64,000 nucleotides of DNA from Bacteroidota bacterium (GTDB lineage Bacteria > Bacteroidota > Bacteroidia > Chitinophagales > UBA10324). Numbering within the stretch: position 1 is the stretch's first letter; the number at the start of each line of letters is the position of its first letter. The position numbers and the translations under genes are program-made. The DNA is taken from assembly GCA_014190575.1 (NCBI GenBank), contig BJGQ01000002.1, positions 1 to 64,000 of the forward strand. Direction: 5' to 3'. Below are positions 1 through 64,000 of this stretch, in pieces. The notes under the pieces were generated by a model. That model worked only from the letters and a program-made list of their open reading frames with translations. It had not been told where the DNA came from and made no database searches.

Positions 1-1668
1 GTTGCAAACTATAATATAAATGATTCACCTGACTCGAGTTTTAGTTTAGATGGTAATGTTGAAATTGGAATTTCATATAATGATGACCAAGTATTGGCAT
101 CTTCAGTACAACCCGATGGAAAAATTATAGTTGCAGGGAAATCTAAATACGATGATGGAACTTTTAATTATAAATATAATTTTTCATTAGCACGGTTTGA
201 TACTCATGGGATTTTAGACAATGAATTTCATTCGCAAGGATTTCTGCATGCAAATGTGAGCAATGCCTGGAGCAATAATTGGGCAAGTTCTGTGTTAACG
301 CAACCTGATGGTAAAATAATTGCTGCTGGGTATGCTTATATAACTGGATTTTATAAAGACTTCGCACTTGTTCGTTATGAAGCTAATGGTAATATTGATA
401 GTGCTTTTGGAAATAACGGTATCACCACCTCAAACTTAACAGGTTTTGATTTTGGAAATTCATTAGCACAGCAATCAGATGGCAAAATTATTTTAGCTGG
501 CAGTACAGGAGTATATGATTTTGCATTAGCTCGTTATAACACAAATGGAACTTTGGATAATAGTTTTAGTTCAGATGGAGTTTTGGCAACAGATTTTCCT
601 TCTGATGATGATGAAATTAATTCTGTAATAATTCAACCTGATGGCAAAATAATTGTTGGTGGAATAACAGGAACTTATACCAATCATGATTTCGGATTAG
701 CAAGGTATAACAGTGACGGAACTTTGGATAACACATTTGGAGTTAATGGAAAAGTAATTACATCTATAGGCAGTGTTGATGATGTTTTAAAATCAATCGT
801 ATTACAACCAGATGGTAAAATTGTAGGGGCAGGTTATACAAATAATGGAATAGATAATGATTTTGTAATTGTCAGATATAATTCAAATGGAAAGTTAGAT
901 AGTAGTTTTTCTTCTGATGGAATTTTAAATTTTCCAATTGGCCAAGGTGACGATAAAGCAAGTGCTGTAGGAATTGATCCCGATGGAAAAATTATTGTAT
1001 CAGGTACAAGTTTTAATGGAATAAATAATGATTTCGCGTTAGTTAGATTACAATCAGGACTGATTATTCATCAAATTTTTGCAACCATTTGTCCGAATGA
1101 AATATTTAGTTATAACGGAAATAATTATTCCATTGCGGGCAATTATTTTATAACATTAACTGCACAAAATGGTAGTGATTCTATAGTTGGATTAACTTTA
1201 AATGTTATTCAGATTAATACATCAATAATTAATTCAGGTGATTCACTGATTGCTCTTACATCAGGAACTGTTCAATGGTTTAATTGCGCGACACAACAAA
1301 TTATTCCAGGAGCAAATGGAAATGTTTTTGTGCCATCCTCTATCGGAAATTATGCAGCTATTATCACTGAAGGGAATTGCACTATTACATCACAGTGCAT
1401 TAATACTAGTGTGAATGCTGAATTTTCACAAATGAAAAGTTTCACCATCTATCCCAACCCGACTGATGAGAATATAACCATATCACTTTCGCAACCCTGC
1501 AACAATTGCCGGATAGAAATCATCAATACACTCGGGCAAATTGTTTATGAAGAGCAAACCAATTCTCAATTATCCATTATCAATTGTCAATTACTTCCTG
1601 CCGGAATTTATTTTGTTGAACTGCTCTTTGATAAAATGACTGCAGTAAAAAAACTGGTGAAGCAATAA
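1..1668 (+). CDS. Delta-60 repeat protein with T9SS type A C-terminal sorting domain (5' truncated by window edge)
   Basis: Frame is open from base 1 upstream of the listed TTG start at 94; repeated QPDGKIIVAG...FALARYNxNGxLDxxF units; C-terminal YPNPTDENITISL...AGIYFVELLFDKMTAVKKLVKQ. Confidence 0.85.
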   Translation, partial: VANYNINDSPDSSFSLDGNVEIGISYNDDQVLASSVQPDGKIIVAGKSKYDDGTFNYKYNFSLARFDTHGILDNEFHSQGFLHANVSNAWSNNWASSVLTQPDGKIIAAGYAYITGFYKDFALVRYEANGNIDSAFGNNGITTSNLTGFDFGNSLAQQSDGKIILAGSTGVYDFALARYNTNGTLDNSFSSDGVLATDFPSDDDEINSVIIQPDGKIIVGGITGTYTNHDFGLARYNSDGTLDNTFGVNGKVITSIGSVDDVLKSIVLQPDGKIVGAGYTNNGIDNDFVIVRYNSNGKLDSSFSSDGILNFPIGQGDDKASAVGIDPDGKIIVSGTSFNGINNDFALVRLQSGLIIHQIFATICPNEIFSYNGNNYSIAGNYFITLTAQNGSDSIVGLTLNVIQINTSIINSGDSLIALTSGTVQWFNCATQQIIPGANGNVFVPSSIGNYAAIITEGNCTITSQCINTSVNAEFSQMKSFTIYPNPTDENITISLSQPCNNCRIEIINTLGQIVYEEQTNSQLSIINCQLLPAGIYFVELLFDKMTAVKKLVKQ

Positions 1669-1680
1669 AGTTGATTTCTT

Positions 1681-2154
1681 CTATAGCTTTTTGAATCGCA
1701 TAATATTTTGCAATTCAATAACATCTAATTTGTCTTTCGGGCGACCGGTCAGCATTTTATTTACAACTAAATCTGTCAGATGAATATAATTTACTGTTAG
1801 TGTTTCTGAATAAGCAAACCGAATCATGTTTTTTTCTGCATCAGCATACTTCACTCCGGTAATAAAATTAAAAATATCAATATCAACTGGCTCATTTCCT
1901 AATTTAAAGGCAAATGGTTTTTCAAAATTCAAAATCAGTATTTGTGAAATGCTATCAGCCGAAAAATTTAATGACCGAATTGCATCAAATACTTTTTGTT
2001 TATTACTTTCAATAGGTTTCACCCAAAGGTCAATATCACCGGTAGTTCTGTTGAAGCCATGAAAGTTTACTGCATATCCGCCAGCAACCATAAACTCAAC
2101 ATTATATTGAGTAAGTGCAACTATAATTTCTTCAAACTGGTCGGCCTCGCTCAT
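1681..2154 (-). CDS. Nucleotidyltransferase-fold protein (DUF6036/AbiEii-like)
   Basis: VEFMVAGGYAVNFHGFNRTTGDIDLWV resembles the GG...TxDIDLW nucleotidyltransferase motif. Confidence 0.65.
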   Translation of the reverse strand: MSEADQFEEIIVALTQYNVEFMVAGGYAVNFHGFNRTTGDIDLWVKPIESNKQKVFDAIRSLNFSADSISQILILNFEKPFAFKLGNEPVDIDIFNFITGVKYADAEKNMIRFAYSETLTVNYIHLTDLVVNKMLTGRPKDKLDVIELQNIMRFKKL

Positions 2155-2431
2155 TCACTTTAAGTTTTGTCATACTGAAAACTTTTTTGATTGGCAACCA
2201 CTTACCATCGGAATCCAAAAATTCTTTGTAAGTAATTTTACGCAGAACATTCAATTGATTCAATAATTCATGATGCGACATAGCGGCCATTTTTTTCAAT
2301 TGTTGGTCACCCATTTCATCTAATGATGAAAAAAATTGAATGGTGCTGTTTGATTCAGGTTTCTGAAACGAATAGTCAGCAATAGGTTCATTAACCTTAT
2401 TTTCTTCTTCCTTATTTTTTTTGGTGTTCAT
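2132..2431 (-). CDS. Hypothetical protein, overlaps the downstream nucleotidyltransferase gene
   Basis: ORF 2132..2470 with a more natural internal Met (MNTKKNKEEE) at 2431; 23-bp overlap with the next gene. Confidence 0.55.
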   Translation of the reverse strand: MNTKKNKEEENKVNEPIADYSFQKPESNSTIQFFSSLDEMGDQQLKKMAAMSHHELLNQLNVLRKITYKEFLDSDGKWLPIKKVFSMTKLKVNERGRPV

Positions 2432-2494
2432 GAAATACAAATTTAGAATTTTATATGGACTTAAAATCAAATGGGTATTGAACTAATAATTAAA

Positions 2495-2968
2495 TCATTC
2501 CAATTCCTCCACCTGCTTTTTAAAATCATATTGCAGGTCTTCGTGCATGCTTGAAATAAACTTGTTTATCTTTTTTAGCTGCGCCGTATATAAATTTGAA
2601 AGAGCTGTGCTCTCCTGATACTTAATTCCGGAATTGTTCAGTTTCGTGCAATAATAAATCAATAACTCAACGGCGGTTTGAGGTATTCCTGAGTAGCGGA
2701 TGTGTTTGTTAATGTTGCGCAATATTTTTCGTAAAGTCTTTTTCGCCCAATACAGATTGGCTGAATTTATTTCTTCAAACTGCAAATCAATTTCTGATTT
2801 TATATCTCGTATGTAATCTTCTTCGTTCTGCTCTTCAAACAAAAGATAGGTGAGCAGTTCCTTGTTTTCTTTTTTAAACCGACCTAACCTCAAACACAAT
2901 TCAAGCAATTGCTTATTGCTGTGATTAGAAAGTTCTTTTTTAATATCGCTGAGTGTGGCCGCCTTCAT
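2495..2968 (-). CDS. Hypothetical protein (DUF6155-like)
   Basis: 157-aa ORF, MKAATLSDIKKELSNHSNKQLLELCLRLGRFKKENKELLTYLLFEE. Confidence 0.6.
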   Translation of the reverse strand: MKAATLSDIKKELSNHSNKQLLELCLRLGRFKKENKELLTYLLFEEQNEEDYIRDIKSEIDLQFEEINSANLYWAKKTLRKILRNINKHIRYSGIPQTAVELLIYYCTKLNNSGIKYQESTALSNLYTAQLKKINKFISSMHEDLQYDFKKQVEELE

Positions 2969-3063
2969 TGCCGCAAAGAGAAAAAATACTCAGCCATTTT
3001 TTGCATCTGATTATTAATAATTTTAGTTCGCGCATTCAGTAGACTACTTCGTAAAATTAATCT

Positions 3064-3112
3064 TCCTTAAAACCTCACCCCTAACCCCTCTCCGAAAAGG
3101 AGAGGGGAACAG
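3064..3112. repeat. Intergenic palindromic repeat CCTCACCCCTAACCCCTCTCCgaaaaGGAGAGGGG
   Basis: CCCCTCTCC / GGAGAGGGG inverted repeat, GC-rich island in AT-rich intergenic DNA. Confidence 0.7.
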
Positions 3113-3215
3113 ACACGAAATTTTTTCTTGCTGTTATTTTCCAAAGAAGTCTAGTATAAAATTTCTAAAGAAATAGCAATGATTTTACTTGCTGCACGAA
3201 TTAAATTTTCACTAT

Positions 3216-3223
3216 TACATTTG
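3216..3223 (+). promoter_or_regulatory. Possible Bacteroidota -7 element TAcaTTTG upstream of the aldolase gene
   Basis: TACATTTG matches TAnnTTTG; the upstream TTG is further away than usual, so weak. Confidence 0.3.
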
Positions 3224-3247
3224 TCCCCCTCATAGAAAAAAACGCTT

Positions 3248-4309
3248 ATGGCAAACATTGATAAGATTACCAGTCTCCTCGGCGAAAACGCTTCGAGTTT
3301 ATTAGACCATGTGTGTGGCACTATTGATAAAAAAATGTTGCATACACCGGGGCCTGATGTGATTGATCGCATCTGGCAGCAAACCGATCGCAACCCTCAA
3401 GTGCTGCGCAGTTTGCAGGCGATATATGGTCACGGTCGTTTAGCAGATACAGGTTATGTATCCATTCTCCCGGTAGATCAGGGAATTGAACACAGCGCCG
3501 GTGCATCGTTCGCACCAAACCCTGCTTACTTCGATCCTGAAAATATTGTGAAGTTGGCGATTGATGGAGGATGCAATGCAGTGGCAACAACTTTCGGTGT
3601 GCTCGCTTCGGTATCGCGCAAGTACGCGCACAAAATCCCTTTCATTGTAAAGGTCAACCACAATGAATTTTTAACTTATCCGAATCAGTACGATCAAATC
3701 ATGTTTGGCACAGTGGAAGAAGCATGGAACTTAGGAGCAACAGCAATTGGGGCAACTATTTATTATGGTTCTCCCGAATCAACAAGACAAATTCAGGAAG
3801 TAGCTCAGGCATTTGAATACGCGCATGATTTAGGAATGGCAACTGTTCTTTGGTGTTATCTGCGTAATTCAGGATTTAAAAAAGACGGAGTGGATTATCA
3901 TGCAAGTGCTGATTTAACCGGTCAGGCAAATCATTTGGGAGTTACCATCAAAGCTGATGTTATAAAACAAAAATTACCAACTAACAACGGAGGTTATACT
4001 GCTTTGAATTTTGGTAAAACACATGCAAAAGTTTACCGCGATTTAACTACTGATCATCCAATTGATTTGTGTCGTTACCAGGTTGCGAATTGTTACATGG
4101 GTCGCATTGGATTAATTAATTCAGGGGGAGAATCAAAGGGTGCTAGTGATTTGGCTGAAGCAGTTCATACAGCGGTAGTAAATAAGCGTGCAGGAGGAAC
4201 CGGATTAATCAGCGGTCGAAAAGCATTTCAAAAACCAATGAAGGATGGTATTGAATTACTGAACGCCATTCAGGATGTTTACTTGGAAAAGAAAATTGAT
4301 TTAGCGTAA
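3248..4309 (+). CDS. fbaB: Class I fructose-bisphosphate aldolase (DhnA-type)
   Basis: [46 protein letters not shown]. Confidence 0.9.
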
Positions 4310-4310
4310 G

Positions 4311-4424
4311 GGAGCAATTAGCTATTAGCATTTAGCACTAAGGTTAAATTTTAATTCCTAGCAAAAAGCTAATTGCTAACCGCTAAACCCTAATTACTAA
4401 CAGCTAAAAATTAAAAGCTAACAC
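4311..4424. repeat. Intergenic TAGC/GCTA word array
   Basis: agctattagcatttagc ... agctaattgctaaccgctaaaccctaattactaacagct. Confidence 0.6.
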
Positions 4425-5282
4425 ATGGCATGGTTTAAAAGAGATAAGCAGGGAATACTGACTTCAACCGAAGAGAAGTTAGAAGTACCAGATGGTGTTT
4501 GGTGGCAATGTACATCGTGCAAAAAAACCATTCCGACCAGTGATCTCACTGATAATAAATATGTATGCCCTAATTGTAATTATCACGCACGAATAAACTC
4601 AGTTGAATACTTTGATATCATTTATGATGAAGGAACTGTAAAAAAATTATTTGAAGATTTAGAACCTCGTGATTTTTTAGGATTCAATGATTTGAAATCT
4701 TACAAAGACCGATTAGCTGATACGATAAAAAAAGTAAATGTGAGTGAGGCGTTAACAGTTGGTTCCGGTAAAGTAAACGGACACAAACTTGTAACCTGTT
4801 GCATGAATTTTAATTTCATTGGAGGCTCAATGGGTAGCGTGGTTGGAGAACGGATATCGAAGGCGATTGATTACTGTGTAGAGAAAAAATATCCATTATT
4901 AATTATCAGCAAATCAGGTGGAGCGCGAATGATGGAATCAGCATTCAGTTTAATGCAGATGGCAAAAACATCAGCGAAACTTACCCGGTTAGCCGCAGCA
5001 AAATTGCCATACATTTCATTAATGACTGATCCAACAACTGGTGGTGTAACTGCATCATACGCCATGCTCGGCGATATGAATATTGCTGAGCCAAACGCAT
5101 TGATTGGATTTGCCGGTCCGCGAGTGATAAAAGAAACAATTGGAAAAGATTTACCAAAAGGATTTCAGCGTTCCGAGTTTGTATTGGAACATGGTTTTCT
5201 TGATTTCATTGTTGACCGAAAAGATTTGAAAAAAAGTTTGACAGATATTATTGAACTGTTAATGAACAAAATTCAAAAGTGA
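4425..5282 (+). CDS. accD: Acetyl-CoA carboxylase carboxyltransferase subunit beta
   Basis: Zn ribbon CTSCKKTI...CPNCNYHARI; NFNFIGGSMGSVVGERISKAIDY; SGGARMMES. Confidence 0.95.
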   Translation: MAWFKRDKQGILTSTEEKLEVPDGVWWQCTSCKKTIPTSDLTDNKYVCPNCNYHARINSVEYFDIIYDEGTVKKLFEDLEPRDFLGFNDLKSYKDRLADTIKKVNVSEALTVGSGKVNGHKLVTCCMNFNFIGGSMGSVVGERISKAIDYCVEKKYPLLIISKSGGARMMESAFSLMQMAKTSAKLTRLAAAKLPYISLMTDPTTGGVTASYAMLGDMNIAEPNALIGFAGPRVIKETIGKDLPKGFQRSEFVLEHGFLDFIVDRKDLKKSLTDIIELLMNKIQK

Positions 5283-5322
5283 TTGTTGCACTTCTCATTA
5301 ATAACAAAATCAAAAATCTAAA

Positions 5323-5952
5323 ATGGTCTTAGTTGGAAAAAAAGCACCGCTCTTCAAGGCAAAAGCGGTTGTAAACGGTGGCGAAATAATTGACAATTTT
5401 TCGCTCGAGCAATTCATTGGAAAAAAATATGTCATCTTCTTTTTTTACCCATTGGATTTCACATTTGTATGCCCAACCGAACTCATTGCGTTTCAAAATC
5501 GAATTGCTGAATTTGAACAACGCAATTGCGCACTTGTTGCCTGTTCTGTTGATTCCCATCAATCACATTGGGCATGGTTGCAAACCGAACAAAATAAAGG
5601 TGGAATAAAAGGAGTGAGCTATCCGATTGTTTCAGACCTTGCAAAAACCATTGCCAAAAATTACGATGTGCTTGCTGGATATTATTCTATGAACGATGAG
5701 GGCGAAGAAACTTTTGAAGGAAAAGCGGAAGCCTATCGTGGTTTGTTTCTTATTGATCTGAAGGGTAATGTTCGTCACCAGGTAGTAAATGATACGCCAC
5801 TCGGTAGAAGCGTGGATGAAACCCTTCGCATGCTGGATGCATTGCAATTCACTGAAGAGTATGGTGAAGTTTGCCCTATTGATTGGAAACCCGGAAAAAA
5901 GGCATTATCAGAAACTCACGAAAGCATTGCCGAATATTTAGGTTCGAAATAG
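5323..5952 (+). CDS. Peroxiredoxin (AhpC/Prx1 type)
   Basis: FFYPLDFTFVCPTELIAF and C-terminal GEVCPIDWKPG. Confidence 0.93.
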   Translation: MVLVGKKAPLFKAKAVVNGGEIIDNFSLEQFIGKKYVIFFFYPLDFTFVCPTELIAFQNRIAEFEQRNCALVACSVDSHQSHWAWLQTEQNKGGIKGVSYPIVSDLAKTIAKNYDVLAGYYSMNDEGEETFEGKAEAYRGLFLIDLKGNVRHQVVNDTPLGRSVDETLRMLDALQFTEEYGEVCPIDWKPGKKALSETHESIAEYLGSK

Positions 5953-5975
5953 TTCAATAAAAATTCAAATAAATT

Positions 5976-6010
5976 TTGCCTTCACTTGATAATCAAGTGA
6001 AGGCAATTTT
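5976..6010 (+). terminator. Intrinsic terminator
   Basis: TTGCCTTCACTTGA-taa-TCAAGTGAAGGCAA followed by TTTTATTT. Confidence 0.8.
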
Positions 6011-6097
6011 ATTTAATAAGGTGAATAATTATTTAACATGTAAATTATATTTCTGTTTTTATCGCTTCTATATTTACCGCCATCAAAAAAAATTATC

Positions 6098-6709
6098 ATG
6101 TCGGTTTACAAATTCAGAGTGGCTTTTGAAGAAGATGAAAATATTTATCGTGACATTGAAATTCAACCTTCACAAACCATGAAGGAATTGAATGCAATAA
6201 TCTCGAGTGCTTTTGCATTGCCAGAAAAAAGTTCGTGTCGCATGTTTCGCAGTAACGACAACTGGCATAAACAAGATGAAATGGATTTGAATCCTAAGGC
6301 AATTAAAAAAGGGAAAAATGTTTTGATGCCAATGATTATTCATTTTATTGATGATCCACATCAGCGATTTCTTTATGAATTTGAAACACCAAAACAATCA
6401 TTCAGTTTGCTGATTGAATTAATAAGTATTAATACAGTTGCAAAAGCTGGAGAAACTTATCCAAAGGTTTTAAAATCTGTTGGACCATCACCTGTTAAGA
6501 AAGAAGATTTAATGGCGCACCTTTCTAAAAAAGTAGTGGAAGATGATGAATTGGTTTATGGAGTTGATAAGGAAGAAGATGACATTGAAGGAATGGGCCA
6601 AGAAGGGGAAGAAGGCGAGGAGGTAGAAGGAGAATTAGCCGATGATATGCCTGATGAATTTGGTGGAGAGTTTAATATGGAAGAAGGCGCTGAAGATTTT
6701 AAAGAATAA
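6098..6709 (+). CDS. pRiA4b ORF-3-like protein with acidic C-terminal tail
   Basis: MSVYKFRVAFEEDENIYRDIEIQPSQTMKELNAIISSAF...; Glu/Asp-rich C-terminus; stop overlaps the miaA start by 1 bp. Confidence 0.6.
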   Translation: MSVYKFRVAFEEDENIYRDIEIQPSQTMKELNAIISSAFALPEKSSCRMFRSNDNWHKQDEMDLNPKAIKKGKNVLMPMIIHFIDDPHQRFLYEFETPKQSFSLLIELISINTVAKAGETYPKVLKSVGPSPVKKEDLMAHLSKKVVEDDELVYGVDKEEDDIEGMGQEGEEGEEVEGELADDMPDEFGGEFNMEEGAEDFKE

Positions 6710-7629
6710 TGGAGAACTCGGAAATTATTTCCGGAATAAAAAATAAAGAGCACACATTAATTGTAATTGCAGGGGCTACTGCTTCAGGTAAAACTGATTT
6801 AGCTATTCAATTGGCATTACAATTTCAAACCGAAATTATTTCTGCTGATGCACGGCAGTTTTATCGCGAGATGAATATCGGTACAGCAAAACCTACTGCT
6901 TCGCAATTGCACAAAGTGAATCATCATTTTATTGATTCACTTTCTATTCATGATGATTACAGCGCCGGAAAATTTCGTGATGATGCATTGCTGTTGCTTA
7001 ATAATTTATTTTCAAAACATAAAATAGTTGTGATGGTTGGTGGAAGCGGATTATTTATTCGCGCTGTGCTGAATGGTTTTGATGATATTCCTGAAGTGAG
7101 TGTTGAAGTAAAAGAAAAAGTGAAAAACATTTATGAAGAAAAAGGAATTATTGGATTGCAGGAACATTTAAAGGAATCAGATATTGATTATTACAACGAA
7201 GTTGATTTGCAAAATCCGTATCGATTAATGCGCGCTTTGGAAATTTGTATTTCAAGCGGTCAGCCATTTTCTTCTTTCAGAAAAGGAACAAAGACGCAAA
7301 ATAATTATAATGTCAACTACTTTGTATTGGATGTTGAGAAACAGGAATTGTATAACCGGATTAATAATCGGGTAGATGATATGATGAAAGCCGGATTGCT
7401 GGAAGAAGCAACATCACTTTTCGAATTTCGTAATTTGAATGCGTTGAATACAGTTGGGTACAAAGAATTGTTTGAACACTTCGATGGAAAACTTTCTCTT
7501 GAAACTGCCATTGAAAAAATAAAACAGCACACTCGCAATTATGCAAAGCGACAATTAACCTGGTATCGGAAAGAATCGGAAGCGCAATGGAAAACTGCCG
7601 AAGAAATAATTACTTTTAATAAAATTTAA
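6709..7629 (+). CDS. miaA: tRNA dimethylallyltransferase
   Basis: VIAGATASGKTDLAIQLA, ISADARQFYREMNIGTAKPT, HTRNYAKRQLTWYRK. Confidence 0.95.
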   Translation: MENSEIISGIKNKEHTLIVIAGATASGKTDLAIQLALQFQTEIISADARQFYREMNIGTAKPTASQLHKVNHHFIDSLSIHDDYSAGKFRDDALLLLNNLFSKHKIVVMVGGSGLFIRAVLNGFDDIPEVSVEVKEKVKNIYEEKGIIGLQEHLKESDIDYYNEVDLQNPYRLMRALEICISSGQPFSSFRKGTKTQNNYNVNYFVLDVEKQELYNRINNRVDDMMKAGLLEEATSLFEFRNLNALNTVGYKELFEHFDGKLSLETAIEKIKQHTRNYAKRQLTWYRKESEAQWKTAEEIITFNKI

Positions 7630-7685
7630 AATCAATAAAATATTTCAAACCAAACTCCGTCTTTCATTTCACAACGAAAACGAAA

Positions 7686-8255
7686 ATGGTTATTTCGAAA
7701 AACATGGGCGCTTCGCGACAACAACAAATAACTGATGCGGTTAAAGAATACAGCCGGAAATTATTTGGCTTTGTGCGCAAGCGTGTTGCCACTGATGAAG
7801 ATGCTGAAGACCTGGTTCAGGATGTATTTCAGCAAATGATAATTACCAGTTTGAACGAACCAATTGAACAGGTATCAGCTTGGCTTTATCGCGTTGCTGG
7901 GAATAAGGTGATTGATTGGTATAGGAAAAAGAAAACAATTCCACTCGAAAATTTCGCCATCGAAAATGAAGAAGGCGATATGGTTATTCCTGATTATTTA
8001 TTTTCAGATAAAGGAGGAATGCCCGATGATTTATTAAACCGTCAAATTTTCTGGGACATGCTGCACGATGCCTTGGCTGAATTACCCGAAGAACAACGAG
8101 AAGTTTTTGTCATGCACGAATTAGAAGGGTTGAGTTTTAAGCAAATTGAAAAAGCAACAGGTGCCAATCAAAATACTTTGCTTTCACGAAAACGATATGC
8201 AGTAGTTCACTTGCGAAACAGATTGCAACAATACTTTAACGAGTTTTTTAATTAA
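7686..8255 (+). CDS. RNA polymerase sigma factor, sigma-70/ECF family
   Basis: DEDAEDLVQDVFQQM, WLYRVAGNKVIDWYRKKK, ELPEEQREVFVMHELEGLSFKQIEKATG. Confidence 0.93.
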   Translation: MVISKNMGASRQQQITDAVKEYSRKLFGFVRKRVATDEDAEDLVQDVFQQMIITSLNEPIEQVSAWLYRVAGNKVIDWYRKKKTIPLENFAIENEEGDMVIPDYLFSDKGGMPDDLLNRQIFWDMLHDALAELPEEQREVFVMHELEGLSFKQIEKATGANQNTLLSRKRYAVVHLRNRLQQYFNEFFN

Positions 8256-8269
8256 TTAAATTTATAATC

Positions 8270-8650
8270 ATGAAAATGTTCTGGGTAAAAAAAATAATAA
8301 AGGGAATAGTTTTATTCCTCGTGTTTGCTACTTTGTTTTCATTTGTAGTAATGTGGTTGTGGAACATGATAATTCCTTCAGTAACAGGTTGGACAGTTCT
8401 TACTTTCTGGCAAGCCGCAGGATTAATTGTATTGAGCAAAATATTATTTGGTTTCCGAGGTGGATGGGGACGGCATTGGGGAGGTCATCCGCGGCATAAT
8501 TATTTCTGGAAAAATAAATGGGACGAAAAATTATCGCACATGACTCCAGATGAGCGTGAGAAAATTAAGAATATGTGGAGTAAACATTTTTGCAACTGGC
8601 AGGAAGAACCTAAACAATCAGTTACTGAAAATCAATCTGCTTCCTCTTAA
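8270..8650 (+). CDS. Small membrane protein with Gly/His/Trp-rich linker, adjacent to ECF sigma gene
   Basis: Two hydrophobic segments, FRGGWGRHWGGHPRHNYFWKNKW, then LSHMTPDEREKIKNMW. Confidence 0.7.
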   Translation: MKMFWVKKIIKGIVLFLVFATLFSFVVMWLWNMIIPSVTGWTVLTFWQAAGLIVLSKILFGFRGGWGRHWGGHPRHNYFWKNKWDEKLSHMTPDEREKIKNMWSKHFCNWQEEPKQSVTENQSASS

Positions 8651-8800
8651 ATTTCATATTATTTTAATTGATAGTTGAATTAGCATTTCTGAATTCAACA
8701 TTAATTTCAATGTGTTGAAACTTTCTTAACTTTTATTTGAAGTCATTGTTCACATTTGCATAAGAAAATAATTCAACACAAAAAATAAAAATTTAAGAAC

Positions 8801-9118
8801 ATGGCATTAGAAATAACAGACGCGAATTTTAAGACAACAATTATGGATAGCGAAAAAGTTGCAATAGTTGACTTTTGGGCTGAATGGTGCGGACCTTGCC
8901 GGATGATTGGTCCGATTGTAGAAGAACTTTCAAAAGAATATGCTGATACTGCAGTAATAGGAAAATTAAATGTCGATAATAATCCTGAAGTTTCCACTGA
9001 GTTTGGCGTCCGTAGTATTCCAACAATTTTATTTTTCAAGGGTGGAAAATTAGTGGACAAGCAAGTTGGTGTTGTTCCAAAATCAGTATTAGAAGGAAAA
9101 TTAAAACTACACATGTAA
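8801..9118 (+). CDS. trxA: Thioredoxin
   Basis: VDFWAEWCGPCRMIGPIVEELSKEY. Confidence 0.96.
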   Translation: MALEITDANFKTTIMDSEKVAIVDFWAEWCGPCRMIGPIVEELSKEYADTAVIGKLNVDNNPEVSTEFGVRSIPTILFFKGGKLVDKQVGVVPKSVLEGKLKLHM

Positions 9119-9144
9119 AAGAAATACAAAACAAAATCGTTCAT

Positions 9145-9174
9145 AAAGCTCTTTCATTTCTGAAAGAGCTTTTT
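9145..9174 (+). terminator. Intrinsic terminator
   Basis: AAAGCTCTTTCA-tttc-TGAAAGAGCTTT then T-rich. Confidence 0.75.
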
Positions 9175-9185
9175 AGTTTTACTCC

Positions 9186-10142
9186 ATGCCTTTTGAAAAA
9201 TTAATTGACCCGGCACTTCTTGCACAAACCGGAAATCTGGAACTGCTTGCCAAGCAGGTAGTCGAAGGATTTATTATCGGATTACATAAAAGTCCGTTTC
9301 ATGGTTTCTCGGTTGAGTTTGCAGAACACCGGTTATATAATCAAGGCGAATCGACCCGCAACATGGATTGGAAAGTATTTGCACGCTCCGATAAAATGTT
9401 TGTGAAACGATATGAGGAAGAAACAAATCTTCGATGTCACATAGTAATGGATGTTTCTTCATCCATGTTTTATCCCGATGAAAGTGAAAGAGCACAGCGA
9501 AAAATAGTTTCAAAGATTCAGTTCAGCGCAGTTGCCGCAGCAGCATTAATGGAATTATTAAAGAAGCAACGAGATGCATTTGCGCTTCATTTGTTTTCCA
9601 ATGAAATTGAATTGAATTCACAGGTTCGTTCAACCACTCAGCATCACCGTTTATTAATTTCTCACCTTGAAAGATTACTGGAACGAGAAAATGAAAATCA
9701 ACAAAAGAAAACATCAGCGGCTGAAGCAATTCATTTAATTGCTGAAACAATTCATCGCCGTTCATTGGTTATTTTATTTACAGATATGCTTGATGATGCT
9801 ATAGGAGATGATGAACGAATGGAAAAAATATTTGCGTCATTGCAGCATCTTCGCTACAATAAACATGAAGTAATACTTTTTTATGTTGTTGATAGAAAAA
9901 AAGAAATAGAATTTGAATTTGAAAACCGTCCATACCAATTTGTTGATTTGGAAACAGGAGAGAAAATAAAACTGCAACCAACAGAATTGAAAAAAAACTA
10001 TACTGAAAGGATGCATCAAATGGAAAAGGAAATAAAACTCCGTTGTGGTCAAAACCGAATTGATTTAATTGAAGCAGATATTAATCAAGGATTCCAGCAA
10101 ATACTTACTCCATATTTATTAAAGCGTACTCGATTGATGTAA
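9186..10142 (+). CDS. DUF58 domain-containing protein
   Basis: GLHKSPFHGFSVEFAEHRLYNQGESTRNMDWKVFARSDKMFVKRYEEETNLRCHIVMDVSSSM. Confidence 0.9.
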   Translation: MPFEKLIDPALLAQTGNLELLAKQVVEGFIIGLHKSPFHGFSVEFAEHRLYNQGESTRNMDWKVFARSDKMFVKRYEEETNLRCHIVMDVSSSMFYPDESERAQRKIVSKIQFSAVAAAALMELLKKQRDAFALHLFSNEIELNSQVRSTTQHHRLLISHLERLLERENENQQKKTSAAEAIHLIAETIHRRSLVILFTDMLDDAIGDDERMEKIFASLQHLRYNKHEVILFYVVDRKKEIEFEFENRPYQFVDLETGEKIKLQPTELKKNYTERMHQMEKEIKLRCGQNRIDLIEADINQGFQQILTPYLLKRTRLM

Positions 10143-10143
10143 C

Positions 10144-11019
10144 ATGGTTGTATTCCCCAATTGCAAAATAAATCTCGGTCTTAATATTCTTGATAAACGA
10201 GAAGATGGTTTTCACAACCTTCAAAGTGTTTTTATTCCTGTTCAATTATGTGATGCATTGGAAATTATTGAATCAGAAAAGGATGAATTGTTTATTTATG
10301 GAAAAAAAGTAATTGGTGAGTTAGAAAAGAACAGTTGTTTCAAAGCATTACAAATACTCAGGGGCGTAAGAAAATTTTCTCCAGTGCATATTCATTTGTT
10401 GAAAAATATTCCGATGGGTGCAGGACTTGGTGGTGGGTCTTCTGATGGAGCATACACATTAAAGTTGTTAAACGAAAAATTTAATCTTGGTTTTTCAGAA
10501 AATGAATTGGCTCAATTCGCTATCCAAATTGGGAGTGATTGTGCTTTTTTTATTTATAACAAACCAATATTTATTGAGGGTAGGGGCGAAAAAATTTCGC
10601 CAATTAATTTTTTGTTGAAGGACTATGAAATAGCAATCGTATTTCCTGAAGTGCATATTGACACTGCATTGGCGTTTGAACAATTGGCAAAATCAAGATC
10701 AAAAAATAATATTACGACTACATTGTTTTCAAAAACAAAATTTCTCCAATCAAAGCCTGAAGATTGGAAAAATATGCTGGTTAATGACTTTGAAAATGTG
10801 GTTTTTCCAATTCATAGTGTAATTGAAAAATGGAAGCGTTATTTTTATGAACAAGGTGCTGTGTTTTCTTTAATGAGTGGAAGTGGTTCGTGCATATATG
10901 CGTTATTTAAAAAAAGTGATATTTTAGACAAATTAAAAGCTGGGATATTAAGAAATAATAAAATTTTTATAAAAGAATTGAGATTTGAAGATGAAAGAAA
11001 TATTAATATTGATGTTTAG
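10144..11019 (+). CDS. ispE: 4-(cytidine 5'-diphospho)-2-C-methyl-D-erythritol kinase
   Basis: CKINLGLNILDKREDGFHNLQSVF; NIPMGAGLGGGSSDGAYTLKLLN. Confidence 0.94.
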   Translation: MVVFPNCKINLGLNILDKREDGFHNLQSVFIPVQLCDALEIIESEKDELFIYGKKVIGELEKNSCFKALQILRGVRKFSPVHIHLLKNIPMGAGLGGGSSDGAYTLKLLNEKFNLGFSENELAQFAIQIGSDCAFFIYNKPIFIEGRGEKISPINFLLKDYEIAIVFPEVHIDTALAFEQLAKSRSKNNITTTLFSKTKFLQSKPEDWKNMLVNDFENVVFPIHSVIEKWKRYFYEQGAVFSLMSGSGSCIYALFKKSDILDKLKAGILRNNKIFIKELRFEDERNINIDV

Positions 11020-11080
11020 AAAAGCGTTGCGACTTTGAATTCAGATTTTATATTTGAACACTTCTAAAAAAATGTAAACC

Positions 11081-13789
11081 ATGATTAATAAATTAGTATT
11101 TCTTTTCTTTTGTTTAAGTTCAATGTTGATGGTTGAATTTAAAGCGAATGCTACTCACTATATGGGTGCAGATTTATCATATAAATGTTTAACAAATGAC
11201 ACTGTTGAGTTTACACTTAAAATTTATCGTGATTGTTCCGGAACTACACCTTTAAGTTCGTATCCAATTAATGTTGAAGCGCCAAGTTGTGGTTTGTTCA
11301 CTTCATTTGATGTTAATCAGGTTGGAGTAGAAACAGAAGTTTCACCATTGTGCCCATCACAAATTAGTCAAAGCACTTGCAATCCTGGTGGAACTTTGCC
11401 AGGTGTGCAACAATGGATTTATAAAGGAAGAATTGTTTTAACCCAAAATTGCTCTGACTTTCTTTTTTATTGGGAAGATTGTTGTAGGAATAATGCTATA
11501 ACAAATGTAAATACCGCCGGAAGCGTTGGTTTAAGAGTTGAGGTTACCTGGAATCGGTCAATTGCAATTACTGATGATTCACCAGCTTTTAGTGCATTAC
11601 CAGTTCCTTATATATGTCAAGGGCAATTAATGAATTACAATCATGGGGGCTATGACCCGGATGGGGACTCTCTTGTATACACAATGGTTACTCCATTATC
11701 TGATTTAGGAACTCCGGGGTATACTCCTTTTCAATATACAGTCCCATGGACTGCAAATTATCCTTTAACAACTACTACTGGCTCTGTACTATTTGATCCT
11801 GCAACCGGCCAGTTAACCCTAACTCCTTTAAATCAAGAGATAACATGTTTAGCAATTAGAATTGATGAATACAGAAACGATACTTTAATCGGATCTGTAA
11901 TTCGTGACATTGAGGTAGTAGTTCTGCCATGTAACAACCTTGCGCCAACACAGGCTTTAAATAATTTCGAAAATTTACAAGGTGGGGTAATTACAGGACC
12001 AAATACTATCGAAGTTTGCCCGGGAAGTACTATGTCATTTGATGTTTATGGGTCTGATCCGGATGGCAATACAATTACATTGTTTTCAAATATTGCCACC
12101 GTGTTAAATGGAGGTGTTTCTACTTTAACAACTTACACAATTGATTCTGCAAAAATCCATTTAGTGTGGACTCCTTCAGGAGCCGATACCGGTAATTATG
12201 TTATTACCGTAACTATGAGTGATGATGCATGTCCTGTTTTTGGCCAATCATCATATTCATTTGTGATAAATGTACCGCAATCAACATATGCAGGTCCAGA
12301 CATTTCGTTGTGCTGGCCCGATACATCTGCAGATCTTCTTGTTACCGGAGGTGCTGTTTTTTCATGGACACCATCAGTTGGATTAAATGATACATCAATT
12401 TATAATCCTACCGCAATTCCAATTGTAACAACCACTTATTATGTAGAAAGCGATTTAAGTTCAAATTGTAAAAACAGGGATACTATTATTGTATTTGTTT
12501 TACCCGCTTTGATTTTAAATCCTGTATCAAATCATGACACAGTTTGCGCTGGTGATCAGATTCAATTGTTTGCAGGAATATCCGGAGGGGGCGGAGCTGG
12601 ATATAATGTAGATTGGAGTAGTAATGGTTCACCATTTAACTCAACAGTTACAAACCCTACAACAAATCCTACAATTCCAACGACTTATTATTTAAATGTA
12701 ACAAGTGGATCTTGTATTCAAAATGATTCTGTTTTTGTTTTTGCACGACCGATCCCTTCATCAATTTTTACTATTGCTCCAGTCGATATTTGCCCATTAC
12801 AACATGTAACAGCAAATTACCCTGGTTCAACAACTGGATTATTAAATACATGGACATTCGGTAGTGGAAATATTATAAGTGGAAATGGCTTTGGCCCTTA
12901 TGTTTTGTATTGGAATAATGCAGGCGTTTTTCCTGTTAATTTGCAAATTACTGATTTAACAGGTTGCACTTCTAATACAACATTGTCAGTTATTGTTCAC
13001 CCAAATCCAAATGCAGATTTTTCAAGCAATCCTTCTGAAGGTTGTGCTCCACTTGATATTGCTTTTGCGAATACATCAACAGGCACAGGTGCAAACTCAA
13101 CTTATGTTTGGGATTTTGGTGATGGTGGTGGTTCTTCAGACAGTATTCCAAATTATACCTATACTAACAGTGGCGATTTTGATGTTACTTTAACTGCTTC
13201 AACATCCTGGGGTTGCAAAGACACTATGGTTAAACCAAGTTTTATTCATGTTATTGATCATGTAATACCGAGTTTTACCACTACAGCAATTTCAGGTCAA
13301 GAATATGACCTTTCAGTAGCAACTTTTAGCTTCACCAATACTAGTCAATTTGCAGATACTTATTTGTGGTACTTTGGTGATGGTTTAACAAGTACTGATG
13401 TAAACCCGGTTCATACTTATTTAAATGTTGGTCATTATACAGTAACATTAGTTGCTAGCAATCAATTTTGCAGTGAACTCGATACTTTTAAAACGATTGT
13501 AATTGTTTCTTGGAATGATATTGTTTTTCCAACCGGATTTTCGCCAAATAATGATGGAGATAATGATTATTTTAAGGAATTGTATAAGAAAGGAGTTGTT
13601 ACTTTAAATTATAAAATTTATAATCGTTGGGGAAAATTAGTATTTGAATCTTCTGATCCTAATGGTTCTTGGAACGGAAAACTAAATGGAGAAGATTGTG
13701 AAATAGGAGCGTATATTTGGGAAGCTAGTGCTACAATGTTAAATGGTAATCATTTATACAAAAAAGGAAATGTTACATTAGTAAGATAA
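11081..13789 (+). CDS. PKD-domain surface protein with gliding-motility-associated C-terminal (T9SS type B) domain
   Basis: Signal peptide, ATHYMGADLSYKC..., PKD motifs YVWDFGDGG / YLWYFGDG, C-term FPTGFSPNNDGDNDYF...YNRWGKLVFES. Confidence 0.9.
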   Translation: MINKLVFLFFCLSSMLMVEFKANATHYMGADLSYKCLTNDTVEFTLKIYRDCSGTTPLSSYPINVEAPSCGLFTSFDVNQVGVETEVSPLCPSQISQSTCNPGGTLPGVQQWIYKGRIVLTQNCSDFLFYWEDCCRNNAITNVNTAGSVGLRVEVTWNRSIAITDDSPAFSALPVPYICQGQLMNYNHGGYDPDGDSLVYTMVTPLSDLGTPGYTPFQYTVPWTANYPLTTTTGSVLFDPATGQLTLTPLNQEITCLAIRIDEYRNDTLIGSVIRDIEVVVLPCNNLAPTQALNNFENLQGGVITGPNTIEVCPGSTMSFDVYGSDPDGNTITLFSNIATVLNGGVSTLTTYTIDSAKIHLVWTPSGADTGNYVITVTMSDDACPVFGQSSYSFVINVPQSTYAGPDISLCWPDTSADLLVTGGAVFSWTPSVGLNDTSIYNPTAIPIVTTTYYVESDLSSNCKNRDTIIVFVLPALILNPVSNHDTVCAGDQIQLFAGISGGGGAGYNVDWSSNGSPFNSTVTNPTTNPTIPTTYYLNVTSGSCIQNDSVFVFARPIPSSIFTIAPVDICPLQHVTANYPGSTTGLLNTWTFGSGNIISGNGFGPYVLYWNNAGVFPVNLQITDLTGCTSNTTLSVIVHPNPNADFSSNPSEGCAPLDIAFANTSTGTGANSTYVWDFGDGGGSSDSIPNYTYTNSGDFDVTLTASTSWGCKDTMVKPSFIHVIDHVIPSFTTTAISGQEYDLSVATFSFTNTSQFADTYLWYFGDGLTSTDVNPVHTYLNVGHYTVTLVASNQFCSELDTFKTIVIVSWNDIVFPTGFSPNNDGDNDYFKELYKKGVVTLNYKIYNRWGKLVFESSDPNGSWNGKLNGEDCEIGAYIWEASATMLNGNHLYKKGNVTLVR

Positions 13790-13837
13790 AATAGTAGAAC
13801 AGAATAAAAATTCTTGCGTAGAAAAAAATCTATAAAA

Positions 13838-14881
13838 ATGAAAATGAAAAAAATTCTGGTTGTAATCATTATTTTGATTAGTAATTTGGTAGATGCACAA
13901 GACCTCCATCTTACGCAGTTTTATATGTCACCTTTAACTTTGAATCCAGCCTTAACGGGTGTGTTCAATGGAAACTATAGATTTACTGGAAACTATAGAA
14001 ATCAATGGTCGAGCGTGATCGCAAATCCTTACGAAACACTTGCCGGGGCTATTGAATTTTCAGGAAAGTCTGGAGATTTTAATCGCATTGGAGCAGGTTT
14101 TCATGTTCTTAGTGATCAAGCTGGAACCTCACAACTAACAACAAATATTTTTTCAGGATCTGTTTCATATAATTTTGCACTTTCCAGAAATATGGATTAT
14201 TACATAAGCACAGGCTTAAATGTTGCTTACACCCAAAAATCTATAAATCCTGCAAATCTTACTTTTGGAAGTCAGTATGGTGATGCGGGTTATAGTCCCG
14301 ATATTCTGTCTGGAGAATCAATAACTACAAATAAATATTCCTATGCTGATGCTTCACTTGGTTTTTTATGGTATCATATACAAGGGAAAAGACATAATCA
14401 ATTTTTGGGGTTGTCTTTATGGCATGTCAATAGACCAAACCTAGCTTTTATTGATAACGATTTAGATAAGTTGTATACAAAAATTATTGGTCATGCAGGC
14501 TTGGAATTTCCAATAAGCGGCAAAGCTGATATGACTCCATATTTTTTGGCAATGAAACAAGGGCCTCACACAGAATTAGAACTAGGTACTTTGTTTAAAT
14601 TTATTTTAGAAGAAAGAAAGGGACAAATTCTTGGGGGTACTAATTTTTACATCGGGCCTTTTTATAGAATTGTTGGAAACCAAGATGTATTTGTATTTAG
14701 TGATGCATTAATTTTATGTACCAAATTAGATGTAGGTGGATTTACTTTTGGAATGAGTTACGATATTAATGTTAGTGGTCTTGTACCTGCAAGTGCAAGC
14801 CGAGGAGGGCCTGAATTAGCAATTCAATATACAGGAGCATTTAAGCATCAAAATTCAAAAACATTCTGCCCGAGATTTTAA
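13838..14881 (+). CDS. PorP/SprF family type IX secretion membrane protein
   Basis: DLHLTQFYMSPLTLNPALTGVFNGNYRFTGNYRNQWSSV; ATG at 13838 preferred over listed TTG at 13814. Confidence 0.93.
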   Translation: MKMKKILVVIIILISNLVDAQDLHLTQFYMSPLTLNPALTGVFNGNYRFTGNYRNQWSSVIANPYETLAGAIEFSGKSGDFNRIGAGFHVLSDQAGTSQLTTNIFSGSVSYNFALSRNMDYYISTGLNVAYTQKSINPANLTFGSQYGDAGYSPDILSGESITTNKYSYADASLGFLWYHIQGKRHNQFLGLSLWHVNRPNLAFIDNDLDKLYTKIIGHAGLEFPISGKADMTPYFLAMKQGPHTELELGTLFKFILEERKGQILGGTNFYIGPFYRIVGNQDVFVFSDALILCTKLDVGGFTFGMSYDINVSGLVPASASRGGPELAIQYTGAFKHQNSKTFCPRF

Positions 14882-15365
14882 AGAATAACATTTTTATTAA
14901 AAAGTATCAAGCCATTTGGTGAAAACTAGGTGGCTTTTTCATTGTTGCTGTTTCGATCTGAAAAAAGTTTACAAAGACCAAGATTTCAAAAGAAACATTA
15001 AGCCCAACATGCAAATTAACTGAGTCAATGTTGGTTTTGATTACTGTCTCTGACGAAGTAGAAGAAGGACAAGTTTTTATGCAAGCGAAAACAAAAAAAG
15101 TATAGTATTCCTGGTACTGACAAACAGTGTAGTGTAGTAAAGGCTTCTAATATAATGGGCTTTAGATTGTGCTGATAAACACAAGCAATTACCTAGAAGA
15201 AATAAAATTGATTTCTGGTAAGATTGATGAATAAAAGTGAGCTCAAAATTCATTTGTAAAAAGAATCAGGGACATCAAAAAGATTGAATCAATATTTCGC
15301 AATTTCTTTAAATAACCGTCAATAAATTTTAAGAATTTCAAAATAAATTGTTGTTAAAAAAAATA

Positions 15366-15403
15366 AAAAAACAGGCTGTCTTTTAGAGACAGCCTGTTTT
15401 TCA
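15366..15403 (-). terminator. Intrinsic terminator downstream of the minus-strand BACON-type gene
   Basis: AAAACAGGCTGTCT-tttag-AGACAGCCTGTTTT hairpin flanked by A/T tracts. Confidence 0.75.
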
Positions 15404-15431
15404 AAAGCTATATTAATTTTCTTTTTTGGAA

Positions 15432-16843
15432 TTAATCCTTAATAATCTTAACTGGGTGCTTGATATTTCCATCTAATGAAAGGTAGTAAACCCCATCGGT
15501 TAAGTTTTCAAGATTAACAATTGTTGTTTGGTTAGTCAAGTTTCCTGTCAGTACATTTTGTCCTAAGAGATTATAAATTGAAAACGATGCGCTTTTAGTG
15601 TTTCCATTTAACTGAATACTTAGTTCGCCATTGGTAGGATTTGGAGAAACAGAAAATTGTGAATTGCCCAGTTCATTAATTCCCTGTGGCCAAGCTGCTC
15701 CCGGTTGATTCACTGTTAGCGTTTCGCCATTTACATCTATTGTAGCAACTCTAGGGCTATAGCTGGTATTTGGAGTTACATATATTGTAATTGCACCGCT
15801 TGCGGTACCGTTTGATGAAGTAGTAATCCATCCACTGCCGCTCGTAACAGATGCCATCCAACTACAACCAATAAAAGTATTTACTAAAGCTACATTAGTA
15901 AATGTATTACCCGCTGCAGAAGGGCAATCAAAAACAGATGATGAAAGTGAGTAAGTGCAATTGGATCCAGTTTGCGAAACATATAATGCTTGACCAGCAA
16001 CATCAATAGTTCCACTTCTTGGACTTGTTGTCGGATTTTCAGTTACAGAAATATCAATATTACCATCACCAACCCCAGAAGAATTACAAGTTAGCCAAGA
16101 ATTTCCTGCGGTCACAGAAGCATTCCAACTACATCCGGTTTGTTGTAATCCGGTATACATATAGGATGCATTATAAGAATTTGCAGAGCCATCGGGAGTA
16201 TAATAAGTATTTGTGCTTAAACCATAACTGCAATCATAATTTTACATTGATCGCAACATCATCAATCCGAAAAATAGTTGGGTTGCTTGGATCGGTATAA
16301 CTTTTTAAATGTAATCTTAAATTGGAGCCCCAATATTGACTTGAGATTGGTTGTCCCCAACCATTCCATGTCTGGCAACCAGGAATTCCATTATCAGCAT
16401 TCATATTAGAAAAATATCCCAAGTCCGTTAAATAATTTCCAGCTTGATCTTCCAAGTCCAAGCTAAAATGATCATAATCATAAGTGGTTCCATCTAATGT
16501 ATTAATTGATGTTTTGTAAGTAAGTGTAACATCTGAAACATTGGAATATGGAATAAAAATATCTTGATAGATATCGTAACTCATATTGTCAACTCCCGTT
16601 TGTTCAGCGGCATCTCCAAACCAAACATAATAGGGTGAACTTGGCGCTCCACATGTTCCAATTCCTAATTGAGCACCACCCGCGATATTATTATACCAAT
16701 AGGTCCATCCCTGACTAAAATCACCATTCAAAATACAATTAGTCTGTGCTTTAATAATTAGGGTGCAAAAAATAAAAGCAGTAAAAAATAAAAGGAAAAT
16801 TTTTTTAATAAGATTAAAATTGATTAATGAATTTTTATTTCAT
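15432..16843 (-). pseudogene. BACON-domain-like T9SS type A protein split by two one-base frameshifts
   Basis: ORFs 16234..16731 and 15432..16160 join by reading through ~16237-16244 (…RIDDVAINVK/NYDCSYGLSTNTYYTPDGSANSYNASYMYTGLQQTGCSWNASV…); a second shift after ATGAAA at 16843 would restore a signal peptide (…LIKKIFLLFFTAFIFCTLIIKAQTNCILNGDFS). Confidence 0.7.
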
Positions 16844-16952
16844 GACAATAGTAAAATAATTATTTAATTTATAAATCTAAGATGCTAACTTTTTTATTTT
16901 AAAAATTTGATAATCCTTAAAAAATATTTGCTATTCATCACAATTAATAATG

Positions 16953-17372
16953 CTAAGGTTTAAATATCTGAATGGTTTTTTCCACTTCAATAAAATCAGA
17001 AAACTTGCCGAGAAATTTCGTGGCTTTCACATTACGATCATCTATCCAGTGATAATTTCCTCCTCTTGGTTTTCCGAAAACAATGCTGTGATACTTGAAA
17101 CCGTGTTGCTTTAACCACTCTTCTGTATATGCGCGATGAGTTTCTAGTCTTGAAGTGAAAAAACAAATGAAGTGTCCTTCGTTGTACCACTTATTGATAA
17201 ACTCCAAAGCTTCAGGAATCATTTTGGCAGTACGCATTCTTTCCGGCTCTTCATTCGGAACATCTTCGCAAATGGTTCCGTCAATGTCTATCAGGAAATT
17301 TTTTATATGGTCTGGTAATAACGGGCTTCCTTTTGTGCCATCAGCGTTGAATGATTCCTTAAGTTCTGACAT
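16953..17372 (-). CDS. HAD-superfamily phosphatase-like protein
   Basis: NFLIDIDGTICEDVPNEEPERM...FFTSRLETHRAYTEEWLKQHG. Confidence 0.75.
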   Translation of the reverse strand: MSELKESFNADGTKGSPLLPDHIKNFLIDIDGTICEDVPNEEPERMRTAKMIPEALEFINKWYNEGHFICFFTSRLETHRAYTEEWLKQHGFKYHSIVFGKPRGGNYHWIDDRNVKATKFLGKFSDFIEVEKTIQIFKP

Positions 17373-17375
17373 GTA

Positions 17376-18779
17376 TTAATTTGCCTTTACCTCACTAATT
17401 AATTTTTGCAATGTTGCTTTTGCATCTCCGAACAGCATTCGTGTTTTTGGTTCATAGAATAATTCATTTTCGATTCCTGCGTAGCCGGCAGCCATACCGC
17501 GTTTCATTACAATTACATTTTGTGCATTTTCAACTTCAAGAATCGGCATTCCGTAAATCGGACTCTGCGGATTTTTTTTCGCTGCTGGATTCACCACATC
17601 ATTTGCACCAATAACAATTACTGCATCAGTTGAATTGAATTCGTTATTTGCATCTTCCATTTCCAATAATTTCGGGTATGGAACATCAGCTTCAGCTAAT
17701 AATACATTCATGTGTCCCGGCATGCGGCCAGCAACAGGATGAATTGCATATTTTACTTCCACTCCTTTTTCTTCCAGTAAAGTTTCCAACTCATGACAGG
17801 CATGTTGTGCTTGCGCAACTGCTAATCCATAACCCGGAACTATCATTACCTTTTTTGAATAGCTCAACAACACCGCTGCATCAGAAACAGAAATTTCTTT
17901 GATGGTTCCCATTGCTGAATTGCCAACAGCAGCAGCTCCTGATGCACCTCCACCAAACGAACCGATTATTACATTCAGTAATGAACGGTTCATTGCTTTG
18001 CACATTAAGATAGTCAAAATTGTTCCTGCTGAACCAACTAAAATTCCTCCGGTTAACATTACCTGATTGTTGTAAATAAACCCGCCTAATGCTGCAGCTA
18101 CTCCTGTAAAAGAATTTAACAAAGAAATTACCACAGGCATATCAGCACCACCAATTGGCATTACGAAGAACACACCATAAATTAAACATCCTACTGTAAG
18201 AACTCCTAGTAGCATCATGTTAGGTTCTTGCAAAGTGGTGAGGTATGCACCTGTTCCAATCAATGCGGCCATCAGAATTAAGTTGATGATGGATTGACCG
18301 GGGATTGTTTTGTCGTTGATGTTGCCATTTAGTTTTCCGAAAGCAATCATACTTCCACTAAATGATATACTTCCGATTAATAAACCTGCAAGCACAGTTC
18401 CCATGTAACCATATTCTCCAACTGCAAAATGATGCTGGTATTCAATCACTGAAATAATTGCGGCACAAGCCCCACCCATTCCGTTGAAGAGTGAAACCAT
18501 TTGTGGCATGGCGGTCATCTTCACTTTTTTTGCACCGAGTACACCGAGTATTGTTCCAATCAACAGCGCAACAAAAATTAAAATAATATTGGAGGAAGAA
18601 AATGATTCGCCATTGTCATTTCTATAAAGAAAAATTGTTCCTGCAATGGCGATGGTCATTCCGAAAGCAGCAATTAAATTTCCACGGCGTGCAGTATCAG
18701 GATGACTTAGTCGTTTCAATCCAATAATAAAAGTGATAGAGCCTATTAAGTAAATTATCTGTAAGATTTGATTTTCCAT
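17376..18779 (-). CDS. pntB: NAD(P) transhydrogenase subunit beta
   Basis: GGADMPVVISLLNSFTGVAAALGGF; VIVPGYGLAVAQAQHACHEL; KYAIHPVAGRMPGHMNVLLAEA. Confidence 0.96.
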   Translation of the reverse strand: MENQILQIIYLIGSITFIIGLKRLSHPDTARRGNLIAAFGMTIAIAGTIFLYRNDNGESFSSSNIILIFVALLIGTILGVLGAKKVKMTAMPQMVSLFNGMGGACAAIISVIEYQHHFAVGEYGYMGTVLAGLLIGSISFSGSMIAFGKLNGNINDKTIPGQSIINLILMAALIGTGAYLTTLQEPNMMLLGVLTVGCLIYGVFFVMPIGGADMPVVISLLNSFTGVAAALGGFIYNNQVMLTGGILVGSAGTILTILMCKAMNRSLLNVIIGSFGGGASGAAAVGNSAMGTIKEISVSDAAVLLSYSKKVMIVPGYGLAVAQAQHACHELETLLEEKGVEVKYAIHPVAGRMPGHMNVLLAEADVPYPKLLEMEDANNEFNSTDAVIVIGANDVVNPAAKKNPQSPIYGMPILEVENAQNVIVMKRGMAAGYAGIENELFYEPKTRMLFGDAKATLQKLISEVKAN

Positions 18780-18795
18780 TTTTCTTTTAGCGGTT

Positions 18796-18876
18796 AGCTT
18801 TTAGCTATTAGCATTTAGGTTTTTAGAAATTATTATTTGCTGATGGCTAATAGCTAAATGCTAAAAGCTAAAAGCT
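18796..18876. repeat. Imperfect inverted repeat of the TAGC/GCTA family inside the pnt operon
   Basis: Left arm 18796-18817 agcttttagctattagcattta; right arm 18855-18876 taaatgctaaaagctaaaagct (20/22 complementary). Confidence 0.7.
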
Positions 18877-18881
18877 CGCAT

Positions 18882-19193
18882 CTATTTTTTCTTCTTCTTA
18901 AATAATTCAAGCATTCTATCGGTCACTACAAATCCGCCGACCACATTTAATGTTCCGAGAATGACAGCGAGAAAACCGAGTGTGAGTGCAAGGTAATTAT
19001 CAGGTTCTGCTTGTCCCATTACAATGATGGCACCGATAATAACCACACCATGAATTGCATTTGCACCCGACATAAGTGGAGTATGCAATACTGATGGTAC
19101 ATGCGATATCACTTCAATGCCGAGGAAGACAGAGAGAATGAGAATGTAAATCATTCCCATGTTGCTGCTTAAAAAATTTATGAGTTGTTCCAT
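18882..19193 (-). CDS. pntA2: NAD(P) transhydrogenase subunit alpha part 2
   Basis: FLGIEVISHVPSVLHTPLMSGANAIHGVVIIGAI. Confidence 0.93.
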   Translation of the reverse strand: MEQLINFLSSNMGMIYILILSVFLGIEVISHVPSVLHTPLMSGANAIHGVVIIGAIIVMGQAEPDNYLALTLGFLAVILGTLNVVGGFVVTDRMLELFKKKKK

Positions 19194-19274
19194 TTTATTT
19201 GTTCAAGAGTTAATTATTTCAGTGGTTTATTCGGAGCATCAGTAAACTGCCTAGTTAATACTGCCAACAGTCAA

Positions 19275-20393
19275 CTAAGCTTCTTTCACTTTCGGATGAA
19301 TGATTTCTTTATTGTGGGTTATGCAACTTCCCTTCACAATATCATCTTCAAAATTCAAGTTAAGGTTTCCTTCTTTATTAATAATGAGTTTTAAAAAGTT
19401 CAACACATTCTTGCCAAACATTTTACTTGCATCAGCAGGAATGGTAGATGGCAGATAAGAGTTTCCGATTATACTTACTCCCTTGTGAATGATGGTTTCG
19501 TTGTTCTTGGTCAGTTCGCAATTGCCACCGGTTGATGCTGCTAAATCAACAATCACACTTCCGGCTTTCATGCATTCAACCGTTTGTGTGGTAATTAACA
19601 CCGGAGCTTTTCTTCCGGGAATTTGTGCGGTAGTAATGATCACATCGCTCTTCGATGCACTCTCATGAATTTTTTGTTTTTGACGGTCTAAAAATTCTTT
19701 TGATTGTTCAACTGCATATCCTCCGGCAGCCGATGAATCGGCAGCGCCTTCCACTTCAATAAATTTTGCACCCAACGATTTTACTTCTTCTTTCACTGCT
19801 GCGCGTGTATCAAAAACTTCAACAACGCCACCTAATCTTTTTGCAGTTGCTATTGCTTGCAATCCTGCAACACCAGCGCCAATGATTAAAACTTTTGCAG
19901 GAACAATACTTCCAGCTGCAGTCATAAACATTGGAAAGAACTTAGGAAGATTAGTGGCTGCAACTAATACTGCTTTATAACCGGCAGCTGTTGCTTGTGA
20001 TGAAAGAATATCCATAGCCTGTGCCCGTGTAGTGCGCGGAATCATATCCATGCTGAAACTCGTTAAATTTTTATTCAGCAGCGCCATCACAATTTCTTTA
20101 TTGAACAAAGGTTGAAACACATTTAGCAACACAGTTCCTTCCGGCATGCAGGCAATATCATCATAGCTGACTGCATTTATTCTTGTAACCAGATTGCTTG
20201 AAGAGAGCACATCTTCTTTGGTGGTGATGGATGCTCCGGCGGTCTTGTATTCATCATCATTAATCATGGCTCCGTTTCCGGCACCCGATTCCACTTTCAC
20301 CTGCACATTCATTTTAACTAACTGACCAACTATTTCGGGAAGCATGACCACTCTTCGGTCTTCCGATGGTTCGCGTAAAATTCCTATTGTCAT
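19275..20393 (-). CDS. pntA1: NAD(P) transhydrogenase subunit alpha part 1
   Basis: MTIGILREPSEDRRVVMLPEIVGQLVKMNVQVKVESGAG; VLIIGAGVAGLQAIATAKRLGGVVEVFDTR. Confidence 0.95.
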   Translation of the reverse strand: MTIGILREPSEDRRVVMLPEIVGQLVKMNVQVKVESGAGNGAMINDDEYKTAGASITTKEDVLSSSNLVTRINAVSYDDIACMPEGTVLLNVFQPLFNKEIVMALLNKNLTSFSMDMIPRTTRAQAMDILSSQATAAGYKAVLVAATNLPKFFPMFMTAAGSIVPAKVLIIGAGVAGLQAIATAKRLGGVVEVFDTRAAVKEEVKSLGAKFIEVEGAADSSAAGGYAVEQSKEFLDRQKQKIHESASKSDVIITTAQIPGRKAPVLITTQTVECMKAGSVIVDLAASTGGNCELTKNNETIIHKGVSIIGNSYLPSTIPADASKMFGKNVLNFLKLIINKEGNLNLNFEDDIVKGSCITHNKEIIHPKVKEA

Positions 20394-20561
20394 TTATAAC
20401 TTTTTTCTTTTAGGGCGCGCCAAAAGTAACTTTTGAGGTTGATAATGAGAAGATGAGAAAAATTAGTTTTTTACATGGGTAGTTTGATTTGATTTTTAAC
20501 TACAAAAAGAAGAAAATGCAATAATATTTTTTTATTTAGCCAATGTTTTTACATTACGCCC

Positions 20562-21296
20562 ATGAAAACAACCAAGAAAGCACCTGTGAAGAAGGTTGCT
20601 GCTAAAAAACCCGAAGCAAAAAAAGTGGCGGTTAAAAAAGCCTTAGCAAAAAAAGAAGCAACTAAAAAGCCTGAAGCAAAAAAAACAGAGGTTAAAAAAG
20701 CAGTTATTAATAAAGTTGCTTCAAAGAAACAGGAGATAAAAAAAGTTGAAGCGAAGAAGTCGGATGTAAAAAAAGCTGAACCGAAGAAACCAGCAGTTCA
20801 AAAAGAAGAAAAGAAACCTGCTGCGCCTAAGCCGATTAAGAAAACTTTAACCAAGAAGAAGGAATATAAAGTTGCCGGCCCACCAGCAGTTCCGCTTGCC
20901 ACAAAAATATCTTCGTCAGGTAAAAAATTATATACAATGGAGTTTGTGATAAAAAGTTCTCCGGTCATTTTATATGATTTTGTAACCGCTACATCAAATA
21001 TGGCGCAATGGTTTGCTGATGAGGTTGACCGCAGTCGAGATGATTTATACACTTTCACATGGGATGGAAATTCGCAAGCAGCAATCGTGCTCGATGAAAT
21101 TGAACATGAGTTAGTACGGTATCAGTGGGTTGACGGACCCAAGGATGAATACTTTGAATTCAAAGTAACACACACTGAAATTACAGGCGACACAGTTTTA
21201 ATCATTACCGATTTCGCTCTCCCGAATGATATGAAGGACGCGCAGTTCTTATGGGACAGTCAGATAAAAAATATGATTCAGCAGTTAGGAGCGTAA
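20562..21296 (+). CDS. START-like (START_2/AHSA1-like) domain protein with long Lys/Ala/Pro-rich N-terminal tail
   Basis: aa 1-100 repeat xxxKK with ~5-residue period; then YTMEFVIKSSPVILYDFVTATSNMAQWFADEVDRSRDDLYTFTWDG. Confidence 0.8.
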   Translation: MKTTKKAPVKKVAAKKPEAKKVAVKKALAKKEATKKPEAKKTEVKKAVINKVASKKQEIKKVEAKKSDVKKAEPKKPAVQKEEKKPAAPKPIKKTLTKKKEYKVAGPPAVPLATKISSSGKKLYTMEFVIKSSPVILYDFVTATSNMAQWFADEVDRSRDDLYTFTWDGNSQAAIVLDEIEHELVRYQWVDGPKDEYFEFKVTHTEITGDTVLIITDFALPNDMKDAQFLWDSQIKNMIQQLGA

Positions 21297-21310
21297 AGAA
21301 AATAAAATTT

Positions 21311-21346
21311 AAAAACCACATCCTGATTAAGGATGTGGTTTTTTTT
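21311..21346 (+). terminator. Intrinsic terminator
   Basis: AAAACCACATCC-tgatta-GGATGTGGTTTTTTTT. Confidence 0.8.
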
Positions 21347-21950
21347 ATGTTGCTATTTTCTGAAAAAATAAATGTTGCTTAATAAAATAGTCCCCTGCAT
21401 TTTCAATTTTTTCCAGTGGAAGAATAGTTGCCAATTTTAAATATCCGCTTTTTTTAATCATGGTTTCAAATTCATCCGACGAAATATTTTTTATTAAAGA
21501 AAAATAATCTGAGTCTATAGAATGAATCCATCGGTCGTGGTTCAATGAAACAAATATTTCTTTATCAATCAACATTGAATAGTTGGATAAAATAACCGGA
21601 AGAAATTTTTCTAAATCCTTACCTGAAATTAATAGAAAGGTGGCGAGATAATTTCCCCACCAGAAAAAACTTCGAACGGCAAATTGATTTTCATCTTCAA
21701 ATTTTTTTGGAAAATCTAAAATCAGGTAGGGGAGACCTAGGTAATTTTCGCCCTTTGAAATTTTTGGCTCGAATGTTTTCTCTTGTTCATTAATTAAAAT
21801 ATTTTTCCAAGATTTATTCAGCATTTTATTATTTCCAATTTCGCCAAGCAGGTTTGTAATTTTTGAAATAATTTCCCGTTTGACAGAAAAAAAATTGGTG
21901 TTACCAATAGTTATTTTCTCTTCTTCTGAAAGAATTACTTTTGTTTGCAT
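21345..21950 (-). CDS. Hypothetical protein
   Basis: ~200-aa ORF; ATG at 21950 (MQTKVILSEEEKITIGN). Confidence 0.6.
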   Translation of the reverse strand: MQTKVILSEEEKITIGNTNFFSVKREIISKITNLLGEIGNNKMLNKSWKNILINEQEKTFEPKISKGENYLGLPYLILDFPKKFEDENQFAVRSFFWWGNYLATFLLISGKDLEKFLPVILSNYSMLIDKEIFVSLNHDRWIHSIDSDYFSLIKNISSDEFETMIKKSGYLKLATILPLEKIENAGDYFIKQHLFFQKIAT

Positions 21951-21965
21951 CGCAAGCAATATAGA

Positions 21966-23411
21966 TTGAAAAAAATAGACAAACTCGTTCTCTCCAGTTT
22001 CATAGGTCCGTTTATCGTGACTTTTTTTATAACGCTTTTTGTATTGGTCATGCAGTTTTTATGGAAGTATGCTGATGATTTAATAGGGAAAGGGTTGGAA
22101 TGGTACCTGGTGGGAGAGTTGTTGTTTTATGCATCCAGCAGTTTTGTTCCGCTTGCATTGCCACTCGCAATTTTACTTTCTTCAATAATGACCATGGGTG
22201 GTTTGGGTGAACAATTTGAATTGACAGCGTTAAAGGCTTCAGGAATTTCGCTTGTAAGAATTGGTGCGCCATTATTTATTGTAAGTATTGTAATTGGTAT
22301 CTCATCATATCTATTCAGTAATTACATGCAACCTGCATCGTATTTGCAATTTCGCGCATTGCTCTATGATGTTAGTGAACAAAAGCCGGCATTAAATATA
22401 AAGCCTGGTGTTTTTTATAGTGGCATTGATGGATACAGTATGCGAATAGGTAAAAAATTAGCCGACAATCAAACCATTTTTGATGTAATGATTTATGACC
22501 ATACAGATGGAAAAGGGAATACAAATGTATTGATTGCAAAAAAGGGAAAGATGGTTTTAACCGACGACAAGCGGTTTATGATTCTTGAATTGTTCAACGG
22601 AAAACAATATCAAGAAATCACAGATAATCAAAAAAAAGATTTAGCACAGGAGCAGGCGAGAGTAAGTTTCGATTACTGGAAAAAAATATTTGACCTCTCT
22701 GATTTTAAAATGACACGAACTGATGTAAACTTATTTAAAGACAATTACGAAATGATGAATCAGGGGCAATTAGCAAAAGCGATTGATACTTTCGAAATTG
22801 AGAAAAAAAATAATGAAGCGCAGCTGGTTTCATTTGTTAAACCGTACTTATCATTTTTAAAACATAATCTCGATAGTGTTTTTAAAAAAAATAACAGCTT
22901 TCTTTCAGCAGTTGATTCTAGTTTGGCTTATGATAAAAAGACATTGGACGAAAAATCATCAATTATAAATTCAGCTGTAATAAGTATTCGAAATATAAAA
23001 GGATATTCTTCATTTATTTCAGGTTCACAGAATTCAAAAACCGAAATGACACTTCGTTATCAGATTGAATGGTGGAGAAAAATCACACTTGCTTTTGCCT
23101 GCTTGCTTTTGTTTTTAATTGGCGCACCTCTTGGAGCAATTATTCGCAAAGGCGGTTTGGGTTTACCATTTGTAATAGCAGTAGTGTTCTTTGTTTTCTT
23201 TTATATGGTAACGGTATCGGGCGAAAAATTTGCAAAAGAAAAAGTGACTTCAGTATTTACGGGCATGTGGTTATCATCACTTATACTTTTGCCAATTGGA
23301 ATTTTCTTAGTGCGGAAAGCAACCCATGACAGCAAGTTATTTAATCTTGATGCATGGTATGGAATTTTAAAAAAGACGGCAGCAATTTTTAATCGAAGAA
23401 AATCAAGATGA
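21966..23411 (+). CDS. LptF/LptG family permease
   Basis: KKIDKLVLSSFIGPFIVTFFITLFVLVMQFLWKYADDLIGKGL; probable TTG start at 21966. Confidence 0.9.
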   Translation: MKKIDKLVLSSFIGPFIVTFFITLFVLVMQFLWKYADDLIGKGLEWYLVGELLFYASSSFVPLALPLAILLSSIMTMGGLGEQFELTALKASGISLVRIGAPLFIVSIVIGISSYLFSNYMQPASYLQFRALLYDVSEQKPALNIKPGVFYSGIDGYSMRIGKKLADNQTIFDVMIYDHTDGKGNTNVLIAKKGKMVLTDDKRFMILELFNGKQYQEITDNQKKDLAQEQARVSFDYWKKIFDLSDFKMTRTDVNLFKDNYEMMNQGQLAKAIDTFEIEKKNNEAQLVSFVKPYLSFLKHNLDSVFKKNNSFLSAVDSSLAYDKKTLDEKSSIINSAVISIRNIKGYSSFISGSQNSKTEMTLRYQIEWWRKITLAFACLLLFLIGAPLGAIIRKGGLGLPFVIAVVFFVFFYMVTVSGEKFAKEKVTSVFTGMWLSSLILLPIGIFLVRKATHDSKLFNLDAWYGILKKTAAIFNRRKSR

Positions 23412-24070
23412 TTAAAAAAGTTGTTGATCCTGTTCGATTGTTTTTATATAGTTGGTTGTTGTGGTTGGCAGCAGGAATAATCTTATGGTTCATTTTTCCA
23501 AAAGGAGTTTTGGAATTAAAGTGGAATGAACATCATAAAATGTTCTTTGATTATTTTTTTTCAACTATTACGGATTTAGGCAATGGTGTGGCATTCGGAT
23601 TATTTGTTTTGTTGTATCTATTTATTGATCGTCGAAAGTTTTTTATTTCATTAACAGCTTCACTTATTTGTTTATTGATTACTGTTTTAATGAAACAGTA
23701 TTTTTTCAGGGGAGAAAAACGACCGCTTTCTTTTTTTGGCGATTCAGTAAATATTTATTTGCCTCAGGGAGCCACAAAATTATTATTCGGCAGTTATCCT
23801 TCGGGCCACACATTAACTGCTTTTGCCATGTTCATGCTCGCAGCTTTTTTCATGAAGAACAGAATGCTGCAATTATTCTTTTTCGTACTTGCTGCATTGG
23901 TTGGCTTGTCTCGAATTTATTTAATGGCTCATTTTAAAGAAGATGTTTGGACAGGTTCATTGTTTGGAGTGTTAATCAGCATGACTGTGCTTTGCATTTT
24001 TCAATTTTATTTTCCTTTCACAAATACAACTCCACTCATTCGCCTTCAAGGAAATGGTAAAAAGATTTGA
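23408..24070 (+). CDS. PAP2 family phosphatase
   Basis: YPSGHTLTAFAMFMLAAF and LSRIYLMAHFKEDVWTGSLFG; 4-bp overlap with previous gene. Confidence 0.9.
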   Translation: MIKKVVDPVRLFLYSWLLWLAAGIILWFIFPKGVLELKWNEHHKMFFDYFFSTITDLGNGVAFGLFVLLYLFIDRRKFFISLTASLICLLITVLMKQYFFRGEKRPLSFFGDSVNIYLPQGATKLLFGSYPSGHTLTAFAMFMLAAFFMKNRMLQLFFFVLAALVGLSRIYLMAHFKEDVWTGSLFGVLISMTVLCIFQFYFPFTNTTPLIRLQGNGKKI

Positions 24071-25679
24071 CCCTTCCTATTATATAATCACATTGATAGC
24101 GGTGCTTTTGTACTTGCCATTTTTGGGGCATGTGCATTTGTTTGATTGGGATGAAATAAATTTTGCAGAATGCGCACGAGAGATGATTCGCACACAAGAT
24201 TATTTACAGGTGCAAATTAATTTTTTACCTTTTTGGGAAAAGCCACCGCTCTTTATTTGGATGCAAGTGTGCAGCATGAAGATTTTTGGAGTGAATGATT
24301 TTGCAGCTCGATTTCCAAATGCGGTGGTTGGAATTGTTACACTGAATGTATTGTATTCCATTGGTAAAAAAGAATTTAATGAGCGCTTTGCATGGTGGTG
24401 GGTGTGGTGTTATGCAGGAAGTATTTTACCACAATTTTATTTCAAGTCAGGTATTATTGACCCCTGGTTCAACCTTTTTATTTTTCTTTCCATCTATAAT
24501 AATTTTAGATTCGAACAACAAAAATTAATTACTAAACCAGGGTGGAAACATGCTACACTTACTGCTTTGTTTCTTGGATTAGCAGTACTTACTAAAGGAC
24601 CAGTTGCAATAATTATATTTTCACTCTGCTGGATTTTCACGCGTAACACACGATTGGGACGAAGAAATATATTGAACATCGAATTATTATGGATGCTTTT
24701 ACTTCTAATCATTGTATCGTGTTCATGGTTTCTTTTTATCTGGGTCAAAGATGGAAGTGAACAGATCCGGCTTTTTGTTCAATATCAATGGCGCTTGCTC
24801 ACTACTGGCGAAGCAGGCCACGGTCAACCATTCTGGTATCACTGGATTATTTTATTAGTTGGATGTTTCCCGGCATCAGCACTTTTGTTCATGAGAAAGA
24901 AAGATCACGGAGGTGAACTGGAATCTCAACGCGAATTAAAAAATTATATGTGGGTTTTGTTTTTTGTAGTGCTTGTGCTTTTTTCATTGGTAAAAACAAA
25001 AATAGTTCACTACTCATCGTTGTGTTATTTCCCGCTCACATTTATTGCAGCTCGTACCCTTTATCACTTCGCATTGGATTGGAATGGAAAAAAAGTGATG
25101 AATGCTATTTGTTTAGTGATTGGATTACTTATTTCAATCATACTGATTCTTGTTCCATATTTTGGAAGCCACACGAACTTAATTTTAGATTTTATAAAAG
25201 ATGATTTTGGAAAAGCCGCCATTTATGCTTCTGTTAATTGGCAGTGGTTTACTTACCTTCCAGGTTTGATTTTGTTGTTTACCATGCTTTATTCTTTTAT
25301 TTTTATAAAGCGTATACAAAATAGATTTATCACATTGTTTGCTACAAGTATTTTAGTAGTTCAACTTGTTCAATTGATAATTGTTCCGCGCATCGAAAAA
25401 TATTCACAGAGTGCATCGATAGAATTTTATCAATCATTGAAAAATAAAGATGTGGTAGTTGATGTTTATGGATTTAAGAGTTATGCCCAATTGTTTTATT
25501 TCGATAAGCCAAAAGAACATTCACAGCTTCCACTGGATAGTTTATTGTATGGAAAAATAACATTACCTGCATACATTGTAAACCGTACCGATGTGAAGTA
25601 TGATATTACACAATATAAAGAAGTGAAAGAGATTGGTCGGAAAAACGGATTTATATTTTATGTGAGAATGCCAAAGTGA
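24054..25679 (+). CDS. ArnT-like glycosyltransferase (GT39/PMT family)
   Basis: LFDWDEINFAECAREMIRTQDYLQVQINFLPFWEKPPLFIWMQ; multi-TM. Confidence 0.88.
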   Translation: MVKRFDPSYYIITLIAVLLYLPFLGHVHLFDWDEINFAECAREMIRTQDYLQVQINFLPFWEKPPLFIWMQVCSMKIFGVNDFAARFPNAVVGIVTLNVLYSIGKKEFNERFAWWWVWCYAGSILPQFYFKSGIIDPWFNLFIFLSIYNNFRFEQQKLITKPGWKHATLTALFLGLAVLTKGPVAIIIFSLCWIFTRNTRLGRRNILNIELLWMLLLLIIVSCSWFLFIWVKDGSEQIRLFVQYQWRLLTTGEAGHGQPFWYHWIILLVGCFPASALLFMRKKDHGGELESQRELKNYMWVLFFVVLVLFSLVKTKIVHYSSLCYFPLTFIAARTLYHFALDWNGKKVMNAICLVIGLLISIILILVPYFGSHTNLILDFIKDDFGKAAIYASVNWQWFTYLPGLILLFTMLYSFIFIKRIQNRFITLFATSILVVQLVQLIIVPRIEKYSQSASIEFYQSLKNKDVVVDVYGFKSYAQLFYFDKPKEHSQLPLDSLLYGKITLPAYIVNRTDVKYDITQYKEVKEIGRKNGFIFYVRMPK

Positions 25680-25818
25680 AAAATTATTTGTCTAGCAAAA
25701 ATTTTATTTTATTAAACAAAAAAGATTTTTTTCAAAATTGTACACTGCGTTTTATTTTCATTTAAAACTTTTTTTCGTTTTCAAATTATAATTACTGCCA
25801 CTGATTAATTTTATCGCA

Positions 25819-27561
25819 ATGCAATCTGAAAGAATTCTTGAAGTGAATAATCTAGAAGTATGTTTTGCTTCTGATGATGGCGTAATTTCCGCAGTGAAAA
25901 ATATTTCTTTTCATCTTAACAAAGGAGAAACACTTGGAATTGTTGGTGAGTCGGGTTCTGGAAAATCTGTCACCTCACTTTCCATAATGAGATTGATACA
26001 GCAGCCGGGATATATTAAACAGGGGGAATTATTATACCGGAATAAAAGACAAGAAGAATGCAATCTCATGCAATTAAGTGAAAAGCAATTACAACACATC
26101 AGGGGAAATGAGATTGCTATGATATTTCAAGAGCCAATGACTTCTCTCAATCCTGTATATACATGTGGTATGCAGGTGATGGAGGCCATACGGTTGCATA
26201 AAAAAATTTCTCGGGCTGAAGCAAAACATCAAGTAATTAATTTGTTCAATAGGGTATTGTTGCCCCAATCTGAAAGAATGTTTAACAGTTATCCGCATCA
26301 ATTAAGCGGTGGACAAAAACAACGGGTGATGATTGCGATGGCCATGAGTTGCAATCCGGCAATTCTTATTGCTGATGAACCAACCACTGCGTTGGATGTA
26401 ACTGTGCAAGCAACCATACTCGAACTGCTGCGCAATTTGCAAAAGGAACAAAACATGAGCACCATTTTTATTACGCATGACTTAGGGGTTATTGCAGAAA
26501 TAGCCGATCGTGTTGCGGTCATGTACAAAGGAAAAATTGTAGAAACAGCAACGGTGCATGATATTTTCCATTCTCCTCAGCATCCATATACAAAAGGATT
26601 GCTTGCATGTCGCCCCCCTTTGGATAAACGAATATATCGTTTGCCGGTGATTGCAGATTTTATGGAAGAAGATGCCTCAGGTGGTTGGAAGGAAAAAATA
26701 ATTCAACCCGAAGCATACAAGGTAGTGGACCAAGATGAATGGAAAAGTGCCGCAGAAGAAAAACAAAAATCAGCTCCGTTATTATCGCTTAACGGAGTTT
26801 GCAAATGGTATCCTGTGCAGAAAGGAATTTTTTCGCGAGCCAAGGAATTTGTGAAAGCAGTGGATGATATTTCGTTCAATGTTTTTCCGGGTGAAACATT
26901 GGGATTGGTAGGAGAGAGTGGTTGTGGAAAAACAACATTGGGCAGAACAATACTTCAGTTAATTCGGCCAACGGCAGGTAAAATTTTATTTGAAGGAAAT
27001 GATTTATCGAAACTCGATGAAAAGCAACTGCGTCCTTTGAGAAAAAATATGCAAATTATTTTTCAGGATCCATACTCTTCACTTAATCCACGAATGTCAA
27101 TTGGTGATGCAATTATGGAGCCCATGGAGGTACACAATCTTCATGGAACAAATGAAAAGCGGAAAGCAAAAGTGATGGAGCTGCTTAAAAAAGTTCAAAT
27201 GAAACCTGAACATTTCAATCGCTATCCTCATGAATTTTCTGGTGGGCAACGGCAACGCGTATGCATTGCCCGTGCTCTCGCACTCGAACCGGGGTTTATT
27301 ATTTGTGATGAATCTGTTTCAGCCCTTGATGTATCGGTTCAAGCACAGGTTTTAAATCTGTTAAAAGATTTGCAAAAAGATTTTGGCTTTACTTACATTT
27401 TTATTTCTCACGATTTATCGGTCGTAAAATTTATGAGCGATCGAATGATTGTGATGAACAAAGGAAAAATTGAAGAGATGGGTTTATCAGATGAAATTTA
27501 TTATAATCCGAAAAGTGAGTATACCAAACGATTGATTGCCGCAATTCCGAAAGGTGTTTAA
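25819..27561 (+). CDS. Oligopeptide/dipeptide-type ABC transporter, two fused ATP-binding domains
   Basis: Two Walker A motifs ([21 protein letters not shown]) and two signature motifs ([28 protein letters not shown]). Confidence 0.93.
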
Positions 27562-27905
27562 TTATAGAATTTATCACAGTTGCTTTTTGCCTTAAGCCGT
27601 GTTCGCCAATAATGTATCTATGAAATGATTTCGATATTTTATCAATCTTGAATTTCTCCGAATTCTTAATCTTCATTGTAATCAAGTGTGGAAATGAAAA
27701 AAAATCACGGTAAATCTTGACAAACAGGCCTTTACAAATTTCAAATTCATTCCACATTATATTCTATGAATAAGAAAGCTTAATTGGATTATATGTGATG
27801 TAAATATTTGCATTTTGTACTAAGCAAAAAAAAGAAGATCTATTTTAAACAGGTTTTAAAATATTTATAATGGAAACCTTTTTGAATTTTTAAAGTAGTA
27901 GGATT

Positions 27906-30875
27906 TTGAAAAAACACCTTATGTTAACTAAATTCAATTTAAAGAAATTCAAGCAACTTATCTTTAAAATTATTGTGTTATTTGCTTTATTTTTTTCAAA
28001 TGAAGTTTCGGCAATATCAGTAAATACAGGATTTGAATCAGGTTTTACAGAATGGACAGCTTCAGGAACAGGATGGTTGGTAAACAATGCTTTAAGTAAT
28101 TTGCGCTCAGGCTTAAAATCGATTCGCCTTAATACAAATTCAACTGCTTATCGTAAAATATCTAACACCTTTTTGACAAAAACTGTAAATAATAATGTTG
28201 AAAATAATGTAACATTTACAATTTATGTAAAAGCAGATGATGCGACCTCTCAAATTAAGTTAGGAATTTATGATGTTAATCTTGGAACAGAAATATTACA
28301 AAGTGGAACATCAACAGCAAGTACCGGTGGTTTTACAGAACTTACTTATTCAATAACAGGTATTGTTGGTCATACTTACTATCCATTATTGTACGCGGCT
28401 AATAGCATTGCAGGCATTGTAAATATTTACCTTGATGATGTGCAATTTTTTACTTCAGCTTTTAACTTGCCTGATGCTGTTTCACCCTCAAAACCTACTA
28501 CACTTAGTGCTACTTGCACATCAAACTCAATTAATCTTGGAATAATTCCTGGAACTGATTCTGAATCTGGAATTGCAGGATTATTAATAATTAGAAAGCT
28601 AGGGATATTTTCTGATAATCCCATAATATTAAATAAAACAAATTATTCATCCGTTAGTAGTTTAATTGGACCAATGTTTATTTCAGGATATAAAGTGGTT
28701 TATAATGATACAGTTGTTTCAAACTATATTGATACTTCAATTACAGCAGGAAAATATACCTACCTGGTTTATATGCGTGATGAAGCTGGAAATTATACAT
28801 CGTTAAATTTGGCTGCCCGCATCTGGGTATTTGATGGTATAAATTTAACAAATCAAATTACAATAAATACTGAATTGGATGGATTGTACTTGCCGCCAAC
28901 ATGCCAATTAACCATTGGTACTACAAGCGCAATAGCAAATGTTACAATTCGTATTGGAGCTTTAATACATATTGGAGGATCAATTTTTGACTATGGCTCT
29001 TTTAATAATACTGCTGAAGGATCTTTAACTTTTGATGCGGGTAGTAACTATAGATATATAAGAAATGGAAACTCGCTTTACCCGATAGTCAATGCCAACT
29101 GGGAGGCAGGTTCTAATTGCCTTATAACTGGTGTTACAAACTCTCCACCATTAGGCACTGGTCAACTTTTTGGAAATTTTAGTTGGGATTGCGTTGGACA
29201 AAATATTGATGTGGATATCGATACAGCCTTCGGTACAAGTGGCAGTTTTACACTTCTTCATACTGGAGGAAATACTACTCCTAAAACAATTTGGCTAAAT
29301 GGAAATACAAAAATAAAGGGTGATATAATCAGGGTTGGGGGTACATTAAATGTAAGAGCAAATTCAAATGTTTATTTGAATGGAAGTGTTACACAAAATA
29401 TAAATATTGCAATGACATTTCACAAATTAACAATTGATAATTCTGTGGGTGTAAAATTAAAAAAATCAGTATTTATTGATTCTACTCTTTTTCTTAATAA
29501 TGGACAATTGAACATAAACGGATTCATATTGAAAATATTAAATAACGCAACAATTTCCCGCGCGAATGGGTCTCTTTCGGCATCACCAGCTATTCCGTCG
29601 AATTATAATTTAATTTATACACAACCTAATACAACTTCTTTCGAACTAACAAGTGCATTTACTAAACTAACCAATCTTACAATTAACACATCTGGTGTAG
29701 TAACACTTACTAAACATGCGAATGTAAACGGACTTTTAACATTTGTCAATGGAATTATTTCTACTGATATTTATGAACTAAGAATATTTAATACTTCAAC
29801 AACTGCTATAACAGGGTATAACATAAATTCTTATGTTAATGGAATTTTAAATAGGTTCGTTTCAGGATCTGGCCTTTATAATTTTCCCGTAGGTAGTTCG
29901 TCAAATTATGAATTAGTAAAAGTTGATTTAAATGGAACAGTTGGTATTAATAATATCAAAGCAGTATTTAATCAATCAAACCCAGGGGTTATTCCAGCAG
30001 GTTTAACAATTAATAATTCTAATGTGCTGGATTTACTTGACTATGGTTACTGGACCGTTACGCCAAATTCGCAACCAATAAGTGGTGACTATTGTATTAC
30101 ATGTTGTATGGGAGGAGCCTTTAATGGCCCAACTTCCGCATTGCAATACGGCATAGTTAAGCGAGAAAATAATTCGGCTCCATGGCAATCAATTGGTCAA
30201 CATTCCAATTCAACACAAAGTGTTTCCGGAGGAACTATTACAGCTAAAAGATCAGGATTAAGTTCGTTTTCAGATTTTGGAATTGGATTTGGAGGCGAGT
30301 CTTTACCAATTTCAGTATCATTATTTGAATTAAGTAAGGAAAATCAGAATGCAGTTCTTAATTGGACTACAGCTACAGAATTGAATAATGATCATTTTGA
30401 CATTGAGCGTGGTTTTATTAACGATGATATGACTGTGGAATTTAAAAAAATAGGCGAAGTATCAGGAAAGGGTACATCAAATTCTGCTACTAATTATCAA
30501 TTCACTTCTAAGCAAAATGTCCACTCAGGTATAATTTATTTTCGATTGAGGCAAGTAGATGTAAATGGCAATTATACTTATTCAGAAATTAAATCATTGT
30601 TTTTTGCAGCTCCGCCTTTTGTAATTTCTGATTTATATCCAAATCCTACTGATGATAATTTCAATTTTGAAGTTGAAACAAATTCTGAAAAAGAAATTAC
30701 TATTAAACTAATTAATTCGGCAGGTCAATTGATGTTTGAAGAGAATCGGACTATAATGGAAGGCTTCAATTCTATAAATATAAATGTTGAAAATCTCCCA
30801 AGAGGAATATATAATGTTGAACTTGTTGATGAAAATAATTTATTAATTCAAAGTAAAAAAATTGTAAAATACTGA
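27906..30875 (+). CDS. Large secreted protein with T9SS type A sorting domain
   Basis: Signal peptide; FELSKENQNAVLNWTTATELNNDHFDIER; C-terminal DLYPNPTDDNFNFEV...GIYNVELVDENNLLIQSKKIVKY. Confidence 0.85.
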   Translation: MKKHLMLTKFNLKKFKQLIFKIIVLFALFFSNEVSAISVNTGFESGFTEWTASGTGWLVNNALSNLRSGLKSIRLNTNSTAYRKISNTFLTKTVNNNVENNVTFTIYVKADDATSQIKLGIYDVNLGTEILQSGTSTASTGGFTELTYSITGIVGHTYYPLLYAANSIAGIVNIYLDDVQFFTSAFNLPDAVSPSKPTTLSATCTSNSINLGIIPGTDSESGIAGLLIIRKLGIFSDNPIILNKTNYSSVSSLIGPMFISGYKVVYNDTVVSNYIDTSITAGKYTYLVYMRDEAGNYTSLNLAARIWVFDGINLTNQITINTELDGLYLPPTCQLTIGTTSAIANVTIRIGALIHIGGSIFDYGSFNNTAEGSLTFDAGSNYRYIRNGNSLYPIVNANWEAGSNCLITGVTNSPPLGTGQLFGNFSWDCVGQNIDVDIDTAFGTSGSFTLLHTGGNTTPKTIWLNGNTKIKGDIIRVGGTLNVRANSNVYLNGSVTQNINIAMTFHKLTIDNSVGVKLKKSVFIDSTLFLNNGQLNINGFILKILNNATISRANGSLSASPAIPSNYNLIYTQPNTTSFELTSAFTKLTNLTINTSGVVTLTKHANVNGLLTFVNGIISTDIYELRIFNTSTTAITGYNINSYVNGILNRFVSGSGLYNFPVGSSSNYELVKVDLNGTVGINNIKAVFNQSNPGVIPAGLTINNSNVLDLLDYGYWTVTPNSQPISGDYCITCCMGGAFNGPTSALQYGIVKRENNSAPWQSIGQHSNSTQSVSGGTITAKRSGLSSFSDFGIGFGGESLPISVSLFELSKENQNAVLNWTTATELNNDHFDIERGFINDDMTVEFKKIGEVSGKGTSNSATNYQFTSKQNVHSGIIYFRLRQVDVNGNYTYSEIKSLFFAAPPFVISDLYPNPTDDNFNFEVETNSEKEITIKLINSAGQLMFEENRTIMEGFNSININVENLPRGIYNVELVDENNLLIQSKKIVKY

Positions 30876-30979
30876 TTTTATATTTTATACTTTGGATGTG
30901 TAATCTCATTCAATTATAGGCTCAATATTTTATGGTAATTTTCTTAAAAATCTGAGTAGAATTTTAATACGAAAAAAAT

Positions 30980-33619
30980 TTATCTAAGTAAAGTTGCATT
31001 GCCTTTCAGCATAAATATTTTTCCGGTGATATTGTCTTTGTAGCGAATGACATAAGCATATACTCCTATGCTGCATGGGGTTTCGTAGTATTTTCCATCC
31101 CAGTTCATATCTCCGTCGGCATAGGTAAATACTTTTTCTCCCCACCGGTTGTAAATATCATACTGAACCAACATCGCATTGCCTATTCTTATCGGGAACA
31201 GAAAGTCGTTCACTCCATCACCATTGGGTGAAAATGCATTCGGCATTATGTATTCGCCCGGACATTCTGTTATTTTTATTGTATCAACATCGTATCCGCA
31301 TGGATTGCTGACATCTACCCAGTAGGTGCCTGCTTTCGGAATATTTATGGATTGCGTGGTGTCGCCTGTTGACCATAAGAAATTATTTATGTTGGAATAG
31401 GCCACAATAAAATATCCCTCCGGAGCGCATAGTTCTGTATCACCAGGCAGTGTTACATATGGAAACGGGTGCATTGTGATTGATACGGTATCGGTAGCTA
31501 CTCCGCATAAGTTACTTACCAGAACTATCAGCGGTCCGGCTGTATTGATGGTTACCTGTGGGGTTACTGCATTATTTGACCACAGGTAGTTACAGGCAAT
31601 GCATGTTGCATCAAAGCTGGTTGTAAAGCTTCCGCAGAATGAGGTGTCATTTCCAAGGTTTACAGCTGGAGCTGATGCCTGTATAATGTGAATGGTATCT
31701 GTAATTGCTCCGCAGTTGTTATTCAATTGAACCCAGTAGGTGCCTGCCTGATTTACTGTAATGGTTTGATCTGTTGTTCCATCAGACCACAGGTAGCTTG
31801 TTGTGCTTGTTCCGCCATCCAGTAGTCTTGCAAAATTGCTGCAGTAAAGTGTATCATTCCCTAATGCGGAAACCGGTGGTGATGATTGTGCGATGTTTAT
31901 AGTATCGGTTGCTGTTCCGCAGTTGTTTGTAACATTCACCCAGTAAGTTCCGGCTGTGCTTGCATTAATGCTTGCCGCATTGCTTGTGTTTGACCAGCTG
32001 TAGCTTGCTCCTGCATTGGTGGCATCGAGCAACTGAATGAAGGCTGAACAATACAGTGTGTCATTACCCAACGAAACCTGTGGTGATGCATATTGATTGA
32101 AGACAATGGAATCTGTTATGCTTCCGCAGTTATTGGAAATAATTACCCAGTAGGTTCCTGCTGCATTTACATTCAGCGTTTGCTGGTTGGTGTTATTGTT
32201 CCACAAGTAGGTGGCACCGCTGTTTGCTGCATTCAATTGCAAATTAAAATTGCTGCAGTAGGTGGTATCGTTTCCTAATGCAGGAACAGGTGATGATGCG
32301 ATGGAAATAGTGATATTATCGTTTTGGATTGAACAAGCATTGGTTACCACAACAGAATAATTGCCGGCTGCATTTACGCTAATGCTTTGCGTGGTTGCAT
32401 TGGTCGACCATAGGTAGGTGCTTCCGGCATTGCCGGCATCAAGTGTTACTGATTGTCCGTTACATACAGTGGTATCGTTACCAAGGTTCACTGAGCCTGA
32501 GGTGCTTATGGTTATTGCGATGCTATCGGTTACTGTGCAGTTTCCGTTTCCTACTGTTACCCAGTAAATTCCTGAAGCCCCAGCTACGATTGTCTGGGTG
32601 GTGGCATTTGTATTCCACAAATAAGTTTGTCCCGGATTTCCTGCATCCAGTAACAAAGATTGGCCGGAACATATGATCGTGTCGTTGCCTAAGTTGACTG
32701 CGAGTGTGTTTTGAATGGAGATAGTAATTGTATCGGTTCCAAGACAAGTTCCATTTGTAACGGTTACCCAAAATGTACCACTTGTATTAATACTTATTGT
32801 TTGTGATGTTGCTCCTGTATTCCATAAAAAGCTTGAGCCGACATTGCCAGCATCAAGTATTGTTGGTTGACCGTTACATATTGTTATATCGGGACCAAGG
32901 TTTACTCCAACAGTTATTGGCGATGAACAGTTATAATTATTGGATGCAAGATTTGTTAGAATATTTTCCATTAACTGAGTTGAAGTATTTTGATTAACCC
33001 AATCCTGGTCTGTAGTTTGAATTACCCGGCCGCCATTAGTATTAGGCGCACAATAAATAAATCCAAAATAATCACCGCCAAATTCCAAAAATGGTTCTAC
33101 TATACTACATGCACCAGGAAGCCCTCTGCAACCATACCAATAATAACTTAATGATGAAACTGCATTATTGGTTGTAGATAAACTTCCAAGAACATTCATT
33201 GGAACTAAAGTTCCTGGAATAGTTCCAAGATAATTAAACGGTCCGCCTCCAAACTGCGCTATCAGATTTTCGAAAAGCGCATTGGTATTGTATGCTGAGC
33301 AATCATATTCTCCTTCAATATATGCCCGGCCACCTTGTGCAATGTATCCTGTAATATTTGTCATAGCAAGTGCGGAAAGTGTAATTATACCTGAAGAAAT
33401 AATTAGAATATCAGTAGTTGCATAAAATGCATTGTTGTCTAAAGTTGTTTGCGGGTTAATGGTGGCAGTGAATCCCATACCTGTTGCAACTGTTTGCCAG
33501 TTAATATCCATTACATGGCCGGCATTATAGCTCTGACTTTCGATAATGGTTACATTCTGACAAAATGAAACTTTTTCGATAAACAAAAAGAAAACAATAG
33601 CGCAAATCTTAAGTTTCAC
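30980..33619 (-). CDS. T9SS type B surface protein with eight ~69-aa repeats
   Basis: Repeated LGNDTxxCxxxxxxLDAxNxGxxYLWSxxxxxQTIxVxxAGTYWVxVxNxCG...; C-term YIMPNAFSPNGDGVNDFLFPI...YNRWGEKVF. Confidence 0.9.
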   Translation of the reverse strand: MKLKICAIVFFLFIEKVSFCQNVTIIESQSYNAGHVMDINWQTVATGMGFTATINPQTTLDNNAFYATTDILIISSGIITLSALAMTNITGYIAQGGRAYIEGEYDCSAYNTNALFENLIAQFGGGPFNYLGTIPGTLVPMNVLGSLSTTNNAVSSLSYYWYGCRGLPGACSIVEPFLEFGGDYFGFIYCAPNTNGGRVIQTTDQDWVNQNTSTQLMENILTNLASNNYNCSSPITVGVNLGPDITICNGQPTILDAGNVGSSFLWNTGATSQTISINTSGTFWVTVTNGTCLGTDTITISIQNTLAVNLGNDTIICSGQSLLLDAGNPGQTYLWNTNATTQTIVAGASGIYWVTVGNGNCTVTDSIAITISTSGSVNLGNDTTVCNGQSVTLDAGNAGSTYLWSTNATTQSISVNAAGNYSVVVTNACSIQNDNITISIASSPVPALGNDTTYCSNFNLQLNAANSGATYLWNNNTNQQTLNVNAAGTYWVIISNNCGSITDSIVFNQYASPQVSLGNDTLYCSAFIQLLDATNAGASYSWSNTSNAASINASTAGTYWVNVTNNCGTATDTINIAQSSPPVSALGNDTLYCSNFARLLDGGTSTTSYLWSDGTTDQTITVNQAGTYWVQLNNNCGAITDTIHIIQASAPAVNLGNDTSFCGSFTTSFDATCIACNYLWSNNAVTPQVTINTAGPLIVLVSNLCGVATDTVSITMHPFPYVTLPGDTELCAPEGYFIVAYSNINNFLWSTGDTTQSINIPKAGTYWVDVSNPCGYDVDTIKITECPGEYIMPNAFSPNGDGVNDFLFPIRIGNAMLVQYDIYNRWGEKVFTYADGDMNWDGKYYETPCSIGVYAYVIRYKDNITGKIFMLKGNATLLR
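31256..32912 (-). repeat. Eight tandem ~207-bp (69-aa) degenerate coding repeats
   Basis: Manual alignment of LGNDT...LW...AGTYWV...D(T/S)I units. Confidence 0.85.
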
Positions 33620-33764
33620 TTATGAATTATTATGATGTAAAGTTAACGGAATAAATAGCATTTTATCTGATTTCATTTATAATCTAATCTTACTTTGTCA
33701 GATTCCTGTTTGAAATAATCAATCAACAAAAAGTACTTACTAAAAACATTTCAAAAAATCTGTA

Positions 33765-36464
33765 TTACCTTATCAAGGTTGCATTTCCTTTTAGCAAAAG
33801 TATATTTCCTGTAATGTTGTCTTTATATCGAATAACATAGATATATACACCAACGCTGCATTTAGTTTCGTAGTAGGTTCCATCCCAATTTATATCGCCA
33901 TCAGCATAAGTAAAAACCATTTGTCCCCAACGATTGTAGACATCGTATTGTACCAATTGAGCATTACCTATTCTAATCGGAAACAGAAAATCATTTATTC
34001 CATCACCATTAGGCGAAAAGGCATTTGGCATGATGTATTCACCGGAACATTCAGATATTTTTATTGTATCGACATCATAACCACATGAATTGCCTACATA
34101 AGCCCAGTAATTACCTGCATATGGAATATTGATAGATTGAGAAGTATCGCCAGTTGACCATAAGATGTTTTCAATGTTAGAATAGGCAGGAATTAAATAA
34201 CCTTCAGGTGCACATAATTCAGTATCTCGCGGAAGTGTTATAGATGGAAATGGGTCAAGATTTATTAATACAGTATCGGAAGCAACACCACATAAATTAC
34301 TTACCAATACAATGAGTATTCCTGAAGTAGTGATGTTCAACTGGGGAGTAATGGCGTTATTTGACCACAAATAAGTACAAGCTAAACATGTAACATCAAA
34401 ACTTGCAGAGAAGCTTCCACAGAAAGAAGTATCGTTTCCTAGGTTTACAATTGGAGGCGGAGCCTGAATAATGTGTATGGTGTCAGATACCGTTCCACAA
34501 TTGTTATTTAATTGAACCCAGTAGTTGCCTACCTGATTTACAGAAATCGTTTGGTCAGTTGATCCATCGGACCATAAGTAACTTGTTGTGATTGTTCCGG
34601 CATCTAAAGTGGCTGTAAAGTTTCCACAATATACCGTATCATTTCCAAGTGTTGAAATGGGAGGTGAAGATTGCACTAAGGTTATAGTATCAGTTATGGT
34701 TCCGCAACTGTTTGAAATGATTACCCAGTATGTTCCGGCTGTATTCACATTCAGCGTTTGCAAAGCTGAAGCATCACTCCATAAATATGTTGAACCAGAA
34801 TTTTCAGCATCCAATATCAAATTGAAATTACTACAGTAAGTAGTATCGTTTCCAAGCGCATATACAGGGGAATTTGCAAGGGTTATTATAATATCATCTG
34901 TTTGAGTACCACATACATTGGTAACACTCACAGAATAAGTGCCGGCTGTATTTACAGTAATTGTTTGAGTAATTGCATTTGTTGACCAAAGAAAAGTGCT
35001 TCCTGTATTTCCCGCATCAAGTGTAACAGAAGAACCTGCACAAATATTTGTTGCAGTTGCAGTAATTGTTACAGTAGGTGGGGGAGCAATAAACCCCAAA
35101 GTAAAATACCCTGCTCCACTTTGAATATCGGTATACGGAACTGTAAAATATAACTGACCGCCTGTCGCACTAAATCCTGCATTTGCTGTATAGGTGTGTT
35201 CACCTGAAGAGCCATCACCAAAAGCAGTATTATCATCAATTAATAATCTCACATCTGCATTGTTTGCTGAACCCAAACCTGAAGGACCTTGAAAGATTGA
35301 CATATCAAAATTGATAATTACATTTCCTGCAAGCGCACCGGTTTTCTGTGTTCTCCATGTTCTTCCCCAAATAGCATTCAGTGTTGTTGAAGGATTAGCA
35401 TGTGTGTAGTTCTGACAAGTATAAGAAAGCGATCCGTTGTTATGACCCCATAATAAATATTGCCCATCAGTTAATGAAAGCGGTGCAGCAAAATTATTGT
35501 TTGCCATAATTACTGCATCAGCCGGAATATTGATTGAATGTGATTTTGGTTGATCCAATGCTTCTACAAAGTTGTCGTTTCCAATACCTGCAACATCGTT
35601 ATGATATCCGGAGTTAACCGCCCAAATGTTTGTACTATTAGGAGCAGTGTAAAAAACAGTACTGGAACCATTGCCACCCAATGTTATTCCATACTTTACT
35701 GCAAGATAAGATTCAACAATGTTTGCTTCTGCGGCAGTTAATGCACCGGAATATGCTATTATCTCTCCAACAGGACCAAGCCAATCTCTGGGGCGACCAT
35801 CAAAATTAGGTAGGTTACTATTTTGCCCTCCCATCAATACATTTGTAATAACTGCGCTTCCACCCAAAGCAGTTACAATATCATAATTTCCGGTATGGGG
35901 AGAATTGCAGGTGATGCCTGCTGAAGTTCCATTTTTGCGCCACATCCCAGGTGTCTGAAAAGTAGAATTACCATAACCAAATTCATGGTACTCGGCTATT
36001 ATACCGCCGTTGGAGCCTCCATGTATCGGACAACCATTGCATGGCTGGCCTAATGTTACTGCATCATAAGTAGCCATGTGCGTACTTGGGCGTGAAAGAT
36101 CTTGCAACTGGGCCACCCAAAAAAAGGATTGAAAATAAAGATCAGGTATATGTAAAAAATCACCCCCTAATCCATTACTCATTGTGAAATTAATGTATGG
36201 GTTGTAATTGTAACCGGGGTTTGTTAAATCAGGACTGCCGTTTACAGTAACCGGAGTAAGAGCAATACTTTGATCTTGCCAACCTGTAACATTTACACCT
36301 GCTGTTGTTACACCTGCATTGGCTTTTAACCACAATTGTAAACCTGTTGATATACCTCCTGGAGTTTGCGCAATTAACTGAGAAGATAAAAACAAGCATA
36401 TAATAATTATGCTTTTAGTGCGAAACAAATTGCCTTTTAATTTTTTCTCTAATTTATAATTCAT
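33765..36464 (-). CDS. T9SS type B surface protein with LamG/DUF8202-like N-terminal region and five ~69-aa repeats
   Basis: GISTGLQLWLKANAGVT...GEIIAYSGALTAAEANIVESYLAVKYGITLGG; repeats and C-term paralogous to 30980..33619; Met at 36464 preferred. Confidence 0.88.
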   Translation of the reverse strand: MNYKLEKKLKGNLFRTKSIIIICLFLSSQLIAQTPGGISTGLQLWLKANAGVTTAGVNVTGWQDQSIALTPVTVNGSPDLTNPGYNYNPYINFTMSNGLGGDFLHIPDLYFQSFFWVAQLQDLSRPSTHMATYDAVTLGQPCNGCPIHGGSNGGIIAEYHEFGYGNSTFQTPGMWRKNGTSAGITCNSPHTGNYDIVTALGGSAVITNVLMGGQNSNLPNFDGRPRDWLGPVGEIIAYSGALTAAEANIVESYLAVKYGITLGGNGSSTVFYTAPNSTNIWAVNSGYHNDVAGIGNDNFVEALDQPKSHSINIPADAVIMANNNFAAPLSLTDGQYLLWGHNNGSLSYTCQNYTHANPSTTLNAIWGRTWRTQKTGALAGNVIINFDMSIFQGPSGLGSANNADVRLLIDDNTAFGDGSSGEHTYTANAGFSATGGQLYFTVPYTDIQSGAGYFTLGFIAPPPTVTITATATNICAGSSVTLDAGNTGSTFLWSTNAITQTITVNTAGTYSVSVTNVCGTQTDDIIITLANSPVYALGNDTTYCSNFNLILDAENSGSTYLWSDASALQTLNVNTAGTYWVIISNSCGTITDTITLVQSSPPISTLGNDTVYCGNFTATLDAGTITTSYLWSDGSTDQTISVNQVGNYWVQLNNNCGTVSDTIHIIQAPPPIVNLGNDTSFCGSFSASFDVTCLACTYLWSNNAITPQLNITTSGILIVLVSNLCGVASDTVLINLDPFPSITLPRDTELCAPEGYLIPAYSNIENILWSTGDTSQSINIPYAGNYWAYVGNSCGYDVDTIKISECSGEYIMPNAFSPNGDGINDFLFPIRIGNAQLVQYDVYNRWGQMVFTYADGDINWDGTYYETKCSVGVYIYVIRYKDNITGNILLLKGNATLIR
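34041..35076 (-). repeat. Five tandem ~207-bp coding repeats paralogous to those at 31256-32912
   Basis: Manual alignment of repeat units. Confidence 0.8.
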
Positions 36465-36972
36465 TAAGGCAGGTATCTTGTAAATATTGAATTTGTTTAT
36501 TTTATAAAAAATCAAAAAATTACTTCAAGACGGATTTTAATTTAGTATCTAAAAATAATATTCGACAAATGTAAATCTATGAACTGAATTGTTGGTGTAT
36601 TAACTATTATTTTTCTTACTAAATCAGATATTGATGCGAAGTTTTTTTCATAAAAAAATGTTGAAAAATGAAATTAGAAAGGATAAATATTTTTTATAAA
36701 ATAAAATTATTACAGCATTATGTTCTTCCTTGAATAGTAAATTTTGCTGATCAAAAAATTACAATTTTAAGGTATGATATTGTTTCTTTATTTTGAATTG
36801 AAGTGTTGAAATAAAAATTTCAAAAAAAAAGACACCGCTATTGATCCGCCTTAATCCACCTTGTTTAAAATTTGCACAATAGTTTTTTCTATTTGTATAA
36901 TTTATCAAATCCTTTAAACCATTGAAATAGTGATATTTTTTAATTTCATAATTGGCTTCGCACTCATATAAT

Positions 36973-37914
36973 TTATTGGTTGGGCATTTGTTTCTTCAAA
37001 TTTTCAATTAAAAATTTAATACCTTCCTTAGGTGATGTTGCTGAAATGCCAAATCGGTTCTCGAATTTTGAGCTATCGAAAATATAGTCTTGTTCATACT
37101 GGTAAATCATTTCAGGAAACTCTCTCATTATTGGCATAAACAATCCAAGAATATTTATCATCCATACAGGAATTTTTTGAATCTTGGCTTCCACCTTAAT
37201 TTCATTTGCAATTAACTGAATCCATTGAAGATTAGTTAAATGCTCTTTAGTTGTTGGAACATGCCATACTTGATTATATGCATCCATAGTATTTCCAAGA
37301 ATAGCAGTTGCCTTTGCAGCATCAGGGGTATAAGTATAAGTATGAATTTTGTCAGGGTTGCCAAAAGCCTGTGCTTTTTTTCCTTTCATTAGATTATCAA
37401 CTACCATCAAATTCAGAGCACTGCTTTTATTATCTGGACCATAAAAATCAGCAGATCTGGCTATTAGTGCTGTTAGATTTTTTTTCTCCACTTCGGTCAT
37501 TATTATATCGTGAATTTGCTTTCTGATTTCTCCTTTTTTACTTGGCGCCTCAATAGGAGAAGTCTCAGTCATATTTGGTATTGCAGATTTGGAATACATG
37601 TAAACATTATCAAAAAAAACAAGTTTAGCATTATGCAATTTACATGCGGCTACCACTGCCTGCATAAATGGTGGCCAAATTTTTTGCCATACACTTAGCT
37701 TGTATTCAAATCCAATAACAACATAAACTACTTCACTACCGGCAATTGCATTATTGATTTGTGAAAGGTCAAAAACATCAATAGGGAAAAGCTCATCAGC
37801 ATCATTTACTTTTTTTGGATTTCGGCTTACTAGGCGAATCTGATTAGTGTAATTTTTTAATTCTTGTGCTAATGGTTTGCCTATTGCTCCACCGGATCCA
37901 AGTATTGTTTGCAT
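36973..37914 (-). CDS. NAD(P)-binding epimerase/dehydratase-like (SDR) protein
   Basis: MQTILGSGGAIGKPLAQELKNYTNQIRLVSRNPKK. Confidence 0.85.
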   Translation of the reverse strand: MQTILGSGGAIGKPLAQELKNYTNQIRLVSRNPKKVNDADELFPIDVFDLSQINNAIAGSEVVYVVIGFEYKLSVWQKIWPPFMQAVVAACKLHNAKLVFFDNVYMYSKSAIPNMTETSPIEAPSKKGEIRKQIHDIIMTEVEKKNLTALIARSADFYGPDNKSSALNLMVVDNLMKGKKAQAFGNPDKIHTYTYTPDAAKATAILGNTMDAYNQVWHVPTTKEHLTNLQWIQLIANEIKVEAKIQKIPVWMINILGLFMPIMREFPEMIYQYEQDYIFDSSKFENRFGISATSPKEGIKFLIENLKKQMPNQ

Positions 37915-37929
37915 GTTGATTTATTAATT

Positions 37930-39927
37930 TTAGTTTTTTTGACTGTTCAAAACTAATCTGCTTTCAACAAAGTACATATCAATCTCGCCTTTATTCTTCG
38001 CTTGTATTTTTCCGCGATGTGTGCAAGTGAATTTATCTTTTACTAATTCAAAAGTGCTACCGCTGATGTTTACCTTGCCTGTTTCACCTGATGATTCCAT
38101 TCTTGATGCAATGTTTACTGTATCACCCCAGATATCGTAAGCGAATTTTTTTACTCCAACAATCCCAGCAACTACAGGTCCAGTGTGAATGCCGATTCTG
38201 ATTTCGAAAATTTCTTTGCCTTCACTTTTTCTTTTTGCTGAATGTTGTTGCATGAAGCTTTGAATTTCCATAGCTGCACAAACTATATCGGTTGCATTTG
38301 TTTTATTCATCACGGGCAATCCACCTGCACACATGTAACTATCACCAATTGTTTTTATTTTTTCGATGTTGTGTTTACTGATAATGTTGTCAAATGCTTT
38401 GAAGCAGGTGTGAATTTCATTTACTAATTCAGTAGGAGAGAGCTTCTCTGAAATTTGTGTGAACCCTTTGAAGTCAGTAAACATGACAGTTACATCATCA
38501 AACTGTTTTGCATCGGCACTGCCTTTTGCTTTCAGTTCATCTGCAACTTCTGATGGAAGAATATTGAGCAGTAAATCATCCGATTTTTTCTTTTCAATTT
38601 TTAATTCGGTCGTTCGCTCTTCTACTTTTATTTCTAATACTGACTTCTGATTTTCTAAAATTGCTTTTTTCTCTTGCTCTTGTTTTAATGTTATTGCAGA
38701 TAAATATTTTACCTGGATAAGTTGCTTAGTTAAATCCTTATTTAATTCTGAAAATCCCCAGGCCTGATAGATGGACATGGAAAGCGGGATACTTACAACA
38801 GCAAGTATGCAAGCGAGTAATAGTATTTTTCCTAACAAGGTACTGTCGTTCAATTCAAAATCACCATTGATAATTGCAAAAGAAATTACTGTAAGTAAAA
38901 ACAAAATGAAAAACAAAATTCCAGCACCGATAATCCAGGCACCTTTTACTTTTTGATAAATAGCAAATGCAATACTGAATAAACCATAAAAACAAACACC
39001 AATGATTAGTGATGTGATTACAACCGGAAAAATATTTTTAATCCAATAGAGCGATATAAGCATAAACACATTAAAAAGAAAAATAAGCCGAAGCCAGAAT
39101 TTTGTTTTTTTTGAAAATAAGTAATGAATAAAATAGGTGAACGAAATACATGTTAAGCATATAAATAAGAATGTAATTGTCCGGAGTTTTAGAACCATTA
39201 AAGGATTGTGCACCAATGAACCAATAAACAAAAGGAAGAATAGTGAAGAAACACTGAACATAAAAATGCTGAAAAATAAATTTGATATAATACTTCTGTA
39301 ATAGAGAAAAAAGAACAGGTGCAGGAGGCTTAGAGTAAGAAAAATAAATCCCAGCGAAACCGTTATGAAAGTAATTGCTACTGCATTTGTTTCTTTTTGT
39401 GCGATCAGGTTTTCTGCTTTGCCAATTACCAATCGAAAACCTGAATTATAATTTTCTCCAAGATTGTAGTTCGCATATCGAACTGCAAGAACATGTTCAC
39501 CGATATTTGTCAAATAAATAATTTGCGGCGTTTTAATCGGATTGAAATAAACAGAGCTGTCTATTCCATTTATTATTCCATATTTAATAATCAATTTTCC
39601 ATCCAGATAAATTTCTGATGCACCGGGCTGTTCCATTGAAATTGCAAGTGGAATATTTACTAAACTTGAATCAATTAAAAAACGATAACGAAACCATCCA
39701 AATCCTTTGAAAAATCCGAAATGACTTTCGTCAATTCCAATGATTGGGCTCTGTGTTGACCAACTACTGTCATTGTAATTTGACCTAGCCATTTCATAAT
39801 TATCATCAGGAGAAAATTTCCAGTCTTTTGTAAGTACTGCTGATAAGCTGTCAGCAGTTAAAATAATTTCCTTCGCTTGAATTTTAAATGTAATAAGTAT
39901 ACAAAATATTAAGCAAAGTTTATTCAT
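37930..39927 (-). CDS. Membrane adenylate/guanylate cyclase with 7TM (7TMR-DISM-like) sensor region
   Basis: Signal peptide, multi-TM segment, coiled coil, then VTVMFTDFKGFTQISEKLSPTELVNEIHTCFKAFDNIISKHNIEKIKTIGDSYMCAGG. Confidence 0.88.
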   Translation of the reverse strand: MNKLCLIFCILITFKIQAKEIILTADSLSAVLTKDWKFSPDDNYEMARSNYNDSSWSTQSPIIGIDESHFGFFKGFGWFRYRFLIDSSLVNIPLAISMEQPGASEIYLDGKLIIKYGIINGIDSSVYFNPIKTPQIIYLTNIGEHVLAVRYANYNLGENYNSGFRLVIGKAENLIAQKETNAVAITFITVSLGFIFLTLSLLHLFFFLYYRSIISNLFFSIFMFSVSSLFFLLFIGSLVHNPLMVLKLRTITFLFICLTCISFTYFIHYLFSKKTKFWLRLIFLFNVFMLISLYWIKNIFPVVITSLIIGVCFYGLFSIAFAIYQKVKGAWIIGAGILFFILFLLTVISFAIINGDFELNDSTLLGKILLLACILAVVSIPLSMSIYQAWGFSELNKDLTKQLIQVKYLSAITLKQEQEKKAILENQKSVLEIKVEERTTELKIEKKKSDDLLLNILPSEVADELKAKGSADAKQFDDVTVMFTDFKGFTQISEKLSPTELVNEIHTCFKAFDNIISKHNIEKIKTIGDSYMCAGGLPVMNKTNATDIVCAAMEIQSFMQQHSAKRKSEGKEIFEIRIGIHTGPVVAGIVGVKKFAYDIWGDTVNIASRMESSGETGKVNISGSTFELVKDKFTCTHRGKIQAKNKGEIDMYFVESRLVLNSQKN

Positions 39928-40308
39928 TGAAATAAAAAATTTTCTGTCACAAATATCAAAAAGAATTTGTGGTGCCAATTAAAATACAAAATATACTTTT
40001 TTTTAATCTGAATTTTTAATCTTTTTACCGAAATTGTATTTGATAATCTAATTAGCTTTTCAATTCAAACAGTTTTCAAAAATTCCTATTATTAGCAGTG
40101 TAATCCAAAAGCATCATTTGAAAGTAACCTTGATTAAATAGTCAAGAGTAATTTAGAATATTAACGCCGTAATGGTCATTAAATTAAATCTTGCCGATAG
40201 TTTAAAAGTTAACAAGTTATCAATTAAAATATTGAATTGACATATATCTTTTCTAATATTACTATCTGAAATTAAACTGTTTAAAAAACTTAACAACCTC
40301 ATTTAATC

Positions 40309-43300
40309 ATGAAGAAAATTTTTCTCTCTATTTTAATGTTGGCTTCGTTCAGTCAATTGTTCGCACAGAACAATACAACCGGAGTTATTACTGCTTCTGA
40401 ATTTCATGTTACCAGACCCCTGCGTGAAATATTCGCGGAGAATCCGGTAGATGAAAACAAAATTTACAGCGAGACAGAATCGCGTGACCGCGACAATCGT
40501 GTTGCTGCAAAGTTTCCTTTTACGGTAAACGATGGTACACAGTATGGTAACGACATTGGAACTATTCAGAAAACAATGGGTGATGTTACAAGCGATGGAA
40601 CCAAAGCAAATGTTGCAGGCCAAACTGCCTCTGGCTTCCGTCCGTTTGATCCGTCAGGAGCCGTTGGACCTAATCATTACATTCAAATGATTAACTCAAC
40701 CACATTTAAAGTTTACACCAAATCAACAATGGCGGTTGTGCTCACTGCTACATTGGGAAATTTATGGAGTCCTGCCGTAGGAAATTCAGGAGACCCTATT
40801 GTTATGTATGATAAAGCCGCTGACCGTTGGTTTCTTGCTCAATTCGGAACAAGTCAGGATAAGAAAATTTATATCGCAATCTCCACCACCAACGACCCGA
40901 CCGGATCATATTATACATACACTTATGTTTCACCATTGTTTCCTGATTATCTGAAGTTCGGAGTTTGGGCAGATGGTTATTACATGACATCGAATCAAAG
41001 CACACAAAAAGTTTTTTGTTTTGAAAGAGATGCAATGCTCGCTGGTACACCTGGGGCACGATCAATTTATGTAAACTATTCTCCACCAAAGGCAGGATTT
41101 TTTGTTCCGCTGCCAGGCGATGCTGCCGATGGCACATTACCAACAGTAGGCTCTCCTTGTCCGATTGTTTCTTATTCTGATAACGGATGGGGAACTGGTT
41201 ATTCTGATGCGGTAAACATTTACAACATGGCTGTCACTTGGGGAGCAACACCAACAGGATCAATCACTTTAGCTACAAATATTGCAACTACTGCATTTGA
41301 TGCATCTTATAATTCAAGCTGGAATGATTGTCCGCAACCAGGCACTACTCAAAAGTTAGATGGAATTGGTGGTGTATGTATGTATCGTGCACAATGGAAA
41401 TCGTGGAGCGGATATAATACTATGGTTTTAAACTGGGCAGTTGCAATCAGTTCTACTCAGCGCAGTTTTAAATGGTGCGAATTGCGGCAGAATCAATCAA
41501 CAGGTGTTTGGAGCATGTACCAGCAAGGTACTTATGTTCCGGATGCTGACACACGATGGATGGGAACAATGGCAATGGATAACAATGGCTCAATTGGAAT
41601 CAGCTACATTAAATCAAATGCAACAAGTATCTATCCGGGTATTTATTACACTGGAAGAAGAAGCTGTGATCCGCTTGGTACATTACCTGTTACAGAAACA
41701 TTGGTAATTGCAGGCACGGGTTCACAAACAGGAATTAATCGCGTTGGCGATTATTCTCAAACCACGCTCGATCCTGATGGTGTAACATTCTGGAGCACGA
41801 GCGAATACATGGGCGGACCTACGGGTTCAAGCGCATCGCGCACCCGGATTTTTTCTTATCAGATTCCGGGATGTTCTTTGGTTGCAGGTGTTTCTATTTC
41901 ACAAACAGCTGGCACTAATCCGACATGCGCTGGTTCATCAGTAACTTTTACTGCTACACCTACAAACGGTGGAACAACCCCTGCTTATCAGTGGCAGGTG
42001 AATGGTGTGAACGATGGAACCAACTCGCCAACATTTACTACTTCATCATTAACAAACGGGCAGGTAGTTACTTGCATCATGACTTCAAATCTAAGCGGTG
42101 TAACAGGAAATCCTGCTACATCAAATGCAATTACAATGACCATTAATTCTGCAGTGACTCCTGTAGTTTCAATTGCTATAACATCGGGAAGCAATCCATC
42201 ATGTGCAAGTGCTTCGAAAACATTTACCGCTACACCAACCAATGGCGGCGCAACTCCTTCTTATGACTGGCGCGTGAATGGTGTAAGCACAGGAACAACT
42301 ACTTCAACTTATACTACAAGTGCATTGGCTGACGGACAAATTGTGAATTGCATCATGACTTCAAGTCTTTCATGTGCAAGCCCTGTTACTGCAGCAAGCA
42401 ATGATATTACAATCAACATTTCTGCTTCAGTTACTCCTTCTGTTTCTATCGCAATAACTTCTGGTACTAATCCAACACCCGTAGGAGCTTCTGTGACATT
42501 CACAGCAACACCTACTAATGGCGGCACCACTCCTTCGTATCAATGGAAAATCGGAACAACAAATGTTGGAACCAACTCAGCTACCTACACAACCACTTCA
42601 TTGGTTAATGGAAATGTTGTTTCGTGTGTAATGACTTCAAATGCAACTTGCGCTAGCCCAACAACAGCAACAAGCAATTCAATTACCATGACTGTTACAG
42701 GGGCAATTACCTATTGCACTGCCGGTTCTACAAACACCACCCATCAGTACATCAGAAAAGTTACAATGGGAAGCATAGCAAATACTACAGGTGCTACAAC
42801 TTATTCAAACTATACTTCATTATCAACCAATGTAACGGTTGGTGTTGCTACTTCAATTACTCTTAGAAGTGGAAGCAGTTACAGCACTAATATTTTTGTT
42901 GTCTTCTGTGACTGGAATAACAATGGAGTATTTACTGATGCAGGAGAAACTGTTTATACCTCTCCTGTAGGTTCAGGCCCTTTCACAACAACTATTACCC
43001 CTCCTGCTTCTGCAGTTTCAGGTTCTGTAAGAATGAGAATCAGATTGACTGATTCAAATACAGGAGTTAACACCACACCTTGCGGAACATCAACTTATGG
43101 CGAAGTGGAAGATTACACTTTGGTGATTGGTGCACACGGCGCTTCAGCATTTAATCCTGAAGAAGATGGTGCGGTGAGCAGCTCAATTCCGAAAACAATT
43201 ATGTTGTCGGTATTTCCAAATCCAAACACCGGAAGTTTTACTGTGAAGGGAGAGAAGGAAGGTGAGTACTATGTGATGGATGAGGCTTCACATTTAGTGA

Positions 43301-43428
43301 TGTCATTTAAACTGACTCCAGAAAATAATTTCACTAAAGTGATTAATAATTTAAGCAACGGAATTTTTGTGATAGTAGGTCAGAATAAATATGGTGTTAC
43401 AAAACAAAAAGTAATTGTAGCTAAGTAG
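40309..43428 (+). CDS. Secreted protein with Ig/PKD-like repeats, GEVED domain and T9SS type A sorting domain
   Basis: Signal peptide; three TNPTxxGxSVTFTATPTNGGTTPxYQW repeats; STYGEVEDYTLVIG; SVFPNPNTGSFTVKG... Confidence 0.9.
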   Translation: MKKIFLSILMLASFSQLFAQNNTTGVITASEFHVTRPLREIFAENPVDENKIYSETESRDRDNRVAAKFPFTVNDGTQYGNDIGTIQKTMGDVTSDGTKANVAGQTASGFRPFDPSGAVGPNHYIQMINSTTFKVYTKSTMAVVLTATLGNLWSPAVGNSGDPIVMYDKAADRWFLAQFGTSQDKKIYIAISTTNDPTGSYYTYTYVSPLFPDYLKFGVWADGYYMTSNQSTQKVFCFERDAMLAGTPGARSIYVNYSPPKAGFFVPLPGDAADGTLPTVGSPCPIVSYSDNGWGTGYSDAVNIYNMAVTWGATPTGSITLATNIATTAFDASYNSSWNDCPQPGTTQKLDGIGGVCMYRAQWKSWSGYNTMVLNWAVAISSTQRSFKWCELRQNQSTGVWSMYQQGTYVPDADTRWMGTMAMDNNGSIGISYIKSNATSIYPGIYYTGRRSCDPLGTLPVTETLVIAGTGSQTGINRVGDYSQTTLDPDGVTFWSTSEYMGGPTGSSASRTRIFSYQIPGCSLVAGVSISQTAGTNPTCAGSSVTFTATPTNGGTTPAYQWQVNGVNDGTNSPTFTTSSLTNGQVVTCIMTSNLSGVTGNPATSNAITMTINSAVTPVVSIAITSGSNPSCASASKTFTATPTNGGATPSYDWRVNGVSTGTTTSTYTTSALADGQIVNCIMTSSLSCASPVTAASNDITINISASVTPSVSIAITSGTNPTPVGASVTFTATPTNGGTTPSYQWKIGTTNVGTNSATYTTTSLVNGNVVSCVMTSNATCASPTTATSNSITMTVTGAITYCTAGSTNTTHQYIRKVTMGSIANTTGATTYSNYTSLSTNVTVGVATSITLRSGSSYSTNIFVVFCDWNNNGVFTDAGETVYTSPVGSGPFTTTITPPASAVSGSVRMRIRLTDSNTGVNTTPCGTSTYGEVEDYTLVIGAHGASAFNPEEDGAVSSSIPKTIMLSVFPNPNTGSFTVKGEKEGEYYVMDEASHLVMSFKLTPENNFTKVINNLSNGIFVIVGQNKYGVTKQKVIVAK
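41883..42703 (+). repeat. Three tandem ~90-aa coding repeats
   Basis: SISQTAGTNPTCAGSSVTFTATPTNGGTTPAYQW / SIAITSGSNPSCASASKTFTATPTNGGATPSYDW / SIAITSGTNPTPVGASVTFTATPTNGGTTPSYQW. Confidence 0.85.
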
Positions 43429-43450
43429 ATTTTTAATTCCAAATACTTTT

Positions 43451-43483
43451 AAGAGACCATCTCAAAAGGATGGTCTCTTCTTA
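43451..43483 (+). terminator. Intrinsic terminator
   Basis: AGAGACCATC-tcaaaag-GATGGTCTCT then TTCTTATTT. Confidence 0.75.
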
Positions 43484-43873
43484 TTTATGTTTGTTAAATT
43501 AAGATCAAAGAAAATTTTTTACATGTTATTGTTTCGAATTTAATTACTAAATCAATTAAGGCAGCAACTGAAATCACTATGTATATAATTGCCATATTAA
43601 GTAACTGATTTTGGTTATTTATCAGTATAAAATAAATAAGGGTTTGAGGAGATTTATTTGAAAGGACAAAATTTTAAAAGACCTAGTAATATCCAAATAC
43701 ACTGAAATATTTCTTTAAACTGCGAGTTAAAATAAATAATAATTTTTTTTTCTATTTCCATATCGTGACTTTAAATCTAGGAAGTCAGACCAATAATTTA
43801 AATCGGTAAAAAAATACTTATGACAGCAATAATTTATTTTAGGCAAATGAGTGCAACTACAGTAGAATAGAGA

Positions 43874-44338
43874 TTATTTCTTTTTAATTATTCCATTCGC
43901 AGTTTCTAACCATACAGTTGGACCTCCTGCTAAATATCCGGTGCTTCCTAATCGGTCGTAAGAAACTTTTCCATCCTTCTTATTAGCATTTACAAACCAA
44001 ACGGTAGGATAACCTTGCACACCAAATGATTGCTGCAGTTGAAAATTTTGTGTTTGAATTTCGGGTGCTAATTGTGTTTTTCTTGGAAAATCAACCTCAA
44101 CTAATACAACATTACTTTTTGCCCAAGCTGCAAATTCCGGTTTCTTAAATACTTCATCTTGTAAACGATGGCACCAACCACACCAATCGCTACCAGTAAA
44201 AAACAGCAATAATGGTTTCTTGGTTTGATTTGAAATTTCAATGGCTTTATCAAGATTGTTTGTCCAAACTAACTCCTGAGCTTTAACTGCCATTGAACCG
44301 GCAACAAGCAAAACAAGCATTATAATTTTTTTCATCAT
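43874..44338 (-). CDS. Secreted thioredoxin-family protein
   Basis: Signal peptide; LLLFFTGSDWCGWCHRLQDEVFKKPEF. Confidence 0.88.
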   Translation of the reverse strand: MMKKIIMLVLLVAGSMAVKAQELVWTNNLDKAIEISNQTKKPLLLFFTGSDWCGWCHRLQDEVFKKPEFAAWAKSNVVLVEVDFPRKTQLAPEIQTQNFQLQQSFGVQGYPTVWFVNANKKDGKVSYDRLGSTGYLAGGPTVWLETANGIIKKK

Positions 44339-44501
44339 TAATATTTTAAGGCAAGTTTAATGCCATTCAGTGAAATCATTAAAAGTTTAAGCTAAAAAAA
44401 ATCAAAAATAGTTCATGTATGGTTTTCGAATTATTAAAAAAACTCTATACCCTTCCATATTCTGCTATTGGTTAGTAATTAATTAACATCAATTAGAATT
44501 C

Positions 44502-44999
44502 TCAAACTTTATTCTTCAATTTGTTAACCTTGTTCATTACTTCCGAATTCATTGTGCTTTTGTAGCCAAGCATTTTTTTACGCAATTGAATATCTTTTAC
44601 TGAAAGTATCTGTACGGCAAGCAAGCCGGCATTTTTAGCTCCATTCAATGCAACAGTTGCTACAGGCACACCGCCAGGCATCTGAAGAATTGACAAAATG
44701 GAATCCCATCCATCAATGGAGTTGGATGATTTAATGGGAACTCCTATAACAGGCAATGGTGAAATTGCAGCTGCCATTCCCGGTAAATGAGCAGCTCCTC
44801 CTGCACCCGCAATAATAACTTCAACTCCTCTTTTATGCGCTTCTTCTGCAAACTCGAATAATCTTTTTGGGGTTCGGTGAGCTGATACAATGGTAATTTC
44901 AAAAGGCACTTTGAATTCCTTTAAAATTTCTGCTGCCTGTTTCATAACAGGCATATCTGAATCAGATCCCATGATGATACTAACAAGAGGTTTTACCAT
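44502..44999 (-). CDS. purE: N5-carboxyaminoimidazole ribonucleotide mutase
   Basis: [68 protein letters not shown]. Confidence 0.95.
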
Positions 45000-46151
45000 G
45001 ACTTGACTTTTAGTTTCTGTTTTACAATACTGGCGTTCTTTTTTGCTTCTTCAATTGAAGTTGCAAGTACTGTTACATGCCCCATTTTTCTAAAGGGCAT
45101 TGTTTTCTTTTTCCCGTACAAATGGATTTTCACGCCTTCAATGGCCATTACTTCAGTCAGCCCTTCATATTTCACATGGCCTTCATAGCCTGGTTCCCCA
45201 AGCAGATTGATCATAACTGCAGGCATTTTTAATTGCGTGCTTCCAAGTGGAAAATTAAATATTGCTCTTAGTAATTGCTCGTATTGAGATGTAATTACAC
45301 TTTCAATAGTATGATGACCGCTGTTATGAGGTCGCGGTGCTATTTCATTTAGCCAAACCATATTGTTTTTATCTACGAACATTTCTACAGCTAAAAGTCC
45401 GCAAAGATTAAATGAAGAAATTATTTGTGTTGCAATATTATTTGCCTGCTGAATTATTTTTTCATCCAATGACGAAGGACAAATTAACTTCTCAACAAGA
45501 TTAACTTCTTCGTTGAATTCCATTTCCACCACAGGAAAACATTTTATTTCTCCTTTTTTGCTTCGTGCAACGATTACAGATATTTCTGTTTGTATTTCAA
45601 TAAGGTCTTCTATTATTGAAGCGCCTTTAAGCAAATATTTAAAATCATTTCGTGAATGAATTACTGCGACTCCTTTTCCATCGTAGCCACCCGTTCTTAA
45701 TTTCTGAACAAACGGAAATGTTAATGTGCCGGCTTCAGAAGCTTCAATGATTTCATCTATGGTTTTAAACAAAGAAAATTTTGGAGATGGTATTTTATTG
45801 CTTTGGTAAAACTCTTTTTGTAATCCTTTGTCCTGAATAATTTCAAGCGTGTCAGGGTCAGGAAAGATTTTTTTTTCCTGAAGATTTTAATTTCTTTAAC
45901 GCTTCAATATTTACATTCTCAATTTCAAAAGTTATCATATCAACCAAACTTCCAAAACGAATTACATCATCATAATTCAGCTGATTGCCTTTGACAAAGC
46001 CTGCGCAGCATGTTGAAGCGGGGCAATGCTCATCAGCATCTAATATGTATGTTTTAACATCCCAGTTACTTGCCGCAAGAACCAGCATTTTTCCCAATTG
46101 ACCTCCGGCAATAATTCCAAGTTTAAAATCTGATGTAACTAGTTGCTCCAT
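44993..46151 (-). pseudogene. purK: 5-(carboxyamino)imidazole ribonucleotide synthase, apparent frameshift in an A9 tract
   Basis: N-terminal ORF 45858..46151 (LGIIAGGQLGKMLVLAASNWDVKTYILDADEHCPAS) and C-terminal ORF 44993..45772; reading A9 as A8 restores ...SSGKKIFPDPDTLEIIQDKGLQKEFYQSNKIPSPKFSLFKTIDEIIEASEAG... Confidence 0.85.
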
Positions 46152-46179
46152 TTTAATTTTATGGTATCACAGTTTCTTT

Positions 46180-47130
46180 CTAAATAGAATTGACAATTAA
46201 ATAATACAACGGCATACCTATGGTAATATTGAACGGGAAGGTAATTCCTAATGCCATTGGAATATATAAACCAGGGTCGGCTTTTGGTGCGGCTAAACGC
46301 ATGGCGGCAGGTACTGCAATGTAAGATGCACTTGCCGCTAGGATTGCAAAGATGAATCGGTTGCCGATATCGTGAACGAACAAACCGCTAAGAGCTGCTA
46401 CTATGCAACCATTTATCATTGGGATAATGATTGCGAATGCAGTAGCAAACCAACCATATTTTTTAAAGGCTGAAAATCTTCTGGCTGTTACCATTCCCAT
46501 TTCTAAAAGAAAGATGGCAAGAAATCCTTTAAAAATATCTGTGGTGAATGGTTTGATTCCTTCTGATTGTTTGGTGTCGGCAATTAAACCAATGATTAAA
46601 CTTCCTAAAATCATCAAAACACTTCCATTAGTGAAAGAATGTTTTATGGTTTCTGTTAATTTTCCTTTGGTGTTGTTTTCTGAATCATATTTCATCAGCA
46701 ATATAACTCCCATAATAATTGCAGGCGATTCCATCAATGCCATAACAGCAACCATGTGTCCGCCAAAAGCTATTTTTTGGGCTTCTAAAAATGAAATCGC
46801 TGCAACAAATGTTACAGCACTAACGGAACCATAAGATGCGGCAACCGCACTTGCATCGCTGATGCTCATTTTTCTTTTCAAAATAAAAAATGTGTAAAGA
46901 GGAATAATGGACGCAATGGCAAGTCCGAATAAAAGTGAATAAACTATTTCGGTGGTAAAACCGCTGTGCGATAACTCTTGTCCGCCTTTAAAACCAATGG
47001 AGAAAAGTAAGTATAACGAAATGAATTTGCTGGATGATGCAGGAATTTCAAGGTCGCTTTTTACCATTACGGCAAAAACACCTAAGACAAAAAATAGTAA
47101 TGTAGGATTTGTGAGATTTGAAATCTTCAC
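46180..47130 (-). CDS. SbtA-like sodium-dependent bicarbonate transporter family permease
   Basis: ~10-TM protein; SIGFKGGQELSHSG, AASYGSVSAVTFVAAISFLE, AASASYIAVPAAMRLAAPKADPGLYIPMALGITFPFNITIGMPLY. Confidence 0.87.
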   Translation of the reverse strand: MKISNLTNPTLLFFVLGVFAVMVKSDLEIPASSSKFISLYLLFSIGFKGGQELSHSGFTTEIVYSLLFGLAIASIIPLYTFFILKRKMSISDASAVAASYGSVSAVTFVAAISFLEAQKIAFGGHMVAVMALMESPAIIMGVILLMKYDSENNTKGKLTETIKHSFTNGSVLMILGSLIIGLIADTKQSEGIKPFTTDIFKGFLAIFLLEMGMVTARRFSAFKKYGWFATAFAIIIPMINGCIVAALSGLFVHDIGNRFIFAILAASASYIAVPAAMRLAAPKADPGLYIPMALGITFPFNITIGMPLYYLIVNSI

Positions 47131-47408
47131 GGGCTAAGATATTATGTCTTTATTCTATTTTTTCATTGGGCATATTTTCTTATGCTTGATGATGAAATTG
47201 AATTTTGAATGCCATTCGTAAAAAAAGTAATTTCAATATTTACACTATGCAATTATCAATATATATTTGATAAACAATAATTTAAGGATTTGACAATAAT
47301 CATTTTATTAATAAGTCATGCGTTTAAATATTTGTAAATTAATTTAAGGTTGAAAATTAAAAGGATAATGTTTTACTATGATTAAATTAAAAAAGTAAAA
47401 CTTTAAAT

Positions 47409-47769
47409 ATGTCGAAACTAATAAAATTCAGTCCGATGAGCAGCAAAACAGTTGTAACCAAGTTTACTGAAGTAGTATCAGAAGGAAGAAAATTCCATAT
47501 AAAATTTTCTGATGTTGATTTAAAGTTTGAGGTGGTTGAATTTGTTAAGAACAAAAAAATGGTATAAAGATAAAACTGTTGAAGAACCTCAAGTCATTTA
47601 CAGTGGCTCAAGTGAATTATTTCAGGATATAACAAGGCAAATGCTATACGATTTAAACAACGCTATGCGCGATCGGCGAGAAAATATAAATCAAGAAATA
47701 CTTGGTCGAGATTCATTTAGTGATTTATTAGATACAATTAAAAGAGAAACTCAAAAGCGAATATTATAA
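47409..47769 (+). pseudogene. Small conserved-looking protein (~124 aa) split at an A7 tract
   Basis: ORF1 47409..47567 MSKLIKFSPMSSKTVVTKFTEVVSEGRKFHIKFSDVDLKFEVVEFVKNKK; reading A7 as A6 continues WYKDKTVEEPQVIYSGSSELFQDITRQMLYDLNN...KRIL. Confidence 0.6.
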
Positions 47770-48092
47770 GGCAATTTGTATAATAGTTTTTGAAGAGTAA
47801 AGAATAGTTGAAAATAATTTGCAGGCCAAATTTTGCAGCTTTATAGCTGAGTGCCTAAATAATTTTCTGGATATTAAAACTTTTAAAAAGAATTAAAAGA
47901 TTTCTTGTTTTCTTTTTTATTTTCCTTGTTTGCGAAACTCAAAACAAAATATGTAGCTAAAAAAAATTTGAATTTTTAATTTCAATCCAAAGTCAATTGA
48001 TTCGAAGAATTTGATTTTGATTATTTAAAGTGCCACATTTTAGTATTGTTCATGGCTAACATCAGTTCGATTTTTTTCTGACAGGTTAAAAT

Positions 48093-48132
48093 AAAAAAGA
48101 GGTTATCTAATTTCAGACAACCTCTTTTTTAT
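48093..48132 (-). terminator. Intrinsic terminator downstream of secDF
   Basis: AAAAAAGAGGTT...AACCTCTTTTTT. Confidence 0.7.
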
Positions 48133-48151
48133 AAAAAAATAATTTTAAAAA

Positions 48152-51100
48152 CTATTTTGCTTTTGCCATTGCTTCATGAGCTTTCTTGCGTGCATCAGGC
48201 TCATTAAATTTTAATTTCTCGCTATCTTTTGTAAAGTCAATTACCAAAGGTGTTGCAACAAATATGGAAGAATAAGTTCCGAATACTACACCAATTAGCA
48301 TTGCAAATGAAAAACCTCTGATGGCATCACCTCCAAAAATAAAGAGGATAAGAATTACAAGAAATACAGTAACTGAAGTAATCATTGTTCTGTTCAGAGT
48401 TTGATTAATAGCATCGTTAATTGTTTTCTTCATGTCTTCAGCCGCATGTTCGCGAAGGTTTTCACGAATACGGTCAAACACAATTACCGTGTCATTTACC
48501 GAGTAACCAATAACGGTAAGAGCGGCTGCAATAAATGTTTCATCAATCTCTAACGAGAAAGGCATAATACCTTTAAAAAGAGAGAAGATACCCATTACCA
48601 TGAGTACATCATGAGCAAGTGCCACAATTACTCCCATTGAATACTGCCACTTACGGAAACGAACCAATATGTATAAACCAATGGCAATAAGTGCAACAAA
48701 TACCGCTTTGTAAGAACTGTTTTTTATATCGTTTGAAATTGTAGCTCCGATAATGGAAGTGCTCTGCACATATTTTTTCATGAACTGCTCTTGCGAAACT
48801 CCTTCCTTTATAAATTTTTTCAGGCTGCCATACAATGCAACTTCAGCAACACTATCTGTTGCTTCCATCATATACTTGGTGGTAATCTTCACCTGATTAT
48901 CACTTCCATAAGTTTTAACAATTGGTGTAAAGTGAGTGTTCTTTTCCATTTCCAACCTAACATCACTTGTGCTAACATTTTGTTCAAAACGAACTACATA
49001 ACTTCTTCCACCGGTAAAATCAACGCCATAATCAAAGCCGCGAGTAAAAATTGAAATCAACCCTAAAAATGCTAATCCACCGGAGAACATATAAGCATAC
49101 TTTCGTTTGTTCACAAACTGAATATTCATGTTAGAGAAATTACCCCGACTTAATTTTGTGTGAAAAGCCATAGTCTTAGTACGCTTAATCCAGAATTCGA
49201 AAATTAAGTGTGCGCAGAAAACAGCAGTGAACAATGTGAAAATTACTCCAATGTTTAAAGTAGTTGCATAACCCAACACAGGTCCCAATCCAAAGTAAGC
49301 GAGGATAATTCCGGTTATTAAAGTGGTTAAGTGTGTATCAAATACAGCAGAATAGGATTTTGTATGACCATCCTGAATAGCTTTTATAAGTGTTTTCCCT
49401 TTAGCTAATTCTTCCTTTATACGCTCGTGTATTAACACATTCGCATCCACTGCCATACCCATTGTTAATACCATACCTGCAATTCCTGATAGAGTTAATG
49501 TAGCACCAAGTGAGGCAAGCACACCGACAATAAAGAAGAGGTTTAACAAAAGTGCAATGTTTGCAATAATACCAGATGTGCTGTAATAAACTACCATGAA
49601 AGCAAGCACTGCTATGAATGCAATGATCATTGAATTCAATCCGCTATTGATGGATTCTTTACCAAGTGAAGGCCCTACAACATCCTCAGCAATAATTACA
49701 GCTGGAGCTGGAAGCTTACCCGCTTGTAAAATGTTTGCTAAATCTTTTGCTTCTTCAATGGTAAATCCACCGGATATGGAAGATCTTCCACCACCAATTT
49801 CATTTATAACATTTGGAGCTGATTGAACATAATTATCAAGTACAATTGCTATGGAACGATTAACATTTTTACCGGTTAGCAATTTCCAGATTCTAGCCCC
49901 TTCATCATTCATGTTCATTGCAACTTCAGGGCGATTGTTCTGATCGTAATCCTGGCGTGCACTTATAACAGCAGAACCATCCAATGGAGGATTTTCGTCA
50001 CCTACTTGTTTTTTAATTGCATAAAGTGAGTAGGTTGATTGTGTGCCTTCTTCTGATTTTGAACCCCAAAGAAATTTTACATCTCGGGGCATTATAGCTT
50101 GAATGTAATCAAGTGAAAGGTATTGATTTACTTTCGATGTATCCTTTCCCAAAGCCAAACCACAAACAGGACCAGGAGATACCATTTGTTTACCTGATTC
50201 GTCTTTGTAATTTGGAATATATAAAACTGCGAAGAGCGGATTTTCTGCAGCTTGATTTTTTGCAATTGCGGATGAGTCAGCTGAACTTTTTGCAGAATCT
50301 AATGAAGTTAATGCTTTATTATTTCCGCTACTGTCTTTAGAAGTTGAATCAGTTGATGATAATAAATTATCATCAGCAGAATTATTTATCAGCGAATCTT
50401 TATTTGCATTTAAAGTATCCTTAACAGTTTGACGGGCTGCAAGCGTTTTATTTACCTGATCAAGAAAAGAATAAATTTCAGCGGCTTTATAAGTTTCCCA
50501 GAATTCGAGTTTAGCGGCAGCCTGCAAAAGTTTACGAACACGGGATGGATTATCTACTCCTGGCAATTCAACAGTAATTCTTCCGGTTGCTGGTTGAGGT
50601 GTAATGTTTGGTTGCGATACACCGAATTTATCAATACGCGCACGAAGAATATTGTAAGTGCGATTGAATGCATTGTCAGCCTCTTTTTTTATAACAGCTA
50701 AAACCTCTTCATTGGTCGAATTGTATTTTATGCGGTCAGCATTTTCTTTTGTGCTGAAGATGGAAGATAATTTTCCGCCAGGTGAAACTTCGTTGAATGC
50801 TTCACCAAAAAGAGTTACATAATCTTTTTGTGCTTCGGTTCTAACTTTTTCATCAGCCTTTTGCAACGACTTTAAAAAAGCAGGATCAGTATTATTTCCC
50901 GATAAAGAAATAATTAAATCTTTCATTGATACCTGCAACACCACATTCATTCCTCCCTGTAAATCCAAGCCAAGGTTTAACTGTTGTTCTTTACACTTCA
51001 GGTATGTGAACGAAACCACGCCAAGGTTAAAAACACTTTCGTTTCCAATGGAGTCTAAGTAAGCCTGACGATACTGGCGAATTACATTGTTCACTGAATC

Positions 51101-51271
51101 TTTTTGATCAGATGGTACAGAATCAAGTGATTTGCCCACCATCACTTTGGCTTCGGCATAATTATCGGCGCGTCCTTCCACGCGGCTGGTTACAATGTTA
51201 AATGACAGTTGATAAATACAAACAAGTATCAGTGCGATTGCAAAAAACTGTACTAATCCTTTTCCGCGCAT
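48152..51271 (-). CDS. secDF: Protein translocase subunit SecDF (fused)
   Basis: LGLDLQGGMNVVLQV; GMAVDANVLIHERIKEEL; FDYGVDFTGGRSYVVRF; VIGYSVNDTVIVFDRIREN. Confidence 0.96.
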   Translation of the reverse strand: MRGKGLVQFFAIALILVCIYQLSFNIVTSRVEGRADNYAEAKVMVGKSLDSVPSDQKDSVNNVIRQYRQAYLDSIGNESVFNLGVVSFTYLKCKEQQLNLGLDLQGGMNVVLQVSMKDLIISLSGNNTDPAFLKSLQKADEKVRTEAQKDYVTLFGEAFNEVSPGGKLSSIFSTKENADRIKYNSTNEEVLAVIKKEADNAFNRTYNILRARIDKFGVSQPNITPQPATGRITVELPGVDNPSRVRKLLQAAAKLEFWETYKAAEIYSFLDQVNKTLAARQTVKDTLNANKDSLINNSADDNLLSSTDSTSKDSSGNNKALTSLDSAKSSADSSAIAKNQAAENPLFAVLYIPNYKDESGKQMVSPGPVCGLALGKDTSKVNQYLSLDYIQAIMPRDVKFLWGSKSEEGTQSTYSLYAIKKQVGDENPPLDGSAVISARQDYDQNNRPEVAMNMNDEGARIWKLLTGKNVNRSIAIVLDNYVQSAPNVINEIGGGRSSISGGFTIEEAKDLANILQAGKLPAPAVIIAEDVVGPSLGKESINSGLNSMIIAFIAVLAFMVVYYSTSGIIANIALLLNLFFIVGVLASLGATLTLSGIAGMVLTMGMAVDANVLIHERIKEELAKGKTLIKAIQDGHTKSYSAVFDTHLTTLITGIILAYFGLGPVLGYATTLNIGVIFTLFTAVFCAHLIFEFWIKRTKTMAFHTKLSRGNFSNMNIQFVNKRKYAYMFSGGLAFLGLISIFTRGFDYGVDFTGGRSYVVRFEQNVSTSDVRLEMEKNTHFTPIVKTYGSDNQVKITTKYMMEATDSVAEVALYGSLKKFIKEGVSQEQFMKKYVQSTSIIGATISNDIKNSSYKAVFVALIAIGLYILVRFRKWQYSMGVIVALAHDVLMVMGIFSLFKGIMPFSLEIDETFIAAALTVIGYSVNDTVIVFDRIRENLREHAAEDMKKTINDAINQTLNRTMITSVTVFLVILILFIFGGDAIRGFSFAMLIGVVFGTYSSIFVATPLVIDFTKDSEKLKFNEPDARKKAHEAMAKAK

Positions 51272-51741
51272 ATTAAATTTTTATTGAAGTTTTGGTTTTA
51301 AAAAAGAGGTGCAAATATATAAGTAATGAGCAGATAATATAATTGTGAAAAAGAGAATATTACCAAAGAAAATAAAACATTGATTCAATCTGAAACCGGC
51401 TTTAGTTTTTAAGAAAAAAGTGAATTATAATTTAGGTCGGCTATATATAAAAATGCGATGTAAATCTAATTTTTTAGGGGCAATAAGTAAAAGAGGTGTT
51501 TAACAAATCATTGTCGCATTTAGCATTTATTTAAACAGCCTGATTCAAATTAAATAATCGATTAATAACATATGTTTTATAAAATTGACTTTTGACCAAT
51601 AAACAAACAGCCAATTGTAAAAATAATGCTGCCACTTAAAGCAATGATTTCATTTTGGGGATTAGAGAATTGGAATCAATAAAATTTGCAATTTGTCTTT
51701 CAAAACAACTTCGGTTTTTATAGAAATGCAAAGCCACTTCT

Positions 51742-53100
51742 TTACCGATTAAATTCCAATCTTTTCCCGAAATTATTTTCATTGAAAAGTCCTTGATGGT
51801 AAACAAGGTGGCCATTCACAAATGTGTGAGTGATTCTGCTTTTGAACTTAAAACCTTCCAATGGCGACCATCCGCATTTATAATAAATATTATCAGTATG
51901 TACTTCCCATTCTTCTTCTGGATTTACTAAAACCAAATCGGCAAAATAACCTTCACGAATAAATCCTCTTTCTTTCACACCAAAACAAATAGCAGGGTTG
52001 TGTGCGGCTTTCTCAGCAATATCAATCAATCGCAATTGTTTGTTGCGCCAAAACTCCAACAACATATTTAATGAATGCTGAACAAGCGGTAATCCACTCG
52101 GCGCTTTAAAATAATTAATGCTCCCATCAGGAGTGCGTGTCATTTTTTCCTGCATAGTGTGTGGCGCATGGTCGGTAGCCAACACATCAATGAACCCATC
52201 TTTCAATGCCTGCAATAATTTTGGTTTATGCTGCGGGCCCTTTATTGCAGGATTGCATTTTATCAATGTACCAAGCGTTGCATAATCATTATTATCAAAC
52301 CACAAATGATGAATACAAACTTCCGCAGTTATTCTTTTTTCTGCCAAAGGAGTTGTGTTTTCCAAAAGCGCAATTTCGTCCAGAGTAGAAAGATGAAAAA
52401 TGTGTAAACGGCTGTTGTGTTTTTTTGCCAACTCAACTGCATATTTCGAAGAATCATAACAAGCTTTCTCATCGCGAATGATTGGATGAAAGCGCATTGG
52501 AATAGCATCACCATAATGCATGCGAAGCGGAATGGTGTTTTCTTTTATTCGCAAATCATCTTCGCAATGTGTGGCAATCAGAGTAGGAGAGTGCTTGAAA
52601 ATATTTTCCAATGAATTGGGATTATCAACCACTAAATCTCCGGTTGATGAACCCATGAATATTTTTATTCCGCAAACTTTTGATGGGTCAGTTTTTTTTA
52701 TTTCCTCTAAATTGGAATTGGAAGTTCCGAGGTAAAAAGAATAATTCGCCAGTGAGTGAGTACTTGCAATTTCATATTTCTGCTCTAACAATTCATGAGT
52801 GGTTGCCGGAGGAATGGTGTTCGGCATTTCCATAAATGAAGTTACACCACCTGCCACTGCAGCTTTTGCTTCAGTATAAATGTTTGCTTTTTGTGTCATT
52901 CCCGGTTCACGGAAATGAACCTGGTCGTCAATCAAACCCGGGATTAAATAATTTCCTTCCGCATCAATTTCACGATGCAATGATTTGATGGAAATGTTTT
53001 CGTCAATCTTTTCAATCCGCTCGCCATTAATTAAAAGGTCCTGCGTTTTAATTTCTCCTTCATTAACAATCTGCGCATTTCTTATAATGGTATAACTCAT
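51742..53100 (-). CDS. pyrC: Dihydroorotase
   Basis: LIPGLIDDQVHFREPGMTQKANIYTEAKAAVAGGVTSFMEMPNT; ATDHAPHTMQEK. Confidence 0.92.
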   Translation of the reverse strand: MSYTIIRNAQIVNEGEIKTQDLLINGERIEKIDENISIKSLHREIDAEGNYLIPGLIDDQVHFREPGMTQKANIYTEAKAAVAGGVTSFMEMPNTIPPATTHELLEQKYEIASTHSLANYSFYLGTSNSNLEEIKKTDPSKVCGIKIFMGSSTGDLVVDNPNSLENIFKHSPTLIATHCEDDLRIKENTIPLRMHYGDAIPMRFHPIIRDEKACYDSSKYAVELAKKHNSRLHIFHLSTLDEIALLENTTPLAEKRITAEVCIHHLWFDNNDYATLGTLIKCNPAIKGPQHKPKLLQALKDGFIDVLATDHAPHTMQEKMTRTPDGSINYFKAPSGLPLVQHSLNMLLEFWRNKQLRLIDIAEKAAHNPAICFGVKERGFIREGYFADLVLVNPEEEWEVHTDNIYYKCGWSPLEGFKFKSRITHTFVNGHLVYHQGLFNENNFGKRLEFNR

Positions 53101-53103
53101 AAT

Positions 53104-54084
53104 TTATGTTGCAAGAATTTCCTGAATTCGTAAAAGATTTAAATTGATATCCAGATTGTGCTTGGTAGCTTTTTCAAATGGCGTGTATTCAATATCCCGA
53201 TGAATAACTCCGACCATAACATTTTCATTTTCAGCAACCAAGGCTTCCACAGCTGCAACTCCTAATCTGCTCGCGAGCACTCTATCCATGCAAGTCGGAT
53301 TTCCACCGCGCTGCATGTGACCGAGAATGGAAACGCGCGTGTCGTAATAATCAAAATGTTCTTTCACCTGTTTAGCAATATCATAAGCGCCACCTGATTC
53401 ATCGCCTTCGGCAACCACCACAATGCAACTCGATTTATTTCTGTTCCAACCTTTTTCCAGAATAGAAATCAGGTGCGGAATATCCGTTTTCGTTTCAGGA
53501 ACGAGAATGGCTTCGGCACCTCCGCCAATTCCACTTCGCAGTGCTATGAATCCGGCATCACGCCCCATCACTTCAATAAAAAATAATCGGTTGTGAGAAT
53601 CGGCCGTGTCGCGGATTTTATCAATCGCTTCCATCGCAGTATTGATTGCTGTATCGTATCCAATAGTAAAATCAGTTCCGAATAAATCATTGTCAATGGT
53701 GCAGGGAACTCCGATGCTCGAAATATTATGTCGCATTCTGAATTCAAAACAACCACGAAATGTTCCATCCCCTCCGAGGGCCACTAATCCTTCAATGTTA
53801 TGCTTCTTTAAATTTTCAGCAGCAAGTTGCATTCCTTCTTCAGATGTAAACCGTTTACTTCTCGCAGTTTTTAAAACAGTGCCGCCTCGCTGAATAATAT
53901 TACTGACCGACTGCGAATTCATTTCAATCATATCACCATCTATCATTCCTTCAAATCCTCTTCTAATTCCAATTACTTCGTAATTGTTAAAAATGGCGGT
54001 TCGAACTACTGCTCGTATGGCTGCATTCATACCAGGAGAATCGCCTCCGGAAGTAAATACACCTATCCTTTTATTTTTTGTCAT
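53104..54084 (-). CDS. pfkA: 6-phosphofructokinase
   Basis: IGVFTSGGDSPGMNAAIRAVVRTA; ALGGDGTFRG; PCTIDNDLFGTDFTIGYDTAINT. Confidence 0.96.
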   Translation of the reverse strand: MTKNKRIGVFTSGGDSPGMNAAIRAVVRTAIFNNYEVIGIRRGFEGMIDGDMIEMNSQSVSNIIQRGGTVLKTARSKRFTSEEGMQLAAENLKKHNIEGLVALGGDGTFRGCFEFRMRHNISSIGVPCTIDNDLFGTDFTIGYDTAINTAMEAIDKIRDTADSHNRLFFIEVMGRDAGFIALRSGIGGGAEAILVPETKTDIPHLISILEKGWNRNKSSCIVVVAEGDESGGAYDIAKQVKEHFDYYDTRVSILGHMQRGGNPTCMDRVLASRLGVAAVEALVAENENVMVGVIHRDIEYTPFEKATKHNLDINLNLLRIQEILAT

Positions 54085-54168
54085 TCATATTTTTTATTAA
54101 AGGCAAATATTCAACTTCTGCTGTTAACTAAAAAGGATTTTGATAATAATGAATTTTCAATAAAGAAA

Positions 54169-54582
54169 TTACTGCTTTGGTTTTTCATACTGATACTTGG
54201 TATGTATTAAATCAGGAGTTTGAAAATCCAAAACTAATTTTCCGTTCAACGAAGATTTGATGGTAAACATTTTTGTTTTCTTGGTTTCGTTGGCTGAAAA
54301 ATAAATTTGTTTGTAAACTTCTACCAATTTGTAGGCACCGGTTTCTTCTTTTCCATTTACAACCATCTTATAATTTCCATCAACAGTAATTTCAACATAA
54401 TCATTTTTCTGAGTAGAATCTGCAGGAGTAAGTACCGCAAATTCTTCAGTTCCTTTATAAATCCACTTACCAACGATTCTATCCTTTAAGGGCGGATTGG
54501 TAGTTTGAGTTGGTGTTTCTGTTTGCGCAATTGCATTCATTGAAATAAAAAATATTGAAAGAAAAACGATTAATTGGTTCAT
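54169..54582 (-). CDS. Secreted lipocalin-like hypothetical protein
   Basis: Signal peptide; RIVGKWIYKGTEEFAVL... Confidence 0.6.
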   Translation of the reverse strand: MNQLIVFLSIFFISMNAIAQTETPTQTTNPPLKDRIVGKWIYKGTEEFAVLTPADSTQKNDYVEITVDGNYKMVVNGKEETGAYKLVEVYKQIYFSANETKKTKMFTIKSSLNGKLVLDFQTPDLIHTKYQYEKPKQ

Positions 54583-54669
54583 TGTTAAAGTGTTTGTTCA
54601 AATGTAAAAATGCAAATTGAAAATGTATTTAACCGAAAGAAATTTTTTATTTGCGTCTTAAATTATTCA

Positions 54670-55515
54670 ATGACCATTAATTCAGCTTTTCAAAACTTAC
54701 TCGATTCTTTTTGTGATTCTTATGAAAGAGATGAAGCGGAAATGATTGCACGAATTGTTTTTGAGGATGTGTTTGATTTAAAACCATCTAGCATTGTGAT
54801 TGACGCAGATAAAGATTTTTCATTTGAGAAAAGTGAAAGATTAACTCAAATTATTCAACGACTAAAAAATCATGAACCGGTTCAATATGTAACAGGCAAA
54901 GCCTTTTTTTATGGAAACGAATTTGAGGTTAATTCATCGGTATTAATTCCGCGACCGGAAACTGAAGAACTCGTTCAATGGATTATTGAATCAACTTCCA
55001 ATAAAAAACAAAACATATTGGATATTGGAACCGGAAGCGGATGCATTGCAATTTCAATAAAAAAAATTTTATCAGAAGCGGATGTTTTTGCAACAGATAG
55101 TAGTTTAGGTGCTTTGGATATTGCAAAAAGAAATTCCGAGAATCTGCAGCAACAAATTCATTTCAAAAAATCAGATATACTTCAATCAGAAAATCCATTC
55201 AATATTCAGTTTGATATCATCGTCAGCAATCCTCCATATATAACTGAAGCAGAAAAATCTTCACTTGATAAAAATGTAATTCAATTTGAACCGCATGAAG
55301 CATTGTTTGCAATTGGTGATGATGCAATGATTTTTTACAGAAAGATTATTGCGTTTGCAAATAAATTTCTCAAAGAAGGAGGGCAAATATTCTTTGAAGT
55401 GAATCAACAATATGGAAAGGAGGTAGTAAAACTTTTAAATGAAAATAATTTCAAGAATACAAAATTGAAAAAAGATTTAAATGGAAACGATAGAATGGTA
55501 AGAGCGGTCAAATAG
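54670..55515 (+). CDS. prmC: Peptide chain release factor N5-glutamine methyltransferase
   Basis: ILDIGTGSGCIAISIKK; FDIIVSNPPYITEAEK; FAIGDDAMIFYRKI. Confidence 0.93.
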   Translation: MTINSAFQNLLDSFCDSYERDEAEMIARIVFEDVFDLKPSSIVIDADKDFSFEKSERLTQIIQRLKNHEPVQYVTGKAFFYGNEFEVNSSVLIPRPETEELVQWIIESTSNKKQNILDIGTGSGCIAISIKKILSEADVFATDSSLGALDIAKRNSENLQQQIHFKKSDILQSENPFNIQFDIIVSNPPYITEAEKSSLDKNVIQFEPHEALFAIGDDAMIFYRKIIAFANKFLKEGGQIFFEVNQQYGKEVVKLLNENNFKNTKLKKDLNGNDRMVRAVK

Positions 55516-55545
55516 CTGTCAGCTTTTAGCAATTAGCTATGTGGA
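55513..55545. repeat. TAGC-word intergenic repeat fragment
   Basis: atagctgtcagcttttagcaattagctatg. Confidence 0.5.
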
Positions 55546-55608
55546 GATTTAGAATATTGCTTGCTTATTTCTATTTGCAAATTACATATTGATAAATGGC
55601 CTACTGGC

Positions 55609-55884
55609 TCATGCTTCCACCGAAGTCATCAAATCAATTTCTTCAAGTACAGCGCTTATAAAAAGACAATCTTCCATGGTGCCGGAATAAACTTTTGCTT
55701 TTCCATGAGTATGAATTTCAATGGCAATTGCTTCGGCGCGCTGAGTACTACAATGAATGGCTCGTTTTAACTGTCGAATAACTTCTTCGAAAGTGTGCCA
55801 GTCATCATTATGAACAATCACACTCGAACCATCTACATCAATATTATAATCTTCTATCAGTTCTAACTCTTGAGTCTTTGTCAT
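55609..55884 (-). CDS. clpS: ATP-dependent Clp protease adaptor ClpS
   Basis: SSVIVHNDDWHTFEEVIRQLKRAIHCSTQRAEAIAIEIHTHGKAKVYSG; Met at 55884 preferred. Confidence 0.88.
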   Translation of the reverse strand: MTKTQELELIEDYNIDVDGSSVIVHNDDWHTFEEVIRQLKRAIHCSTQRAEAIAIEIHTHGKAKVYSGTMEDCLFISAVLEEIDLMTSVEA

Positions 55885-55968
55885 AATCGTTTCAGGTTTT
55901 TTCCAAATATAGGTTGCCAGATTTTTCTTGTGCAAATAATTCTGTTAAAATATTTACAAAGAGTTATT

Positions 55969-57087
55969 TTAATCAGCCTGCTCTTTTTCTACTTCCCACT
56001 TTTTTTCATTGGTGGATTTTGTATTCTTCTTTTGTGTTTGACTCAAAGCCATCAAGTTGCAAAGCTTGTATAACAACCGTGCACCAACATTTGCATCCCA
56101 CTCATCCTTACCGGGAGCCACTTCATTCAAATCAAAGCCGATTATAGTTTTTCCGGAGGTTGCTAATTTCCATAACAAGTAAACTGCTTGCTCGTATTGC
56201 AAACCACCCGCAACAGGAGTTCCGGTATTCGGACACAACGATGCTTCCAATCCATCAATATCAAAGCTCACATATACTTTTTCAGGTAAGGCATTAATAA
56301 TTGCATCGCATATATCTTTCCAACTGAAACCTTCGAACATGCTGCGCTTCATATCGCGGTCGAAAAATATTTTCACTCTGTCGCCTTCTTTTTTTGCAAC
56401 ATCCATTTCCTGCTGACAAAAATCGCGGATGCCAACCTGCACCAGTTTGCTCACCTGTTTTATCTGTAACGCATTGTACATTATAGATGCATGTGAGTAA
56501 GTAAAACCTTCATACGCTTCACGCAAATCACAATGCGCATCAATCTGCAAAATTCCAAACGACGGATTTTTTTCGGCCAATGCTTCCATGAAACCAAGCG
56601 GTGTACTGTGGTCACCACCAAGCAGCGCAGGTAGTTTTCCATTGGTAATCTGTGCGAGCATTTCAGTTTTTATCCAGCTCTTTAATTTGGTTCCGGCTTC
56701 GTTAACTTCCTTCGTTAATTTTTTTACTTCTTTATTTTTTTCAGAAGTTCCGTTGCTTAACAATTCAATCACACGCTCAGCTTTCTTGCGCAACTGCTTG
56801 CTGGTTTGTTTCCATTTTTTATTGATTGGTAAAAGACAGATTCCGTTTTTCCATGCATCGTTTACATCAGCGTCAAATAAATCAACCTGCAAACTTGCCT
56901 GCTTAATTGCTTCGGGTGCTTTTGCTGTTCCTCCCCGATAAGAGACTGTAACTTCCCACGGTACAGGAAGAATGACTATATTAGATTCTTGTTCGGTAAA
57001 TGGTAAGCCGAATAAATTAGCTTCAGCAGCAGCCGGTGCGTTAATGTCGAAATCTTTTATCTTTTGTTCCTTAGTTAATTGTGCCAT
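55969..57087 (-). CDS. Agmatinase/arginase/formimidoylglutamase family ureohydrolase
   Basis: LLGGDHSTPLG; LQIDAHCDLREAYEGFTYSHASIM; VYVSFDIDGLEASLCPNTGTPVAGGL. Confidence 0.92.
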   Translation of the reverse strand: MAQLTKEQKIKDFDINAPAAAEANLFGLPFTEQESNIVILPVPWEVTVSYRGGTAKAPEAIKQASLQVDLFDADVNDAWKNGICLLPINKKWKQTSKQLRKKAERVIELLSNGTSEKNKEVKKLTKEVNEAGTKLKSWIKTEMLAQITNGKLPALLGGDHSTPLGFMEALAEKNPSFGILQIDAHCDLREAYEGFTYSHASIMYNALQIKQVSKLVQVGIRDFCQQEMDVAKKEGDRVKIFFDRDMKRSMFEGFSWKDICDAIINALPEKVYVSFDIDGLEASLCPNTGTPVAGGLQYEQAVYLLWKLATSGKTIIGFDLNEVAPGKDEWDANVGARLLYKLCNLMALSQTQKKNTKSTNEKKWEVEKEQAD

Positions 57088-57281
57088 GTTTAATATTATG
57101 ATTTGGCAAAGGTAAGTGTTGAATGCAATTAGAAAGTGAAACAATATTGAAAAAAGTTATACTGTATTTGGATTGTTATTATTTATAGCATGATAAAATT
57201 CTTCTCCTCGTTAATAAAACTTCAATTCAAATATGGTTTCTTTCGCATAGCTTTGACGGCGATAAAAATGATTTCAGTTAA

Positions 57282-57704
57282 ATGAAAAAAGCACACATCA
57301 TCGGTTTGGGAATAATTGCGGTTGCCATTGGCATTATCATATCCATGGCGAGCGATTACAGCAGCTACGAAACTTTTTCGTCGGCCAAACAAAAAACCGG
57401 TAAAGATTTTCAAATAGTGGGTACTTTAGATAAATCGTATGAATTGGAATACGATGCCGCCAAAGACGCGAACTATTTTTCTTTTTACCTGAAAGATAAA
57501 AACGGCGATGAATGCAAAGTAGTTTTTCATGGCAGCAAACCGCAGGATTTTGAGCGCTCTGAATCCATTGTTCTCACCGGAAGAATGAACGGAGATTTTT
57601 TTGATGCAAAACATATTTTAATGAAGTGCCCGAGTAAGTATAAGAACGATAAGCTGGATGTGAATGGCACTCAGGAAGTAGATGCAACTCCGGAGAAATC
57701 ATAA
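57282..57704 (+). CDS. ccmE: Cytochrome c maturation protein CcmE
   Basis: N-terminal TM; DFQIVGTLDKSYELEYDAAKDANYFSFYLKDKNGDECKVVFHGSKPQDFERSESIVLTGRM. Confidence 0.87.
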   Translation: MKKAHIIGLGIIAVAIGIIISMASDYSSYETFSSAKQKTGKDFQIVGTLDKSYELEYDAAKDANYFSFYLKDKNGDECKVVFHGSKPQDFERSESIVLTGRMNGDFFDAKHILMKCPSKYKNDKLDVNGTQEVDATPEKS

Positions 57705-57774
57705 AAGCCCGACCTGAATCCTCCCCTGCGCGGAAGACTTTAATACAGCATATAAAAAAATAACAATCGCATAA

Positions 57775-60222
57775 ATGATATTTGAAAATGAATTGAGGTG
57801 GCCGGGAATATGGGGTCAGTTATTTGTTATTACCGTTTTTGTTTCTTCATTTTTATCAGTGGTGTCTTATTTTATTTCGACACAATCGAAAGATGAAATC
57901 ATTCAAAATTCCTGGAAACGAATTGCACGAATGTTATTTGTTGTTCAGGCAATTGCTGTTGCAGGAATAGTTGTTACACTGTACTACATCATTCACGAAC
58001 ATCGTTTCGAATATCATTATGCTTGGGAACATAGCAGTATGCAGTTACCAATGAAATATTTGTTAGCGTGTTTCTGGGAAGGTCAGGAAGGAAGTTTTTT
58101 ATTGTGGATGTGGTGGAATATGGTGCTCGGTTCGTTGTTGATTTTTCGTGCAGGTAAAAAATGGGAAGCTCCTGTGTTGTGCATTTTCATGGTGGTGCAG
58201 GCATTCATTGCTTCCATGTTGCTCGGAATATATTTCTGGGATTACAGAGTAGGTAGCACTCCGTTCAGTTTGTTACGCGATGTGATGATTGGCGCTCCGA
58301 TTTTTCAACGGGCTGATTATTTAAGTTTTATTAAAGATGGAAATGGTTTGAATCCGCTCTTGCAGAATTACTGGATGGTGATTCATCCACCGATTTTATT
58401 TTTAGGTTTCGCAAGCACATTGGTTCCGTTCGCTTATGCGATAGCTGCTTTATGGAAAAAAGATTTTACAGGTTGGATTGTTTCTGTTTTGCCATGGACA
58501 CTATTTTCTGGCGCAGTACTCGGCACCGGAATTATGATGGGTGGTGCATGGGCTTACGAGTCTTTAACATTCGGAGGTTACTGGGCGTGGGACCCTGTAG
58601 AAAATGCATCGCTCGTTCCATGGTTAATTTTAGTTGGCGGCATTCACACCATGCTTGCTTATAAAAAATCAGGTCATTCATTGCGCTCCACATTTTTATT
58701 TTTTCTGCTCTCTTTTATTTTGGTCCTCTATTCAACATTCTTAACACGAAGTGGAATTTTAGGAAACAGCAGTGTGCATGCATTCACCGATTTAGGAATG
58801 AGTGGTCACTTGGTGTTTTATCTTTTAGGTTTAACCATTCCTGCAATAATTCTATTGGCAATTAATTGGAAAAAAATCCCTGCACCCGAAAAGGAAGAAG
58901 CAATGGCTTCACGCGAATTCTGGATTTTTGTTGGAGCGGGAATACTTTTTATCTCCGCATTTCAAATCACTCTTTATACTTCGATTCCGGTTTATGCACC
59001 GCTTGTTAAATGGATTTCGCAATCAAAAATTAATATCGCTCCGCCAACTGAACCAATCGGAACATACAATTCTTACCAATTGCCTGTTGCCGTTTTGGTT
59101 TTATTACTTTCATCATTTGCGCTGTATTTAAAATTCCGCAAGAGCGATATGAAACAATTTTATCGCCGCATGATTATCATTTCAGTCATAACTGTAATTT
59201 TTACTGTGCTGATTGCTTGGCAAGGCGCTTTGACTTATCCAACTCATGTTGCTTTATTATTTGCTGCTGTGTTTTCAATCATTGCAAATCTGTACTACAT
59301 GTTTACAGTGTTGAAAGGAAAGCACAGACTATACGGACCTGCACTGGCTCACTTAGGTTTTGGAATTTTTTTAATGGGGGTTTTAATTTCATCAGCCAAC
59401 AAGCACACCATCAGTTTAAATTATCGTGGCATTGATTACGGAAAAAGATTCAACGATTTGGATTTACACACCAATCAGTATATGCCGAAAGATAGTCGTG
59501 AACAGATGGGTGAATATTTTGCCACCTTCATTGGCGATTCAACATCGGAACCGAATCATTATTATAAAGTATTATTTGAGCGAATGGATACTTCAACCAA
59601 TGAGGTGAAAGAAAAATTTATCCTTTATCCGAATGCGCAAATAAATCCGAAAATGGGTTTGATCTCTAGCCCTGACACACGCCACTATTGGGATCATGAT
59701 GTATATACGCATGTGACCACTGTTCCTGAAAAAAGTAATGATGAGGAAACTACTGATGAACAAAAATTTACTGAACATAAGATTGCAAAAGGCGATACCA
59801 TTTTCACAAGTAAAAGTTATGTTGTATTAGAGAATGTAGAAAAAGTAGAGAAGAGTGATAAAATAAAACTGGTAAAAGGCGATTTGTGTGTGGGGGCGAA
59901 ACTGCATGTTTTCCCAATGACCGGAAAAGATTATTATGCCGAACCTCTTTACTTAATTCAAGGCGGACAAGCAATGTCAATCAATGATAAAGTAAATGAT
60001 TTGGGATTAATTTTTCGTTTGACAAAAGTTATTCCTGACCAAAACAAAGTTCAGATTGATATTGCAGAAGTAAAACCCGAACAGGAATACATTGTAATGA
60101 AAGCATTGGTGTTTCCATTTATCAATTTAGTTTGGTTGGGAGTTGTAATGACAGTTGCAGGATTTTTGGTGAGTTTGTTTCGTGTATTTCAAAAGAAGAA
60201 ATCAGTAGGCAGTAATAACTAG
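57775..60222 (+). CDS. Cytochrome c assembly protein (CcsA/CcmF family)
   Basis: WEGQEGSFLLWMWWN; GGAWAYESLTFGGYWAWDPVENASLVPWLILVGGIHT; LYSTFLTRSGILGNSSVHAF. Confidence 0.93.
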   Translation: MIFENELRWPGIWGQLFVITVFVSSFLSVVSYFISTQSKDEIIQNSWKRIARMLFVVQAIAVAGIVVTLYYIIHEHRFEYHYAWEHSSMQLPMKYLLACFWEGQEGSFLLWMWWNMVLGSLLIFRAGKKWEAPVLCIFMVVQAFIASMLLGIYFWDYRVGSTPFSLLRDVMIGAPIFQRADYLSFIKDGNGLNPLLQNYWMVIHPPILFLGFASTLVPFAYAIAALWKKDFTGWIVSVLPWTLFSGAVLGTGIMMGGAWAYESLTFGGYWAWDPVENASLVPWLILVGGIHTMLAYKKSGHSLRSTFLFFLLSFILVLYSTFLTRSGILGNSSVHAFTDLGMSGHLVFYLLGLTIPAIILLAINWKKIPAPEKEEAMASREFWIFVGAGILFISAFQITLYTSIPVYAPLVKWISQSKINIAPPTEPIGTYNSYQLPVAVLVLLLSSFALYLKFRKSDMKQFYRRMIIISVITVIFTVLIAWQGALTYPTHVALLFAAVFSIIANLYYMFTVLKGKHRLYGPALAHLGFGIFLMGVLISSANKHTISLNYRGIDYGKRFNDLDLHTNQYMPKDSREQMGEYFATFIGDSTSEPNHYYKVLFERMDTSTNEVKEKFILYPNAQINPKMGLISSPDTRHYWDHDVYTHVTTVPEKSNDEETTDEQKFTEHKIAKGDTIFTSKSYVVLENVEKVEKSDKIKLVKGDLCVGAKLHVFPMTGKDYYAEPLYLIQGGQAMSINDKVNDLGLIFRLTKVIPDQNKVQIDIAEVKPEQEYIVMKALVFPFINLVWLGVVMTVAGFLVSLFRVFQKKKSVGSNN

Positions 60223-60312
60223 GCAGTTGGCAGTTTTTAATACGCTATAAATAAATTTCGATTTTGTTTTTTTATGAATTCAAAACCCGTTACGCGAATA
60301 AAAAAAATCAAC

Positions 60313-61071
60313 ATGTACAAGATTTCAATTATCGGATATGGTAATCTTGGTTTTCATTTAGTAAATCATTTATCGGAGACGGGTCATAAAATCACTCAGG
60401 TTTTTACAAGAGATAAAACCAAAACAAGAATTTCAAAAAATAAAATTGATTTCATTGATGATTTGGAATTACTGAGAACTGATGCCGATGTGTATTTTCT
60501 GCCTGTAAAAGATGATGCGTTGAAAGAAGTTGCGAAACAACTTTCGTTAAAAGGAAAAATTGTTGCGCATTGTTCTGCAAGTGTGGAGATGAAAGTTTTA
60601 AAAAACTGTACTGAAAACTTTGGCGTGTTTTATCCGCTTCAATCTTTTTCAAGAGAAGTGGAAGTTGATTTTAAAAACATACCGATATTGATTGAAGGAG
60701 TAAATAAAGAAACCAGTTCAGTATTAAATGATATTGCCGCATCACTTTCAAATGAAGTGATTGAAGTAAATCAAGAGCAGCGATTGGCGGTGCATGTGGC
60801 TGCTGTTTTTGCAAATAATTTTTCCAACTATTTATTTTCAGTGGCCGAAGAAATTCTGAAGAAAGAAAATATTTCCTATAAAATTCTTTTACCACTGATT
60901 GAAGAAACTGTACGGAAGGTAAAAGAACATGCACCATCAAAAAGTCAAACCGGACCTGCGAAAAGAGAAGACGATAAAACCATTCAAAAACATTTAAAAT
61001 TTCTTTCGAATAAAAAGGAATTGAAAAATTTGTACACCATTATTACCGACCAGATAAAATCAAAAAAATAA
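60313..61071 (+). CDS. Rossmann-like/DUF2520 domain-containing protein
   Basis: MYKISIIGYGNLGFHLVNHLSETGHKITQVFTRD; PLQSFSREVEVDFKNIPILIEG. Confidence 0.87.
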   Translation: MYKISIIGYGNLGFHLVNHLSETGHKITQVFTRDKTKTRISKNKIDFIDDLELLRTDADVYFLPVKDDALKEVAKQLSLKGKIVAHCSASVEMKVLKNCTENFGVFYPLQSFSREVEVDFKNIPILIEGVNKETSSVLNDIAASLSNEVIEVNQEQRLAVHVAAVFANNFSNYLFSVAEEILKKENISYKILLPLIEETVRKVKEHAPSKSQTGPAKREDDKTIQKHLKFLSNKKELKNLYTIITDQIKSKK

Positions 61072-61578
61072 ATGGCCAATCATCCCTTCCTATCAAAGCT
61101 TAAAACAGTTAAAGCAATTGCTCTGGATGTTGATGGCGTGTTAACTGATGGTTCATTAATTATAAATGAAGATGGAACTGAAGTGCGTTCCATGAATATT
61201 CGAGATGGATATGCAATACAGTTAGCCGCAAAAAAAGGAATAGAGTTGTGTGTTATTTCCGGAGGAAATTCTGAAGGAGTAAAAATTCGATTACATAAAC
61301 TTGGCGTGCAAACAATTTTTGCAGGAATAATCGATAAAAAGGATGCATTCCTTCACTGGCTTCAGCAAAAAAAACTAAAACCTGAAGAAGTTATTTATTT
61401 AGGTGATGATATGTTGGATATTGAAGTAATGAAACTTGCCGGAATAAAATGTTGTCCGGCTGATGCGTGCAATGAAATTATAGCTCTCTGCGAATATGTT
61501 TCTCCTCTTAATGGTGGCAAAGGTTGTGTTCGTGATGTAATTGAAAAAACTTTGAAGCTGCAAGGGAAATGGGAGTGA
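61072..61578 (+). CDS. kdsC: HAD hydrolase, KdsC-like 3-deoxy-D-manno-octulosonate 8-phosphate phosphatase
   Basis: IALDVDGVLTDGSLIINEDGTEVRSMNIRDGYAIQLAAKKGIELCVISGG. Confidence 0.9.
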   Translation: MANHPFLSKLKTVKAIALDVDGVLTDGSLIINEDGTEVRSMNIRDGYAIQLAAKKGIELCVISGGNSEGVKIRLHKLGVQTIFAGIIDKKDAFLHWLQQKKLKPEEVIYLGDDMLDIEVMKLAGIKCCPADACNEIIALCEYVSPLNGGKGCVRDVIEKTLKLQGKWE

Positions 61579-61579
61579 A

Positions 61580-61678
61580 GCCAGTAGGCAGTTTTCAATA
61601 GGCAGTATGCAGATTTTATCCAGCCAGTATTTTTATCTTGTTGCCAATTGTTAATTATCAATTATCAATTGCTAATTT
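61580..61678. repeat. Intergenic short-word repeats: GGCAGT family and CAATTATCAATT family
   Basis: ccagtaggcagttttcaataggcagtatgcag ... ttgccaattgttaattatcaattatcaattgctaatt. Confidence 0.6.
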
Positions 61679-62526
61679 TTCATTAACAATTGCTTTTTCC
61701 AACGGCGATGACTCCATAACCAATTCGACGGTTGATTTTTAATATCCCGTTCTAATTTTTCCGCGAACGATTGCATGATAAAATTTTTGGGTGCAGATGA
61801 TGGTTCCTCTGAAATAATTTCGAAACGATATAAATAATAACCGCGCTTTAATTTTCGTGTGCTTGCATACAACACAGGAAGATTGAGTTTGCGCGCCAAT
61901 TTTTCTGCACCATTAAAAAAATAAGTTTCCTGATTTAAAAAGGTTGTTCGATACGCTTGCTGGTTCGAGGGGGTCTGGTCAGCAATGAATGCAGTGGCTG
62001 TTTGCTCCAGTTTGTTTGCAATTAAATTCCTCGCAATATTTTTTTCGCTGATGGGTTTGCATCCAAAACGGGAACGCAAATCAAAAATCATTTTATCCAT
62101 CTGCTGATTATGCAACGGACGATACACTACCTGCGCATCATAATTTGCAGTCAAGCCCATCATCAATCCATTCCATTCCCAGTTGCTGGTGTGGCCAAGC
62201 AAAACAATTACACTTCTGCGTTCATCAGCATAACGATTGAAGTCCGGAAGATTAACAATACGGATTCTCTTTTTTAAATCTTGTTTCGAAATCCGAAAAC
62301 CTTTAATGCTCTCCACCATTAAATCGCTCATGTGCTTGTAATAATCCCGACGGATAATTTCCAATTCATCTTTTGATTTTTCTGGAAAACTGTTTTTCAG
62401 ATTCTCGGTAATAACTTGTCTTCTGTAACGAAAAATATGTTGCAACATAAAAGCAATAACACTCGACTTCAGGTATAAAATTCCTAATGGTAATCGTGAG
62501 GCTAAAGAAAAATAAATACGCAGCAA
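61672..62526 (-). CDS. Lysophospholipid/lipid A acyltransferase (LpxL/HtrB family)
   Basis: VIVLLGHTSNWEWNGLMMGL; FIADQTPSNQQAYRTTFLNQETYFFNGAEKLARKLNLPVLYAS; PSNWLWSHRRWKK. Confidence 0.92.
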   Translation of the reverse strand: MLRIYFSLASRLPLGILYLKSSVIAFMLQHIFRYRRQVITENLKNSFPEKSKDELEIIRRDYYKHMSDLMVESIKGFRISKQDLKKRIRIVNLPDFNRYADERRSVIVLLGHTSNWEWNGLMMGLTANYDAQVVYRPLHNQQMDKMIFDLRSRFGCKPISEKNIARNLIANKLEQTATAFIADQTPSNQQAYRTTFLNQETYFFNGAEKLARKLNLPVLYASTRKLKRGYYLYRFEIISEEPSSAPKNFIMQSFAEKLERDIKNQPSNWLWSHRRWKKQLLMKN

Positions 62527-62658
62527 TTGTTAGTTGAATTCTTGTTGAGCGTAAATGTAATGACACATTGCAAATGAATTTACACATCCTTAAAATCACT
62601 TTCTTAATACATCAATTAAGAAGTGAGTTGAATTACATTTGCGCCACCAAAAAATAAA

Positions 62659-64000
62659 ATGACATTAGAAGAAGAGATAGCCAAGCGAAGAACATTTGCC
62701 ATTATCAGTCACCCCGATGCAGGTAAAACCACGCTTACAGAAAAATTTTTATTATTCGGTGGAGCCATACAAACTGCAGGTGCTGTAAAGAGTAATAAAA
62801 TTAAGAAGGCAGCAACATCTGACTTCATGGATATTGAAAGGCAGCGTGGAATTTCGGTTGCCACATCGGTTATGACTTTTGAATACAACGACAAAATCAT
62901 TAACTTGCTAGACACTCCTGGTCACAAAGATTTTGCTGAAGATACTTACCGAACACTTACTGCAGTGGATAGTGTGATTCTTGTAATTGATTGTGTGAAA
63001 GGGGTGGAGGCACAAACTGAAAAGCTGATGGAAGTATGCCGCATGCGCGATGCGCCGGTAATTATTTTTATAAACAAAATGGATCGCGAAGGTCAAAATC
63101 CTTTTGACTTGTTGGATGAATTGGAATTGAAACTGAATATTAAAGTTCGCCCGTTGAGTTGGCCAATAAGTATTGGTCAATCATTTAAAGGAGTTTATAA
63201 TTTGTATGAAAAGTCTTTGAACATATTTAACCCCAGTCAAACAAAGTTGACTGACGATATTGTAAGCATCAGTTCATTGAACGATGAATCACTTGATAGT
63301 TACATTGCGCCTTACACTAATCAACTGCGTGAAGATGTGAGTTTGATTGAAGGTGTGTACGATTCATTCGACCACAAAGCATATCTCGCAGGAAAACTGG
63401 CTCCGGTGTTTTTCGGAAGTGCAGTAAATAATTTTGGTGTGCGCGAATTGTTAAATGCTTTTACTTCTATTGCTCCTCCACCCATTCCACGCGGAACTGA
63501 TTTGCGTGAAGTGAAGCCCGATGAAAAACCATTCACAGGTTTTGTATTTAAAATTCATGCGAACCTCGACCCTCGCCATCGTGATAGAATTGCATTTGTA
63601 AGAGTTTGTTCTGGAAAATTTGAGCGCAATAAATTTTATACTCATACTCGCTTACTAAAAGAATTGCGCTTCAGCAGTCCTGCATCATTTATGGCTTCTG
63701 CAAAAAATATTATTGATGAAGCATTTCCGGGTGATGTAATTGGTTTGTATGATTCCGGTAATTTTAAAATCGGAGATACATTAACTGAAGGCGAACACTT
63801 ACACTATAAGGGAATTCCAAGTTTCTCCCCGGAAATTTTTAAAGAGTTGGTGAATACTGATCCGATGAAAACAAAACAGTTAGACAAGGGGATTCGCCAG
63901 TTGACTGATGAAGGTGTGGCCCAATTATTTACACAACAACCCGGCAACAGGAAAATTGTTGGAACAGTAGGAGAACTGCAGTTCGAAGTAATTCAGTATC
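62659..64000 (+). CDS. prfC: Peptide chain release factor 3 (3' truncated by window edge)
   Basis: [43 protein letters not shown]...[21 protein letters not shown]...[23 protein letters not shown]; open to window end. Confidence 0.95.

Follow-up and report, generated by a model that had tools for sequence, protein, structure and literature searches.

The gene at 20562..21296 (+ strand) of the window, the whole stretch of 64,000 nucleotides analysed here, begins with ATG and encodes a 244-residue protein in which a START_2 domain stands behind a long, strongly basic, H1-like tail. The tail is maintained within the genus and has come and gone more than once in the class. For these reasons the lysine-rich arm is likely to anchor the protein to something negatively charged, for instance DNA, RNA or a membrane.

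The tail proper (residues 1-93; 20562..20840, + strand) is an array of xxxKK pentads with a net charge of +25, no aromatic residues and no predicted secondary structure. A near-periodic xxxKK array over residues 1-100 had been put forward in the original prediction, and inspection bore this out. The array spans residues ~1-100, with KK dipeptides at every fifth residue from 5 to 45, at 55, 60, 65, 70 and 75, and at 84, 93, 98 and 99; the lysine autocorrelation at lag 5 was 30, compared with 14.2 ± 2.4 for shuffled sequences, and 0 of 5000 shuffles reached 30. Tail and linker together (118 aa) contain 35% K, 16% A and 9% P, with a net charge of +30 and 1% aromatics, which is the long, Lys/Ala/Pro-rich, low-aromatic and strongly positive make-up of lysine-repeat or H1-like tailed proteins. 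The resemblance to histone H1 thus holds for composition, whereas it fails at the level of family. No Pfam match to the globular winged-helix domain of linker histones was found in the 244 aa, so that membership in the eukaryotic linker histone H1 family was rejected. The Pfam match of tail residues 3-101 to HC2 (PF07382) scored 33.9 bits, below the cut-off of 40, and the NCBIfam models NF038052 (33.1 vs 80 bits) and NF038053 (23.1 vs 135 bits) also fell below their curated cut-offs, which rejects membership in the Hc2 histone H1-like family. In a full-length model built on a 6-row alignment, where confidence in the domain was low too, the tail was without secondary structure, and pLDDT was 33-48 at residues 1-100. 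The composition and this low-confidence model suggest that the tail may be disordered.

The START_2 domain (PF19569; residues 120-244, 20919..21293, + strand) was matched in Pfam with an E value of 3.2e-34 and 118 bits, against a gathering cut-off of 23.6. It is complete, since the match spans positions 3-126 of the 126 in the profile. Completeness had been anticipated, but the onset lies near residue 119 instead of ~110, behind a separate conserved linker (about 94-119). The proposed fusion of a START_2 domain to an H1-like Lys/Ala/Pro tail is real. An AlphaFold model of the domain, based on 95 sequences from START_2 loci, gave pLDDT 96 and pTM 0.88; it is a confident helix-grip (SRPBCC/AHSA1-like) fold, with 2LIO as the best PDB match and AHSA1-like structures following. 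Six columns (W, F, W, D, W, G) are invariant across the START_2 sequence set. The domain was detected in 272 of the 299 genomes of the window's order; when the full-length protein served as query, it was found in 322 of 395 genomes of the class. Although it is present in most genomes searched, our literature search found no paper on START_2 function. We know of no ligand for the family, nor of a nucleic-acid role for it. A search of plasmids returned matches to the bare domain only, in Bacteroides and Phocaeicola.

Comparison of the six genomes of the genus revealed how the tail is maintained. All six carry it, at 79-103 residues, with most KK pairs in one register modulo 5 and lengths that vary by whole units. 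Among these congeners pN was 0.035 at tail lysine columns vs 0.303 at spacer columns, and 16 of the 26 invariant lysine columns of the tail mix AAA and AAG. The dN/dS ratio was about 0.20 for the whole tail, 0.03 for the linker and 0.035 for the START_2 domain, values that are simple Nei-Gojobori counts on related pairs, where synonymous sites are almost saturated, and are to be read as contrasts, not as exact figures. As read from these codons, selection keeps the lysine register and the charge of the tail, while the spacers drift and units come and go. If the array were an artefact or a neutral repeat expansion, it would stem from slippage in AAA/AAG-rich DNA or from a wrongly assigned start codon. 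The DNA is indeed rich in lysine codons and holds weak tandem repeats with a period of 30 bp, and the congeners differ in length by units, as such an origin would predict. The repeats, however, are just 70-75% alike (percentage of matches), the lysine codons are under purifying selection, sequence is conserved right up to the ATG, and tails occur in genomes of 56-67% GC. The first three of these observations argue that the tail is translated and constrained. On the codon-level evidence we reject microsatellite slippage or a wrong start codon, and we regard an artefact of any kind as extremely improbable. The survey of homologues called for by the original prediction likewise speaks against a recent, unconserved microsatellite, because the tail is genus-wide, its lysines are under purifying selection and tails are found in at least 17 families.

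The ~43 nt just 5' of the ATG (20519..20561, + strand) are nearly invariant in the six congeners, whereas sequence farther upstream diverges; on this basis the ATG at 20562 was marked as the start region. The conserved stretch is likely to be a promoter or translation-start region, and the mRNA may have a very short leader or none at all. Downstream of 20562 the next in-frame ATG encodes M126, within the first strand of the START_2 domain, which together with the codon-level purifying selection on the tail makes a tail-skipping start unlikely. Searches of Rfam near the gene gave sub-threshold chance matches and nothing more. The linker (residues 94-119, KTLTKKKEYKVAGPPAVPLATKISSS; 20841..20918, + strand) is nearly invariant in the genus, with the low dN/dS of 0.03 measured over residues 95-119. 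The genus form, KTLTKKKEYKVAGPPA[IV]PLATKISS, is as conserved as the START_2 domain though it lies outside the Pfam domain, and other families seem to carry conserved linkers of their own. From this conservation, the linker is a possible candidate for a linear or binding motif.

In the window's order, where bare domains are the majority of the START_2 proteins inspected, three families include tailed ones; the family to which the window belongs has tails in 8 of its 16 genomes, all six of the genus included. A full-length query against the class revealed many more, so that there are at least 53 distinct tailed START_2 sequences in all, from at least 17 families and with bare homologues alongside; since the query itself is tailed, tails are over-represented in this sample, and the tailed fraction among the matches listed is not a frequency. 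The architecture had been called non-standard, and it is not the commonest form in the order, but it is widespread in the class and is no one-off. Tail extensions among the matches listed measure 47-375 aa, with net charges of +19 to +92 and aromatics at most a few percent. The genomes with tailed START_2 span 33-67% GC, and at 56-67% GC Arg partly replaces Lys, so that it is the charge, not the AAA/AAG codon, that persists. Pentad spacing as a universal tail feature was ruled out, since the z value at lag 5 is above 3 in just 9 of the 53 tails; the property that they share is net charge.

A START_2 tree of the class rejected a single tailed clade (p-AU 9e-5), and one tailed group inside the window's order was disfavoured (p 0.025). 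Six changes of tail state occur on the best tree, and at least two are forced by well-supported branches. Rejection of a single clade means that gain or loss of the tail has happened repeatedly; how often, and in which direction, is not fixed exactly by the tree, which has 125 columns and is weakly resolved. Since bare homologues are common, the tail is dispensable for basic START_2 function, and its repeated addition or removal makes tailed and bare orthologues comparable for learning where the START_2 protein works. Among START_2 genes of 150 aa or more, 30 of 44 had an H1-like end, compared with 0 of 517 other ORFs of the same neighbourhoods; the START_2 loci were partly picked for tails, so the informative control figure is 0/517. 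This absence from neighbouring ORFs bears on whether the arm might be generic, an element for solubility, spacing or coacervation with weak contacts to many polyanions. The spread of lengths (47 to 375 aa), periodicities that differ by lineage and drifting spacers would suit such an element, but the strict lysine register and the near-invariant linker in the genus speak against it as well, and we consider it quite unlikely.

The gene is followed by a convergent 204-aa ORF (21345..21959, - strand), unassigned to a family and with no match in Pfam or NCBIfam, which adjoins START_2 in 17 loci from 5 families. Beyond it lie genes for an LptF/LptG permease (21945..23411, + strand; a conserved downstream neighbour in 26 loci from 10 families), a PAP2 phosphatase (23408..24070, + strand; undecaprenyl-diphosphatase-like though below the curated cut-off, conserved in 27 loci from 15 families) and an ArnT-like glycosyltransferase (24054..25679, + strand; conserved in 17 loci from 10 families). 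These conserved neighbours, the convergent ORF among them, favour an envelope-lipid role for the START_2 domain. The conserved neighbourhood is one of envelope-lipid genes (LptF/G, PAP2, ArnT-like) and not of nucleic-acid genes, which counts against nucleic acid as the partner of the arm, and it makes attachment to the membrane the main rival explanation. In that case START_2 would be a lipid-binding domain that the arm keeps at the anionic inner leaflet; there it would serve the neighbouring LptF/G, PAP2 and ArnT-like proteins by handling an envelope lipid, of the lipid A or the undecaprenyl-phosphate type. Lipid binding is common among START-fold proteins, and the recurrence of these genes beside START_2 extends across many families. 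In raw counts a PAP2 gene was nearby for 24 of the 40 tailed START_2 genes and for 3 of the 19 bare ones. However, when phylogeny was allowed for, two supported independent pairs remained and showed no trend, so that a link of the tail to its PAP2, LptF or ArnT neighbours found no support, and bare genes have LptF/G nearby at least as often as tailed ones do. The tail also has neither aromatic residues nor a lipid anchor, and the fold is nearest to AHSA1 proteins, not to lipid-transfer START proteins. On balance, we regard membrane attachment as possible but rather unlikely.

Similar tails on other proteins point in another direction. The same genome contains one other Hc2-like match only, an N-terminal H1-like tail on a DksA/TraR-type zinc-finger protein (L058; G000:C43:19860-20195), and tailed DksA-like proteins of similar kind are encoded at L150, L151, L160, L170 and L176. 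In 50 relatives, tailed and bare, H1-like tails were recognisably joined to START_2, DksA/TraR, the ribosomal silencing factor RsfS, and TopA, with small stand-alone H1-like proteins likewise present, in a survey of HC2 matches (several below cut-off) that tailed membrane proteins can escape. The RsfS at L171 has a long N-terminal H1-like tail, and the TopA at L177 a C-terminal lysine-repeat tail. Four Streptomyces proteins, TopA, HrdB, Ku and HupS, are reported to carry lysine repeats, and interaction with DNA depends on the repeats in Ku and HupB (PMC7398561). Tails of this kind on DksA/TraR, RsfS, TopA and the Streptomyces proteins favour nucleic acid as the tail partner. Overall, we put at roughly one in two the probability that the arm, being disordered, acts as an electrostatic tether and so keeps START_2 concentrated on nucleic acid, be it nucleoid DNA or RNA on the ribosome or transcription machinery; both the nucleic-acid partner and the tethering role are what we infer. 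The protein would be cytoplasmic, with its START_2/AHSA1-like domain joined to a long and disordered polycationic arm whose regularly spaced lysine pairs would bind polyanionic nucleic acid with no sequence specificity. The arm would keep the domain concentrated there, as the lysine-repeat tails of TopA, HupS/HupB and PhaF/AlgP do for their proteins. Tethered or not, the domain would function by binding a ligand or a client, which would explain the many relatives that lack the arm. We dropped the idea of a ribosome role drawn from analogy to the START-fold protein RatA, because the toxicity reported for RatA came from a mis-annotated start (PMC11988751).

Polyphosphate is another polyanion that the tail might bind, in granules. 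AlgP, which has a KPAA-repeat tail, associates with polyP granules, and this tail is required for granule positioning; KPAA-repeat peptides, however, bind DNA as well (PMC9239181). Polyphosphate kinase (PPK) is encoded here, in two copies in each of the six genus members, but it is found in 46 of 50 genomes, tailed and bare alike, with no association. Being near-universal in both, PPK co-occurrence is uninformative as a test of polyP binding, and we hold this alternative to be unlikely. A second, divergent polyphosphate-kinase-like gene (G000:C6:34026-34544) is present in all six genus genomes and in the tailed genome G002; bare members of the window's family where PPK was found have one copy.

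To return to nucleic acid, we would tentatively suggest, at odds well short of even, that Bacteroidota have repeatedly tethered AHSA1/START_2 proteins, which are widespread and usually stand-alone, to nucleic acid or the ribosome by giving them H1-like tails, and that this belongs to a broader tendency that takes in DksA-like proteins, RsfS and TopA. If so, START_2 would be an unrecognised component of the transcription or translation machinery in Bacteroidota. H1-like arms could then be a general means by which these bacteria position proteins on nucleic acid. No relevant paper on START_2 or SRPBCC proteins with lysine-rich tails in Bacteroidota was found in the open-access literature. The open-access papers searched seem not to describe START_2 as the folded part of a tailed protein, nor the distribution and recurrent gain or loss of this form; a folded domain with a lysine-repeat tail is already known from AlgP/PhaF, TopA and HupS.

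Among solved structures, 2LIO (Bacteroides fragilis BfR322, PF19569) is both the best structural match and the sole sequence match, but it is a 136-residue chain, whereas the protein here has a 93-residue polycationic tail and a 26-residue linker ahead of the domain. The AHSA1/Aha1-domain proteins 2M89, 8ES5 and 1X53 have the same fold (Foldseek probability 1.00, TM by query 0.60-0.77), with an identity of 13-18%; we know of no H1-like tail in these entries. Actinobacterial TopA, HupS/HupB, Ku and HrdB resemble the present protein in having an H1-like lysine-repeat arm on a folded protein, which aids DNA binding or processivity (PMC7398561), but they are DNA-binding or RNA-polymerase proteins, unlike START_2, which has no known nucleic-acid activity. 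Chlamydial Hc2 (PF07382) shares lysine-rich pentamers and a size that varies by repeat units (PMC2848022), and its HMM matches the tail below threshold; Hc2, however, is a stand-alone DNA-binding protein, whereas the array here is fused to START_2. AlgP and PhaF of Pseudomonas combine a folded or helical part with a long disordered Lys/Ala/Pro repeat tail (net +55 in AlgP, +35 in PhaF; PMC9239181), but in these the tail is C-terminal, consists of KPAA tetrads and is joined to a domain unrelated to START_2, whereas here xxxKK pentads stand at the N-terminus.
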